From positions 13,347,269 through 13,411,268 of the forward strand of contig OZ022585.1 in the NCBI GenBank assembly GCA_963669155.1: a stretch of 64,000 nt of DNA. Reading direction: 5' to 3'. Below the pieces are notes generated by a model. It worked only from the letters and a program-made list of their open reading frames with translations. It had not been told where the DNA came from and made no database searches. This DNA is from Arbacia lixula (taxonomy: Eukaryota > Echinodermata > Echinoidea > Arbacioida > Arbaciidae). This document shows positions 1 to 64,000 of the stretch, one piece after another. Each line of letters begins with the position of its first letter. Position 1 is the stretch's first letter. A program made the position numbers and the translations under genes.

Positions 1-519
1 TTCATTTCGAGTCAAACAATCAATGATAAAGTGCTCCAGGAAAGGAGAGCGTGGCACCGGGAAACCTATACCCATTGAGACTAGAACGATTGCAGCAGAG
101 ACTAACAATGCAATTCGAAATCTGGTTGGAGTCACAATCAAATGATAGCGCAGCGGTCTGCTGACCAGAATGTACATATTGAAGCTGATACCGCAAAGAC
201 ACATCATCAATGATCCCAGAAGTAGTCCAGCAGGAAACGGAAAGATATAGGCGCTGATCGTACAGGTGTGATGGTCGTTGAACCCGTACCACATTAGAGA
301 CCAAAGACTCCAGATGATGCCAAGACAGATGTTGAGCGCCATTAGCGTCTGGTAGAGGAATCGCATCACATCTTGAAGTTCCTTCTGGCGATGGATGACT
401 ATCAAGACAAGTGAGTTTAAACTTGACGACAACACTATGATGGCAATATAGGTACTTATTTGAAATGTCAAAGAAGAAGAATTCAGTGAAGATACTTCGG
501 CAGAGGTTGGCACTTCCAT
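1..519 (-). CDS. Class A orphan GPCR, N-terminal part, cut by window edge
   Basis: Reading from the ATG at 519 down to base 1 gives 173 codons with no stop, so this copy is open as far as it can be seen. It starts MEVPTSAEV, then TM1, the intracellular loop QKELQDVMR, TM2 (LMALNICLGII), the TM3-anchoring Cys in DHHTCTI, and TM3 ending in LVSRPLRYHLIVTPTR, where family members have SRP instead of DRY. It runs through TM4 and into extracellular loop 2, with the second disulfide Cys in IIDCLT. TM5-TM7 lie outside the window. It is an intronless plasma-membrane receptor of unknown ligand, the same family as 8972-9976 and 16300-17298. Its 5' flank (to about 1060) matches the 5' flank of the broken copy at 21616 in the opposite orientation. 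Family assignment is sure; function is not known. Confidence 0.85.
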   Translation of the reverse strand, partial: MEVPTSAEVSSLNSSSLTFQISTYIAIIVLSSSLNSLVLIVIHRQKELQDVMRFLYQTLMALNICLGIIWSLWSLMWYGFNDHHTCTISAYIFPFPAGLLLGSLMMCLCGISFNMYILVSRPLRYHLIVTPTRFRIALLVSAAIVLVSMGIGFPVPRSPFLEHFIIDCLTRNE

Positions 520-2130
520 TCTTGGTTAATAGTTGCTGAGTTGCTGATTGAAATATTCTGCGATTCTGAGATTTCTTACAATGCGACGCACTTTTGATGA
601 TGAAACAAATGTCTTTGCACAAAGAAGGAATTCACCATGAGCTATTATGCAAGCATGTGAAATGTGTAAGTATGAAATGCCGAATAAAAATCTCGTCTTT
701 AGCGAAAAATATAGCTTCCTTACTGCGCGATATGCAAGAAAAATGTGAACCCAACCGTTGTAAAGCGATTACTAATCGAAATTAAAGGCAGCTGTTTGCT
801 CCGTTGACATCGTCGCGCTGGTTTCTATGATTCGTCGTCAGGATCGTGACAGTCGAAAAGGTTGCATGATTTTAACTCGTACATAAAAGTTCTACGTGCA
901 TAAATGGAACAATTTCCTGTTCCCGTAGATGCAATAACAATTCCCAGCAGACTCTTTATCACACGTACACATTTCACAAAACAAAATGCATTACAGTAAA
1001 TATCAGGGTAGTGGACTCAATTGGTGAACTCAATAACGTACATCACCGCCCACACGTTTTAGTGGTCGATTGACAAATTAGGTTGTCTTATAGTGTTTAT
1101 AAGAATGAGAGTAGCTTCAAGAAAGCACTTCATCTAGTGTCACAGTGGAAATGCATTTTATGCCTTTTTCCTGCTTCACACAGTTAGAAAAGAAAAGTTT
1201 TGTCATAAAGTGAAAGCGAGAGGGCGACAGAGTAAAATGCATGTTACGTTATGTATGACTACGTTAAAGTGCCATCGATTTAAGAATTAGTGTATAGAAC
1301 AGGAGGTAGTCTATACCGACAGCTCTCGCTTGTTCTATACAAAACGTGATTTTTTTTTTCGTCTCGCTAAATTTCACGTGCAGATTTTGCTGCACGAGAC
1401 AATGAATGAATTCGACATGCTCGCGAGATCATTTGCTGGTGTCTTCTGGAAGCATACTGATCATGGATTTTTAAAGGGAAAATACTTCTAAAATAGACAA
1501 TACATGAATCTAAGACCATTGGCAAGAAGATTGCTAACAATTACATTTTGAAGGGTTTTTTTTGCCTTCCCAGTATAGTATATGCCCTTTAAGACAGGGA
1601 TCGAGATTATATCTTTCTTAATAAGTATTTTCATTTTTTTTTTCGAAATCCACAAAGGAGTTTTTTTTTTATTTTATTTGCTTTCAAAACAGGCCTCAAT
1701 TTTTTTTTATTCATATTTTAGCTCTCAGACTTTGCTGGATCCTGACCCTTCCACAAAGGGGATAGCAACACCAGTTACAGCTTTGGAAAGCCAGTACTTC
1801 TACGGAGATTTTGATAGGTGTTAGCGTTGATATTTGCTTGCATCCTGTTTTCCTTTCTTTTTGTCTTTTTCTTTGAAGAAAACATGTATATATTATAAAT
1901 ATGCTTTTACAATTTATTATGTATTTTTCGTACCTCAAAAATGAAAAATAAATTTTAAATCTTAAACTTCAAACTTCATCCGGGAACTTGCTTCCTCAAA
2001 TGGCGCCCATGTCGTATTCGGAAAGTGGTTGGTCTTGCGCTGCTTCGCGGCGCTATATAAGGGCTTTGCTTCGCAACCGATATTTGCAGTACAGCCAGTC
2101 CACAGGAAGCAGAAACACGCGTATTTTATT
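520..2130. other. Intergenic, 5' flank of the first GPCR plus unclassified DNA
   Basis: No coding sequence is supported here. Bases 520-1060 are the upstream flank of the minus-strand GPCR and are recognisably paralogous to 20990-21615. Bases about 1130-1235 match 22700-22815 on the other strand, including the shared words CATCTAGTGTCACAGTG and GTGAAAGCGAGAGGGCGACAG in part. A 30-base stretch near 1730 resembles the inner part of the foldback element at 2133-3058. The rest is AT-rich with T runs. Confidence 0.5.
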
Positions 2131-2132
2131 TT

Positions 2133-3058
2133 CAGCTCGGTAGTCGTGACCTTCACTTGACCTCTTGAACCGCGGAAAAGGTCTCCTTTTCAAGCTGCGA
2201 TATCTCCATGAATAAACCATATTTTCGTACACTTTCATTTGCAACTGTATGTTGGAGGTCGGAATTTACCAAGGGTGAAAACACATTTGATTAAAACAGG
2301 CAGAAAAATATTGCGAATTCGAGATAGATATGCGGTTCTATTTAAAAATAAATAGCTAAATAGATAAACTCTATATTTCAATGTCAATTGCCTATGAGCC
2401 GCTACCACTTATAGATCATCTGAAGCGGAATCAATTGTACTTTTTTTTTTTAAAATACCACTATTTTTCAACCTCTCCTTGTAGAAGGGTCAGGATCCAG
2501 CAAAATATCAACCATGATCAAATCCAAAATGCGTGAGACATGACGAAGTTGTGAACAATCCTAACCAGCCAATCATAGTCTGCGACCGTCGAATCGCCGG
2601 TGACAAGGCGTCATTATCGCGGACTATGATTGGCTGGTAAGGATCGTTCACAACTTCATCTTGTCTCACGCATTTTGGATTTGAACATGGCTGATATTTT
2701 GCTGGATCCTGCCCCCTCTACAAGGAGAGGTTGAAAAAAAAAGTATTTTCAAAAAGTACAGTAGATTCCGCTTCAGATGATCTATAAGAGTTGCGGGGCT
2801 TAAAAGCGATTGACATTAAAATCTAGAGTTCATTTTTATTTTTTTTTATAATTAGAACCACATATTTATCTCGAATTAGCAATATCTTTCTGCCTGTTTT
2901 GATTAAATGTATTTTCACATTTGGTAAATTTTAACCCCCAAGATACAGTTGTAAAAAAGTATACGAAAATATGGTTTATTCATGGAGATATCGCAATTTG
3001 AAAAGGAGACCTTTTCCGCGGTTCGAGAGGTCAAGTGAAGGTCACGACTACCGAGCTG
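2133..3058. repeat. Foldback element, about 925 bp, arms of roughly 460 bp
   Basis: The outer end CAGCTCGGTAGTCGTGACC at 2133 returns reverse-complemented at 3040-3058. The match continues inward through the CCGCGGAAAAGG block, the GATAAATATG/CATATTTATC block, the GGATCCTGCC block and the CCAGCCAATCATAGTC / GACTATGATTGGCTGG pair that flanks the centre near 2600. Arms differ by substitutions and small indels. There is no coding sequence inside. It looks like a non-autonomous DNA element or a large inverted duplication. No clear target duplication was found. Confidence 0.8.
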
Positions 3059-3454
3059 TCTGACGCCACTGTGTCTTCGATCCACCGGAATCTGATAAAT
3101 TACGAGTTATAACACTACATTTTACACACTAAATCGACAATATATATAATATGATATGATATCTTTAATAACAGCACATACTTGTTTGAACAACAAATCT
3201 AAACAAACCTAAAAATACATTAAAAAACTGTGTAATATATTTGAGTATAGATGTACAATCATATATGACAGGTTAAAACTCGAGTGAAGCTCCTAAATAT
3301 TTGCTGCAAGGTATTGCAAACATTTGTAAAGAATGAGCTTGCAATCTGTTATGCGAATTGCGATGCGAAAAGTCCACTTGAGGAAGTGTTACACTTAGGA
3401 AACTGCGTGCGTGGATGCCGGAGATTTCTATTTGGAGTAACGGCACAATTGTAT

Positions 3455-4500
3455 TAAAGGGAAGGTAAGTTGGATTCAATAAAAGCAGAATATAAAAAAA
3501 AACGTGTAAGTGAACGTTTGACAAAAAAAAAAATCGTCAAATGGTAAGAAAGCTATAATCTTTTAAAATTTTTATTTTGTGAGGCCATGTGCGAGGTGCT
3601 CTCCTACATGTTGTGTGCTGTATGATTCCATAAATTGCTCTTTTTCTGTTTTTTTTTAAGGCGCTGTCACACCTTAGCGTTTTAGACAGCGTATGCCCGA
3701 CGTATGAGGAATTTGGCGAATACGCTGGCGTACGTCGAATACGTCACGGGTAAGTTTTGCATACGTTAAGAGTACGCTAAAACACGCTGGTATACGTCGT
3801 CATACGGCGAGGTCGTCGAATTTTTTTTTGCAAGCACAAAATTTTTCGACGTATGCCAGCGTATGGCTCATACGTCCCGCATACGCGGCCACAAGTTGTA
3901 GGCAAGTTACGCGATCGTTGATACACGTTGACACACGTTACTCGTAAGTTACTCATAAGTCGATGTACGTCGAGATAATGTCCAGCGTACCCTAACACTT
4001 ACTTCTAACCTATGAGTAACGTGCTTTGAACGTATGTGTAACTTCACTCCAACGTATATTGACGTATGAAGACGTGCTCCGGACGACCACAAAACTTACT
4101 GAACGTGTTTATAACTTACAGCTACCGTATAATGGCGTATTGATAACGTTTATAGGAATTGGTATATAATGATGTATCGTGCGGGTATGATTTGAATAGT
4201 CGAGCGGACATAAGTTGTGTACGCCAGCAATACGCTAAGCATATTCGTTGGAATACGTTACTAAGTTAACGAAGCATTCGATATAAGTTACTAATACGTT
4301 ATGTATATGTCCAACTCGTTATGAATACGCTAAGTATACGCGCAGAATTGAAAAAAAATCAAAGTTCAGCGTATGCCGACGTTTTAGAGAAATTTAGATA
4401 CGTCGGGCACACGCTGTCTAAAACGCCAAGGTGTGACACCACCATTAGTTAAATATTTTCCATAGAGGTATGTGTATAAAAGCATTTTTCTAGTGATGAA
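3455..4500. mobile_element. GATAGTTCACCC-family MITE split by a second element
   Basis: The flanks 3455-3660 and about 4445-4500 together resemble one copy of the MITE family also present at 7555, 26381, 47122 and 48292. The left part has the AAGTTGG..TTCAATAAAAGCAGAA end and the CCATAAATTGCTC..TTTTCTG block. The right part resumes with TTTTCCATAGAGGTATGTGTATAAAA, equivalent to the reverse complement of the 47.34-kb stretch. The 780-bp element at 3661-4440 lies exactly between them. Confidence 0.55.
3661..4440. mobile_element. TIR element filled with TACG/CGTA subrepeats
   Basis: The ends are inverted copies of about 45 bp. The left end reads TGTCACACCTTAGCGTTTTA then GACAGCGTATGCCCGACGTAT. 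The right end, complemented, reads TGTCACACCTTGGCGTTTTA then GACAGCGTGTGCCCGACGTAT. The interior is a dense degenerate array of short words (TACGTCG, GCGTATG, AACTTAC, TAACGT) on both strands and has no ORF of note. This is a non-autonomous, MITE-like element. No transposase is encoded and the target duplication is unclear. Confidence 0.75.
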
Positions 4501-5055
4501 TTAATACATTGTTAAATTGATACCATTTCTTTTGAGGATGATTGACATTATCAACAAAAGAACTAGCAGACACTACAAAAATTAGAGCATCTTAAAGATA
4601 TGTACAATTTGAGCTTGACAGACTTGAAGGGGTATTGGTTTCCATGGAATGGGATCTGCTACTTGGCATGCTCGTGCGCTGTATGGATGTGTTAATGTGT
4701 GTGAAACCTGGAAAAAGTTTTGTCGAGTTTGTTTGGGACATTGGACAGAGTAAGTCGGTAATATAGCTTGGAGATTCTTTCGGTGCCGTGTTTATAAGGA
4801 GGAGAAACCTTAACTGAATTCATTAAGCTATGCCTTTTATCAGTTAACGATATCCACATTGTTTCCCTGTGCTCACATTTGCGTACCGATATCTTGACAC
4901 AGAAATAAATAAGGCGCTGTTACTATGACAAAGTTTCTTCTTATTTACAACCGTTTCTCGTTGAATCGTGCGTATAACGATGTGTTCTGAATGTATTCAG
5001 AACACAACGTTAGACACAACTTTGTTTTCAACGTTGTAACTGAACTTGGTTCTAA

Positions 5056-6055
5056 TCATTTTCTGCACCGTGACTTCAAGATATGCACAATAATTTTCTT
5101 TGCTTCTCCGTTCGTTAACAGGTAGTTAAGTGGCTGAACGAAAGTACTAGACGCAGGGATCTTGTCTAATATGAATGCCCAACGGAACATACTTGGTTTA
5201 ATGATATAACAGAGAAAGGGCAACCAAGATACGATGAAAAACAATGAGAGCAGGAATGAACGGCCTCGCGGTTTTCAAACGATTGATAAGAGATCTACCA
5301 CGAACCACCGGGGCTGGGTTCTTTTGAGGATTGGCTTCTACGCCATTCATCCCGACTGGGACACAGCCTAACTGAATGTACACAACGCCCCGCGATTGTT
5401 TGTAGGCAATTCTTAGAACCGACAAATAACTGACGGTCGTGAAGACAAAAGTTGAAAGAATCGGTACAGTGAACAGTATAACAATTATTGTAGAATGAAC
5501 GTTGTGTTCCACGCTATTATAGCCAGTTGAACAACCTATCATGAAATATTTAAAGATAGAAGATCGCGGTAGTGGGAAATAAATACCCTATAAAACAAGA
5601 ACTGTGGAAGCAGAAAGAATCAAAACAATGCGACATCTTGTTGGAGTCGCGATCAGATGATAGCGCAACGGTCTGCTGACCTCTAGGTACATGTTGAACC
5701 TGAGACCACAAAGGCACATCATCAATGATGCCATAATTACTCCAAAAGGTAACAGAAAGATGTAGGTGATGACGGTGCAGGAGTGATAGTCGTTATACCC
5801 GAACCATAAGAATGACAAGAGATTCCAGATGATTCCAAGACAGATGTTGAGCGCCATGAACGTCAGGTACATGAAACGCATCACATCTTGAAGTTCCTTC
5901 TGACGATAGATGACTACCAATACAAGTGAGTTCACACTTGGCGACAAACGTACGATGGCAATGTACATAAATGTTTGAAACGTCATGCGAAAGCGAGTGT
6001 GCAAAACGTTCGGAGTACTATCTGAAAGTTCCTCTGCAAAGGTTGTCATCTCCAT
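5056..6055 (-). pseudogene. GPCR pseudogene with one nonsense codon and an 8-bp deletion
   Basis: This is a full-length member of the SRPLRY GPCR family, starting MEMTTFAEE at 6055 and ending at 5056 after TNGEAKKI. Frame is held from 6055 to about 5250 except for a TAG at 5588-5590 in TM4 (VLVL-stop-GI). The paralogues have TCG Ser there, so a single base change explains it. In TM6 the paralogues read TTCATCACAATATTCCTG where this copy reads TTCATTCCTG, an 8-bp loss that shifts the reading frame before TM6/TM7. All other landmarks remain, including the TM3 motif (here SRPLRYHLIATPTR), RIAYKQSR after TM5 and TFVQPLNYLLTN in TM7. Two independent lesions make a working receptor unlikely. Decay looks recent. 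Confidence 0.88.
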
Positions 6056-8971
6056 TCTTGCGCAGTGAGGCGCCTCTTCCGATTCGGTAAAGTATAATAC
6101 GAAAACACGTTATAGCCTACAGTTACTCTTTACAGAAAGCTAATACGACGCTCCTGGGCCTAATACATGTGATTTGCCATAATATCGTGAAATCACGTTT
6201 TCGTGGGAATATAAAACCAATAGGGGTTAATACACAAAACAAGCTTCCACTGTGATGTTTCAATAAACATGCGAGGAATTCCGCATACCAACCCGGTTAA
6301 AAAAGTCGTACCTCACTAGGCGAGTCCAGGTGAATTGCGCAAGTGAAAAATATTGAAGCAAATATCTATATAGAAAATGAGCCCCAGTTGTTGGTGTGTT
6401 GGTAAAAGCACTAGACTAGCTATTTGTTCCGCTTTACCGGGATCGTGACACTTTTAAAGATTACCTGATGAAACGTATTCAGTAATGCACCATAAATGCT
6501 AAAGAACTGGGAGTAAATTACTCTCTGCTACCGTGGATGCAATTAAATCAAATTATGTGTTTCGAGCGGGACGACATCCCCAGTGCAATGTACAAAGATG
6601 GACGTGTCAAACATGTTATAGACAAGAAAGAGTGCGAATAAATGTTTAAGATGGGAGATAAATGATAGGAGTTTTGTATGGCAGACTTAACAAACAAGAC
6701 GGAGAAAAGAAGAAAAAGTTCTTCCCTAGTGAAAAAGAGGTACTTCTCTTGAAATGGGAAGGAATAACGCCTGCACATAATGCGACGAGCACACACTATT
6801 TTTTTGGTTAAGTTATGAAATTTACCGTTTTCTATTTCGAGTGATAGCACACATTCGTTGATGTGAAGGAAACAAAAAACTTTCGTTTTTCGAAAAATGG
6901 CACGATGTTGTTAATAGCGAGATGGGCACCTGTGTTTTAACGACATTTTGTTCATCTTGAGATTGAGAAGGCAGAGTGTCCATTGTCGTGTAAGAGACAC
7001 TTGTTCTATCGACTTGTTGCCGTTTCATAAGAGCACAGTTTAATCTTTCCACAATGGACTGCTACAAGGGTTTTCAAAGGACTCTATGTCTGCCAGGAAA
7101 TGTATCCATGTAATCCTCCTTTTACGCGTTACCAAGTTCCATGTGGAGTGACGGCAAAACTGTAGAAACGCAAAGGATAAGTGTGATGAAGTCATCACAT
7201 GTCTTGAAAGGCGGTCCAATGCTCGTATTGTAAGATCGAGGGGAAGTTTTTTTATTCGAGGGGCTTTTTTGCATGTTAAAAGGGATCATTTTCAGAAATA
7301 TGGAGATGGGGCAAATTTACCTCAGTAGGTAAGACCTAAATTGCATGTAGATCTCTCTAGCAGCCGGGTGGACTAGGCTCAACAGACGCTATTCAACACC
7401 AGCCCCAACACCAGCAACCGGAAGTACGTCATCATTTTGAGGTTAAATCGCTAAAACCACCTGACTTTAAGTCTGGTGTCATCGCGGGTGTGGGTGTTAT
7501 TTTAATACCAACACCAGCCCATAACACCTTACTTGAAATCACTCAATATTAGACACATATTTTCACACGCATACCGCTATGACAAGAATGTATTCGTTCA
7601 TCAAGGAACATAAAAAAGGCAATTCATGGAAAAAGTAGCACACAAAATATGGGAGAGTTCCTCGCACATGACGCCACAAAATCAAAAGTCAAAACAATCA
7701 TGACTTTCTTATCTTTTGACCAAAGTGTCTTTTATTTTTCAGCTTTTATGAAAACCAACTAAATTTAGGCAGGACTATCTCTTTAAGGTGAGAAGATGAA
7801 GAGAATTAAGTTGCGCTCACAAAAAAAGTGTTATCCCGCTGCCGCTTACTGCAAACGGCAAACATTATTTGGCCTCTTACAAGGTTTCTCCACTCCTGTG
7901 AAGTAACTGCCTTGGCATTTGAAGTTCGGGATATGAAGCAATAAGCCGTTTTCGTGATGTATTCATAACTTTACCCCTAACTGCCTGGTGACGCGTTATT
8001 ACATTGACCCGTATTTCGTGAATCAGTTTCAATGGATGGAACGCACCCTGAATCAATTAGTAACGTATTGTTTGAACGGCATGAATTAATATGCAAACAT
8101 AATGGAAATGGTTTAATTTCCTTTGCTGTGACAGGAAAACTGTAGCAGTATCGTGCAGGCGAAGAGCATCACCGAAAAACCGCTTCCTGGACCCGATTTC
8201 TCTTGCGATACCCAGGAATATGAATATAAAACGGTCTGGGATCTAGTCTAATTGCACATCTGAGCTTCGCCTATCGATCTTGTGGCAATCCCTAAACTTG
8301 TAAGTTCAAACAATTTTCGCTTCCTAGCTTTCTTATTATGCGCATATTATTTGGAAGTAAATCTACACGCGCGGGCGCGTGAATCCCATATTGAATTCAG
8401 CTCTGGCATTGCAAACTCACGAATGTCAAATACAGTCTCGCTTATGTTTGTTAATGCTTGCAGGACACTAATGGATAAGAAACGCACAGACATAATATTG
8501 GATTTCGTCAAACATACGTCGAATGATTTCTGTGCTGAGCCTCCGCCGAATCAGATCCGACGTCATCATTGTCCTCGGCTTGTGGATAGAGCAATGGAAG
8601 GAGAATGGAGCCGTGTTAATGGATTGAATTGAAATAGTTCGAAAAGAGTATACCCTATTAAGCTACAATGCACATTGAGGTATTAAAATGGACGCCGTCA
8701 TTTGTGTTTTCCGTGTGAGATAACTTTGATTCATTTCGCTTCCTTCCATTGGTCATCTTAAACTCTTCCAGTTCCAGACAGATAAAGCTTTAGGGGATTT
8801 GTTTGAATTAATCGTGAATACATCACACGTTGCACATAAAAAGACCTACGCAGTCTTTGTTATCCTGTAACTAGTTCACGCGGTGCGGTACAACGCTATA
8901 GACAAGAGCTCCATGCTGCGTTTCTTAAAATTGATTTGATATTGTTATAAGACGCAACTCATTCAAAAGAA
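6056..8971. other. Intergenic with a partial MITE
   Basis: No gene is supported. About 7555-7787 is a truncated copy of the GATAGTTCACCC MITE family: it carries the CTCGCACATGACG..CACAAAATC block and ends AAACCAACTAAATTTAGGCAGGACTATCTCTTTAAGG. Around 7390-7530 the word CCAACACCAGC and its complement recur. A 116-codon ORF at 8282-8632 has a GTG start, a possible splice donor (GTAAGT) right after its beginning and no recognisable domain; I do not call it a gene. Confidence 0.5.
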
Positions 8972-9976
8972 ATGGAAGCTGTGAACTCAGAAGGAATTGT
9001 ATGCAATACCTCACATACCTGCACCATGTACAAGGGGAGCTTGAGAGTGACATTTCACACATATATTTATATTATCATCAGTGTTTTATCGTCAAGTTTG
9101 AATCCCCTCGTCTTGATGGTCATCTATCGCCAGAAGGAACTTCAAGATGTGATGCGTTTCCTCTACCAGACCCTAATGACGCTCAACATTTGTCTTGGGA
9201 TCGTGTGGTGTCTTTGGTCATTCTTGTGGTACGGGTATAATGACCTGACCGTCTGTAATACCATCGCCTACATCTTTCCATTGCCCTTTGTACTAGTTAT
9301 ATCATCAATATTTATGTGCCTTTGTGGAATCAGCTTCAATATGTACCTGGAGGTCAGCAGACCGCTGCGCTATCATCTGATCGTGACTCCAACCAGGTTA
9401 CGAATTGCTCTGGTTGTCGCTACTGTCATCGTTCTGGTCTTATCGGGTATAGATTTGCCAATACCAGCGTCTCATTTTCTGCGACATTATGTCATTGCTT
9501 GTTCGACAGACGAAACTGACCAGGAAGATAACGTTTATTATTATATTGCCTGTTTTATGCACAGTGTACCTATCATTTCAACTGTTGTCTTCACAACAGT
9601 GATCGATATAAAACTTCTGAGAATTGCCTATAGACAATCAAGGGTCGTTGCAAACATTGAGTTTGGATGTGTCCCAGTCGGAATCAATGCCGGAGAGCCC
9701 AATTACCCAATAAATCAACCTCCAGTTGTTCATGTGAAACCTCAATACCACTGTTTTAAAGCAAGGCCGTTCATTACAAAATGCCTCATGTCTTCGTGTT
9801 TTATCATCTCTTGGGCGCCCTATCTCTTGTATCTTCTCCGGCCTAATGCGTTCCCCTGGAGTCACATTTTAGACAAGTTTGCCGCGTCCGGTACTTTTGT
9901 TCAACCACTCATCTACCTGTTGACAAACAGAGAAGCAAAGAAAATTTTTCTGCACATCTTTAAGTTCCGAACCTGA
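8972..9976 (+). CDS. Intact class A orphan GPCR, 334 aa, single exon
   Basis: This is an intronless seven-helix plasma-membrane receptor with unknown ligand. The N-terminus carries an N-glycosylation site (N12-T-S). TM1 is about residues 30-52, TM2 63-85, TM3 96-128, TM4 142-163, TM5 192-215, TM6 267-290 and TM7 298-316. C95 and C177 are placed to form the TM3-ECL2 disulfide. The TM3 end reads VSRPLRY (128-134) instead of DRY, TM6 has SWAPY (W281, P283) and TM7 has QPLIY (311-315) instead of NPxxY, followed by the helix-8 segment EAKKIF. TM2 lacks the usual LAxxD Asp (LNICLGI). The missing sodium-site Asp, DRY Asp and NPxxY Asn are shared by the whole local family, so they define it rather than mark decay. 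Confidence 0.9.
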   Translation: MEAVNSEGIVCNTSHTCTMYKGSLRVTFHTYIYIIISVLSSSLNPLVLMVIYRQKELQDVMRFLYQTLMTLNICLGIVWCLWSFLWYGYNDLTVCNTIAYIFPLPFVLVISSIFMCLCGISFNMYLEVSRPLRYHLIVTPTRLRIALVVATVIVLVLSGIDLPIPASHFLRHYVIACSTDETDQEDNVYYYIACFMHSVPIISTVVFTTVIDIKLLRIAYRQSRVVANIEFGCVPVGINAGEPNYPINQPPVVHVKPQYHCFKARPFITKCLMSSCFIISWAPYLLYLLRPNAFPWSHILDKFAASGTFVQPLIYLLTNREAKKIFLHIFKFRT

Positions 9977-10013
9977 ATGTTAATGGTCTATTCATCGCTT
10001 TAAGTGTATTATA

Positions 10014-10647
10014 CGCACTAAGAAATAAGGGTTTAAAATTCAACCTCCAGGCGTGATACAATAGCAGCATCCCAATGGGGTTCGAAATTCGCACCCTAGT
10101 CAAGGGTGCAATTAAGAACCCTCTAATGGGGTTCATTTTTGCACCCTGCGGGTTCAAAACTGCACTCCTAGGGGTTCAATTTAAAAGTAGTCGGGGCTCA
10201 ATTCAACATCCATACGGTTCAAATTTGCACCCTTAAATGTATATTTTTGCACCTTTTGGAATTCATTTTCCACCAATTGACCAAACCCAACACTACAAGG
10301 TGCATAATTAAACCTTTCAGGGCTTATTTCTGAATCCCGTACCCAGGTAACAAAAAGAAAAAAAGTTTTAAAAACGTAGTTGTTTTGGACGTTTTGTGAA
10401 AACATTTTAAGGACGTCAAAATGTGGAAAATAAACAAATCCATTTCGATTTATTTTTGGTAGGTTTTCTTTCTGTAAGTTTCTGTTCAAGACTAATAATC
10501 CGTACAGAAAGGTTCAAAATTGTACCTTCCTGGGAATTGAACCCGGGTTCGTACGAAGTAAGCCCGCAGAGGTGGAATATGTAACCCTTGTCGAGATTGG
10601 GGTGCTAAACGCAAAATTGAAACTTAAACTCCACCTTTATTTCTTAG

Positions 10648-10650
<3 letters not shown>
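10014..10650. repeat. 630-bp element of GGTTCAA..TGCACCC subrepeats with short TIRs
   Basis: It begins ACTAAGAAATAAGGGT near 10016 and ends ACCTTTATTTCTTAGT near 10646, an inverted pair of about 16 bp. Between them the words GGGTTCAA and TGCACCC recur about every 25-40 bases in variable order (10080-10340), then AT-rich DNA. A B-box-like GGGTTCAATTCCC (minus strand, near 10533) is present, but no A box or cloverleaf could be drawn, so it is not called a tRNA or SINE. Confidence 0.55.

Positions 10651-10702
<52 letters not shown>
10647..10702. repeat. (TA)n microsatellite
   Basis: An almost pure TA dinucleotide run abutting the right end of the preceding element. Confidence 0.95.
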
Positions 10703-10729
10703 ATATATAATACGGCGGAGACGCACGTT

Positions 10730-12420
10730 TTTAGAGCGATCATGTATTACTTGAACTGCCCTAAAGTTACATTATTTATTATTGTTCAAGTGATGTACCG
10801 CAATCGGAGTGCATTAGTCATTCGAGTAAGCTTATTCGTCATTTTTAATCAATTGAGCACACTTCGTTTAGCCAATCAATTGAACAAATTTGTGACAACG
10901 CACAGACTTTCGAGAGAGGGTAAAACCCAAGTTGGTAAGTGGATAGGATTTTGTTAATGTTCTGTTATTTACATAAATACAGTCCGATATCTGTGGCCCG
11001 TAAAATGAAATGCCATCTACACAATTGGACTATAAGCTCATTTTATAATCAGCAATATCCATGATCATGTACTTCTGTTAGTCATAAAGATATATAAAGT
11101 ACTACAACAATATTTCTACACAAAAAGTCATTAGTTTAACGGGCTTTAATATATAGATTATTTAAATTGCATTCCAAATGTGAATTTGTACTGGTTTGTA
11201 TCTCTATATTTTATGGATATGTAATTGTGTTAATTGATTCAAATGTAAAAGATATTGTGAACTCAAAATGCATAATACAATGCAATAATGGTTTTACAAT
11301 GGGTAGGTGGATTCATTGAAATGACCTTATGTAGTTTATATTATACAAGGCATCGCGTGTAAAAAATTAATGATTGCTCAACAAAAATATCAAAATCCAT
11401 ATTATTGCTTTTTTTTTTCTAGATTTGTTACCATCATTTATCGATTGCTGTTCCGAATCTGATGCTTTGGATCTTTTCACCGATTCAGCAGATATATAAA
11501 ACTGTACTTACTTCATTAAAATATTATTGTTCTCCTTTTTACAATATGAATATTTCTTCAAATGTTGTCAAAAAGCATGTCAATGAAATATAAATTTCAT
11601 TATTGACTTCCTATTCCACGATTTCCTCAATAGGTCTCGACTAAATTACTGCGTTTCTTTTGCCTGTGAAAAGAAAGCCGTTGTGACATATGGCAAATAA
11701 GCTTTCCATCGATGTCTAAAAAAAATGTGAATGAATGTCTATTCAAATGAGCACCCTCGAAGCTTTGTCTATTGGGTGTGGAGCTGTGGTCATTTGAGAC
11801 TCTGACAATGTCTGCATGCGGTGCAGTATACTATTTTGTCACTGTTATCGCCATCCTGCATTCATACTTCAATAAATTATAAGACATCCTTCTTGCGGTC
11901 TGTATATGATTCAATTGTCTGGTAAGGTATATTGATAAAGAGTCCTTCATCTGCCCCCATCTTTACTGTCATCTCTCCTGTCCTGTGACCTGTTTACCTT
12001 TAACCCTTTCTCCGCTATTGGGGTATTTTTGCACAGGTAATACATAGAAATCCCATAGAGCAAGAGTATATCTAGCACACAAGAGCTTTATAAAAATTAT
12101 ATTGTAAATGTTGCCCCCAAATTAAATCAGAACATTGCATCATCAGGAACAGACAAAAATGATGCTTCACATCGTAGGATGTCGATATGGCGTTTTGGGG
12201 ATGTTTAACCATGCAACCATTGCAAGTGTCACGGTCCCCACAACATAAAATATATAAAATATTCCTGCTCTCGTCTTTTTTATCATATCTTGGTCGTCCA
12301 GTGTGCTCAGTTTGAGTCATACATTAGACAAGATCTCAGTGTCCATTACTCTCGATCAAGCACTTATCTACCTGTTGACAAATGGAGATGCAAATTTTAC
12401 TCTTCCACATTGCATGAAAG
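10730..12420 (+). repeat. Segmental duplicate of the 15.3-17.3 kb GPCR unit
   Basis: Ordered matches to 15.30-17.25 kb run through this interval: TTAGCCAATCAATTGA (against TTGAGCCAATCAGTTGA), CCGATATCTGTGGCCCGT (against ACGATATATGTAGCCCGT), the AAGAGTCC..CATC block, CTGTCATCTxTCxTGTCC and AGTGTCACGGxCCC. They end in GPCR TM6-TM7 sequence. The receptor core is missing from this copy, so the unit was duplicated and then lost most of its coding part. Confidence 0.65.
12245..12420 (+). pseudogene. GPCR remnant, TM6-TM7 only
   Basis: The sequence ATATTCCTGCTCTCGTCTTT is nearly identical to the TM6 codons of the receptor at 16300. A one-base change in the T run then shifts frame before the CTTGGTCG (SWS) site. 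After a deletion it resumes at TTAGACAAGATCTCAGTGTC (LDKISVS), then CACTTATCTACCTGTTGACA and AATGGAGATGC, equivalent to the TM7 LIYLLTNGEA. TM1-TM5 are absent. The family-B MITE begins directly after it at 12419. Confidence 0.8.
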
Positions 12421-12908
12421 GGTTACTAAATTAGAATAATAAGTTACGACTAATCTTTGTAAAATTATCCACTTAAGAGAATTTTACATTCGTTTGCCAC
12501 AATAAAGTCTCATTTAAAAAAAAAACACACAAAAAAAATTACGCACGACTCCTGTGACGTCAAAGAAGTCAAAGTGCCTTAAATGCCAACGGCTTGAATA
12601 AAATATTTTATTCATGCCGATCAAACAATACGTTACCAATGGGAACCCCAAAGCTTGTCCGAGGTTTGTCCAAGTAGCAACAACCAATAGTTGAAAGTTG
12701 TGAATACATTACGAAAATGGTCTATTGTTCACTTCCGTACAATCTATGTCATTTTGACTTCTGTGACGTCACTGGAGGCGTGCGCTTTTTTCAAATTTTC
12801 GTCAAAATGAGACTTTATTGAGGCAAAAAAATGTGAAATTCGTTTTACTGGATAATTATACATAGATTAGTGGGAACTTATTTTTTTTTTCTAATTTAGT
12901 TAACCTTT
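12419..12908. mobile_element. GGTTACTAAATTAG MITE, copy 1
   Basis: A 490-bp element with long inverted ends. GGTTACTAAATTAG, then AATAAGTT..ACTAATCTTTGTAAAATTATCC and CATTCGTTTGCC..AATAAAGTCTCATTT, return inverted as AATGAGACTTTATTG..GGATAATTATACATAGATTAGTGGGAACTT and CTAATTTAGTTAACC. The interior has AAACAATACGTTA then CCAATGGGAACCCCAAAGCT. The second copy is at 50493-51013. It has no coding capacity. Confidence 0.85.
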
Positions 12909-14058
12909 GAAATACCGAACGTGTAGTACGACGATGAGGAGGTGAGGGGTCACAACAAGATGAGATTGAGTTTGATGGGTGGAGAAGTGATCCTGAACCC
13001 TGTCCCGTCACCATAGTCATCAACAGTAAATTAAAGTATCACTCAGGCGTCATGAAGCGCAGAGAGCACTTAAGTTAGGGTTATCACGTGTAAATCAATT
13101 ACTTGAATAACATTTTCTTTCCTGCCTTTTCCGGAAATGTTACTTCTAAAAAGATGCACTCATCTTCAGTAGCCAATATACTATCACGCATGTCATAATA
13201 GATTCAAGAGGGCTTTAAATCTGTCCATCATTCGGAATCCAAGATATTCTTGATCATCGCCTTATCCAGAGAGCACTGCTAGCAGGTGACTGGAGTATTT
13301 TTTTTTCTCCAGACAATGACATACATGTCATCAAGTATTCAAACTCATTATCCGGGCCATGTATGAAATGGAGTTCTCTGAGGCTTGCCTTGAGAAATAA
13401 TCTCATATATTATTATAGTTTGAGATTTATTTGTTGATGAGCTGCTGTATGCACAAAAGAACATGTTTTTTCAAATCATTTCCCTCGCATCTCACATAAC
13501 TTTCAAGGAGAACGTATCGATTGTGAGCCGCAAATTCATGAATTTGTGTCAAATACATGTAAATTACGTTCATGATCGTACACAAGACGCAAGTTGACTG
13601 ATTGAGTTCCCAGTAGTGTCGTGTGATAAAAAGAATCATTATCTCATGTTTGGTTATAAAAAGGTAGTTGTCATCAAGAGTTTTTTTTTTTTATTAGTAA
13701 TGAACACATGAAGAAGCTTTGACTACTGACAGTTCTTCTCTTTTAGACATGAAACAGGACACTGTCATATTTGATCAGCTTGTGAGTTTTCTATTAAACC
13801 ATTCCACCCCTTCCATACTGTAGCCTATAGTCTCATGTCATGTTCGCCATTGGTTTGAGCTATCCACGGCAGCATTATGAATATGAGGGTGGAAGAGGGC
13901 TGCGGACCGATAATATGGAGGCGTTTTATTTTGGGCGGAAATGCGTGTTTTAGAACCGAACATTTACTGCTTTAGTCGATGAACCAGAAACCGCAAAGGC
14001 CCCCCTCCCCCCACTCTTGGCCACAATTTCAAACAATTTTTTTTTATGTTAGGCGAGA
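12909..14058. other. Intergenic, nothing recognised
   Basis: AT-rich DNA without supported ORFs, RNA genes or repeats shared with the rest of the window apart from short T and C runs. Confidence 0.4.
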
Positions 14059-15213
14059 CCCTCAGATATCAGAATCTGTCTGTTTGCCATTGTACTGATG
14101 GTCGGTGTGGCCAGCAGATCCATTACCATGGTAACATGGCAATGAAATGTTGAAATTTGAGGAAGTTACGAAATTGCCATAGATTTCTGAAATGGTAAAA
14201 TAAAAAGACAAAATTTGTGTTTAAGCATACATTTCACAAGTGACCCAGTTCATTCTGATCAGAATCTAAGCCATTTAAGGCCACGACCATGCGCAAAAAA
14301 TGGTTATTGTCAAGGAAACGATCAGAGAAAGGGCATTTCTTAGTAAACAAATCAAATATATGTTTATCGGCAAATCAGAGTGTGGATATTAAGATATCAG
14401 ACTCATATCAATGAAGACTGGGGTATTTTTAAGTGTTAACAGTCATGCATAAGAGCACAGTTGCTATGACAACACAATAGTGCCCAGAAGTACTGAAATT
14501 ACGGAAATATAAGAAATTGTCATACATTTCTCACATGGTAACCTAAAAACAAATAATTATTGTGTATCAAAAATCACAAAGACAATTTTGTTATAAAACC
14601 ATTGAAATATATGTAAATACACAGCAAAAAAACCCTAATCCTAGTTTATAGCTGTATGAATATTTGGATGCCAGAATAATAGCAATCAAGAATGAGTCAT
14701 TTTTTAACTGGTAACTGTCACGTATAAAATTACTGTCGCTATGATAACATCATGGTGTCAAAAGTATTGACCTTACAGAAATATGAGAAAGTGCCATATA
14801 TTTCTCACATGGCAACAAGAAAACACAACATTATTGTTTAAGTATTAAGTGTTTTTTGCATGACTGTTAACACCTAAAACACCTTAATCTTCAATGCTAT
14901 GATTTATGATTCCACTTCCTAAATATATATTTGAAGTGTTCACCAAAATGTGCTTTTTTCTGTATCATTTTCATGGCACTAACCATGTTTTGGTATGATC
15001 ATTACCTTGAATGTCGTAGATTCCGATCAGAATCAACTGGGTAACTTATCAAATGTATAGCTAGACACTAATTTTGTATTTTTATATTAACATTTGAAAG
15101 GAGAATGGTAATTTCTGAAATTCCAATATTTCACTGTGTTCCCATGGCAACGGCTCTGTAGGCTACACCCACCACCAGTGCAATGGCAAACAGGTAGATT
15201 CTGATAGCTGAGG
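14059..15213. mobile_element. 1.15-kb TIR element with about three internal tandem units
   Basis: The left end CTCAGATATCAGAATCTGTC, followed by TGTTTGCCATTGTACTGATG, reappears inverted at the right end (complement CTCAGCTATCAGAATCTACC, TGTTTGCCATTGCACTGGTG). Similarity continues for about 100 bp into ACCATGG-rich sequence. Inside, a unit of roughly 300 bp is repeated near 14125, 14460 and 14740: a TGCTATGACAAC / CGCTATGATAAC block, then AAGTACTGA..TTAC..GAAATAT.AGAAA and CATATTTCTCACATGG. No transposase ORF is visible. It is a non-autonomous DNA transposon by structure. Confidence 0.72.
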
Positions 15214-15266
15214 ATCCTGGCTAAGATAAAAACACAAGAACAATTATTGTAGCTAATGGAGTGGAT

Positions 15267-15284
15267 GGGGGGGGGGGGGGGGGT
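15267..15284. repeat. Poly-G run
   Basis: An uninterrupted G homopolymer of about 18 bases. Similar tracts occur at 31.83, 35.89, 47.6-48.1, 51.4, 52.83 and 63.65 kb. Confidence 0.95.
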
Positions 15285-16299
15285 CGAGGTGGCCAACCGT
15301 CTACTTGAACTAATAAAAGATTACAGACTTGCTTGGGAACTACTGTGTAATGGTCGGATGCATCGGTCCTTCAAGTTAGTATATTCGTCTATTGCAATTA
15401 ATTCAATACCTTTAGTTGAGCCAATCAGTTGACGAAAGTCGTGGAAAATTGAAAGGTGGTCACGGAATAGAATTTTTTAATGATGTATCATGTCTGTTGC
15501 ATTTACATACAGTACGATATATGTAGCCCGTGAGGATCGCACGTACCGGAAATAATGGCGTCAAATAAGAGAAGAACAGAGAAGAAGAAAATCATGAAAC
15601 AGAAAGATCGTCTCTATTTGACTTGTAGTGCAAATCGGTTTTCCATCAATACCCGATTTAAACAGGAGTAAATGTCTAATTGAACTACAACCTCGAAACG
15701 TCGTTTATTCAGTGGGGAAGTATGCTATTATCTTAGACACTTTGGCAAAGTTGGCTTTCGAGTCATTCAACTAATTTGTATTTTTATCGTCATCCTGAAC
15801 GTCATGAGAGTCATGAACTGATAATATACCTCTCTTTTGGTCTGTCTATCACTAGGTCGTCTGATGACATACATTAATTAAGAGTCCATCAACAGCCCAG
15901 CTTTTCACTGTCATCTGTCTTGTCCTCTGAAATCTTTGCGTTGTCCAAAGATCGTGTTGGGAGTGTTGCCTTAACCCATAATCTTTGCATCTACAGGAGC
16001 AGGAGATTCATTCAACGATCATACCGGTGCAGCACGCAACCTTTCAAAGTGTCACGGACCCTACAACGCGTACGATCCACGAAACAACGCACTGCCTTCA
16101 TTTTTTACTGATATAATCGCTTCATTACTTTATGGTTGCGCATTTCGCGTTGATATCACGAAGTAAGTAACTTCGATTCTGGATTTCAAACAAAAAGCTT
16201 TCTCATGTTTTCATTTGTCAACGTTAGCCGCATCGTAAGGAACCGTGAATCGCACAATATTACGATCAGATACCGTAAGAAGCTCCTCGTTGAAAAGGG

Positions 16300-17298
16300 A
16301 TGGAGACGGTAACCTCCGCCGAAGGACTCTTATGGAATACTTCGAATACCATCTACACCGAGCGCTTTCAAATGACATTTCAAATATGTGTTTACATTGC
16401 CATTATAGTATTGTCGTCAATTTTGAATTCACTTGTCTTGATAGTAATTTTCATCCAAAAGGAGCTTCAAGATGTAATGCGATTCCTCTACCAGATCCTA
16501 ATGGCGCTCAATATCTTTCTTGGCATCATCTGGACTCTCTGGTCATTTTTTTGGTACGGTTACAACGACCATCACACATGTGTCATTCTCGCCTACGTCT
16601 TTCTGTTCCCCTGTCGAGTAGTAATATCATCAATACTGATGTGTCTTTGCGGTATTAGCTTCAATATGTACATTCTGGTCAGCAGACCGCTGCGCTATCA
16701 TCTGATTGTGACTCCAACTAGATTTAAAATCGCATTGCTTGTCTCTGTTCCCATCATACTTGTTTTATCGGGATTAGAGTTTCCAGTGCGACGATCTCCA
16801 TTCCTGGAGCATTATATCAGTGATTGCTCGACTGTTGATGATAGCGTGGGAGATAATGTTTATCTAACAATGACGACTTCGATGCGGACTGTACCAATTA
16901 TTACAACTCTTTTCTTCACGACCGTAATCTACGTGAAGGTTCTGAGAATTGCCTACAGACAATCACGGGTCGTTGCGAACATTGAATTAGGCTGTGTGCC
17001 AGTCGGAATGAATGGCGGAGAGGCCAATCCCCCAAAGAACCCAGCTCCGGTAGTTCGTGTGAGACCTCATCGTTTCAAAGCCGCGAGGCCATTCATCACA
17101 ATATTCCTGCTCTCGTCCTTTTTCATCATAACTTGGTCGGCGTATCTCTGTTACACCCTTATACCAGGTGTTCTTCGTTGGAATCACTATTTAGACAAGA
17201 TCTCCGTGTCCAGTACTTTCGTTCAACCACTTATCTACCTGCTGACAAATGGAGAAGCAAAGAAAATTCTTCTGGATCTCTTTAAGTACCGCACCTGA
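16300..17298 (+). CDS. Intact class A orphan GPCR, 332 aa, single exon
   Basis: The closest intact relative of 8972-9976. The start METVTSAEG is shared with most copies. N13-T-S is a likely glycan site. C94 and C176 give the TM3-ECL2 disulfide. The TM3 motif is VSRPLRY (127-133), RIAYRQSR follows TM5, TM6 has TWSAY (W279, with Ala where most paralogues have Pro), and TM7 has TFVQPLIYLL with QPLIY at 309-313. The C-tail is short (EAKKILLDLFKYRT) without an obvious palmitoylation Cys. The third intracellular loop contains GCVPVGMNGGEANPPKNPAP, a Pro/Gly-rich linker conserved in the family. Loss of the TM6 Pro is the main individual oddity. Upstream DNA (15.3-16.3 kb) is duplicated at 10.7-12.3 kb. 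Confidence 0.9.
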   Translation: METVTSAEGLLWNTSNTIYTERFQMTFQICVYIAIIVLSSILNSLVLIVIFIQKELQDVMRFLYQILMALNIFLGIIWTLWSFFWYGYNDHHTCVILAYVFLFPCRVVISSILMCLCGISFNMYILVSRPLRYHLIVTPTRFKIALLVSVPIILVLSGLEFPVRRSPFLEHYISDCSTVDDSVGDNVYLTMTTSMRTVPIITTLFFTTVIYVKVLRIAYRQSRVVANIELGCVPVGMNGGEANPPKNPAPVVRVRPHRFKAARPFITIFLLSSFFIITWSAYLCYTLIPGVLRWNHYLDKISVSSTFVQPLIYLLTNGEAKKILLDLFKYRT

Positions 17299-20200
17299 GG
17301 AAAATGTTCTAATTATTGTTTGTTACTGTGCTTGAATATGAAGGGAGTGGGTCGCATGCTGATAGTCTGGCCAGCGTGTTTTCTGGTGAGGACGTGTATT
17401 TTCGGGGCCTACTGCAAGACCTCTAAATGAAACTAACTTAAAATTAAAGTATTTTATTTCGTCTTTTCGAATCAATTGAACGCATGTGTTGGTGATTAAC
17501 GTAGTCAGGGAATTTGATGTTTTAATATCCTATTTTGTAAAATCAAATTATAAAGACCCATAAAGATCTCATACATCGTCTAACAGCAAGGAGGGCAGGC
17601 TGGAGATGAAGAACATGAGCTGAAAGAGAGAGAGAGAGAGAGAAAGAAAGAGAGAGAAAGAGAGATGGATAGTGTTTCATCGAAACAGAAAGTTTCGGAG
17701 ATATTTCATTTTTCATATGTGAAAATTAGAAAGAGAGATTATTTTGATTGCTTTACTATTAAACCATTGAAGTACAGTAGCATTTAGTATAGCAATTGTA
17801 TAATACATGTTGCACAGTACGAAATCAAGCATATATGAAGTATTTTCAAGGCAAATAATCTTGCTCAAAATCGTTGTTTTTCTGAGCTCATAAACAATTA
17901 TGTCAGAGCTAAAAGTTCAGTGTAAACGGGTTTCAGAGATTAATTTAAATTTAAGTTTATCTTTCACTTAAAGACACCATAGCGTAGGTTTGTCGCAGCA
18001 GCCACCATGTTCTGAAACAAGTCAGAAGTCCGTCCTCCGGGGGATGAAAAAGTCCCTGTTTTTTCTGTTTTCCCGTAGCGTTTAACGCCGCCCAAAGAGT
18101 AAGTTCAACTCGTAAAATATCAGTTAGCTCATAAATGAAGTGTTTGAAATGAGCAGTTTTAGTAACGGTGTAAATTCTTTGCAAAACGTTGTGTCAGTGT
18201 GTTTCGGGCTGACTTAATTTGAAACGTGCAAATTGGGAATAGCGTAAACGTGGGACGTGACGTGAGCATGGTTGTTTATTCTGGTTTATCTGGTTATGTT
18301 AGTTTGACCTTTTAAACATAAAGACACTAAGTAATGCACAGTGAAATAAGTACATTTATGTACATGAACATTAATTTAGGAGTTTTCAGAGTTACAAGGA
18401 TCTATTTGACCGTTATGAAGGCATTTCAGTTGTGACTAAAATGTTGTTTAAGACATGTTAGAAAGTAGGTCACTGATGTTAAGGTCATTTGTAAGTCAAT
18501 GTGATCTGAAGCCTGAAATTAATTGTTTATTTTTAGACAAGAAAATTGGTAATTTAGAGATAATTAATGTTGCATGAAAAAGGCAACATTTCAAGCATGA
18601 AGTTAAGTGACAAGGTTTAATTTTAGTACTAAAGAGAGTCATACAAGTTAATGTGAATGATTCAGAATGTTAATGAACATTTATTGTTTGTTATAAGAGA
18701 GTTGATGAAAAAAGGCACAAGTATGGAACTTGGAAGGTCAAAAGGCGCATAAAAGAAAGCGCTGTGTAAGATGATTGTCATGAATGACATGCACATATTT
18801 CATGTGTAATGTATTGCTCTTAGCTATTTCACAAACTGAAAGAGGTTTAGGTTTAAAATGAATAACACTTGATTTGAACTATTCGGGTCAGCGTACAGTG
18901 CAGAAAGTATGAATGCCAAGAAGGCAAGAAGTCAAATTTGTTTTTACACAAGACAACTAGTTCAGATATTTATGAAGGTCATTTTGAGATCTTGGAGTAA
19001 CATGCTAGGTAATTAGTGTGCATCAACAGAATATTAATAGATATACTTACATGCTATGAGACACTGAGTCCTTATTCGTAAGAATTTAAAGGGTACATGT
19101 ATTTAGTTACATCCTTGGTATGAATGTGCTTCCATGCATAGAGAAGTGAAAGTCTGGTTGAAACAATAGAAGTGATCAATGCAAGTACATGTATCACGAA
19201 ACAATATTGCAACAAAGCAACTCATTACGATGTGTTGAACAGTTAATCATTTAATAAGATAACAGTGTGAACAACTGATGTATTTGTTTGAATAGTAAAA
19301 TACTTAGTGCATTGCTATGTACCTTTTGTTTTCACTGCAGAATAATATACCAGTATCCAATCCAAAGCGGCGTCCGTTTCCGTTTGATGAGTGATCCAGA
19401 TAGGCTTTTTTGAAGAACAGTGTGAAGAAAATAACATCTTTACACCAACATGATACCAGAATTGTTAAACATCGATTTAATAAGAAAATACCTTTCTTCG
19501 ATGAATAATCTGAGCTTCGACTAAAAAAATGAACAGTATGTAGCTAAAATCTAATGTATTATACAAAATATCCTGCATGAAGATCTCCAGAGGAAAGCAT
19601 AACCATATGATTACATAAACACGGTTCGATGTTATTTTTTGTATTAATCGTCATTTCGTCGTTAAAAAGACGTGGTTTTATAACAATTTTGCTAAAATAA
19701 AATGCTAGTTACATGTAACCATTTTCAATTGTACGTGTTAGATTATATATCAAATTGTGATCTATTCTGAATGTTACGCTAACACTACATCATTAAGCCA
19801 ACACTGACTATTTACGCAAATATATATTTCATGAAAATATAAAGCAGGTCTACTGCAGGAGCATTTGTGTTGTGTTGTTTTTCACATGCACGAATATTTA
19901 TTGGAATGTACTATTTTTTTATTGTTTCATGATTACATGAGATTACATAATGGAATTTATGGTTAAAAAATGCATGGTTTTAATAAATTTGTTTTTGCCC
20001 GTGGAATAATCGCTATGCTCTGGATATTTCACAATTGAAACAATGTTTAAAAAGTTGGGTTGCTTTAGAATAGAATGCAAAATCATATTTTTCTAAATAA
20101 TATATACTGAAACAGATTTTGTATTATTTTTGATTGATTGTTGTTTCAAAATTAAATGATAGATTCTCTAAACGTTGAATATGAAAAATATTCAAGACCA

Positions 20201-21600
20201 TTTGAGATTCTTTTACTACCTGTTGTAGTTAGATTTTATTCGATCATGGAGCCAGGGTTATGTTCTTTGTTTTTATGGAATCCTTCACATTCTCAGCGTA
20301 TGCATCATGATATCTTCATTGCATTGTAATGTATGATCTACTTGATTGAATGTTGTTCCAAATTTGAAAAAAATCTTTAAATATGTTTAATATATATAAC
20401 GATCTGAGGATCATTTAATATTTAGTTCAATATTGTTTTCGTTTTTCTTCTTTGTATGCTTGCACTTTTCAGTGTACGTATTTTACTGTATTACTTCTTT
20501 TCAATGTTATGGTTGGAGCTTCCGTACTATGAACTTGAATGTAATTTCAAATTTCAATAGGTAAAGAGAACTTGTTCATGTGCCAATAAAAATATTAAGT
20601 AGAACAGAATTGAAACTTGAAGTTGACCAGCCCCGAGGATGATTTATCGTAAAATCAGTTAAATGGCGTTTCCATGGATTCGGCGGTAAATCCTAATTGC
20701 CCGCTGTTTTGTTGTGAGACCGTGGGCAAACCGTAGGTATAAAACTACGTAATAACCATTTTCCACGCAATGTTCTATGCTTAACTAAATTCAAACTTTG
20801 GTCTTTGGTTCACACGTTAATTTGCATTGTACATTTCAAACCCATTCTCCAGATATAAACAACAACGTGCAGCATACATGTCCTATGCCATACAGAAGTT
20901 TTCACGTTCTATAGCATGTATCAGAAGAATAAAGGCCTGTTCGAATAAAGGTTTTCTATGCAACTTGTATGTTTGTATATGGGCAACTGAAACTTGTGGG
21001 CGGTGATGTACGTTAATGAGTTCGTGATATTTACTGTTATGTTTTTGGCTTCATGAAATGTTTACGTTTGGCAGAGATTGTACTGGAAATTGTGATTACA
21101 TCTCCGGGAACAGGAAATTGTCTCATTTGTGTACAAAGCCCTTTGGGGGATTTAAAAAATGATGCAAACTTTAAAACTGTCACGATCCTGATATCATATC
21201 ATAGAAACCAGCACGACAATATGAACGGACGACCAACTGTGTTTAATGTCGATTAAGGGCTCTCTTAAAGCTACATTAACTCTTATTAACATTTCAGACC
21301 ACCGAATCTGTCTATCGATCACTGAAACGTGTGGGTCGTGGTATACGTTCTAAGGGCTTTATAACGGTTGAGTTCTACATTTTGCCTGCATATCGTGCAG
21401 TAAGTAAGCTACGTTTTTTTCGCTGAAGACGCGACCTGGATTCGGCATTTCATGCTGAAAGATTTTACATGCTTGCGTATGCTCACGGTGAATTCCTGCT
21501 TTGTGCAAAATAAAAAAAAAAACATTACTTTCATCATCTAAAGTACGTCGCATTGTAAGAAGTCGAAGAATCGCAGAATATTACAATCAACAACTCAGCA
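17299..21600. other. 4.3-kb gene-poor AT-rich stretch
   Basis: I see no gene. A (GA)n microsatellite lies at about 17622-17664. Bases 18.2-20.6 kb are AT-rich unique-looking DNA with no long ORF. Bases 20990-21600 are the paralogous 5' flank of the GPCR pseudogene that follows and match the flank of the window's first GPCR: GTGGGCGGTGATGTACGTTA, and TTGCxTGCATATCGxGCAGTAAG. Confidence 0.5.
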
Positions 21601-21615
21601 ACCATTCACAAGGGA

Positions 21616-22515
21616 ATGGAAACGGCTACCTCTGCAGAAGGATTTTCGTGGAATACTTCGAATACTTATTCCATGTAAACGCGCTTTCAAATGACTTATC
21701 ATACAAGCATCTATATTGCCGTCATGGTATTGTCGTCAATTTTGAACTCACTTGTCTTGATAGTCATTTATTGCCAGAAAGAACTTCAGATGTGATGCGA
21801 TTCCTCTACCAGACGATTATGGCGCTCACCATCTGTCTTGGCATCATCTGGAATCTTTGGTCTTTCGTGTGGTACGGGTACGACGACCATCACACCTGCA
21901 CGATCATCGCGAATATCTTTCCGTTTTCTGCTGGTGTAGTTCAGGGATCAATACTGATGTGTCTTTGCGGTATCAGCTTCAGTATCTACATTCTGGTCAG
22001 CAGACCGCTGCGCTATCATTTGATTGTGATTCCAACCAGATTTCGAATTGCACTGTTGGTTAGTCTCTGCTGCAATCGTTGTCGTCTTATCGGGCTTAGA
22101 TTTCACTAGATAATCACTAGTTGTTGTTCTGGCAGTGATAGCAGTGAAGTATTAAATTTATTCTAAATTAGCCCATATATCATTGTGTCCCTATTCTTTC
22201 AACTTTCCTCTTCACGACCGTGATCTATTGGAAGCTCTTTCGATTTGCCTACAAACAATTGCAGGCCGTTGCGAACATTGGGTTCAATTGTGCCCCAGTC
22301 GGAATCAATGACAGAAAAGCCGAATCTCCAATGAATTTAGCACCGGATGTTCAAGCGAGACATCGGATCCACCGCCTTAAAGTGAGACCCATTGTCACAA
22401 TACTCCTTCTCTCTTCGTTTTTCATCATATCCTGGTCGCCCTTAATCTTTATTCACCTGATGTATATCCATGGGGTGACATTTTAGATCTCCGTGTCCAG
22501 TACGTGTATTTTCGG
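21616..22515 (+). pseudogene. GPCR pseudogene with several lesions, truncated before TM7
   Basis: It starts METATSAEGFSWNTSN at 21616 and then meets an in-frame TAA where paralogues have sense codons. A one-base deletion follows in ELQDVMR (CTTCAGATGTGATG against CTTCAAGATGTAATG). Frame then holds from VMRFLYQ through TM2, TM3 (LVSRPLRYHLIVIPTR) and into TM4, where a 4-base insertion near 22057 (GTTGGTTAGTC) shifts it again. ECL2 is replaced by unrelated DNA. Homology resumes near 22190 with TM5 and ICL3 (FAYKQLQAVANIGF) and TM6 (FFIISWSP). A 5-base loss follows at LDK-ISVS, and similarity stops near 22515 so TM7 is absent. It is more decayed than the copy at 5056. Confidence 0.87.
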
Positions 22516-24382
22516 ATCCATATGTTATAAACATGTATTAATTTAGCTAATTGTAGATGACAGATTTAATTGGGCGATATACAACGTTCAGAGCGCGTCA
22601 GTCATTACAGTGGGTTCCATCATCCATCTGTTCCGTCTCTGAATTCATCGATGGCATATATTAACAAAGTAATATATAATGTCTCAGGCATTTAAATCTG
22701 TCGCCCTCTCGCTTTCACTAAATGACGAAACTCTACTTTCTAAATGTGTTAAGCAGGAAAAATGAAAATAAAAGGGAATAAAATGCGTTTTTCACTGTGA
22801 CACTAGATGAAGCTATCAGTGCTCTCGTGAAGGTACTATCCGTCTTGATCGTCACAGCGTACTCTAGTCAGAGCGTAGCTTCCCTTACGGCAACGTAGTA
22901 CAACAGTTTTGAGTAATTCTGGTTGCTTTCTCCATGGTACCAAATTCCTCCTTCACTATTTTGTCCCATTTACATCTTGGTCCTCGAGTGCCCCATAGAT
23001 CCCCTTCTGCAGACCATTATGTCTCATGATATGAACAAAATACCCCAGCTTAGAACTGTCTCCTCCCATTTTGCAATAGCCAGTCACTAGGCACATTGCG
23101 CTCAATCCTGATGTCCTCATTATTGAATTAAAGCGAATGTTGAAAGCAATAAAACACGATGGAAAATAGCAATCATAGATGTTCTTGCTTCTGTATTGAA
23201 CATGTTATAAAAACAGAACAAATCTATTACTAGCAGAGTTTTGAAAAACTCTGTGTATGATTTATTTTGACGCGTGTGGGGAGGGAGTCTATTTCAGAGA
23301 GATAGACCAATTCATCAAATGAATCAGTGTAAGATATTTCTTCTTTTATTGCAACGCTCCCCTTTAAATATTAGCACACCGAGGGCTCTATTCACAGAAT
23401 GGTATTTTAGCAGAGCCTTTAAAAGACGCCCTCTGTTCCCTTTAATGTGTGTATGGTATGTGTTTATTATCCTGCCCCATACAAAACATATGATATCAGA
23501 TCCAGGAAATATATTTCAATATTTCGTGATTTCCTTGTAGTACATGAAGATCTATTGGTATGTAGAATAAAGTGAAGTCCTCTCATATAACTTGTCAGTT
23601 TTTCATGTCCACACGTTTAAGTCGAAATAAATAAGATAGTGGGAATAAAGCCTCGTGAGTCATTTATTAAGTAAATCTTGATTAATGAGTCTAGAAATGC
23701 ACAAACTAAGTATCATATTTGTACATACCTTCTGACGAGGAGACTCACATGACAAGTCAGAACAGTATGTTCTGAGAGAGTGGCACAATCGGGTCTGCGC
23801 ATGCAGACTAGAACTAGGACGCATTTCCGATAAAGTTTCCAATAAGCTATTCCGTTTACCAAAAGTTATGAACATTTTATCCAAGTAGCATGAATAACGG
23901 GTGCACGTCCCTGCCGAAATCGAACTTGCATCATTTCATTTCCGCTTAAATGGGAGTTGGCAACTCCTAGTTGCGTGGTCGACATTCGTAACTAAAAGAC
24001 ATGTGTGCTAGTACCTTAGTGCATACACATTCTCCGTTGGAATACTTCGCATTGTGGCCTTTCTCATTAATACGTGCGAGTAGGCATATAACTAAAGCTA
24101 GTTTATACAGATGAAATTCAGCTGTCTGGAAAAACGCGAAAAAAAGGTTAAGTGTAATGTGAAAGTGACGTTTATTATAATTATTAACTTTTTGTAGCCT
24201 CGCTTGCAAGTGCATGTCCGCGCTAACCTGAAATGTTTGCAACCAAACCGTCGATAATTCACATTTCGTGACGCCATCGCAGTCTCCGATCAGGCGAAGC
24301 CTAGAGCTAATGGTTTGGTTAGGTCACTAGATCTTCTTAATTCTATGATCATATATTTGGCTCTGTCGCCAATTCACTCAAC
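22516..24382. other. Intergenic; short interspersed match and LINE relic
   Basis: Bases 22700-22815 match 1130-1235 inverted (see the 520-2130 entry). A decayed LINE 3' coding piece lies at about 22885-23115 on the minus strand. The rest up to the exon at 24383 shows no supported gene. Confidence 0.45.
22885..23115 (-). mobile_element. Decayed LINE reverse-transcriptase C-terminal fragment
   Basis: Read on the minus strand, LGYFVHIMRHNGLQKGI resembles the (K)LxYFGHIMRHxxLxK segment found near the C-terminus of many invertebrate non-LTR ORF2 proteins. The downstream GxxxGxRxxxR segment is recognisable only with frame changes. No intact domain remains. The call rests on this one motif. Confidence 0.5.
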
Positions 24383-27300
24383 ATGGTCCACGAAAACATC
24401 ACTAGCAACATCACAGCCGACCCCGAGTACGACCACGACCTGTTCGAACTGCTGTACCGGTTCAAGACCGTCTACCGCGTGTCCCTTGCCTTCATCGTGG
24501 TCACCACTGTGGTGGGCGTGCTCGCCAACGTGCTCGTTCTCTACATGATTCTGCGCGATCAGAAGCTGCGCAATATCGTGTATAACATCTACGTGGTGAG
24601 TCTCTGCCTGTCGAGCACGTTATTTCTCGTGTGGTGGGGGCTTAGCGATGTCGTGATATATGGGACCTATCTCAACAAGGGGCACTACTTGCTTAGTAAT
24701 GACAACGCTTTCGTGAAGATCCTCGCAGGCTTTGACACGGTGAGTTGGGTTGTATTCTGTCTTTAAAAAAAAAAAGGGGGGGGGGGGATGTATCCAATAC
24801 CCTTAAAGGTAGCTTTCCCGTGCGAGAAAGAGCAGTATGCTATGACAGTTGTAAGGACTGATACAATGTGGGATGTATGGGTACGAATACAGTGTGCTAT
24901 TACAGCACAGTCATTACAGTATACTGCCCTACAGTGTCCAAAGGAAGCAAGTGACAAATCACTCAAATCTAGGTTATTGGTACTTTTAGATTGTCCCCAT
25001 CATTCCCTACGTACAGGCAAAATCTGGACAAGAAATATTCATATTGCTACGAGATATTTAATCTAACATGATGAGGTGTTTCACTGACAAACACATTTTG
25101 CTCATTTACAAGAAAAGTCTCTTTTGGTAGTTGCTTCCTTTTGCCAGAGTAGGGTAGAGTAGTCTCTCAAGGATATGCTGAAACTGTGACTTACCAAATT
25201 TTACCTAGAGGCTGTTCAAAATGGCCTCAAACATAGTAGACACGTCAAAAAGTATTTAAACACAAATCACTGAGGAATGTGGACGCATAGATCGAGGTAT
25301 AATATAAATAAGGTATTACATAAAATATCTTGACACAATCTTGTTTGAAACCATCCTACATAAGCGTGTTGTCTATTAGATTACAACGTGTGGGATATCG
25401 GGTAGCATCTTTGTATAACTTTCTCAATATAGAGTGGAAAAAGCAAGTCGTTGTGAATGGTGAATGCTTGGATTCATATTACATCAGCTCTCAGATCGTT
25501 CGCATGCGACTGGACTTTTTTTTTCTCACATCCTTGGCTTCTCACCAACAATTACAGTTAGATCATAACATATCCTGACTAAGCAAACAGGATACATGGC
25601 GGATCAAGTTGAATCTTGCAAATGTTTTGTTTTTCTTGCATGCTTAATCCTTGCCAGCTGTGGAGGTTAGGTCCACACGCAAATCTTTAACCCCGTGCGT
25701 GCCGAACACAATGCTTTTTGTATGAGATTTATGGGTAGCGTGTCTGCAAAATATCGTCAAGGACGCATTACGAGTTTATGCAGTCCTGGAAATGTGCCTC
25801 AAACACATCATGCACATCTAAGCCATGTAAGCCTTACACTAACAAATAATAAAGTGGGGAAATGAGGCAAACGGTTTTGCTATTCATTGGGCGGAAAAGT
25901 TATTCTTGCCCGTAAGACTTTAAATGTTCATACTTAACTCTATGCTTGCCATTATAAAGAGAAAAACCCTATAGAACAGCGGTTTATCTGGCACACCAAG
26001 AGTTAACATTGATCCGCAGCATGTATGCTCACGTGGATAATTATTTTCACTTTGTCCCCTGTATACCCTATTGACAGAAGCACTCGAAATGTTTAACCCC
26101 TTACCAGACTCCATACTGCACAATGTGGATGGTCAGTATTACCAGTGCCTCAAAATATGCATGAATATTCAAAGAAGGACAGCTTCCTTTGTGTGTGTAT
26201 TTATTTGAACGTTATAGAAGCACAACGACATTGTTACACATTTTGTTACCGTGGTTGTCATGGTGATATAAGTGGAAAATGTCTTATAGGATCCAGTGCG
26301 GCTGGCCGAACGCTGGCATCGCGGTAGGGACGTTTCTGCACCCAGTCAGAGGCTATTCCCGTGACCTCTTTACTTTTCTTTGAAGAGATAGTTCAACCTG
26401 AAATTAAGTTGGTTTCAATAAAAGCAGAAACATGAAAGCAACGTATTAGTGAAGAATGATAAAAAAGTCCAAGGGTAAGAAAGTTATAATTATTTTAAAC
26501 TTTGAGATTTTCGGCAAAAAGATATGCATCCCTTTACTTGAGCATTTGATACATTATTTGGAAAGAAATACACACATAACTCTACGATAAAAATATTCCG
26601 TTGTCAAAAACATGAAAATGCAATTTTAACCTCGCATGTAACGTCACGAAATTTACATTTCAAAAGATAATAACTTTCTTAATATGCTTTGACGGATTTT
26701 GGTCAAACATTCACTATAATGTTTATTTCATATTTCTGTTTTTATTGAAGCCAACTTAGTTTCAGGGTGAACTATCCCTTTAAGCAAGCCTACCACAATT
26801 CATCAGGCAAGAACTACTGCCATTCTAACTCATTCTTGCTCCGAACCATGCAGGAGTGGAACACATTTCCTGCACCTCTATCGTACAAAGAAGATTCATT
26901 GATTCTATGTCTGCATACTACCCTGGTCTTTATATATCATGTATATCGAAAGTTCCGACCAGTTATATTTTTGAGCATTTTCGGATACTTTGATAAAAGC
27001 ACGTGACATGAAATATCCCTTCTTTCCTTCCTCCTTCGTTATCCATAGAGCACGATGGTCATCAATTGCTTGATGGTGATGGCTCTAGCTATTGACAGAT
27101 ACGTCATCGTAGCTTATCCAGTGAGGAGGAGGAGCTGGCGGACTGTCAAGAATGCCATGTACGGCTGCGCAGTAGTATGGGCATGTACGTCACGTGACTG
27201 ATCTTAATAAACGGGACTTAAACAGTATCCTCAGAGCTTACTTATTTAGACCTATCATCTCAAAGAGATCTACGGTTCCATAAATTTGCGTATTTTATGG

Positions 27301-27599
27301 TGCAAACCTGATCAATGGCAAATGTAAAGTCAAGTAGATAAAACAAATCAAAGCTATTTATAACGCGTAACTTAAAGCACCCGCATTCTTCATTAAGAGC
27401 AAACCCATTCCTATAATGAACAGCGGTCCGTCTAAAAGCGGTCCTTATAAATAGTGAGCTTTGTTCTTTACTTTCACTGGTGGGCAAATGTTGTTCATCC
27501 TTACTTGCCAAAAGGGGTCAATCATAATGGATATGCTCCAAAAGATATCGATCAAAGACTTATTCCAGTTAATTAGGGAGACCCACAAACTTATTAATA

Positions 27600-27643
<44 letters not shown>

Positions 27644-28269
27644 TCTCTCTCCTCTACTCTTTATCTGTAGTTGGCATAGTGGCCTCGTGTGTTGCAATTC
27701 CAGTAGACGCTTTCACTCCAATGAGCGTCTTGTATGCCATCGACTTGTCCACGGTCATCATGATCTACGTCATCCCCGTCATCGTCATCGCTGTCTGTTT
27801 CGGGTTAACACTTCGTGCTGCCGCTGCCAGGCGCAACTCCCCTACGATCACGCCGGCGGCACGGCGTGGGCTAGCGCGGCGACTGCGCTTCCTGACCGTG
27901 GTCTGCAGTGTCTCCTTGTCCTTCATCGTGTGTTGGGGCTATTGGTATGGCTTTTATCTGGTGCGCTGGTCCATCTTCTTCAGGGATAACTTCTACCGGT
28001 CGAAATTTGTCCTCCGCTTCGCCCTGGACATGTTCGCGAGGGTGGTGGTGATGCTGAATGCTGCCCTCAACCCCTTCCTGTACGCGCTGACTCGCCCGAC
28101 TATCCTCCGCCAGCTGGTTGCACTGATCAAATGCGGACCGCGTAGTACGCCAACTGAGGATGCGGACCCAGAGGAAGACACACAGTCCGAGCTTAACTCA
28201 ATGCCTGGTGACGACCACGGCATGACATTGCTGGTCAAAGATGAAACGGTGAAAGAAGAATTTCAGTAG
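24383..28269 (+). CDS. Three-exon class A GPCR, peptide-receptor-like, 363 aa
   Basis: Exons are 24383-24739, 27049-27184 and 27671-28269. Donors are GTGAGT at 24740 and GTACGT at 27185; acceptors are CCATAG and TCTGTAG; intron phases are 0 and 1. The joined frame is continuous. N5-I-T and N9-I-T are glycan sites. TM1 contains GVLANVLVLYMIL. TM3 is split by intron 1 and ends ALAIDRYVIVAYP, a canonical DRY at 135-137. TM6 has FIVCWGYWYG (C252) and TM7 has ALNPFLYALTRP, a canonical NPxxY at 298-302. The C-tail is acidic and Ser/Thr-rich. It lacks the usual LAxxD in TM2 (SLCLSSTLF) and I see no clear TM3 Cys. It is not a member of the SRPLRY family around it. Ligand class is inferred as neuropeptide-like only from general motif style. 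Confidence 0.82.
26381..26784. mobile_element. GATAGTTCACCC-family MITE in GPCR intron 1
   Basis: The ends are inverted: GAGATAGTTCAACCTGAAAT, TAAGTTGGTTTCAATAAAAGC at the left; GAAGCCAACTTAGTTTCAGG and GTGAACTATCCCTTTAAGC at the right. It lies wholly inside intron 1 of the gene 24383-28269. No coding sequence. Confidence 0.85.
27605..27642. repeat. (CT)n microsatellite at a 3' splice site
   Basis: A pure CT run followed by a CT-rich tail ending in TTATCTGTAG, the acceptor of exon 3 of the neighbouring GPCR. It may supply much of the polypyrimidine tract. Confidence 0.9.
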
Positions 28270-29584
28270 GGCCTTTAGCATGCAGCTTCCATTTCCAAAG
28301 TAGATCGATTTATAATAACTTTAGGATAAATCCTCATAGACTTGCTAACTAGAAAAAAGAGGCACTACATATTCCATATAATATAGAGTATTTCCGTTAT
28401 GATAAAAGAAAATGTCGTGTCATTTATATTACAATACATTTATACGGTGATATCGTATTGCTATTCCTTCTGTTGCCTGTGATATATCCATATATTCCTT
28501 ATAAAGTTATATACGTACTTATGATAATTGATCTACTTAACTTGTGTCCCTTACCTTAAGACATAGTATATTGATACACATTATGATTGGGCTTGGCTAA
28601 CATTATGCGTGAACAGGAGTTCTTCGGTCTCATGGGGCACACTATCGGGAGACTCCGTGCGACTGACATTAGGGGAATCGAATCCAGAGTCTCTGGTGTA
28701 ATTCAGCACTGCCTTAGCTTTCCATGTGATCAAATTTATTTCACCGGCAAGTAGTCTTTGACTGTGTTATGTCAACCATTTTGGGGTCAGGGGAAGAACG
28801 ATATAAAGATGCATATACAATAAAACCTGTACATGGAGACCACTCGTATCAAGGTCCAGAAATGGGGCCTTTGTGAGCAGGTCTGTTGGTCTTTATGCTA
28901 CGTAAATACACGTTTAAAGGAGGAACAAAGTTCAAGGGAAACAGCAAATGTGTTCTGTGGGGACAAGTAGTCCCTAGGGCAGGTTTTACTACATTTGTAC
29001 AGAAATCATCTCCACCTACCCTTATATTTCTTTCGCTAGTGTATATTTGTTTGACACGTGTTATATGCAGAGAGAGAAAGGGGGAGCATAAAGGGGACAG
29101 TTCTTAAGATGGAGGGATTGGAGGCAAATAATTATGGCTATGCCACTACGGACACACATACATGTAATGTGGAATAAGGGAATCTCTATTTCATGATTTT
29201 TTTTTTCTCCAGAAAAACCCAAATTTATCCTTACCTGTTCACACTTTTTTTTTTGTGAAAACTGTATTTAGATGCATTACAAAAATACAATTTATATCAC
29301 GAAATGCAATAGGTAGTGTACACAATCTGATTCTTTATTCAAATGAATTTGATTCAAAGTATATTCATTTAATTGAGGGTTCCTCCTTTCGCATGCAGAC
29401 ACAGTGAAGGTGCTTGCAGAAAGGAAACACCTTTCCTCATACTTTCCAGTGTTCCAGTGCACCTCGTTAGAGGCCTAGAAGAAAAAAACAAAACAAAAAG
29501 ATGGTCGTTCGTGTCACTAGCTAGAAAAGTAGTAATCCAATGTGCCAGCAACTTAACCTATGATAAATACACATACACACACTG

Positions 29585-29615
<31 letters not shown>

Positions 29616-29647
29616 CCCGCACACACACACAAACACACACACGCGCG

Positions 29648-29693
<46 letters not shown>

Positions 29694-30784
29694 GTCACGC
29701 ACGCACCCATACACACCAACCTGCATGATTAAAATGCAATTTGATTCCTATTTATGACGAAATATGGAGTCGCACACGGGTTGTATTAATATACACATAA
29801 TAATAATATACATATTACGCGCAACACCTGAAAAGTAGGACTATTATACTGGTTGCACCACGCGCGCCCTCAACTATTCTGTAAGCAATATGAAAGATCG
29901 GTCAAGCGCATTTGCAAACGGTTGTCAGACGGTGTCGCTGAAGTTCTTGACTGCTTTGTGAGTTAGCAAAAGGTCGCAAAAAATCACAAATGTTGACATA
30001 TGATTTGTAAATAGTTGCTAATCTTCGCAAATACTGGCTAACATTAATCTGTATGTTTGTTTTATTTTATTTAAACACGTAAAAGGCTCGATCAGCCGAA
30101 TATGCTGTTTTTCCAGAGAGGCCGTCATTACAATCATTAGTATTCGCTTACTGCCTTTCGCAAACACTTTTGCAAACATTCGCTCAAACTTTCCCTAAAC
30201 GTCGCATCATGGCAGATGCAAAACCTGATGTTCGCCAAGATTTGTCAAAAATTGGCTACATTCGTACTATTAACCATTCGCCGTCTAGTGAGTACCTTGA
30301 ATACGAAAAGAGAACACGCAGTGCAGCCAAAATCATTAACATGTGCATTGGCATTATCATTAACCAGCTGAGGAAAACGAAATGTAGGTTTGCAATTATT
30401 GTGACCATAATAACGTCATTTTACCGTAATTTCACTGTACAGTCATTAAATTACTATTTTGTTGACTATGATAAGCAACTGCTATCATATTGGAGATACG
30501 ATGCAGTTGGATTATTTGTAGTTCCGCTCACCAACGAATCATTTGATAACCACAAATTCATCGGCAAGGTAGACACTAATGTTGTAAATCAAAAGAAAAA
30601 TGAGCTTACGTTGATAAAGGAAACGCAATGAATTTCTTTTATTCGTTTCTTCGTTCGCATCGTGCTTGTAAGCATTCAATATTAATACATGGAAACTGAG
30701 CTTGCATTATACTACTCATATAAATGTCCAGGTACGATTTTAAAGTTGTTTCCGGTTTCAAACTCTATATTATGCACTGCATGT
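28270..30784. other. Intergenic with (CA)n and an unrecognised ORF
   Basis: A long CA/CACG microsatellite runs from 29582 to 29692. A 153-codon ORF lies at 30170-30631; it has no motif I recognise and sits in DNA rich in TTCGCAAA words, so it is not called a gene. Nothing else is supported. Confidence 0.45.
29582..29692. repeat. (CA)n compound microsatellite
   Basis: Mostly CA repeats with a GCGCGCTC interruption near 29643. Confidence 0.95.
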
Positions 30785-31590
30785 TTACTCTCGGGCTGGC
30801 CAATTCAATGAGCGCAGCATTATTCTTTTTGCCTCCCCATTCGTCAAGAAGTACACAAGTGGCTGCACAAATGTAGTCGACACAGATATCTTGTCTAAGA
30901 TGTATCCCCAACTATTCATACCAGGTACAAGGTGATACAAGAGAAGGGGAGTCCAGGAAGCAATGAAAAAGCCGGAGAAAGATGGTGATGAAGGGTCTTG
31001 CTTTGAAAGGTAGATGATGAGGTAGGCGAGGATTGTTCGCTGTATTGATGACAACCTGGTTACGAGACTGTCCCATGTTCGTAACGACGCGTGATTGCCT
31101 GTAGGCGATTCTGAGAAGGTTGATGTACATCACCGTTGTGAAAGTAAACGTCAAAACAATTGGTATAATGAGCATGGAGGTAAGTATCTGGGAATAGACG
31201 GTGCAACTCACATGGAACTCGTGATTCAGACACGAATGAATGGTGAACTGAACAAACCGAAAATATTGTAATGGGAATGAAGTCCCAGCAAATATAAGAG
31301 CGACGATCCCACTTACTAGAAATGCGATTCGAAATGTCTTTATTGTAACGTTCAGATGATTCCACAGCGGTCGGCTAACAAGTAGGTACAGATTCAAGCT
31401 GATTCCGCAAAGACACGCCATTATCGATGTTATCACTGCTCGAGTCGGGAACGGGAAGATGAAAGCCAAGATGGTGCAGGTATGGCGATCGTTCTGCACA
31501 AACCACACAAATGACCACACATTCCAGAGAACACCAAGGCTGATGTTGAGAAATATCAGGGTCTAGTAAAGGACTCGCATCGCAAACAAT
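30785..31590 (-). pseudogene. 5'-truncated GPCR pseudogene of the SRPLRY family
   Basis: Homology begins abruptly near 31590 at MRVLY in the first intracellular loop; TM1 and the N-terminus are absent. An in-frame TAG follows at once, where relatives have Gln (LYQT). The body then reads well through TM2, the HTCTI Cys, TM3 (LLVSRPLWNHL, with Trp-Asn replacing the family's Arg-Tyr), TM5 and RIAYRQSR. In TM6 the frame changes between KARPFITIFL and GFFIASWTP, a small net deletion. TM7 reads TTFVQPLVYFLTNGEAKR before the stop at 30785. It is more divergent from the 16-kb copies than those are from each other. Confidence 0.85.
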
Positions 31591-32341
31591 GACATGACAT
31601 AAATTATGCACCAGAAATTAATTACAAATTCATATGACAGAATCTCAAAATTATCCTTGTGACTTTTAAAAAGTGACAAATTTGCCTTTAATGTGAGCTC
31701 ACTCATGCGTGACTGGGTGGATTAATGCGATTTGCACACGGAAGTTAGTCAATAATTTAAAGAAAATTCTTACCAAATTATATTGCTAAAAACCTTTTCG
31801 ATCAAAAGTTATATCATTTTGCTTAGGGGGAGGGGGGGGGGGCGGGTGGTTTACTTTTTTGTTGTGTTTACATTGTGATATATTGCTTGGATAAGTTGCT
31901 CTGTTTACATTTTGTGTGAGCAGTCTTCAAAGTTTACTTCGGAGGCTTCAAATCAGCTAGCAGGAAATTCACACTTCCCAGTGATTCAATGAATTGTAAA
32001 TAGAAGTATGATAAAAGAAATTTAGTTATTATTTGGAAGTGTATATTTCAAGTGTTACATTAATAAGTAACGAAGTGGGAAACAACATTTAAAGATCCAC
32101 AGCTCGGAATGCTAAATCTGTTACTTATTGTTAAAGGAAAATAAAGCATCCGAAACAACAAACTGCGGCAACTCGTTCTCCAAAAATAGAGCCGCAGTCC
32201 CACTTAAAACCTATGTGGTATTTTTCATTGAAGATAACAAAAGAAACCCCCAACATTAAAAAAAAAAAATACAGTGTTGTACACACACACACACACACAC
32301 ACACACAAATCAAAAAGTATTTTGTGTACACAGAAGGGTTC

Positions 32342-32685
32342 AATAAGCCAGTTCGTAGTTACACCATGGTCGGACTATCCACTGAATCACATACTACGAG
32401 AATGCAGACTGGGATTTGTTCGTGAAGCAGTGTTGGTTAATCAATGTAAAGACATTTTAAAGCGTACTCTTAACACAAATAGAATCAGGTGCACACGTGG
32501 AATGTTCTTTCACTACCTTCACATAGCTGAATAGGTGTTCTCGTATTTGCATGATAATGGGCATAAACGTGGTCGACTATCTAATGAATTTTCATTTAAC
32601 TCTGTGAGTGGTTCGATTGACCTGAGGTCATTTGAACCAGCAATGATGTGCTCATGCGCACATTGCAACTACGAACTGGCTTATT
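32342..32685. mobile_element. AATAAGCCAGTTC MITE, copy 1
   Basis: AATAAGCCAGTTCGTAGTTA at the left is inverted as TTGCAACTACGAACTGGCTT at the right. The interior contains ACTATCCACTGAATCACA, GAATGTTCTTTCACTACCTT and ACTCTGTGAGTGG. Related copies are at 40989-41284 (left end lost) and 54999-55312 (opposite orientation). Non-coding. Confidence 0.8.
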
Positions 32686-33105
32686 TAGGGTACTTAATAT
32701 GTGCCCACCAAAATTGCACGAAGTTATAATTGGAGATGTTTATATCAGTTGAGGTACCGTAGCACCTAGTGATGTCACCCATATGCCACATTATTCATAT
32801 ATTCTGTGGCCTTTATGAAATTACTATCGACAAACATGTTGAAATTTCAGAGTGTCACTCTATACTGTGAACATGACCAAATATAAAGCATACATTGCAA
32901 TATCCGTTTTATTAAAAAATAAAATGCTTCCTCATTGAGTCCAGACAACAATAATTACAACAAAATGTTCATCTTTAATCGTGCTAGCCAATATTTATTG
33001 AAGAAAATTTCCGTAGTACTATATAAATAAATGTGGGTGTACTGAAGAATACGATAGGATCGAGAAGGATAGGATAGTATACAAGTATTTCAAGATCATG
33101 AGGGA

Positions 33106-33237
33106 TCTTGTGGAATCTATTTGCACCGAGGCTAAGTGGAGGGCGTGCGGTACTATTTTCCCCCAGACCACAGGTCGAGGGAAAATGGTACCGCCCTCCA
33201 CTTCACCGAGGAGACCAATAGATTCCACAAAGATCCC
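33106..33237. repeat. Short foldback, about 60-bp arms
   Basis: GGGATCTTGTGGAATCTATT..CACCGAGGCTAAGTGGAGGGC..GGTACTATTTTCCC is mirrored by GGGAAAATGGTACCGCCCTC, CACTTCACCGAGGAGACCAATAG and ATTCCACAAAGATCCC, with about 12 unpaired bases at the centre. A transcript would form a long hairpin. It may be a small foldback transposon. Confidence 0.8.
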
Positions 33238-33662
33238 GAATAAAGATTATGAAATATTTGTTTTATATCCTTCATATTCTTTGTTCATTAATTCTAATCC
33301 GTAGTATGGACCTTGTGATAGTGTCCATACTCTAAACTCCGAACGCAGGAGCTCGATTAAGATGTTTTTAATTTTTCCTGTGGCTTGAGCAAACCAACGG
33401 ACATCCAAGTTGCTCCTCGACCGCAACACCGTGGGAATTCCCCCAGCGCGCCCTAAGATTTTCCGCTAAAACGCCAAAAAGCAGCTGGAAAGAAATGAAT
33501 CGCGTAGATTTTGCGACATTTTGACATGACATCACCAAATAGTACTTTTTTCCCCCTCTGACGTAACGAAATAGTACTTTCCTTCTCTCTGAACTCTCTT
33601 CCTCCAGCATGAAGCAGTGATCATTTTGGATGTTACGATATCCAGTATTCCAGTGAGCATGA

Positions 33663-33698
<36 letters not shown>

Positions 33699-34260
33699 GT
33701 TGTCAGCACATTTCCTTAAGGTCCCCTTCCCTCCCAGAAAAAAAAAACATTTCTCCTTGTCTCGTTCTCCTAACATATGCCGTCTCTCACAAGTAGCCTC
33801 TGTTTACCCTCCGTGTGTGCTGTTGTTGCGCCTATGAATGATACATTATCATACCATATTTATAGTTTAATTAAAATAAACGGTATCCCTGCCGTGTATA
33901 TAGTGTGCCTATCTCTTTCTCTCATATAAAAAAAATCTTCATCACATTTTATCCAAATTACCTGTCCGTAAGCTAATACTTTAAAACTTGTTTAATATGA
34001 TCAACAAATAACATGTTTAACATGTTTAAAGGGCATCAAGATGCAAAGTATGAAGTCGCGCCTACGGTCACGATTCACGTATTGAGTCAGAGGTTGAACG
34101 TGTCAATGCAGCTTTATTCGGAGGATACGAAGGAAAAATAAACTGCATTATGACTACCTGTCACAATGCAAATAGTGGAAAATGAACGACTCTATTCCTC
34201 CAATGAGAATGGTGAAGGAACACTCTTTCAGACATTCACTCGAGCTGTTGAGACGACATC

Positions 34261-35349
34261 ATGTCAGTCACGATGCCGCCAGCGGCTAATATCACCGTCA
34301 TCATGTCGAAATCAACGAGTGCGGTATCAGAAGCAAGCCCCTACTTTATCGTTCTTGTTCTCGCCGTTATTTTAAACACCCTTGTATTGCTTATAATTCA
34401 TCGGCAAGCTCAACTACAAGAAAACATGCGCACCTTGCATCAAATCGTAGCAGCCTTGGATCTCGCATTGGGGGTAATTTGGAGCCTATGGTCAATAGTT
34501 TGGTTTTCTTTCACGGATCCCTCGTCATGTACCATTATAAGTATGGTCTTTCCTTTTCCTGCACGCGTAGCGCTGTTGTCCATCATGGCTTATCTCTGCA
34601 GCATCAGCCTCAACCTCTACCTGCTCATCAGCCGACCCCTTCGCTATCCTTCTATCGTCACACCGACCAGATTTCGAGTCGCACTCGTGACTCCCTTTGT
34701 GGTGACCGTACTGGTGTGCGGTGTTTACTTTCCATTTCCATCTTCGCCTTTTATAGACCTCCTCGCTTCAGAGTGTCAAAACTGCAACATGGCAGTCAAA
34801 CTGCAATGGCCTTCCATCATTATGAAGTCCATAGTTGTCATGCCCGTTCTCTCAACATTCGTCTTTACGTCGATAATCTACATCAAACTCTTCAGAATTG
34901 CGTACCGGAAGTCGCGCAAGGATGATCATTTAGACATCCGTCCTTTGCCTGGCAACATCAAGACAATTTCTGAAAGACCTAACCCTCGCAACCAAAACCT
35001 TTTTAAGGGATCATCAAACAATCAGTATCCTGGCCACCCGGCGGAGCTACACCAACGGCGTCGTCGGGGTAGCAGATGTGTTTCATGCATTCGACTTCAG
35101 AAACAGATAAAAGGCTTCCTTACTATTCTAGTCTTGAATGTATCTTTCCTTGCCGTCTGGATGCCCTGGATGTTTAATTTAATGGTAGACGCTGATCGCG
35201 GATGGATCTACATCAACGATGTCATTTCCATTTCCAGTATGTGGGTGCAACCAATTCTTTACATTGCGACAAACGGGGAAGCCAGGAGTTTATTTTGGAA
35301 GAGTTTACCTTTACGTCCCCGCCGGTCTAGGACCATAGCAGCCGACTAA
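34261..35349 (+). CDS. Divergent class A orphan GPCR, 362 aa, single exon
   Basis: An intact outlier of the SRPLRY family. N10-I-T is a glycan site. C90 and C172 or C175 could form the ECL2 disulfide. The TM3 end is ISRPLRYPSIVTPTRFR (SRPLRY at 124-129), RIAYRKSR follows TM5, TM6 has VWMPW (W300, P302) and TM7 has MWVQPILYIATNGEAR (QPILY 330-334). It differs from the others in ICL3, which is about 25-30 residues longer, basic, and contains RRRR and CVSC (residues 265-276), and in a C-tail rich in Arg/Pro. It retains an Asp in TM2 (AALDLALG) that its relatives lack, so it may be closer to the ancestral form. Ligand unknown. Confidence 0.9.
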   Translation: MSVTMPPAANITVIMSKSTSAVSEASPYFIVLVLAVILNTLVLLIIHRQAQLQENMRTLHQIVAALDLALGVIWSLWSIVWFSFTDPSSCTIISMVFPFPARVALLSIMAYLCSISLNLYLLISRPLRYPSIVTPTRFRVALVTPFVVTVLVCGVYFPFPSSPFIDLLASECQNCNMAVKLQWPSIIMKSIVVMPVLSTFVFTSIIYIKLFRIAYRKSRKDDHLDIRPLPGNIKTISERPNPRNQNLFKGSSNNQYPGHPAELHQRRRRGSRCVSCIRLQKQIKGFLTILVLNVSFLAVWMPWMFNLMVDADRGWIYINDVISISSMWVQPILYIATNGEARSLFWKSLPLRPRRSRTIAAD

Positions 35350-35453
35350 GTGACGACAGACTATAAACTGGTACAATGCTCTCAGAAGCAGGTTCCTCCT
35401 GATACGTGTATAAAGAGGTTTCCCAAAAGTTTGAAATCAGAGTTAAAGAATTT

Positions 35454-35505
<52 letters not shown>

Positions 35506-35893
35506 TAATAATAATAATATTCAATTCTTAGAGACGCATAATACCATTCAAATAGTCTCCATGCGTGTGAAAGTAAAAATTGATTCTGTGAGAATTTGGA
35601 TATAATTAATATTAACAAACAGATGCATCTTTAGTGTTGATTTGAATCGATCGAAGTCTGTCAATGATCTAATGCCTTGGGGGAGGTTATTTCATAGTTT
35701 GGATGTTCAGATCATCCTGAACAATAACTCCAAAGTCACGTGCTTTTGAAACTGACAGAACGGGAATATCAGAGACCATTATTGACCGTTATAAGCCCAT
35801 TATGGGGTTATTGATTTTCCATGATGCTCGTTCTTTGAATAATATTGGTCTATATGTAGCTCTAATTACTTTGTATATTTGCTGGGGGGGGGG

Positions 35894-36505
35894 GGGGTAT
35901 TCCGAAAATCCACAGAGATAAAAATGTTATCTCCCCTAAGAAACAATGTCCTTAAATATTTTATCTTTGGTATTCCGAAAAATATTTTAGGAAGATTTTA
36001 ACCAATATTAATGAGCGCATGCCCTGCGCTCCTATTTCAGAGGCAGCCAGTAATAAACGCCCTTTCATGTCTTTTGCATACATTAACACCATCAAGCTGA
36101 TGGTGTGATGTCATGAAACTGAAAGGGACATTGCGCATCAATGTCTATCAGCGCGCCTTATTGCATTTGATGCGCACATGTGCAAAAAGTTGAATGCGCG
36201 AATTATTTTTGCACGTAATGCTATGGGCCTAGGCGCGTAAGTCTGGAGATAAAATTGCTTGGGAGCAGTTTTATCTTTCATCCTAACTTTTTTTCCTAAG
36301 TGCGTTTCAGAATACCGATTTAGCTCATTTGCATGAAAATTTTATCTCGGAGGCTCATTTACATAAAAATTTTATCTCTAGCTCATTTGAATAAAAATTT
36401 TATCTTTTATTGTAAGTTGGCTTTTCGGAATACCAAAAGATAAAATTTTTCCTAAGTCCCTGAGATACAATAAAATTTTTCCTAAGTTCCTAAGTCCCCT
36501 GGTTG
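35894..36505. mobile_element. TATTCCGAAAA element with ATTTTATC subrepeats
   Basis: GGTATTCCGAAAA words occur near 35894 and 35970 and inverted (TTTTCGGAATACC) near 36422. The right half has three 27-30-bp tandem units of GCTCATTTGCATGAAAATTT plus TATCTC (36325-36400), then two TTTTTCCTAAGT-type units. Non-coding. Element limits are approximate. Confidence 0.5.
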
Positions 36506-37909
36506 CTATAAATTAGAAAGAGTACAAAGGAGGACATTTAATTTGTATGGGGCCAAGCTTTTTGTGGGTAATGTGTTGTTCTTTTAATATGGTAAGTGGA
36601 ACTAGGATAAGTTTGATCTGTAAACAAATCGCTACTTCTCGCGTATTGCAAGAATAGTCGGTCCACAATATGTGTCTATAAAGCGTAACATATTTTATAG
36701 AATATGCAAGCCATAGTTCTGACCATATGGATGCAAAAATACACACACTTATCACCTCCTGCCCACGGCACACACACAAAAGTCACAGCCTGATGTTTTC
36801 ATCCATTTCCCTTTCTTATACTGCAAATATTCCTGTCGCCAACTAAAAGTTAATATATCTTGCTCTAAAGACGCGTCATGAACTCACGTATGATATCAGT
36901 GTCACTCCCTAACAATAGCTAATTGAGATTCCGAAGCGATATGCGACTCAAAATATTCATCGTAGTGGTCTCGGCGTATTCATGAAGAGACTGTCACGTG
37001 CGGCAGCAGGTCTTGTATGTTTGTACAATATACATAAAACCTCTTTGATATATTACATGTGACATAGTGATTGCGTGATTTACTTCTCTCCATCTCCTAT
37101 TTCCATTGAGATTCTTTTCCGCTCAATTTGCTCTCTGCCATTTTAGACAGATATGTTACAAATCATATTGTATCTTACGTCTCTTCAAGATATTAATAAG
37201 AGCAAAAATTATCAGTTTAGTATACATAAAGAAATGTATGTCATTGTTTTCTCACATAACATGATTTCGTAAAATGTCAATAAAATCAAAAGTCAACATT
37301 TCATTGTCTTCTAAACCACTTTTCCTGTTCTGATTTGTTGTGTACTATTGTTTTTTTCTCAAAGTATATATTCTACCTGTGTATTCGTTATATCATTACA
37401 CACTTGTTTTTATACACAAACCACGTTGGAAAAATTGATTTATTCCTAATAATAACTTTTGGGAACTTTCGATGATCACTACACTATATTTTTTCCTTAA
37501 GAAACTTATTCATTTTTGGGAATAACAAGCTCTGTTTCATCTTTTGATTCATGATAACGATTAACAGAAAAACAAACCTTTCGAACAACGAGCCGTTGGC
37601 ATAACAATAATAAGGGAGCTTTAGATTAGTGCGACAAATGAATGAACCCGATTTAATTTTGGATTAACGAGTCCCCGCGTGTATGAAATCCGGCCTCCAT
37701 TCTAAACACGGAAGTACGATAATTCAATAACTATTTTCTGATTTTGGCTGATGAATATCTTATAGAAAGATGAGGATCTCAATTGACGCAGCTAAATGTG
37801 AGTTAAATAATAAGAAAGTTTGAAATGGTTTAAATGATTGGATGATATATATTTGTAGCAGTGCCATCAGGCAGTGATCATTTTAGATGTTATGATATCC
37901 AATATTCCA

Positions 37910-37911
<2 letters not shown>

Positions 37912-37960
<49 letters not shown>

Positions 37961-37961
37961 T

Positions 37962-38033
<72 letters not shown>
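37912..38033. repeat. (GT)n microsatellite, about 120 bp
   Basis: Nearly pure GT with three GTAT interruptions. It is preceded by TGATCATTTTAGATGTTATG plus ATATCCAATATTCCA, also found (few mismatches) before the GT run at 33666. Confidence 0.97.
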
Positions 38034-38036
<3 letters not shown>

Positions 38037-38657
38037 AAGACGAACCCATGCCGGGCATACCATGCATACCGGGAAAGTATGTTTTGGCAAGCACCTATTT
38101 TGGTCACGGCGATGACAGATATGTACCCGGATATTTGCATGTTAATACTTGAACAACAAGCAACGCGGCTCACGTCCACTTCGCAGATCACTGACTGAAT
38201 AGAAGGAACGTTGAAGGAGTGAAGGATCAACTGTTCATGCCTGTATATTCAGTTATTCACAAACCAAGTTGTACGGTTCTGGATTTTAGTTTTCTCAAAA
38301 TGGGTTACTTATTGAGATCATTCGTGGTTCTAGTCACGCTTTCTTCGATGATCGTGTGTCGCTGCTCTTCAGCCACGATTGACTTGACTAATGCCGATCG
38401 TATGGGAGAAGACGACGATGTCGACGACGACCAGGACGTACTTCACCGAAGTCGAGTGACGGTAGAGGTCGATGAATTCCAGGCGCTTGAGGTAAGCTAA
38501 AAGCGAGGTCTTGGCAGAGAGTTTTAAAGAGAAGCCAGGGTGATGCTATGAGTTGGGCAAAAACTTATTTGTCATACTTGTTTTCCTTTCCGGAAAGTTC
38601 ATTTTGCCATTTCCGTAAAGATATTGTAACGCTGAGTGATTATGAAGTACGTGTCCT

Positions 38658-38966
38658 GGGCCCTGTATCACAAAGAGTCGGCTGCTATCTGTAACAACTT
38701 TGCGATTGATTGCAAAGTTGCTATCTATTGCAACTCACCATATCACAAACCATCACTGCTAACCATTGCAAGTCCAAGTCTGTGCATGATTTTGAAATCA
38801 GTGATATAGTTACAATAGATCCACACAAGCTACGATCAGTATCAATTGCAAGTTACGATCGATATTGATCATAGATTCTATGTGATACATATTACACGAT
38901 TGATATTGATCGTACGATTGATCCATCGATCGTACGGTCAATCGTAGCGCTTTGTGATACGGGCCC
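38658..38966. mobile_element. GGGCCCTGTATCACAAAG MITE in collagen intron 1
   Basis: The left end GGGCCCTGTATCACAAAG and right end CTTTGTGATACGGGCCC are inverted copies. The interior is rich in GATCGAT / ATCGATC and TTGCAA words. About 309 bp, non-coding. Confidence 0.85.
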
Positions 38967-40612
38967 CAGGTATAGTTCAGCGTTGACTCTATATCAGCTT
39001 ACTGATGCAGGTAGATGGCATGGTGAAGTGGTCGATAATAAAATAAATAAAATAGTAGTGAGTTAAATTACAATGAATATAAAGTTCAGTTATAAAGTAA
39101 GCGTATATACAGTTGAGATGTAAAGTGCAGAACCTATAATCTTCCTCTAATTGTCTGCCACTGGTATCATATCTCAGGGAGAGAGGAAAGAAAGACAGAG
39201 ATGCTACTCCCTATGAAAAACAGCACACTAGCTTATTTACATGAGTGATTAAACACGACAGTAAATAAAGTCAAAGAAAGAGATACTATAGCATTTAAGA
39301 GATGCATAAGCATAAGCGTGCGCAGACCAAACAAGTCATGGCTAATATAAACGCACGACCTCTGGCCAATACCACCTGAAGGTAGAAGTTTGTCGAAGAT
39401 ATGAACAATGATTATGTAGAGTGTGAAGAGTATGTAGAGTGTGAAGAGTAAGGCTTATCCCAAGAGAATAGGCCAAGGTCTGAGAGTAGCGTCATTAAAT
39501 TGTTAAGGGAGGTTTTTAAGCTGCCTGTAAACTATATGTTACAGAGAGATGTTTTCACATTTACAATAGTGACAATACTGTAAAGTGGGGTAAAATCATG
39601 GCACTTGCAAACAAAGAAAGGTCTCACCATTAGGTATAACTTACAAGAAGAAATGTGAAAGATAAGTTCAAAAGAATGTTAAAAGTTTGTTTCAACTTGA
39701 TTAAATGATATGCAATTTAGGAAGTGTTTAGAATAATATAGACTTTGACATCTGTTTTAAAATATTTGTAAGTCAGGGTAGTCCATTTGCAAAAGAAGTG
39801 TTTTATGTTTCATGATTACGCTCCTTTGTTTTCATTCTTTATATAATCATCGGCACCGTAATCGAAAGTACCATATAATCTCTTGTTCTGTATATTCCAT
39901 AAAGTCTGAGCTTGCAGATTTGAAGCAGCAGTTTGAGATCCTGAAGGACGCCCTCAGTGCCCTAGAACCCGCACAACCAGAGCCTCGCGGTCAACGAACT
40001 CCTAGGAGCGCGACGTCGTCTGGCTACTTCGGTAGTGTTTACTCTGGCTTGTATGGCAACTGCACGTGCCGAGGGGACCCCGGTCCAATGGGACTCCCGG
40101 GTCTGCCCGGTCGGGACGGTCGAGACGGCAGGGATGCACCCGTGCCATGTTCGAACGGTAGGCCTAATATATTCTTACTCGGCGTGATAAATTATTAAAT
40201 ATGCGAAACATTTAACAATTTACAACGCGTACAAAGTCAATTAAAATCATGGGACTTAAACCACGTTAAGGAAACTTACGAAATAGATCTTTGTTTTTTC
40301 TGAAAAGTATAAAAATATCAATTCAACGAAGAAAATCTTACTTAATGTCATGTATAACTTACTACATTTAGACTTAACTCTAGACTTAACTCTAGCACTG
40401 TAAATGCACATCATTCTCATAAGGCAGTATGTCACCACGCAGCCCCCCTTCCCCTCCCCCCCCCCCCACACACAATCCCCTCCATCACCCAGCCTCCCTC
40501 TCCCCCTTCCTCTTTATTTCTCTTCTTTCAATTTTCCTCTATTCTCTTCACCCCCCCCCTCTCTCTCTCTCTTCTTTTCATATTCCTCCCTTCTCTTCCC
40601 CACCCCAACCCT

Positions 40613-40659
<47 letters not shown>

Positions 40660-42159
40660 TAATCCAATGTAAAGCAAACCTGAATGGGATCAGTCAGTTA
40701 GACCACTATTGAAGCAAGTGTCTGTTTTTTGTTTGTGTTTATTTACGTTTTCCTCAATGATCATTGCACATGTGTGACAAAACTGACACCATTGTGCTAT
40801 ATCGTCTTTGGAGGGGTTCTGTTAAACGAATCTGTCTAGTTTGAAATGTCTTCCTTTTCAATTCCAGCAAGCTCCATTCCACATCATTCAATGTCGTTGT
40901 AAAGAGGGTGTGGTTTCCTAAGTTACTCTATCCATTCAACGATACTTCGAGACGTCGCATGACATTGGGATAATAATAAATAATATACACTCCACTGAGT
41001 CAAGAACGACTCGGGATTTGATCATGAAGCTGTGTAGGTGTGTGCGTGCCCATACCAGCAGCGTGCCAATACCAACAATAGAAGCAGGTGCACATGGTTG
41101 AATGTTCTTTCACTACTTTCTCATAGCTAAATCGCCGTTGTCATATCTGCATTATAATGAGTATAAACGTGATCCACTATCTATGGAATTTCAATTTTAC
41201 TCTGTGAGTGGTACATTTGGCCCGAAGTCATTCGTACCAGTAATAATCTATTCATGCGCACATTGCAACTATGAACTCGCTTGTAGCCGGGACTGATCTT
41301 TACCTAGTGCGCCACGAGAGGGCGTATGCCACACTGACGCCACGCCATGCTCGTTCATTGGTCTCCAGGATTTGATGCCACAGTTCATATCAAAAGCTGG
41401 AGATTTGTAGCCGCCATGTCATCCTGCAAAGTACTTTCCTGCTTATCCCGCCTCCCTCTTTCACTCTCTTCTCCTCCTTCTCCTGATAATCAACAATTAT
41501 TCATCCAAGCAGAGATTATTCCCCGTCAACCCAAAATTAATTACTGCAGACACCCCGTTTGTCATGATAAAATATGTAAACGCGAAATTGCCAGTGTTCT
41601 CCTAGACGCCTCTTCCCTCCTTGCCTTTGTCCTCCATGCACCCATTGTGTTGATTGCAAGCGTCATCATCGTCACACGGATAATACTTCCCTCGTAGATT
41701 GAGTGGCCTTCATTACTTGTTTGCTGATTAGACTCTCATCTGAGCGAGTTGTCATCATTTAACTATAATTTGAGGATAAGGGTTTAAAGGAGGGTATGTT
41801 TTCTTTCTCTTCACCATTTCTTCACCTCCATTTTACGTCACGTTCTAGCCATCGCTGTAACGACCACGTCGCATAGTATCTTGAGTCGTGCACTTTGACG
41901 CACATATCTGATGAGACTTTGCTTTGTGGTCATCTCAAAAAAACAGCGATGCAATGGAGTTCGATGCAATGCATGTCGTCATTCGTCATGACCGTTGCCG
42001 TCATCGGTGGCTCATCAGCGACTCTTGCTTTCATTTGATTGGCGGTTTCTCCTCGAAACGCCGCACCCCACGGCGATTGTGATTTCTCTCAAGACGGCTG
42101 ATTGTTAGAAACTGTCATACCTTGAAGGCAAGAGCTTCTCTTGTTTCCATGACGTCACC

Positions 42160-42431
42160 TTACCCCATGGTGACGTCTTCCTCCCACATCTGGCCCTGAT
42201 GGGTGTCACTCATGCCTGAGATGCCTTCCTTGAGTTCTCTCTTCAGCACAACCATGCCAATGAGAGAGGCCACGCCTCCATTGTGGTCTCTTTCGCCTGA
42301 CGCGCCACGCCTACGCTGCTGGTTCTGATCTTGACCTTTCACCGTCAGTGGCCAAGAATCGTTACGAACCTCGTCAGCCACGTCTCCCTGTCGCTGTTTC
42401 AGCTTGGCGGTGTCGAAATGGTTTGAACGAC
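42160..42431 (-). CDS. Alternative or paralogous 3' terminal exon of the MGCTSSK gene
   Basis: It has an acceptor TTTCACTCAG before 42431, enters in phase 1 like the exon at 43648 and is open for 90 codons to a TAA. It begins (G)RSNHFDTAKLKQRQGDV, resembling (D)RQNHLQLANLRRQGGV of the 43648 exon, and shares the GGVAS(L/F) block. Both are compatible with the exon ending at 43772, so they could be mutually exclusive last exons or the legacy of a tandem duplication. Decayed further copies of the GGCGTGGCCT..GACTCGGAGC block lie at 43140-43250 and 42700-42870. Confidence 0.5.
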
Positions 42432-43253
42432 CTGAGTGAAACACAAATGAACATTGATTTTGTTAGCTACATACAAATAAAAAGAGGGGGTCGTTCTCGT
42501 ATGCTCGTACTGTCTCAGCAAATATTGGCCTTACATGACACTTATACAAACTGCAAGTCCATTAAGGAGGCTACAGTATGTTTCATTCAAAATATATGGA
42601 CAAAATCTCCACACTTTAATTGTAAAATAGAATATAGGTAAGTTTTTGTTTTTCAATTGTGTTATTCTAGAATCTGTCTTTCCTCAAATGATAGAGAGAT
42701 TTACTTGTTGAGGACGTCACGCGTACACCTTCCACCCCTGGCTGTGATGGGCGGCACCCGGCTCCGAGTCGTCACCCAACTCTATTAACCCTTCAGCACC
42801 GTTAATGTCGATAAGAGACTGAGGCCACGCCTCCCATGATCTAGTTCACCTTAAGTTCACCTCGACCTGATTAAAAAAAAACGAAATCAAAGTAAAGGAG
42901 TAGTGAAAATGTGCTCTCACATTCTGATATAATTTCAAAAATACTGGCCTGATATAACTCAAATTTAAGTATCCGTCAATCATGTCAATGAAAGAGGGAA
43001 GTTTTATCCAAATTACATACACAAAACCTTAACACTTAAGTATTTTATATTGTAACTAGGGAATATAAAAAGTAAAGCATCTACTCACAAATTGTGTTAT
43101 TCTAGAGACTTACCTTCAGGGCAAGAGCATTACTTGTGTCTTAGACCTCATCGATCACCGTGACGACATCACACTCGTTCTTCCAATTTTTAGCCTTGCT
43201 GGGCATCACCCAGCTCCGAGTCCTCACCCTTCACTCTGACCCCGTCATCGGCA

Positions 43254-44833
43254 TTATATGTCGATGACGAAGGCCACGCCTCCCTTGCGCTTCCGAACGC
43301 CGCTCTTCCTTGTGATTGGCCGGCTGAGTCTGGGTATCGGCAAAGTAGCGGCAGCTGCTTTGAGCTCATTGGCTGATTTCGCGTCGATTACATCAAACGC
43401 CACACCTCCGCGGCTGACTTTGAAGCCTTGCATCATGGCGTTGATTGTTGGAGGCTGAGATTTGGTTGAGGATGGCTCGTGCGTGGTTCGGTTGTTCACC
43501 ACTGCTGCTTTGAGCTGATTGGTTGGTTTGCCCTCGGTCACCACGCCCCCTTGGCTGGACTTCATCTCTCCCATCACTGTGGTGACTTTGACTTTGGTGA
43601 CGCCACCTTGTCGTCTCAGGTTGGCTAGTTGGAGATGGTTCTGGCGATCTGATTAAGATAGCAATGAATATTATTAGCGTTGTAAAGCAGATAAGACAAA
43701 TCAATTCACGGTGAAGATTGATGAATTGCAATGTTTCAATTTCCCTTCCCTACAAAATTAGTATGATTTACCTTTGGTGATGATTTCATCTTCTTTCTTG
43801 CACTCCTTCTCCGAGTCTAACATCGACTTCAATATTGCCCTCCAGTGCATGTCATTCTGCCGGTAGATCTCGTCGTCGTACTCATCGTCGGCATACAAGT
43901 CATCATAATTGCTCTGTTCGGCGGCTACCAATCGCTCTGTAAAAAAATTATGAAACTTGCTGTTGAAGTCTCGTGAGATTACGCAGGGAACACCTTTAGC
44001 AATGTTTAGATACAAAGAACGCTTAATACAGTTGAGCAGAAGATAATAAATTGTTGCGCACCACTTAACTTAAACGAATATATAGACGAAATGATTTCAC
44101 ATGCATGTATATAATTTCTGAAATAAGCAAAATAGTTTATGTTCCGGCTTCTCATATCTAGTGTAGAGAAGCTAAACTCTTCAGCTCTGACATGACTGAA
44201 GTGTAATGCGATCAATGTTGCATTCTGAATATGTATGCATCATCGATCTACAAAAGATATGACATGTAGAAGTATGTGGATATCAATCATTATTTACAGT
44301 TCATTTAATTATATTCGGCGGAGAATCTCCCTATTTTTTTGTTCTTTTCTTGTGTTTTAGATCACCATTAAGATCATAAACTTTTAAGATTTCATGCGGT
44401 ATGGCTTTTGAAATATTTTATAAGCGATATTTGAAAATCGGTCCCTGTCTCAGTCATTTCCACTTGATCAGCTTCAAAACACACACGCTATTTACAATAA
44501 ACGTATCATTGATGAAGATACGTACGCAAGCAGAGAAATTCGTGGACGTTCACGGTCTCATCCCTCGGGTATGATGTCGAAGGCTGGTCGATGTCGTAAC
44601 GGAAGTCATCGACGGTATCGACGTCTTTGACATCATCGTAGCCTGTCACCGCCGCAACGTTATCGACGTATTAAAGGTGTGTTTTGAAAGCGAATATAAA
44701 AAGGATAAATAAGTGTACGATAGGTTGAAACATGGATAAATATCAATATCCCTCTCTCGGATGCTCTCTTTTTTTTCTTCCCGTTTCTCTCTTTTTCTTT
44801 GTATCCTTTTCTCTCTCTCTCTCTCTCTCTCTG

Positions 44834-44885
<52 letters not shown>

Positions 44886-46341
44886 TCTCTCTCTCTTTCT
44901 CTCTTTCTACCCCCCCCCCCCCAATACATCTCTCCTTTTCTCACTAGTTCCCTTGCTGTTTTTCTCAAGAAATAAGGAACTTGTATGACATACCATTTGC
45001 GACGATGTCGTCTTCCTTGGTACCCTCCTTCTCTGAGTCCAACATCGACTTCAATATCGCCTTCCAGTGCAGGTCATTTTGCCGGTAGATCTCGTCGTCG
45101 AAGTCCTCGTCGGCATATAAGTCATCATAATAGCTCTCTTCGGCGGCTATCAATCGCTCTTTATAGGAAAAAGCATGAAACTGGCTGTTAAAGTTAAGTA
45201 AGATCCATAGAGCCAGCTTTATGGTAAGATCGCACAAGGAACAACTTTAGATACAAAGAACACACAAGAGAGAGGATTCGAAAATAAGCTTGAATCAGCT
45301 TAAATACACACATGCCATCAACAATAAGCGTATCATTCATCAAAATACGTACGCAAGCACAGAAACTCGTGAGCGTTCACGGTCTCATCCCTAGGGTATG
45401 ATGTCGAAGGCTGGTCGATGTCATAATGGAAGTCATTGACGGTATCAACGTCTTTGACATCCTCGCAGCCTCTCACCACACCGACGTTATTGATGTGGTT
45501 GACGTTATCGACGTCATCGACATCACCGTAGCCTGTCACTGGAGCGACGTATGAGGTATCCCGCAAAGGCAAGATCTGATTTAAAGTTGCCAGAAAGAAT
45601 AGACAGTATCACTTTGATTGCTCAATGTGATATATACAAAATTAATTAATATTTAATGATAATGAATAATTGTAAATCAATCAATGAGCAAATGGGTGTC
45701 GACATTATATGTAGATCGTAATGTTATCATGAGTGTGCGATATCAATTCACGAGAATTTTTGGTCTCACGTGTAGGCTAGGTACTCGTTATTCATATTTC
45801 TTTTCAATGCTAGTACTTCAAATTTTACCATATTTTTCCTAACATTACACATAATATCAAAAGTAATCTCTCATACATTGAACTACATTTTTGGCGATAA
45901 GATTATATCGCTTTTGTATAGTGGTATTTAGCATTCATGAAGGTTACGCGGGTGCACACTCAATAATAGCCTATCCGACATGACATAAATTCCCCAAATA
46001 ATCATTAATTCTTCCACTTGAATTTCATATCCACAGACTTATCTCATACCTTAAACATAAAATCGTACTTATATAACATTTAAGCTTTCCTACTCATTCA
46101 AATGCGATGAAATACAAATTATGAAGGCATGATCAAGCGAGCATTTAATGTGAAGTAGAATTTGAATGACTCCTTGTTTCAAAGTAAAACACACGTTTCT
46201 TACTCTGTTGTTCCGAGACCGGATGTTCTTCAAACCCCTGAGAAGAGAATTCCAGCGAGCTGGTTTCTTCCTGGGCTTCTCCAAAGTCTCCACAGCCACT
46301 CCTGAGGGTGGTGGGCAAACTTTAGAACTTGTGCATCCCAT
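43254..46341 (-). CDS. Unrecognised six-exon gene with MGCTSSK N-terminus and duplicated exons
   Basis: Exons, in order: 46341-46204, 45575-45353, 45158-44994, 44642-44526, 43936-43772, 43648-43254. Phases are 0,1,1,1,1. Total 1203 nt, 400 residues. The first residues MGCTSSK fit N-myristoylation (Gly2) plus palmitoylation (Cys3), so membrane attachment is inferred. A basic stretch follows (RWNSLLRGLKNIRSRNNR). Exons 2/4 encode acidic VDDVD/VKDVDTV..YDIDQPSTSYPRDETVN..HEFLC. Exons 3/5 are each 165 nt and encode YDDLYAD..YDDEIYRQND.HW.AILKSMLDSEKE. The last exon has GGV(A/V)-centred repeats with ELKAA. The 4th exon's acceptor (GGTGACAG) has a weak pyrimidine tract. A rival last exon lies at 42160-42431. 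I know no family with these motifs. The gene is antisense within a collagen intron. Confidence 0.7.
43770..45580 (-). repeat. Tandem duplication of an exon pair plus introns
   Basis: Block A (about 45580-44994) and block B (about 44672-43770) are parallel copies. Both 165-nt exons align without gaps. The intron words TAGATACAAAGAAC and AATAARCGTATCATT are shared, and both first exons of a pair end TGCTTGC before GTACGT. The copies have diverged at many silent and several replacement sites but keep frame. Confidence 0.85.
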
Positions 46342-46871
46342 ATTGGTCGAAATTCGCTAATAAATCAAATAATTTTGAAGAAATTCCAGAGAAACCGCAA
46401 AGTGCAAGTACTCTCAATGGAGATTAAACCAATAATCAATGATAAACGCACTTTTCGTTGATAGGTTCCAGTTTCTACGGTGATGCGTAGTGACGCGCAT
46501 GATTTATTATGACGTCACAATATACATACGCCTCTATACATACGCAAGGCAACAAAAGGGGAAATTGAGTCGATTTTCGAAGAATCGTTTCATATGCCTT
46601 TATATGCCTCATAATTTATCTTTATTGGCTTTTCATAGACATGTAGCTATAGATGGATAGAAATAGAGGTACACAGAGGTGGAAAAAAAATCGAGCGAAG
46701 ACCAAAAAAAGAAAGAAGATTATGCCAAACAAATGATGAGTCAAGCGATGTGTAGTTCAAGCTACACTTCAAAATAATCTCACTCTTGTATATCTATTTG
46801 CGGGTTCTCTTTCCATTTACCTCTAACCCCTCTCTCTCTCTCTTTCTTTTTTTTTTCTCTCTCTCTATCTC

Positions 46872-46904
<33 letters not shown>

Positions 46905-47121
46905 TTTTCTCCTCCTTTCAACATCATTTTCTTTCAAATTGCCAGGACCAGCTACCCACCACACAGAGAGTTCTGGAGGCTCTGGAGGCAGTACGACATC
47001 CGGGTCGCCACATCTTGGCTGTGGGTCCTACGTCAGATGGGGTCGAACCACCTGCCCCGATGGGAGTCTCCTCGTTTATGAAGGTCTGTATAATCATCCC
47101 TCGGCCTATGACTGCGTGAGC

Positions 47122-47595
47122 TTAAAGGGATAGTTCACCCTGAAATTAAGTTTGTTTTACAAAAAGAAGATTCGTGAAAGAAATATATTAGTGAGGTTTT
47201 GATGAAAATCCGTCAAAGGATAAGAAGTTATCATCTTTTAAAATTGTGATGTTGTGACGTCACATTTTTTCTTATTGACAAAGTGCATGTTCTTTAAAGG
47301 TTATGCATCTTTTTATCTCTGCATCTGATACATCATTATGAGTACATTTTTACACACAAACCTGTATAGAGAAAATTCAATCCCTTGCATAAATAACAGA
47401 AAAGGAGCAATTTATGGAATTATTATGTAGACAACATAATCTGAAAGCACCTCCCATGCACGTAACGTCTAAAAATCGAAACTTTAAAAGAGTATAACTT
47501 TCTTATCCTTTGACAGACTTTTATCAAACCTTCACTAACATGTTGCTTTCATGTTTCTGCTTTATCGAAAACCAACTTATGCTCAGGGTCATGGG
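47122..47595. mobile_element. GATAGTTCACCC-family MITE
   Basis: It starts AAAGGGATAGTTCACCCTGA just after exon 3 of the collagen gene and ends in ACCAACTTATGCTCAGGGT. Its interior matches the copies at 26381 and 48292: CAAAGGATAAGAAGTTATCAT, and the GTGACGTCACATTTT block. Confidence 0.85.
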
Positions 47596-47607
47596 CGGAA
47601 ATCCCGG

Positions 47608-48075
47608 GGGGGGGGGGGGGCGGGGGGACGTATCCCCCCCCACCATTTCGAAGGGGGGGGGGACACAATATCAAATGTCCCCCCCACTATTTTGGGTCGT
47701 GTACCCCCACGAGACTAGGCGGATTCGATTTTTTTTTCGAAAAACGTCATACCCCCCTAACCATTTCGAAGGGGGGGGGGGGGGGGGGACACAATATCAA
47801 ATGTCCCCCCCCACTATTTTCGGTCGTGTACCCCCACGAGACTGGGCGGATTAATGTTTTTTTCGAAAAACGTCATAACACCCCCCCCCCCCCTCCCCCC
47901 ACTGAGAGCATTTTCAGAGACTGGGCGGATTAAATTAAAACGTCATACCCCCCCCCCCCCCCCCCCCCACTGAGATCATTCTCAGAGACTGGGCGGGATA
48001 AAAAAAAATGAAGAAAAAAAAAAACGCCTCCCCAAAATCCCATCACTACCCCCCCCCCCCCCCCCCCCCCCCGCT
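47608..48075. repeat. C/G-homopolymer tandem array, units of about 60-125 bp
   Basis: About four units combine long C or G runs with the words ACCATTTCGAAGG, ACACAATATCAAATGTCCCC, GGTCGTGTACCCCCACGAGA and GAGACTGGGCGGATTAA. Later units are shorter. A related piece occurs at 63.63-63.72 kb. It lies in intron 3 of the collagen gene. Confidence 0.8.
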
Positions 48076-48291
48076 CAGCTACTTCTTGAGGAAAAACATG
48101 TCCCCTCCTTTTTAACATTACCCACAGGATTTTGCACCTCCTCGACTGGCATGACTTAAATGAAAGAACATTGCATTTTTTTTTGTCTTTTTCAGGAAAA
48201 AGCGACAGTAGATTTGTTTTCATTACTCATTTTCTGTTTTTTAACATAAAGGCCTAGAAATCAGGGGGCGTTTAACCAAGCTTTGCTTAAT

Positions 48292-48780
48292 GGGATAGTT
48301 CACCCTGAAATTGTGTTTGTTAAAAAAACAGACAAACAAAAGACACATAGTAGTGAAGTTTTTATGAAAATCTGTCAAAGGATAAGAAAGTTATGATCTT
48401 TTAAAGTTTTGATTTTTTGACTTCACGTGCGAGGTACTCTCCCATAATAATGTTGTGTACATTTTGGTTCGAAAATATGCATTTCTCAACAAAAAAAAAT
48501 ATGCATCCTTGTACCTTTGTACTTGATGCATCATTAGCAATACGTTTTTACACAAAATACATGTATGAATAAAATCATTCTGTTGTCAAAAACAACAGGA
48601 AAATATACGTGATATTGTACACAAGATATGGAAGAGCTCCTCGCACGTGACGTCACAAAATTGAAATGTGAAAAGATCATAGATTTCTTATCCTTTGACG
48701 AATTTCGTCAAATGTCCATATGTTTCTGTCATGTTTCTGTTTGATTGAAACCAAGGTATCTTCAGGGTGATCTACATTTA
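48292..48780. mobile_element. GATAGTTCACCC-family MITE
   Basis: GGGATAGTTCACCCTGAAAT at the left and CTTCAGGGTGATCTACATTT at the right. The interior has TGTCAAAGGATAAGAAAGTT and the inverted AACTTTCTTATCCTTTGAC-type match at 48680-48700. It is a second copy within collagen intron 3. Confidence 0.85.
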
Positions 48781-49627
48781 AGCTATGAACGACTAATAAC
48801 GCACAGCTGCCGACCGTTTATTGTGCTGGATATTCTCCATGATTTTGACTGATATCAGGTAAAGTCGAAATCTGATCAAAATTCTTGTTGTTAACAAGTG
48901 TCTGAATTCATCGCTTATGATTTGTCAAATTTGATTAGGATTGTTGGAAATAAGCTCCCACTATGAAAACAGGAACAAATTGGGATATCTCATTTCAGCT
49001 CATGAAGCGGTCACCAGTCGTGCTTAAAGTCGTTCTTAGCCCTTAAGATCAACTTGCTGTGAGACACCCCAGGTCCCCAGAAGATTGTGAAACTGTTATA
49101 TATCAATCCTGACTCTACAGTCAACATTGACATTCATGTTTTCATCAAAGATTGTTGCCCTATTTGTTTTACTAGGGGTTATTGGTGGATCTCATTTTGA
49201 ACATCAAGGAAGCGGTGCGAACTATCTGTGCTTGCCGCTGGAGCCGATATACGATGCTGACTTCAGCTTTGGTGGACATCAAGGTGGGGCGTTTGTGTTC
49301 GGCGTGCGCATGGAATACGAGATCGACCCCACTTACTCCAATGAACCATGGAGTAACTAACGTCTACACGACAGCGGACCACCTTGTGCTGTGTGCCTCG
49401 CTCAGTGACGGCTCATGGTTGCCGCTCGCAACGTGTGTCCGTCTCCCGATTGGACGCTAGACTACCAGGGAAAACTGATGTCGGCGCACTTCACTCATCG
49501 TCGCACCGAATACATCTGCGTGGACGGCGATCCAGAAATCATCCCGCGCACGTCTGAACCAGACGCTAACGGGGCCCTTTTGCTCAAAGTAGTACACCTA
49601 AACCCTTTTTACATTTGGTTTTCTTAG

Positions 49628-51856
49628 CCCCGGGCTATCCTTAGCCCCGTATTATTTTTTGAAGCTTTTTACACTGGCATTTCTTAGCCCCGTACTATAG
49701 CTCTTAAACCCGGCTAGGGAAATCCACGATGTTCCCACTCGCAGTCGTTAGCCCCGGACTTTCTCGACCGCTTATGAATATTGATTAGTGTACGTCTTGC
49801 AGTTGCGCATGTGTACTTTGCCACTCAGCCACAAGCTAGGTCACTCGCTGGCCATTCGGATTGGTCACGGCGTCTTGGCGATTGGTCCCTCCTTAAAAGA
49901 AAGGAGCTGAATTTGTAAACAAATCGTCCACTGACATTACTGTTGAGGTTCAACTACTGATCTCTCCATCAACGTACAGATCAGTGGATTCAACCCATCA
50001 AGATCTCGACCTCAGGGGTTTCGGAAGTTGTCTAAAATCATCTGAACTGAGAGTCTTAGTTTATCTTGATTGTGACCATACAGGATGAATGGGACAAAAG
50101 GATTTTTGGAAATAAAGCGTCCTGTATCCAGTAGTTGAATTCTTAATAATCTTTAATGTACGCATAGACCATTGGTATGCCTACTTCTTACTTTCTTGTC
50201 CCACTACCTCTATAAGTTGTAATCAATGAATTGTCTGTCGAACTCTATGGGTCAACTCTGATAGTAGCCACTGCTGATTATTAGGTGATGGACGGGCATA
50301 TAATGAGTGCTTTCCTATGGGTGATTTGAGCACAGATGCTGTTTGAATATGTAATTAGGTATAAAACCCCTGTCCCCATCAACTCTATTTCCTCACTGGT
50401 TTCCCCCCGTAGGCTAATTGGTCCCTCCTGCACACTTGGTTCCCATCTTCCCTCCTGCACCCAACTTCAATAACATCACCACTAATTATTAAAGGGTAAC
50501 TAAATTAGACAAATAAGTTCCCACTAATCTTTGTAAAAGTATGCACTGAAAACGAATTCCACATTCGTTTACCGCAATAAAGTCCCATTTTGACGAAAAT
50601 GTGAAAAAACGCACGCCTCCAGTGACGTATGTGAAGTCAAAATGCCATAAATGCCAACTGCGTAAATAAAATGTTTTATTCACGCTATTAAAACAATACG
50701 TTAGCAATGGGAACCCCAAAGCTTGTCCGAGATTTGTCTGAGTATAGCAACAACTAATAGATTCAAAGTGCATTACATCCATTGAATCTGAATGACAAGA
50801 TACAGGTGAATGCAATACAGTAATGCGTTACTACGTACAGGGAAAGTTGTGAATATGTTACGAAAATGGTATTGTTGACTTCCGTAGAGCATGCGTTTTT
50901 TCAAATTTTCGTCAAAATGAGACTTTATTGCGGCAAACGAATGTAAAAGTCGTTTTTAGTGGATAATTTTACATAGATCAGTGGGAACTTATTTTTCTAA
51001 TTTAGTAACCCTTAGCAACGTCAACTATACGTGCAACAACCGTAGCTTTGCGAATCGACTGGAAATTGGGTAATCTTCTAAAGCATAAGTTTGGAACTTA
51101 CAGTTTTCATCTCTGGTCCATGCTTGAACCATGGACCCTACCATGATTGAACAGAGTCTTCACCAAGTCAGACTCTTACTCATTGTATCCCGTGTTCCCG
51201 AATCTTACCCTGCATTACTTCACTGTATCCTGAATTCCCGAATCAATCCTGAGTTCGAGAATACATGGTTTTGATTGGCTATTCCCCTGGCTAAACTCAG
51301 ACCACAAAATATCTTGTTCCTTCAGATCTCGGTACTCCTCTTCACTGCACCCACAGTTACAGCGGGTTAGACTTATAACCTACAGTAACAGAAGGGGGGG
51401 GGCATGTTCTTTTTTTTTTTTTTTTTTTTTTTTGGGGGGGGGTCTTTAATAAAACTGCATAAACATCAGTTTGCAGCTCCTTTTCAAAAGGTCTAGTGTC
51501 CATGTTACACGATCGGCCGGTCACCATTCAAAGTCATGTGATCCGCTGTCATAGGGGCTTAGAGCTCTGCAAAGTAGCTGACAGGTAACCCCGGCGGACA
51601 GGGCCCTATTGCATTACCGTTGATGCTAAATTTGTTACCAACACTGTTTGGCTGTCGAGTGGTGTAACCATGGTAGTTATCATTGATGGCAGACTGAGTT
51701 TTATGCAACGGGCCGGGCCCTGCATGGTAGAAAATGCGACATGTATGGGCACGTACGTATAGCCTACAGGCCTACCACTTTACACAATACATATGTGCAT
51801 GTGCTTCAAATTTGAAAGATACAATAGGCCTATACGAGAGAGAAAGAGAGAATCAA

Positions 51857-51904
<48 letters not shown>

Positions 51905-52430
51905 AAGAGCCACAGATGGAGACACAGAAGAGGGACAACAAAGGGAGAGAGATCGAGACATAGAGACAGAGAGATAGTGACAAAGACAGAATTAGACAGG
52001 AATAACCGTCTCTTAAGATCGGGGCATTCTTTTAATCGAAATTACATTTTTGGACATACCTCCCGTTCAGAGGAGCCAGATGCAATCTCAGCGGATCCAA
52101 TTAACGTCCTACAGAGACTGATTTTTCGGTCGATGTACAGAATAAGCTATGCTATATGTGATTTGCTCTTTGCACATTATTACAAGTGAAGCCCTATACT
52201 ACTTTCATCGAGTTGTGAGTTGTACGTAGCTTTGGACATCATGAATACCATATCTGAATGTTTGAACGGGAGTAAGAGCATGGAGAATCTAACTAGTTAA
52301 CTTGTGGCGAAATCAGTGCTCTTCACAGGGTAATTTGGCTATGCGTGTGGCTTGAAAGGCTTTCTGCTGAGCTGCGTGCATAATTTAAAGACCATTATGC
52401 ATTATTCAGGGACATGCTCACCTTCAGCGG
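49628..52430. other. Intergenic between collagen and EF-hand genes
   Basis: The start (49590-49770) carries four TTAGCCCCG words. A complete family-B MITE lies at 50493-51013, a G/T homopolymer block at 51396-51445 and a (GA)n run at 51855-51900. No gene is supported. Confidence 0.5.
50493..51013. mobile_element. GGTTACTAAATTAG MITE, copy 2
   Basis: It has the same architecture and interior as 12419-12908: GGGTAACTAAATTAG..AATAAGTTCCCACTAATC at the left, GATCAGTGGGAACTTATTTT and CTAATTTAGTAACCC at the right, with AATGGGAACCCCAAAGCTTG inside. It has an extra 60-80 bp near 50760-50845 relative to copy 1. Confidence 0.87.
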
Positions 52431-52501
52431 AGCTATAACGACGTCTGTCAACAAAAAACAGAACGGGCCAGATTTCAGCCCCACATACGTGAAATTGAAG
52501 C

Positions 52502-55500
52502 ATGGTAAGTAGCCTTAATAACTATTGATAGTATGAATCTAAGGTTTGTGAGGAAAATATGGCGCTAAATGAATCATAAACGATGAGAATACGTATGATT
52601 TCTATGTCCATGAAAGGCATGATGACCACCTTGGCCACGCCTGGCGCACGGGCTTGGACCGTTGAGTGGAGAGTCGTGAGAGTGTGGTGTGGTGTGTTGC
52701 TTGTCACTAGCATGACTAGTAGGGAGTAGGGACTTTTCGAATGCACGTTCTCTACTCGGCCGTAATAAGGCAAAAGAACGTAGCCCAACAAATTTGACTT
52801 TTTAGTCGAGTTTTTTTTTTTTTTTTTTTTTGGGGGGGGGGGGGGGGTAAATAAGATACACTCTCTCCAATGGTGAAAGTCTGAAATCTCATATATTTAT
52901 AACTTTAGAGATAGAACTTAGACATGGTAGAAGAACGTATAGTGAGTGGTCCACAAACCGGCCCCTACCCTTGAAACCGGGCCCCCGCGTATTTCTGCTC
53001 AGTGCGCGTTATCGAAATTTGGATGCACGATTTATTGTGTATTTACGCATTAGTGAACAAAATGCAGGATTTTCGGAAGCAAAATTAGACAAAATGTGCA
53101 CATATTTCACAATTGCACATTTTCGTTCGAAACATCTCTCATTCTCTGTTTTTCAACTGGCGTTCGTACTTCCGTGATTTTCTTGTTGATCGCCGAAACT
53201 TTCCCGTCAATTTCCACTGCTCTGGAACGATCATGATCGAGACGCAATACTGGTGAAATGTATTCAAGGCAGTCTAGTGACTAACAAATATCATTTTTTT
53301 TCCAGCGTCGTAAACATTTTATGTAAATTTGTATACCTGGATATGGGCAATACTCCATTGTCTGGAGGTGTGCATTCCAGTTAGTTGCATGCAGTTGAAA
53401 TTAATTGTTTTGTTTCTTTTTTTCAGGGGAACTCTGATTCTATGCTGACACCTGAACGTCTGGAAGACATACAGCAAAGGACCCATTGTAAGTTCTGAAC
53501 CAGCGAGTTATTCTAATTTTTGCGCATTTCAATCTTGTGTAATACTGTTGAATTAATCATGTATCATTGGTGAATAAAAATGGATGATGAGAAGGAGCGC
53601 AAGACATGTAAATCAAGAGTCTGTAGAGTTTTAGTTTAGTTGAACTTGAAAGGTACTTCCGACATTCCCAGAAATGGTGGGCATTCTACAAAGAGACCCA
53701 TGTGAACCCAAAATGCTATGAAATGAAACAAAAACATGTAACAGTTACATTGATGAAAGCTCAAATGCTAGATCTTTGCTCAGTATTGCTCCAGCTACCT
53801 CCTGATTTTTTTTTTACATTTCAAAAAGTGCAGGGCTTAGTTGAGCACGGTCAAGGCTTTTTGGTGATTGAGCTTTCGGGACAATCGTGTTGATTTGATT
53901 GACAGTGGGAACCTACATGAAGCATCAATGCACAAACATTTTATAGTCCTGATTTATAGAAAAATGTGTACCGTAAGTCGTATGTGATATTCCAATCATA
54001 CAAAACAAAAATATTACTTGATGACCCTTTACAGAACCTAATGAATACCTCCTGTTTTCACTCCCCTCAAACTCAGTTGACGAGCTCGAGATCAAGTTTC
54101 TTCTCAAGACATACGCTAAGCTCGACCCTTCCCCGAACGGAGAGGATGGAATTCCCATCGACTCTTTCCTCTCCCTCTACCACTTTTCGGGCAATGAGTT
54201 TGCACGGAGAGTAGCCCTCTATCACATGACCCCCAAGAGCCGTGTGATTGGCCCAGAAGACTACCTGCTATGCTTGTCGGTGTTGAGTAAGAGAGCGGAG
54301 TACCCAGAGAAGAGCAAAGGTGAGCAAGAGAGCTATACTGGCTTTGTATTTACTTGTCATATGCCCCTGTCAGATTTCTCATCACATAGCTCTTTTGCAG
54401 GTTAAAAAAAATTGGAATTGTATGAATGCCACATCAAATGAAAGAAAATTGTTTAAGAACTTCTGTGACAGTGGCCGCTATATGAATAGCGTATATGAAT
54501 TCATGTAGACTTGGATATGGACTAAAGTCTATATTCATATACGCTATTCATATAGCATTTGAAAGGTTATCTAGGATAGTTTTAAACTTTCCTTGAAATT
54601 GTTTGTGAAGCTATGACTGAGATTTGATACAAAGTATGCTATCTTTAATCTGCTGATCCACGCTGAGTTCCATGACTTTAGTAAAAGGACTATCCTATAT
54701 TTGTATGCATGCACAGCATCTCGAGCAATGAGTAATGAGTTAAGCATTTGGGACCAGGTACCACAAATAGGTGGTTTATAGCTTTAACTTTTGATATTAT
54801 GTCTTAAAATTTGTAAAAGATGTGTTTCTGAACAAGATGAATCCATTGTTGTTTAGTAATACACTGTATGCATCACCTTTGCAATGATATTTCAAAGCTG
54901 AAGAAAAGTGTTTGCTTTTCAAATTGGCACACTTGTTGTTCTTGTTTCTATTTTTCTGACATTCCCATTTTCAATGCTATGTATATTATATTTCAGGATA
55001 ATAAGCGAGTTCATAGTTTCAATGTGCACATGAGCAGATTATTACTGGCACGAATGACCTCGGGCCAATTGTAGCACTCACAGAGTAAAATGGAAATTCC
55101 ATAGATAGTGGACCACGTTTATAACCATGATAATGCAGATATGACAACAGCGATTCAGCTCTGAGAAGGTAGTGAAAGAACATTCCACCTGCTTCTGTTG
55201 TTGGTATGGGCACGCTGTAAAATAACACACCTACGCAGCTTCATGTTCAAATCCCTAGTCGTTCTTGATTCAGTGGAGTGTCCGACCATGATGTAACTAT
55301 GAACTGGCTTATTGATCTAGACTTCAATCTACATGCACTTTTCATATCTGTTTGACTTGTACCAGCTCTCTTTGATGCGCTGGATGTTCATAAGGAGGGT
55401 CTCATCCGATTTGAGCAGCTCTTCAGCTTGTACAAGAGTTTGTTCACCCCTGCCCTGAGTGATGAACAGATAACGGAAGCTGTGATTGGTGCATTACAGA

Positions 55501-56003
55501 AGGTCAGAGGTCAGCATCCTGGAACCATCTCATATCAAGATTTTCTGAGGGTGAGTCTTCAACTCCTTGATTGATTATGTTACCTTTATTTGTTTTTTGT
55601 TATGTTCATAACAATGTACAAATATATCTAATTGTGAACGAGAATCAACTCACATTAAACAACATGAATATCAGATTGGATTAGATTGCCACAAAAGTTC
55701 AATTTTGTTGTTGTGGTCAAAAGGCTCACTTTCCTTGTAGGCCAGCATAAAGCTTAAACATACTGGGCCCCCTCTCCCTGCTTACATTTCCGGTGAGGAT
55801 TTACTTTATTATTTGTGCAAATTATGTGTCACAAAGTCACATGCCAGGTCAGAAGTCACTAAAGAAGATAAAAAATGTCTCTTTATGAAGCATTCTATAT
55901 CACAAATTATGTCTAGTGTTGATCATATTCTTTTTGCGTACAGATGACTTCGCCCACCGAGCTGAATGAGAGAATGACGTTGGACATCCCTCTCCCCACC
56001 TGA
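52502..56003 (+). CDS. Calcineurin-B/CHP-like EF-hand protein, 183 aa, five exons
   Basis: Coding exons are 52502-52504, 53427-53487, 54077-54319, 55366-55550 and 55944-56003, all with GT-AG borders and matching phases (0,1,1,0), total 552 nt. The ATG is the last three bases of exon 1; the next exon gives GNSDSMLTPERLEDIQQRTH. MGNSDS is a good myristoylation signal. The EDIQQRTHF.ELEIKFLLKTYAKLD start is typical of calcineurin-B, CHP, tescalcin and recoverin-like proteins. EF-type loops at DPSPNGEDGIP and DVHKEGLIRFEQ are degenerate (the latter has Gln at position 12), so calcium binding may be weak. Helices LFSLYKSLF and YQDFLR fit an EF-hand pair. Exon 3 must use the CAAACTCAG acceptor; the upstream TTTACAG would create a stop. 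Specific subfamily not recognised. Likely a membrane-associated regulatory subunit. Confidence 0.82.
54477..54556. repeat. Perfect 24-bp-arm hairpin in an intron
   Basis: GCTATATGAATAGCGTATAT+GAAT at 54477-54500 pairs exactly with its complement at 54533-54556. Further pairing of TAGACT with AGTCTA closes most of the loop. It lies in intron 3 of the EF-hand gene, 160 bases after the donor. Confidence 0.9.
54999..55312. mobile_element. AATAAGCCAGTTC MITE, copy 3, inverted
   Basis: The ends are AATAAGCGAGTTCATAGTTT and TAACTATGAACTGGCTTATT. The interior is the reverse complement of copies at 32342 and 40989 (CACTCACAGAGTAAAATGGA, AAAGAACATTCCACCTGC). It lies in intron 3 of the EF-hand gene. 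Confidence 0.82.
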
Positions 56004-57180
56004 GGCAGTATGACTTGTCTTCTGGCTCAAGGTTTCCATGGCAATACAGTTTCCATGATGAGTGGTGATGAGGGCACGTCTATCATAGGGATGCGGCCCG
56101 CCCCGTCTACGCAGAGTGCTCAACGTCGAGTCTGTTGGAGGACAAGAGTGGTAACTGAGCTGAGTCTTGTTAATCACCGACATAGCAGCACCTCCATCTA
56201 TCTCCAACGGATCTGCATCCGTTTAAATGATGGTTTAGACAGGATTAGGTTGTTGTTAGTCTCTCCTGTATTGAAGGTGCTGTCAGCTACTTGTTACGTA
56301 TAGTGTCTTACAAGAAACGTGAACAGATGATTGAATGTGCATTATGTAAAAGTGCAGTGTAATAGTCCTGGGCTGGTAGCTAGCTAGCTCTTTGCACATT
56401 GAATTGGATGATCTTATTGTTCATTCATGGAAATTCATTTTGGCCACAAAACCGAAAATAGTTCAATACATTTTGGATTTCTAAAATCATGCTAGATTTG
56501 TTTCACATGTAGCAACATCATAAGGACAGGTTAGTAAGGCATGCCATTCTGCATCGGTAAAGTCTGGTAACAGAAGTGGCTGAATATGAAAACAATTTGT
56601 GTGTGGTAAGGGATGAATTAAGTTAATCATTGATGATTTACTCGAGTATGGAAAGAAGAGTTAACTTTGCTGTGTTTCATAGATTTGTAGAACAGATTCT
56701 CATTTATATGAAACATGTATGTTGAGGGGTTGTACAAACCAGATGGACATTGACCATCTTGCTGGGCTCCTGAGTAGTTTTTTCTTAATTTCCCACATAA
56801 GACTGTTTTTACACAAGTAAAGTTAGATTGATTTAAGTTGATCGATTTTTAAATATCAAACAATTTGAATCCATGTTATCTGACACCACATGCACCTCAT
56901 AAGCATATAAGCGATTCAAGGTCAATACTTCGATCACACCTCCTAGGAAATGTAGTCATCCAATCTCTCTCAAATTTGCTAGAGAGATGTCCCAGGGTAT
57001 ACTGTAAATTGTTACAGAAGTTACAGAACCTTTTCACCATACATATTTTTTTTTATGTTTTATTATTTTTTTTCTCAACCAATCATGAATTCATGAGCTA
57101 ATTAATCAGTAACCAAACATAGTTTGAGGAAAAGCTTCTGTAAAAACTTCATTATTGTATCTATCATCTTGCATAGTTTC
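56004..57180. other. 3' flank of EF-hand gene, probably 3' UTR then intergenic
   Basis: No coding sequence is seen. The first few hundred bases after the TGA at 56001-56003 are presumably 3' UTR. I could not fix a polyadenylation site with confidence. Confidence 0.4.
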
Positions 57181-58620
57181 AGCTCAGTCAAATGCAGCAT
57201 TGTCCAGATACACTTCCTGAAGTGGGCCACACATACTGTAAATTCAAAGTTTGGAGAAAACAAAGAAAATATGAATACCACTCCTCAGGCACGCACCATA
57301 TACTATGACTCCTATACCGAAAGAAGTGAAAAAAAGACATCATTCTTTGGAAGAAAGGACACAACTGCTGATTCATGGAGCCCAATACAGATTCGCCATG
57401 ACAGGTACTGGGGTATTAGGTTGTTTTTGTTTTGCCATGTTTACAATTGTCAGCATTGTCCTGCAAATGTTGTTCTCCTATCCCAAAGTTTTCAATGAAA
57501 TAATGAATGTAGCTGATAACTACATAGGCCCCCTTTCCACAACTCGCTGCCTCATCAACTAGATAATTTACTTAATTTGGTAAATCTTCTGCAGCCACAC
57601 CAAAAACGTGGTATTTTCTTGTAGTTTTGAAATATATGGGACCTAGCTGCTGAGGATTATGTGGATAATGGACCTGTTGAACGACATCAAAACTATAGTG
57701 AAAGGATACAGGCTTAGAACATGGTTTGGATGGTTGAAGGCTTTGAAGTCCAAGATCGTCAGTAACCGCCTTTGATTCCTGGCCGAGCTGGTTGTAATAG
57801 GTTCTTTCTCGTCTTGCAGCTTCTAGATGTATTTCCTTTCGGCGAAGTGCAGCAGGCTTTTTTTGCTCAGTTACGTTGGTCTGTGATTGAGTTTATACCT
57901 TAGCGTTTGTATCACATGGAGGAAGAAGTTTCACTTCAGCAGATGTCACACCAGGCATTCTTCCTGGTAATAGAATGCAATTCTTTTCAGTGTAGCTCAA
58001 GATGAAGATAGCTCAAGATCAAGAACTACACTCTTGCTCCAGGGACAAGAATGTTTTTTCACGCCTCCCACCTAATAAAAAACAAAATATGAAAATATTA
58101 ATTTACATGATTTCAGCATTGATGGATTAAAATTAACAGTTGAATGCACCTCAAAACTTAATTTTTGTAGAAAGTTACTAACCTACCCGATCTCAATTTT
58201 ACGAAAAATTATGTGGAAGAGAATTAAATAAATGTAAACAAAATAATGATCATAAACCAATTAAAAACTGCATAGCATGTTTATCTTTTACCCCTCTCAA
58301 AATATCAACCATATTTTACTAGTTTTTCAAAATCTGTAACTTACCCAATTTCTTCCTGCAAGGAACAAGACCAGCCTTCTGAAAATGTGACAGAGCAATG
58401 TCCATGAGGTAGAAGGAGGCATTTCTGTAAACTCGTGTGTGTCCATAGTTGAAGCTTTTCATCCTAACCTGCTTGTGAGCTTGTGTTGTCTTCTTGGATT
58501 GTGCAGCTGCCTTAAGAGTTGTTGATGGATGAAGCAATCACACCAAGAAGAAACTTCAAGAAAGAGGTCTTTCTCATAAGATGTCATCTCCAAGACATCA
58601 AGCCTACATGAATAAATGAA
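57180..58620 (-). pseudogene. Decayed multicopy transposon-type protein (HADNC-motif family)
   Basis: Read on the minus strand, ordered blocks of a protein found in many copies in invertebrate and fish genomes are visible. They are SFNYGHTRVYRNASFYLM..KAGLVPCRKKLGK (58530-58340), NCILLPGRMPGVTSAEVKLL (near 57990), YSFDVVQQVHYPHNPQQLGP then IYFKTTRKYHVFGV (near 57700-57610), VNYLVDEAASCGKGAYVV, and DNADNCKHGKTKTT, which matches the HADNCxGQNKNN core. In-frame stops occur after CDTNAKV, after AEDLPN and after GKTKTT, and a frameshift separates the 58.6-kb start. Family recognition is from memory of recurrent motifs; the enzyme class, if any, is not known to me. Confidence 0.6.
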
Positions 58621-58902
58621 ACATACCATCATCATCATGCCACTACGGGTATGATTTAATATTTTGAATCTAAATGTGTTGATAGCTAATGGAGAAGCCA
58701 TGTTCTAATATAAAAGAAGCTCTAAATACCTTGACCACACAACTGTTGTCATCCTAATTATCATACACATTCGTAGATCATACCAATGAAGAAACCAATC
58801 CTCATGATGAACTGAAGCTTTTATGGAAGAAAAAAACCAAGAAAAAGAACCCAAACAAAAACTGATGAAAGAAAATGCATAGCTATACCTGCTACAAATG
58901 AG

Positions 58903-59214
58903 TCATTTATCAGTTGAAAGGTCTAATATGTTACTGTAATCTTTCACAAACCATATGGTCAAATTGTACCCTCTGTGAATTTGTCTCCCTCTAAATGTGA
59001 TATTGTAAGACACAAGTGACCTTCGCTCGTGGAGCCATACGCTGAAGGTGTCATAGTTCACTTTTGCATGGTCACCTGCTTTGTTATGTATATGTGTATG
59101 CCAATCCTTTCCAAGCAGTAGTTCAAGTTTGGTGAGCTCACCAATGTAATAGCGGGATCCACGCAAAGAATTGATAGACTCCCCTTCCTTGATGAATCTA
59201 TGAAATGAAGCTTT
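58903..59214 (-). CDS. Possible exon, unrecognised
   Basis: An open stretch on the minus strand after a plausible acceptor (TTCATTTCATAG). It encodes FIKEGESINSLRGSRYYIGE, then LTKLELLLGKDWHTHI and ends LDLSTDK-stop. The composition is protein-like, and it lies between two pieces of transposon-type coding sequence on the same strand. It could be an exon of that unit. I recognise no domain. Confidence 0.35.
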   Translation of the reverse strand, partial: KASFHRFIKEGESINSLRGSRYYIGELTKLELLLGKDWHTHIHNKAGDHAKVNYDTFSVWLHERRSLVSYNITFRGRQIHRGYNLTIWFVKDYSNILDLSTDK

Positions 59215-59394
59215 TTATGTAGGAATGCGCAAAGTGACTTCACTGTCTGAGCCTCCTGGATCTAAAAAAGAATAAGACAGAAATGGGAAGTGAACAGAAA
59301 TCTGATGGTTAAGGAGTGATCATACTCAAAGGGCATTTAAAAACAAAATAAAATGATGTTAGTACAAAAAAATGGAACACTAACGTTTCTTTTT

Positions 59395-60105
59395 AAATAT
59401 ATGATGTTCGTCCTTCGCATCGCGAAGATGACCACTACTTCACAAGTTTTTATGAGTTCGAAGATGGCTGAATAGACCAATCTTCGCCCGAAAAAGTCTG
59501 GTGCAATGTGGACATGCAAAAGTTGGTTGTGGGGCAGGATCAGTGCTGGCATTTGCTCTACCTTTTCGACACTGGCGTTTCTGATTTTGCTTGTCTACAC
59601 GTCTTGACTCATAGCCTGACACACCGGCCCTAACCATGGTGCGCCAGGCAGAACTGTCCTTGGCTGATTCTTCCCAGGTGTCTGGGTTGATACCACAGCA
59701 CTTCAGGGAAACTTTTAAAGTATCCTTGAAGCGCTTCCTCTGACCACCTTGGGAGCGCTTGGCTACCATTAGCTCGCCATAGAGCAGTCTCTTTGGCAAA
59801 CGCTCATCAGGCATTCAGTGGACAAGTCCTGCCCATCTGAGCTGGGAGCGCTTGAGTGTCGCGTGAATGCTCTCCATCCGAGCTCTCTGGAGGACTTCAG
59901 TATCTCGTACTTTGTCTTGCCATTTGATATGCAGTAAGTTTCTGAGGGATTTCATATGAAAGGAGTTCAGCTGCCTGGCATGCCGGCTGTAGACAGTCCA
60001 GGTTTCACTGGCATCCAGCAGAGAGGGCAGGATGACTGCCCGGTACACCTTCAATTTGGTCGGCAGACTGATCCCTCTTCTCTCCCACACCCTTTTCCTC
60101 ATCAG
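59395..60105 (-). mobile_element. LINE 3' end with C2H2 finger, one in-frame stop
   Basis: The minus strand reads KRVWERRGISLPTKLKVYRA..LPSLL..SETWTVYSRHARQLN..HIKWQDKVRDTEVLQRA..SQLRWAGLVH. Then comes a TGA where relatives have a sense codon (probably CGA, a CpG transition). It resumes MPDERLPKRLLYGEL..RSQGGQRKRFKDTLK..W and ends with a C2H2 finger, CPHCTRLFRAKIGLFSHLRTH. This is the C-terminal part of a widespread non-LTR retrotransposon ORF2. The 3' tail carries the CATCTTCGCGATGCGAAGGA hairpin. It is 5'-truncated, as is usual for LINE insertions. Confidence 0.85.
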
Positions 60106-60200
60106 CAAAAAGAAAGTCACGGGCTGTATCGTCCAAGACACAAAATGGTATGTCCACTGCACTATCTTTTGTGATCCAGTGATCATAGTCTGTATGCCCC

Positions 60201-61302
60201 TGTTGTATCTACTCCCGGAAATATGACATGAATGAAATAGTCCGGAGACCGTAGTAACGTTATGTACTTTAATCAGGTGCCATCTTGCTGAACCACGAGC
60301 AAGCATGCTCATGTCACGTAAACATCATTAGTCTTCATTTCAGACTCTAGTGTAATTATAATGTAGAGAACACAACATCTCCCCTCTGCTTAAAAAGGGT
60401 TTATCATATTTGTTGTAATAAGTACTTAACCAAAAATGTTTCACCTTTTTGCATAGCATAGCATAGCATAGCATAGCATAGCATTTACAGGGTTAGAAGA
60501 AGCATCCAAAGCACGATTGTCCCTTGCAGCAGACTCCATTTGACGTGCGATTGTAACAGCAGTAGAAAGTGTAAGCTTCGGCTCGGTGACTGTAAGTAGT
60601 CTTTCTCGAATGCGTCCGCAATTTGTTTTTTCAACAAGCTGATCGCGAATGAACTCATCACGCAAATTCCCGAATTCACAGTTAACTGATAATGCACGAA
60701 GTGCGCTAATGTAATCATCCACGGGTTCATCATGTCCTTGTCCCCGTTGTCGAAACTGATATCGTTCAGCGACAACATTCACGGCAGGCGTAAAATGAAT
60801 GTCCAAACGTTTCAGTGCTTCGTCGTATGTACACGGCGAATCGCTCGACAGTGAATCATCACCGTCCGCATCCCCGGATGTAGAACTGGAACTTGGAGGT
60901 AGCGTATGAAACACACGTTGGCCTTCGGGGCCTAGGCAATGAAGTAGCATAGCACGGCGGCGATCATCGCTGTATTTGCTTGCACCACCGGCCAGAAGAA
61001 AGTTCTCAAACAATCCTTTCCATTGTTTCCAGGGAATGGTAGGAGTACCGGGAGTAGGCAAAAATGATGGCGGGGGTTGCAAACTCGCCATCCTCGTCGC
61101 CAAATCCCATCCTCGTTGCCAAATTTGTTGTATCTACTCCCGGAAATATGACATGAATGAAATAGTCCGGAGACCGTAGTAACGTTATGTACTTTAATCA
61201 GGTGCCATCTTGCTGAACCACGAGCAAGCATGCTCATGTCACGTAAACATCATTAGTCTTCATTTCAGACTCTAGTGTAATTATAATGTAGAGAACACAA
61301 CA
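60201..61302 (-). mobile_element. Complete gag-only LTR retrotransposon (TR-GAG type)
   Basis: Two 177-bp direct repeats at 60201-60377 and 61126-61302 appear identical base for base, start TGTTG, end CAACA and are bounded by the 5-bp duplication GCCCC (60196-60200 and 61303-61307). Oriented on minus, a purine tract (AAGCAGAGGGGAGA) sits directly before the 3' LTR. The sequence after the 5' LTR carries TTTGGCAACGAGGATGG twice with variation, like the leader/primer-site region of Mag-type Ty3 elements. There is room only for gag; protease, reverse transcriptase, RNase H and integrase are absent. Identical LTRs imply a recent insertion made with another element's enzymes. Confidence 0.93.
60441..61091 (-). 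CDS. Ty3/Gypsy-type Gag protein of the LTR element
   Basis: A 216-residue protein starting MASLQPPPSFLPTPGTP; the ATG at 61091 is preferred over the upstream TTG in the same frame. PWKQWKGLFENFLLAGG and DDRRRAMLLHCLGPEGQRVF fit the retrotransposon Gag/capsid fold. They are followed by YDEALKRLDIHFTPAVNVVA, RYQFRQRGQGHDEPVDDYIS and RDQLVEKTNCGRIRERLL, all standard for Ty3/Gypsy Gag. There is no CCHC zinc knuckle. The C-terminus runs into a (GCATA)n repeat giving NAMLCYAMLCYAKR before the stop, so the natural Gag end and everything downstream were replaced by a short tandem repeat. Confidence 0.85.
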   Translation of the reverse strand: MASLQPPPSFLPTPGTPTIPWKQWKGLFENFLLAGGASKYSDDRRRAMLLHCLGPEGQRVFHTLPPSSSSTSGDADGDDSLSSDSPCTYDEALKRLDIHFTPAVNVVAERYQFRQRGQGHDEPVDDYISALRALSVNCEFGNLRDEFIRDQLVEKTNCGRIRERLLTVTEPKLTLSTAVTIARQMESAARDNRALDASSNPVNAMLCYAMLCYAKR

Positions 61303-61510
61303 GCCCCCCTGTCCAGTGTACTTTTATCTGATCTTCCAGCCCCTCAAGTAGGCAGGTCACACAAATCTGAAAATGTCAAAATAAATAATTCCTTCCTTCT
61401 TCAAAATGTAGAGGGGATCGAGTGACACATTCAATAATGTGAAAAAAAAAAAACAACAACGGCCCACCGGTTCTCGAGATATACCAAAAAAACTGAAAAT
61501 TATCAAATTA

Positions 61511-62050
61511 TCAAAAACAAACAATTACATTATCTTTTAAATCTTCTTTCAGACATTTCATGAACATATTCTCTTCCCTTTTGGGGTCAAGCGATGCATA
61601 CAACTCGTGAAAGTGTTCTTTATGATAGATCACTGCAGCACTGTTGTGAAAAGGCACATGGAATCTGTTACCACTGTATGCCACAAGCTGTGAAGATGGG
61701 ACAATGGCCTTGAATTCCTCCACCATTCCACACTGTTGGTCACAATCAGGGCCAAGAAGATTACAAAAACTTTGTACAGTGAGAAGAGATGCAGACTCGC
61801 CCTTTTGCCTGGTCCACAACAAGTTCTTTTCCCTGCCAATTTTCCATTACAATCTTTTCCCACTCAATTAGGGCTGTAGATGAATATTCCTGGAGGTTTA
61901 GTGCGAGATGTTTCCCGCAGTAAAGATCATTGATGGGAGCCAACTGCTGCTTAAGTTTGTTTCTTCATCAATGTCAGCCCATTTCTCAGTTACCTTGGGT
62001 AGTACTGATGCTCGGAACTTCTCCAGCTTTAGGATGTAGCATTTGTTCAC
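61511..62050 (-). pseudogene. Decayed transposon-type protein fragment
   Basis: On minus, CYILKLEKFRASVLPKVTEK is followed, after a one-base shift, by LAPINDLYCGKHLALNLQEY and WEKIVMENWQGKELV. A second shift near 61825 gives ESASLLTVQSFCNLLGP, CDQQCGMVEEFKAIV, AYSGNRFHVPFHNSAAVIYH and a tail to 61511. The INDLYCGKHL, NLLGP..CG and GNRFxxxF..AxxxYH blocks recall a multicopy transposon-associated protein of fish and invertebrates. Two frameshifts make it non-functional as it stands unless introns are hidden there. Confidence 0.55.
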
Positions 62051-62477
62051 TACACACCTATCTGTCATGGTATTTATTTGTTGACATCACTATATTTCAT
62101 ACGATAATTATTAACGATCTAAAAGACTTTGTCGCCAGGCCCTTAACACAAGCCATCTATTATTGACATGTACAAGTAATCCAAAGCTAACCAAATGCAC
62201 GTCAACCTAAACAAATTTGATATACATTTTGAAGGGGAAAAAAAAGGTATGGTAACGTTTTAGTATTCATATTGTGGACCTCTCCGGTGCACAATCTCAC
62301 ACAAAATACACACAAATTTATCACTTATAATATGCCACAAAATGTGCCAAATTACTCTGCCATGTATCAGGACTATACCCTCCCTTTTACATAAAGCCAA
62401 CAATACTTTAATGCCTGGATGGCTCTGTCACTACAACTAATTCCCCATCCCCCTGAACTTAACATCTAAAGGTATAC

Positions 62478-63467
62478 CTGTTTCCATGGCATGTCACAGC
62501 TGTTAAGCCCATAGTCATACAGAAGTTCACGTCCTTCACTAATATCACTGTTGAATAAAGTAATTATCACAAACAACTAGAAATGGGAAGTTGAAACCCT
62601 ACATACTTAAAAAGAACATGTCTTATCAACAAGAAACCTGTAGATATGGGGCAAGCATTTTATAAAAAATAACCAAAAGGTATAAAAGCACAAAATTTGG
62701 ATTAGTCTGTGAAATCTATCTACCATACATTACTGCTATACATGTGCATGATATATCTAACAAATCACAAATTATAACAGCAAATAATTAACCAAGTTAT
62801 TTTTAAGATATTTTCATAACATGTTTGTCAGTTTAGTTGCTTTGTTTGCCTTCAATTTAAAAGTCACGTTCCATCATGCCTAGGTAAATCACAAAATAGT
62901 CTGTTTTTAAGAGAACTTTAACAAAAATTTATAATGAACAAAACATTGTTACCAAACGGTTGATTAGAAATCAGAAAGCAACTAGATGAATTCTCGAATG
63001 CATGCAGTGGAAATTTCCCAGTCAGCAAAGTATCTGGGCCTATATGGGCCCCATATGGGTTTTATGTGGGCAATATGGGGCCCATATATCCCATATGGGT
63101 CCCATTGCTGATTCCGATATGGGACCCATATGGGTTTTGCACTACCAAACCATCCGGGGCCCATATGCAATGAAGGAGGCATAAAAATAAACAGCTCTAA
63201 GAAGTGAAAAAAGCCTTACAACCCTACCCACATGGTTGACTCGGACAGAATTTTGTGGCACTGATATCACTCATAATTATAGGACAAGCTAATGTCCGTT
63301 CACCATGAACATAATGTAATGTTACTCACCATAGAGCAAACAGGCAGAGATGAGCTTTGCTATCATGCTCAATGACTTTCATCCTACAATTTCTTTCACA
63401 TCTTTCACCATGATTGCACAGCCTTCCAAGCCTTGGTCCTCTTCTTAGTTCAGCTGTTGCATCAATA
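62478..63467 (-). CDS. Two exons of a SET-domain (KMT5A-like) protein, partial
   Basis: Exon 63467-63330 (acceptor TATACTGCAG, donor GTGAGT) encodes (S)IDATAEL..GPRLGRLCNHGERCERNCRMKV then KAHLCLFAL. Exon 62547-62478 (acceptor TTCAACAG, donor GTATAC) continues in phase as CDISEGRELLYDYGLNSCDM PWKQ. RLGRLxNH, NC and GRELLYDYG are the cofactor-binding and catalytic signature of SET methyltransferases, closest in spacing to KMT5A/SETD8, which methylates histone H4 Lys20. The canonical NHS is NHG, and the usual post-NH Arg/Asp of RDI is Cys. The N-terminal half and the 3' end are not identified in the window. KMT5A-like SET copies are often multicopy in marine invertebrates, so it may be part of a mobile unit rather than the host gene. 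Confidence 0.7.
63010..63172. repeat. CCCATATGGG palindrome cluster
   Basis: Within about 160 bases the words CCCATATGGG, GGCCCATAT and CATATGGGCC or close variants occur some nine times on both strands, interrupted by TTTTATGTGGGCAA and TTGCTGATTCCGAT. It lies in the intron between the two SET exons. Non-coding. Confidence 0.85.
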
Positions 63468-64000
63468 CTGCAGTATACAAAAATGATCCCATTAATGTTG
63501 ACAGCCATTACAATTTTGGGCTTTACTGAAAAAGAAATACCCCATTTACACACAAAGAAAATAAATACCTACTCCAATTCTTTTGTACGGAAGATTTTAT
63601 AATCTGCTTTACATCCAGCTAATGGATGTCGATCCCGGAGGGGTAGGGGGGGGGGGGGGGGGGGGGGGAGGGGATGGGGGGATATATCCCCCCAAAATTT
63701 CAGGTGGGGGGATGGCCTGTATGGTCGGAACATATAAAGGTATGCGGCATATTAAGGTATGCACCCATCATACGCATTGTGTCTTTGGGCAAATACGCCC
63801 TAGAAATAAGGTGCGTACCCTTATGGGCTTCCACCATACAATCATGCAAAAAAAAATTGAGGTCATAGAAATAAAATAAAATGGGGGAAAATTAAACACT
63901 TTGGCTAGAAAGTCATTTATAAAGTTTAAAAAGTTTCTACCGTAGAAGAGAATACCCCTCATACATTCTTCCCTCACTCTGTTCCCTTGCCAGAACCCCC
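63468..64000. other. Window end, homopolymer-rich
   Basis: A G-rich block at 63636-63720 resembles the array at 47.6 kb (GATCCCGGAGGGG then TATATCCCCCCAAAATTTC). No exon of the SET gene was identified upstream of 63467 within the window. Confidence 0.45.

What the first reader, a model, noticed from the sequence alone, without database searches (positions are those of the whole stretch)
43254..46341. Undescribed lipid-anchored-type gene with a tandemly duplicated exon pair
Six exons read in compatible phase to a 400-residue protein that starts MGCTSSK and contains two copies of an acidic YDDLYAD..QND.HW module. Each module exon is exactly 165 nt and symmetric (phase 1-1), so modules can be added without breaking frame. 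I know of no family with these motifs. This is the best candidate in the window for a new protein family.
Basis: partly seen in the sequence, partly recalled or inferred. Interest (0 to 1): 0.85.

Follow-up and report, generated by a model that had tools for sequence, protein, structure and literature searches.

The report
Sea-urchin myristoylation-signal gene family, doubled module
A real but undescribed gene family, probably of a sea urchin, makes proteins that probably attach to cell membranes by a fatty acid; the copy in this window has one building block doubled, and its partner molecule is still a guess.

Summary
On the minus strand, six GT-AG exons (46341-43254) give a 400-residue protein starting MGCTSSK; exons 3 and 5 are each 165 nt, phase 1-1. 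The gene is real by comparison: the same genome (Arbacia lixula by inference) holds 14 loci with the same exon order, ten intact and four broken. Two of 14, the window copy and one elsewhere on the same contig, have the exon pair doubled, and the doubling came before that copy. Exon 3 versus 5: dN/dS 0.27.

No Pfam family or solved-structure sequence matches significantly. A distant sister family at 19 places on contig C4 (two read) has a homologous first exon, GGVAF repeats and a longer tail; decayed copies of that tail lie 3' of the window gene's stop.

Likely working: a myristoyl-tethered, multivalent adaptor with acidic helical modules and disordered basic GGVxF repeats. These resemble the tubulin-capping hairpin of stathmins, best in this genome's own STMND1-like gene, but only at motif level. 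Expression, myristoylation and tubulin binding are untested.

The parts
46204..46341 (-). Exon 1: start codon, MGCTSSK myristoylation-type N-terminus and basic cluster (net +9); phase-0 donor
   Evidence: homologous to exon 1 of the C4 sister family
45353..45575 (-). Exon 2: acidic exon A, copy 1 (223 nt, phase 0-1)
44994..45158 (-). Exon 3: acidic module M, copy 1 (165 nt, phase 1-1)
44526..44642 (-). Exon 4: truncated acidic exon A, copy 2 (117 nt, phase 1-1), entered at an acceptor inside former coding sequence
   Evidence: weakest exon
43772..43936 (-). Exon 5: acidic module M, copy 2 (165 nt, phase 1-1); predicted helix - acidic loop - helix
43254..43648 (-). Exon 6: basic C-terminal exon with GGV-type repeats, ends KGGVAFVIDI-stop; predicted disordered
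46342..46534 (-). About 190 bp upstream of the ATG, conserved in 8 of 9 C15 paralogs (5' UTR / promoter region)
   Evidence: alignment blocks that end at 46534-46535 and also cover exon 1, 80-87% identity
43114..43221 (-). Decayed remnant of the longer C4-type tail just 3' of the stop, followed by a GTAAGT donor-like site
   Evidence: 43197-43114 is 61% identical to the C13 tail over 28 residues (E 1.5e-8), one in-frame TAA; against the C4 tail itself only E 0.029
42704..42775 (-). Second decayed tail remnant
   Evidence: E 9.9e-5 against the C4 tail; repeat D7
42160..42433 (-). Second C-type exon (GRSNHFDTAKLKQRQGDVADEV...) with a phase-1 acceptor; decayed or an alternative last exon
   Evidence: E 0.001
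41880..42004 (-). Possible decayed remnant of the C4-type last exon, in two pieces
   Evidence: E 0.031 for each piece: weak

Best explanation
A real protein-coding gene of a multigene family that evolves by birth and death. SHOWN: conserved exon order, borders and phases; purifying selection strongest on the module; a myristoylation-type N-terminus in 10 of 10 intact members; doubling of exons A-M before the gene itself was copied within contig C10; homology to a longer sister family on C4, with tail-like DNA left 3' of this family's stop. INFERRED: the family was cut short by that stop. Gly2 is myristoylated and, with the basic cluster of exon 1, holds the protein on a membrane. The acidic exons and module (predicted helix - acidic loop - helix) form a negatively charged arm that the window copy has lengthened by one module. 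The disordered basic C-terminus offers two or three GGVxF strands that bind a partner by adding a beta strand. Most likely partner: alpha-tubulin, as for the N-terminal hairpin of stathmins. This would make it a membrane-tethered, multivalent tubulin or microtubule-end binder without the long stathmin helix. My own estimates: gene and family about 0.95, membrane tether about 0.75, tubulin as partner about 0.25.
For: Gene: exon order N-A-M-C in 14 loci; 10 intact proteins, window row without exons 4-5, mean column identity 81%; pooled pN/pS among intact genes: M 0.27, N 0.38, A 0.53, C 0.60; E3 vs E5 differences fall 7, 3, 14 on codon positions 1, 2, 3. History: E3 pair 95/97, E5 pair 97/90; C10b is a segmental duplicate of at least window 38430-49755. 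Anchor: pattern fits 10 of 10; net charge of the first 46 residues +7 to +11; Gly2, Ser6, Lys7, Cys9 invariant. Module fold: (mean pLDDT 78). Disordered C-terminus: (pLDDT 50). Sister family and tail. Stathmin-like motif: this genome's stathmin has GGLAFEL, its STMND1-like gene MGCNGSK...GGTSFDV; C exons vs STMND1 residues 1-240: window 66, 0 of 1000 shuffles; C14 66, 1 of 1000; C13 55, 0 of 1000; BLASTP C14 vs STMND1, E 0.002 for this single pair; of 464 ORFs of 80 aa or more, the four best against STMND1 exon 2 are family C exons, 55-66; the fifth, 48, is unrelated; 9 of the 10 best background ORFs for a hairpin profile are family C exons; two C4 proteins vs the stathmin N-terminus: 2 and 5 of 1000; vs STMND1: 10 and 23 of 1000; hairpin binds an alpha-tubulin surface used in longitudinal contacts, PMC6408325, passages.
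Against: No expression, splicing or biochemical data. Stathmin link: no Pfam Stathmin match in the whole protein or in 10 members; no PDB hit for the family profiles even at E 10; hhalign probability 0.2-3.5%; the family consensus against STMND1 gives 80 of 1000 shuffles, and against its hairpin and linker 31 of 1000; C exons against the canonical stathmin N-terminus give 37 to 169 of 1000; C4 proteins against human stathmin 1 give 122 and 160 of 1000, and window exon 1 against STMND1 1-60 gives 126 of 2000; the genome-wide search with a C exon, which scores only its best 35 candidates, lists C4 genes but not STMND1 at E up to 10; in the hairpin profile the best family E is 12 at proteome size, behind an unrelated low-complexity ORF at 8.9. 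The window copy itself has lost the first GGVAFEV (reads GGVTKVKV). Exon 4 acceptor is weak.
Confidence: 0.5

Rival explanations
1. Same gene family and membrane tether, but the GGVxF repeats bind something other than tubulin (a PP1- or PDZ-type partner, or a family-specific partner); the stathmin resemblance is convergent.
For: Weak statistics of the stathmin link and its absence from the genome-wide list. The C-terminus FVID[IML] could be read as a class II PDZ ligand (recalled motif).
Against: The C-terminus looks like a repeat cut by a stop codon rather than a designed ligand. The spacing R-G-G-V does not fit the recalled strict RVxF pattern. STMND1 exon 2 ranks four family C exons first among 464 ORFs.
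Confidence: 0.35
2. A decaying or unexpressed locus: the frame looks open only because it was duplicated recently.
For: 4 of 14 loci are broken: C10b (frameshift in exon 1), C5 (stop in the module), C15_7 (frameshifts), C15_9 (stop at codon 7). The window copy has an altered first repeat. dN/dS of window vs C10b is 0.51 and 0.52 in the modules, 0.49 in the C exon and 0.70 in exon 2. Decayed exons lie 3' of the stop.
Against: The window copy is intact over 1203 nt; 10 of 14 loci are intact; E3 vs E5 dN/dS 0.27 (Fisher p 0.003 on rounded counts); third-position excess.
Confidence: 0.1
3. The protein is single-module in practice: exons 4-5 (or exon 4) are skipped, and the doubled pair is a splicing by-product.
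For: 12 of 14 loci have one module; exon 4 starts at a cryptic acceptor; all skips keep phase 1.
Against: Exons 4 and 5 are open and conserved in both doubled copies. Exon 4 has 3 synonymous and 3 nonsynonymous differences between them (Fisher p 0.085), which is only weak support.
Confidence: 0.25

Closest known systems
C4 sister family in the same genome (19 places, two read; not a named family)
   Same: Homologous first exon (MGC[IN][HN]SK ... RKTRGGNFLLRNIHNILFRKNR; scores 37-61 against C14 and window exon 1, 0 of 2000 shuffles each), same phase-0 first intron, GGVAF[ED] repeats (scores 87 and 94 vs the C14 protein, 0 of 1000)
   Different: No YDDLYAD module seen (none of the 16 rows lies on C4); three GGVAF repeats and a longer tail plus last exon, of which the window family keeps only decayed pieces 3' of its stop
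STMND1 (stathmin domain-containing protein 1; name recalled), here the gene at C11:3747732-3750194
   Same: MGCxxSK start; GGTSFDV...DELK..PPPRL resembles GGVAFDV...NELK..PIPRL; exon carrying the motif is entered in phase 1
   Different: STMND1 scores as Pfam Stathmin (E 8e-13), which no scanned family member does; it has the helical stathmin domain, absent here; no acidic module
Stathmin family PF00836 (stathmin, RB3/stathmin-4)
   Same: N-terminal hairpin motif SGQ[AS]FE[VL] vs GGVAFEV
   Different: No profile match, no long helix, several motif copies at the C-terminus instead of one near the N-terminus
Myristoyl plus basic-cluster membrane proteins such as Src and MARCKS (recalled)
   Same: Gly2 with Ser6-Lys7 and a basic cluster within 46 residues
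   Different: No Pfam domain of any such family found

Membership tests
Stathmin family (PF00836) | Profile match above Pfam gathering score | tested here: not met
   no Stathmin match in the 400-residue protein or in 10 intact members scanned at E up to 10; control: two Arbacia stathmin stretches match at E 8e-13 and 9e-12
Stathmin family (PF00836) | N-terminal tubulin-capping hairpin motif | tested here: inconclusive
   similar in motif, weak in statistics
Stathmin family (PF00836) | Long tubulin-binding helix after the hairpin | tested here: not met
   the ORF ends after the GGVAF repeats and the exon is predicted disordered; module vs stathmin gives one aligned column
Stathmin family (PF00836) | Binding of tubulin | not testable with these tools
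   needs biochemistry
N-myristoylated proteins | Start MG with permitted residues at 3, 6, 7 (PROSITE PS00008, pattern recalled) | tested here: met
   10 of 10 intact members
N-myristoylated proteins | Myristate on the protein | not testable with these tools
   needs metabolic labelling or mass spectrometry
Tandem-exon-duplication gene | Adjacent homologous exons in compatible phase, in frame | tested here: met
Any family in Pfam-A or with a solved structure | Significant profile or sequence match | tested here: not met
   Sub-threshold only: VapB (E 3e-4, 21.1 bits, cut-off 27; 6 of 10 members at E up to 10, best 0.072), CTD4 (0.019), DUF6509 (0.61) and PDB 8esq_z (0.2), judged chance

The most novel reading that the evidence does not exclude
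A superfamily (14 loci plus 19 places, so far seen in one genome) of membrane-tethered tubulin regulators: STMND1-type genes that lost the stathmin helix, multiplied the tubulin-capping hairpin, gained an acidic helical module, were shortened by a stop codon and, in two copies, lengthened by exon-pair duplication.
Probability: 0.2. Interest if true: 0.7.

Novelty: new variant of a known kind. Interest (0 to 1): 0.45.

Why it matters
It adds an undescribed protein family of 14 loci, with a related family at 19 places, to one genome. It gives a clean, relatively datable case of how a symmetric exon pair is added: the breakpoint fell inside an exon and a coding CAG may have been recruited as the new acceptor. 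If the hairpin reading is right, it is a family of membrane-tethered, multi-hairpin tubulin binders, a design not described as far as I recall (not searched exhaustively).

Tried and rejected
EF-hand reading of the acidic module: the loop DDDFDDEIYRQN misses the recalled EF-hand pattern at several places and Pfam gave nothing. Stathmin-helix reading of the module (LIAAEE vs LEAAEE): hhalign gives one aligned column. Module vs last exon of the C4 genes: scores 23 and 27, 819 and 511 of 2000 shuffles: no relation shown. PDZ ligand at the C-terminus: set aside because the end looks like a repeat cut by a stop. Viral and prokaryotic relatives: none by tblastn after 41 and 8 pattern matches. Phage records: no match for window 44900-45700. 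Rfam (gathering) and tRNA scans of the window: none. The C4 repeat protein: no Pfam match above cut-off and no PDB match below E 0.5. First dN/dS figures for the acidic exon were wrong (a labelling error and one misplaced exon) and were redone. Searches (bad option; time limit; file name) gave nothing. Papers: one search looked for four of the family's peptides (0 papers); some searches were seen as listings of 10, 15 and 10 papers of 329, 31 and 38, none of which is on this family by title; the listings served the species and the hairpin. PMC11310861, PMC6408325 and PMC6035175 were seen as passages only.

Full report
WHAT IS THERE. The exon-pair duplication is plain in the DNA (203 nt at 86% and 186 nt at 84%). 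Exon 4 is only the last 117 nt of an exon-2-type exon. The similarity between copies stops at 44669/45496, inside the old exon, so the duplication broke within an exon, and the new exon must begin at a CAG that is coding in exon 2. The same acceptor is kept in the copy C10b.

WHERE IT IS. The window lies in a 607-Mb assembly; C22 is 18.2 Mb and C23 0.6 Mb, so 22 contigs are large, and the longest is 55.64 Mb. The Arbacia lixula paper gives 607.91 Mb, 22 chromosome-scale scaffolds, longest 55.6 Mb, N90 20.9 Mb (PMC11310861, passages; C20 here is 20.87 Mb). I infer that species; the contig counts differ (590 here), so it is not proven. The gene is probably nested, antisense, in a collagen-like gene on the plus strand (fragments near 39962-40174, 46924-47133 and 49091-49360; the collagen match is below Pfam's cut-off and the other pieces have none).

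IT IS A FAMILY. The module finds 16 places in the genome and exon 6 finds 14. They form 14 loci: window, C10b (C10:23.41 Mb), C13, C14, C5 and nine in tandem at C15:11.712-11.796 Mb. All have exon order N-A-M-C. Ten are intact (window, C13, C14, C15_1 to C15_6, C15_8; 287-314 residues for the nine single-module genes). Four are broken: C10b (shifted frame in exon 1; a later ATG would lack Gly2), C5 (stop in the module), C15_7 (shifted frames), C15_9 (stop at codon 7). Two of 14, the window and C10b, have two modules. C10b is a segmental duplicate of at least window 38430-49755.

SELECTION AND HISTORY. NG86 for exon 3 vs 5 in the window: dN 0.117, dS 0.441, ratio 0.27. Differences fall 7, 3, 14 on codon positions 1, 2, 3. 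For the tail of exon 2 vs exon 4 the ratio is 0.18. Pooled pN/pS among intact genes: M 0.27, N 0.38, A 0.53, C 0.60; 1, 1, 6 and 1 pairs exceed a ratio of 1 in M, N, A and C, of 55, 45, 55 and 44 pairs with dS above 0. Between window and C10b the ratios are higher (M 0.51 and 0.52, C 0.49, exon 2 0.70, but exon 4 0.23), in line with C10b being broken. Module trees pair E3 with E3 (95/97) and E5 with E5 (97/90), so the exon pair doubled before the gene was copied within C10, with no sign of later homogenisation; the exon-A tree agrees with weaker support (85/91, 82/84) and many other forks are weak.

A SISTER FAMILY AND A LOST TAIL. A genome-wide search with the C14 C exon at E up to 10 gave 33 rows: the 14 family loci, 14 rows on contig C4 (best E 0.008), two degenerate rows beside family genes (C13, C10b), two on C1 and one on C6. 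The C4 genes (two read: L052, L053) begin MGCIHSK / MGCINSK and carry an exon 1 homologous to that of the window family (0 of 2000 shuffles against window and C14; against C14 also without the first seven residues), then GGVAFEL and two GGVAFDIDF repeats, a tail and a last exon. Scores against the C14 protein are 87 and 94 (0 of 1000). Searching with a C4 exon gives 24 rows on C4, which I merge by hand into 19 places, one row on C8 and eight weak rows at family loci. The window family ends at the last repeat. Directly 3' of its stop lies DNA matching the C4 tail: in C13, 32 residues at 59% (E 4.8e-9 for a 60-kb search); in the window, 43197-43114 at 61% to the C13 tail with an in-frame TAA (E 1.5e-8), then 42775-42704 (E 1e-4) and weaker pieces at 42209-42121 (E 0.19-0.77) and 42004-41880 (E 0.031). 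In C13 and several C15 copies the tail lies in another frame than the stop, in C5 in the same frame behind several stops. I infer that this family was cut short and that its old 3' exons are decaying; the reverse, a lengthened C4 family, fits less well. A second C-type exon at 42433-42160 is either a remnant or an alternative last exon.

HOW IT MAY WORK. All 10 intact proteins fit the myristoylation pattern, and the first 46 residues carry net charge +7 to +11 (pattern recalled). Cys3 of the window copy is not conserved; Cys9 is. The module is predicted as helix - acidic loop - long helix (mean pLDDT 78, 11 sequences). The C exon is predicted disordered (pLDDT 50) and carries two or three GGV[ATV]F motifs. 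This genome's own stathmin has VEVKTPGGLAFELVLDE, and its STMND1-like gene MGCNGSK ... KKGGTSFDVMIAIDFDELKKPPPRL. The window C exon reads SRGGVAFDVIDAKSANELKAAAATLPIPRL. Local scores against STMND1 beat shuffles for the window, C14 and C13 (0, 1 and 0 of 1000), but not clearly for the family consensus (80 of 1000); against the canonical stathmin N-terminus 37 to 169 of 1000 shuffles do as well. BLASTP gives E 0.002 for the one pair C14-STMND1. Of 464 ORFs of 80 aa or more in 205 kb (family loci included), the four best against STMND1 exon 2 are family C exons. The C4 proteins give 2 and 5 of 1000 against the stathmin N-terminus, 10 and 23 of 1000 against STMND1, and 122 and 160 of 1000 against human stathmin 1. 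Against the link stand also no Pfam or PDB hit, hhalign probabilities of 0.2-3.5%, no STMND1 in the genome-wide list, and a best family E of 12 at proteome size for a hairpin profile. The stathmin hairpin binds a surface of alpha-tubulin used in longitudinal contacts (PMC6408325, passages). I therefore hold a membrane-tethered, multivalent binder as likely and tubulin as the best single guess, at about 0.25.

LIMITS. No transcripts, no other echinoderm proteomes and no fold search (switched off) were available, so 'undescribed' means: no significant Pfam or PDB match, no paper with four of its peptides and none on it by title among those listed. Relatives annotated elsewhere as uncharacterized proteins may well exist.

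Noticed in passing
G000:C4 7.79, 9.6, 22.33, 24.73 and 25.05 Mb (L052, L053 read): A second, distantly related family at 19 places with GGVAF repeats, some perhaps with extra repeat copies (overlapping rows); the two genes read start MGCIHSK and MGCINSK.
   Followed up: partly
window 42160-42433 (-): A second C-type exon with a phase-1 acceptor downstream of the stop; 6 other loci of 14 show degenerate or partial equivalents 300-1500 nt downstream.
   Followed up: partly
window 38430-49755 and G000:C10:23406501-23416300: Segmental duplication within contig C10, 72-87% identity in pieces, covering the gene and parts of the plus-strand collagen-like neighbour.
   Followed up: partly
window 39962-40174, 46924-47133, 49091-49627 (+): Exon-like pieces of a collagen-like gene (GDPGPMGLPGLPGRDGRDGRD; YVRWGRTTCPDGSLLVYEGL) that resemble short-chain collagen C4 (name recalled); the studied gene would be nested in it on the other strand.
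   Followed up: no
L044 (G000:C11:3747732-3750194): A complete three-exon STMND1-like gene model (330 residues, MGCNGSK start; its stathmin region matches Pfam Stathmin at E 8e-13); one search lists one other stathmin locus on C11 and one weak row on C19.
   Followed up: partly
window 2090-3058 and L011 9659-10000: A repeat shared with the far end of the C13 locus, about 85% identity over 299-345 nt, in both orientations; probably a dispersed mobile repeat.
   Followed up: no
window 47600-48000: Poly-C/poly-G-rich stretches with a recurring GACTGGGCGGAT-like unit.
   Followed up: no
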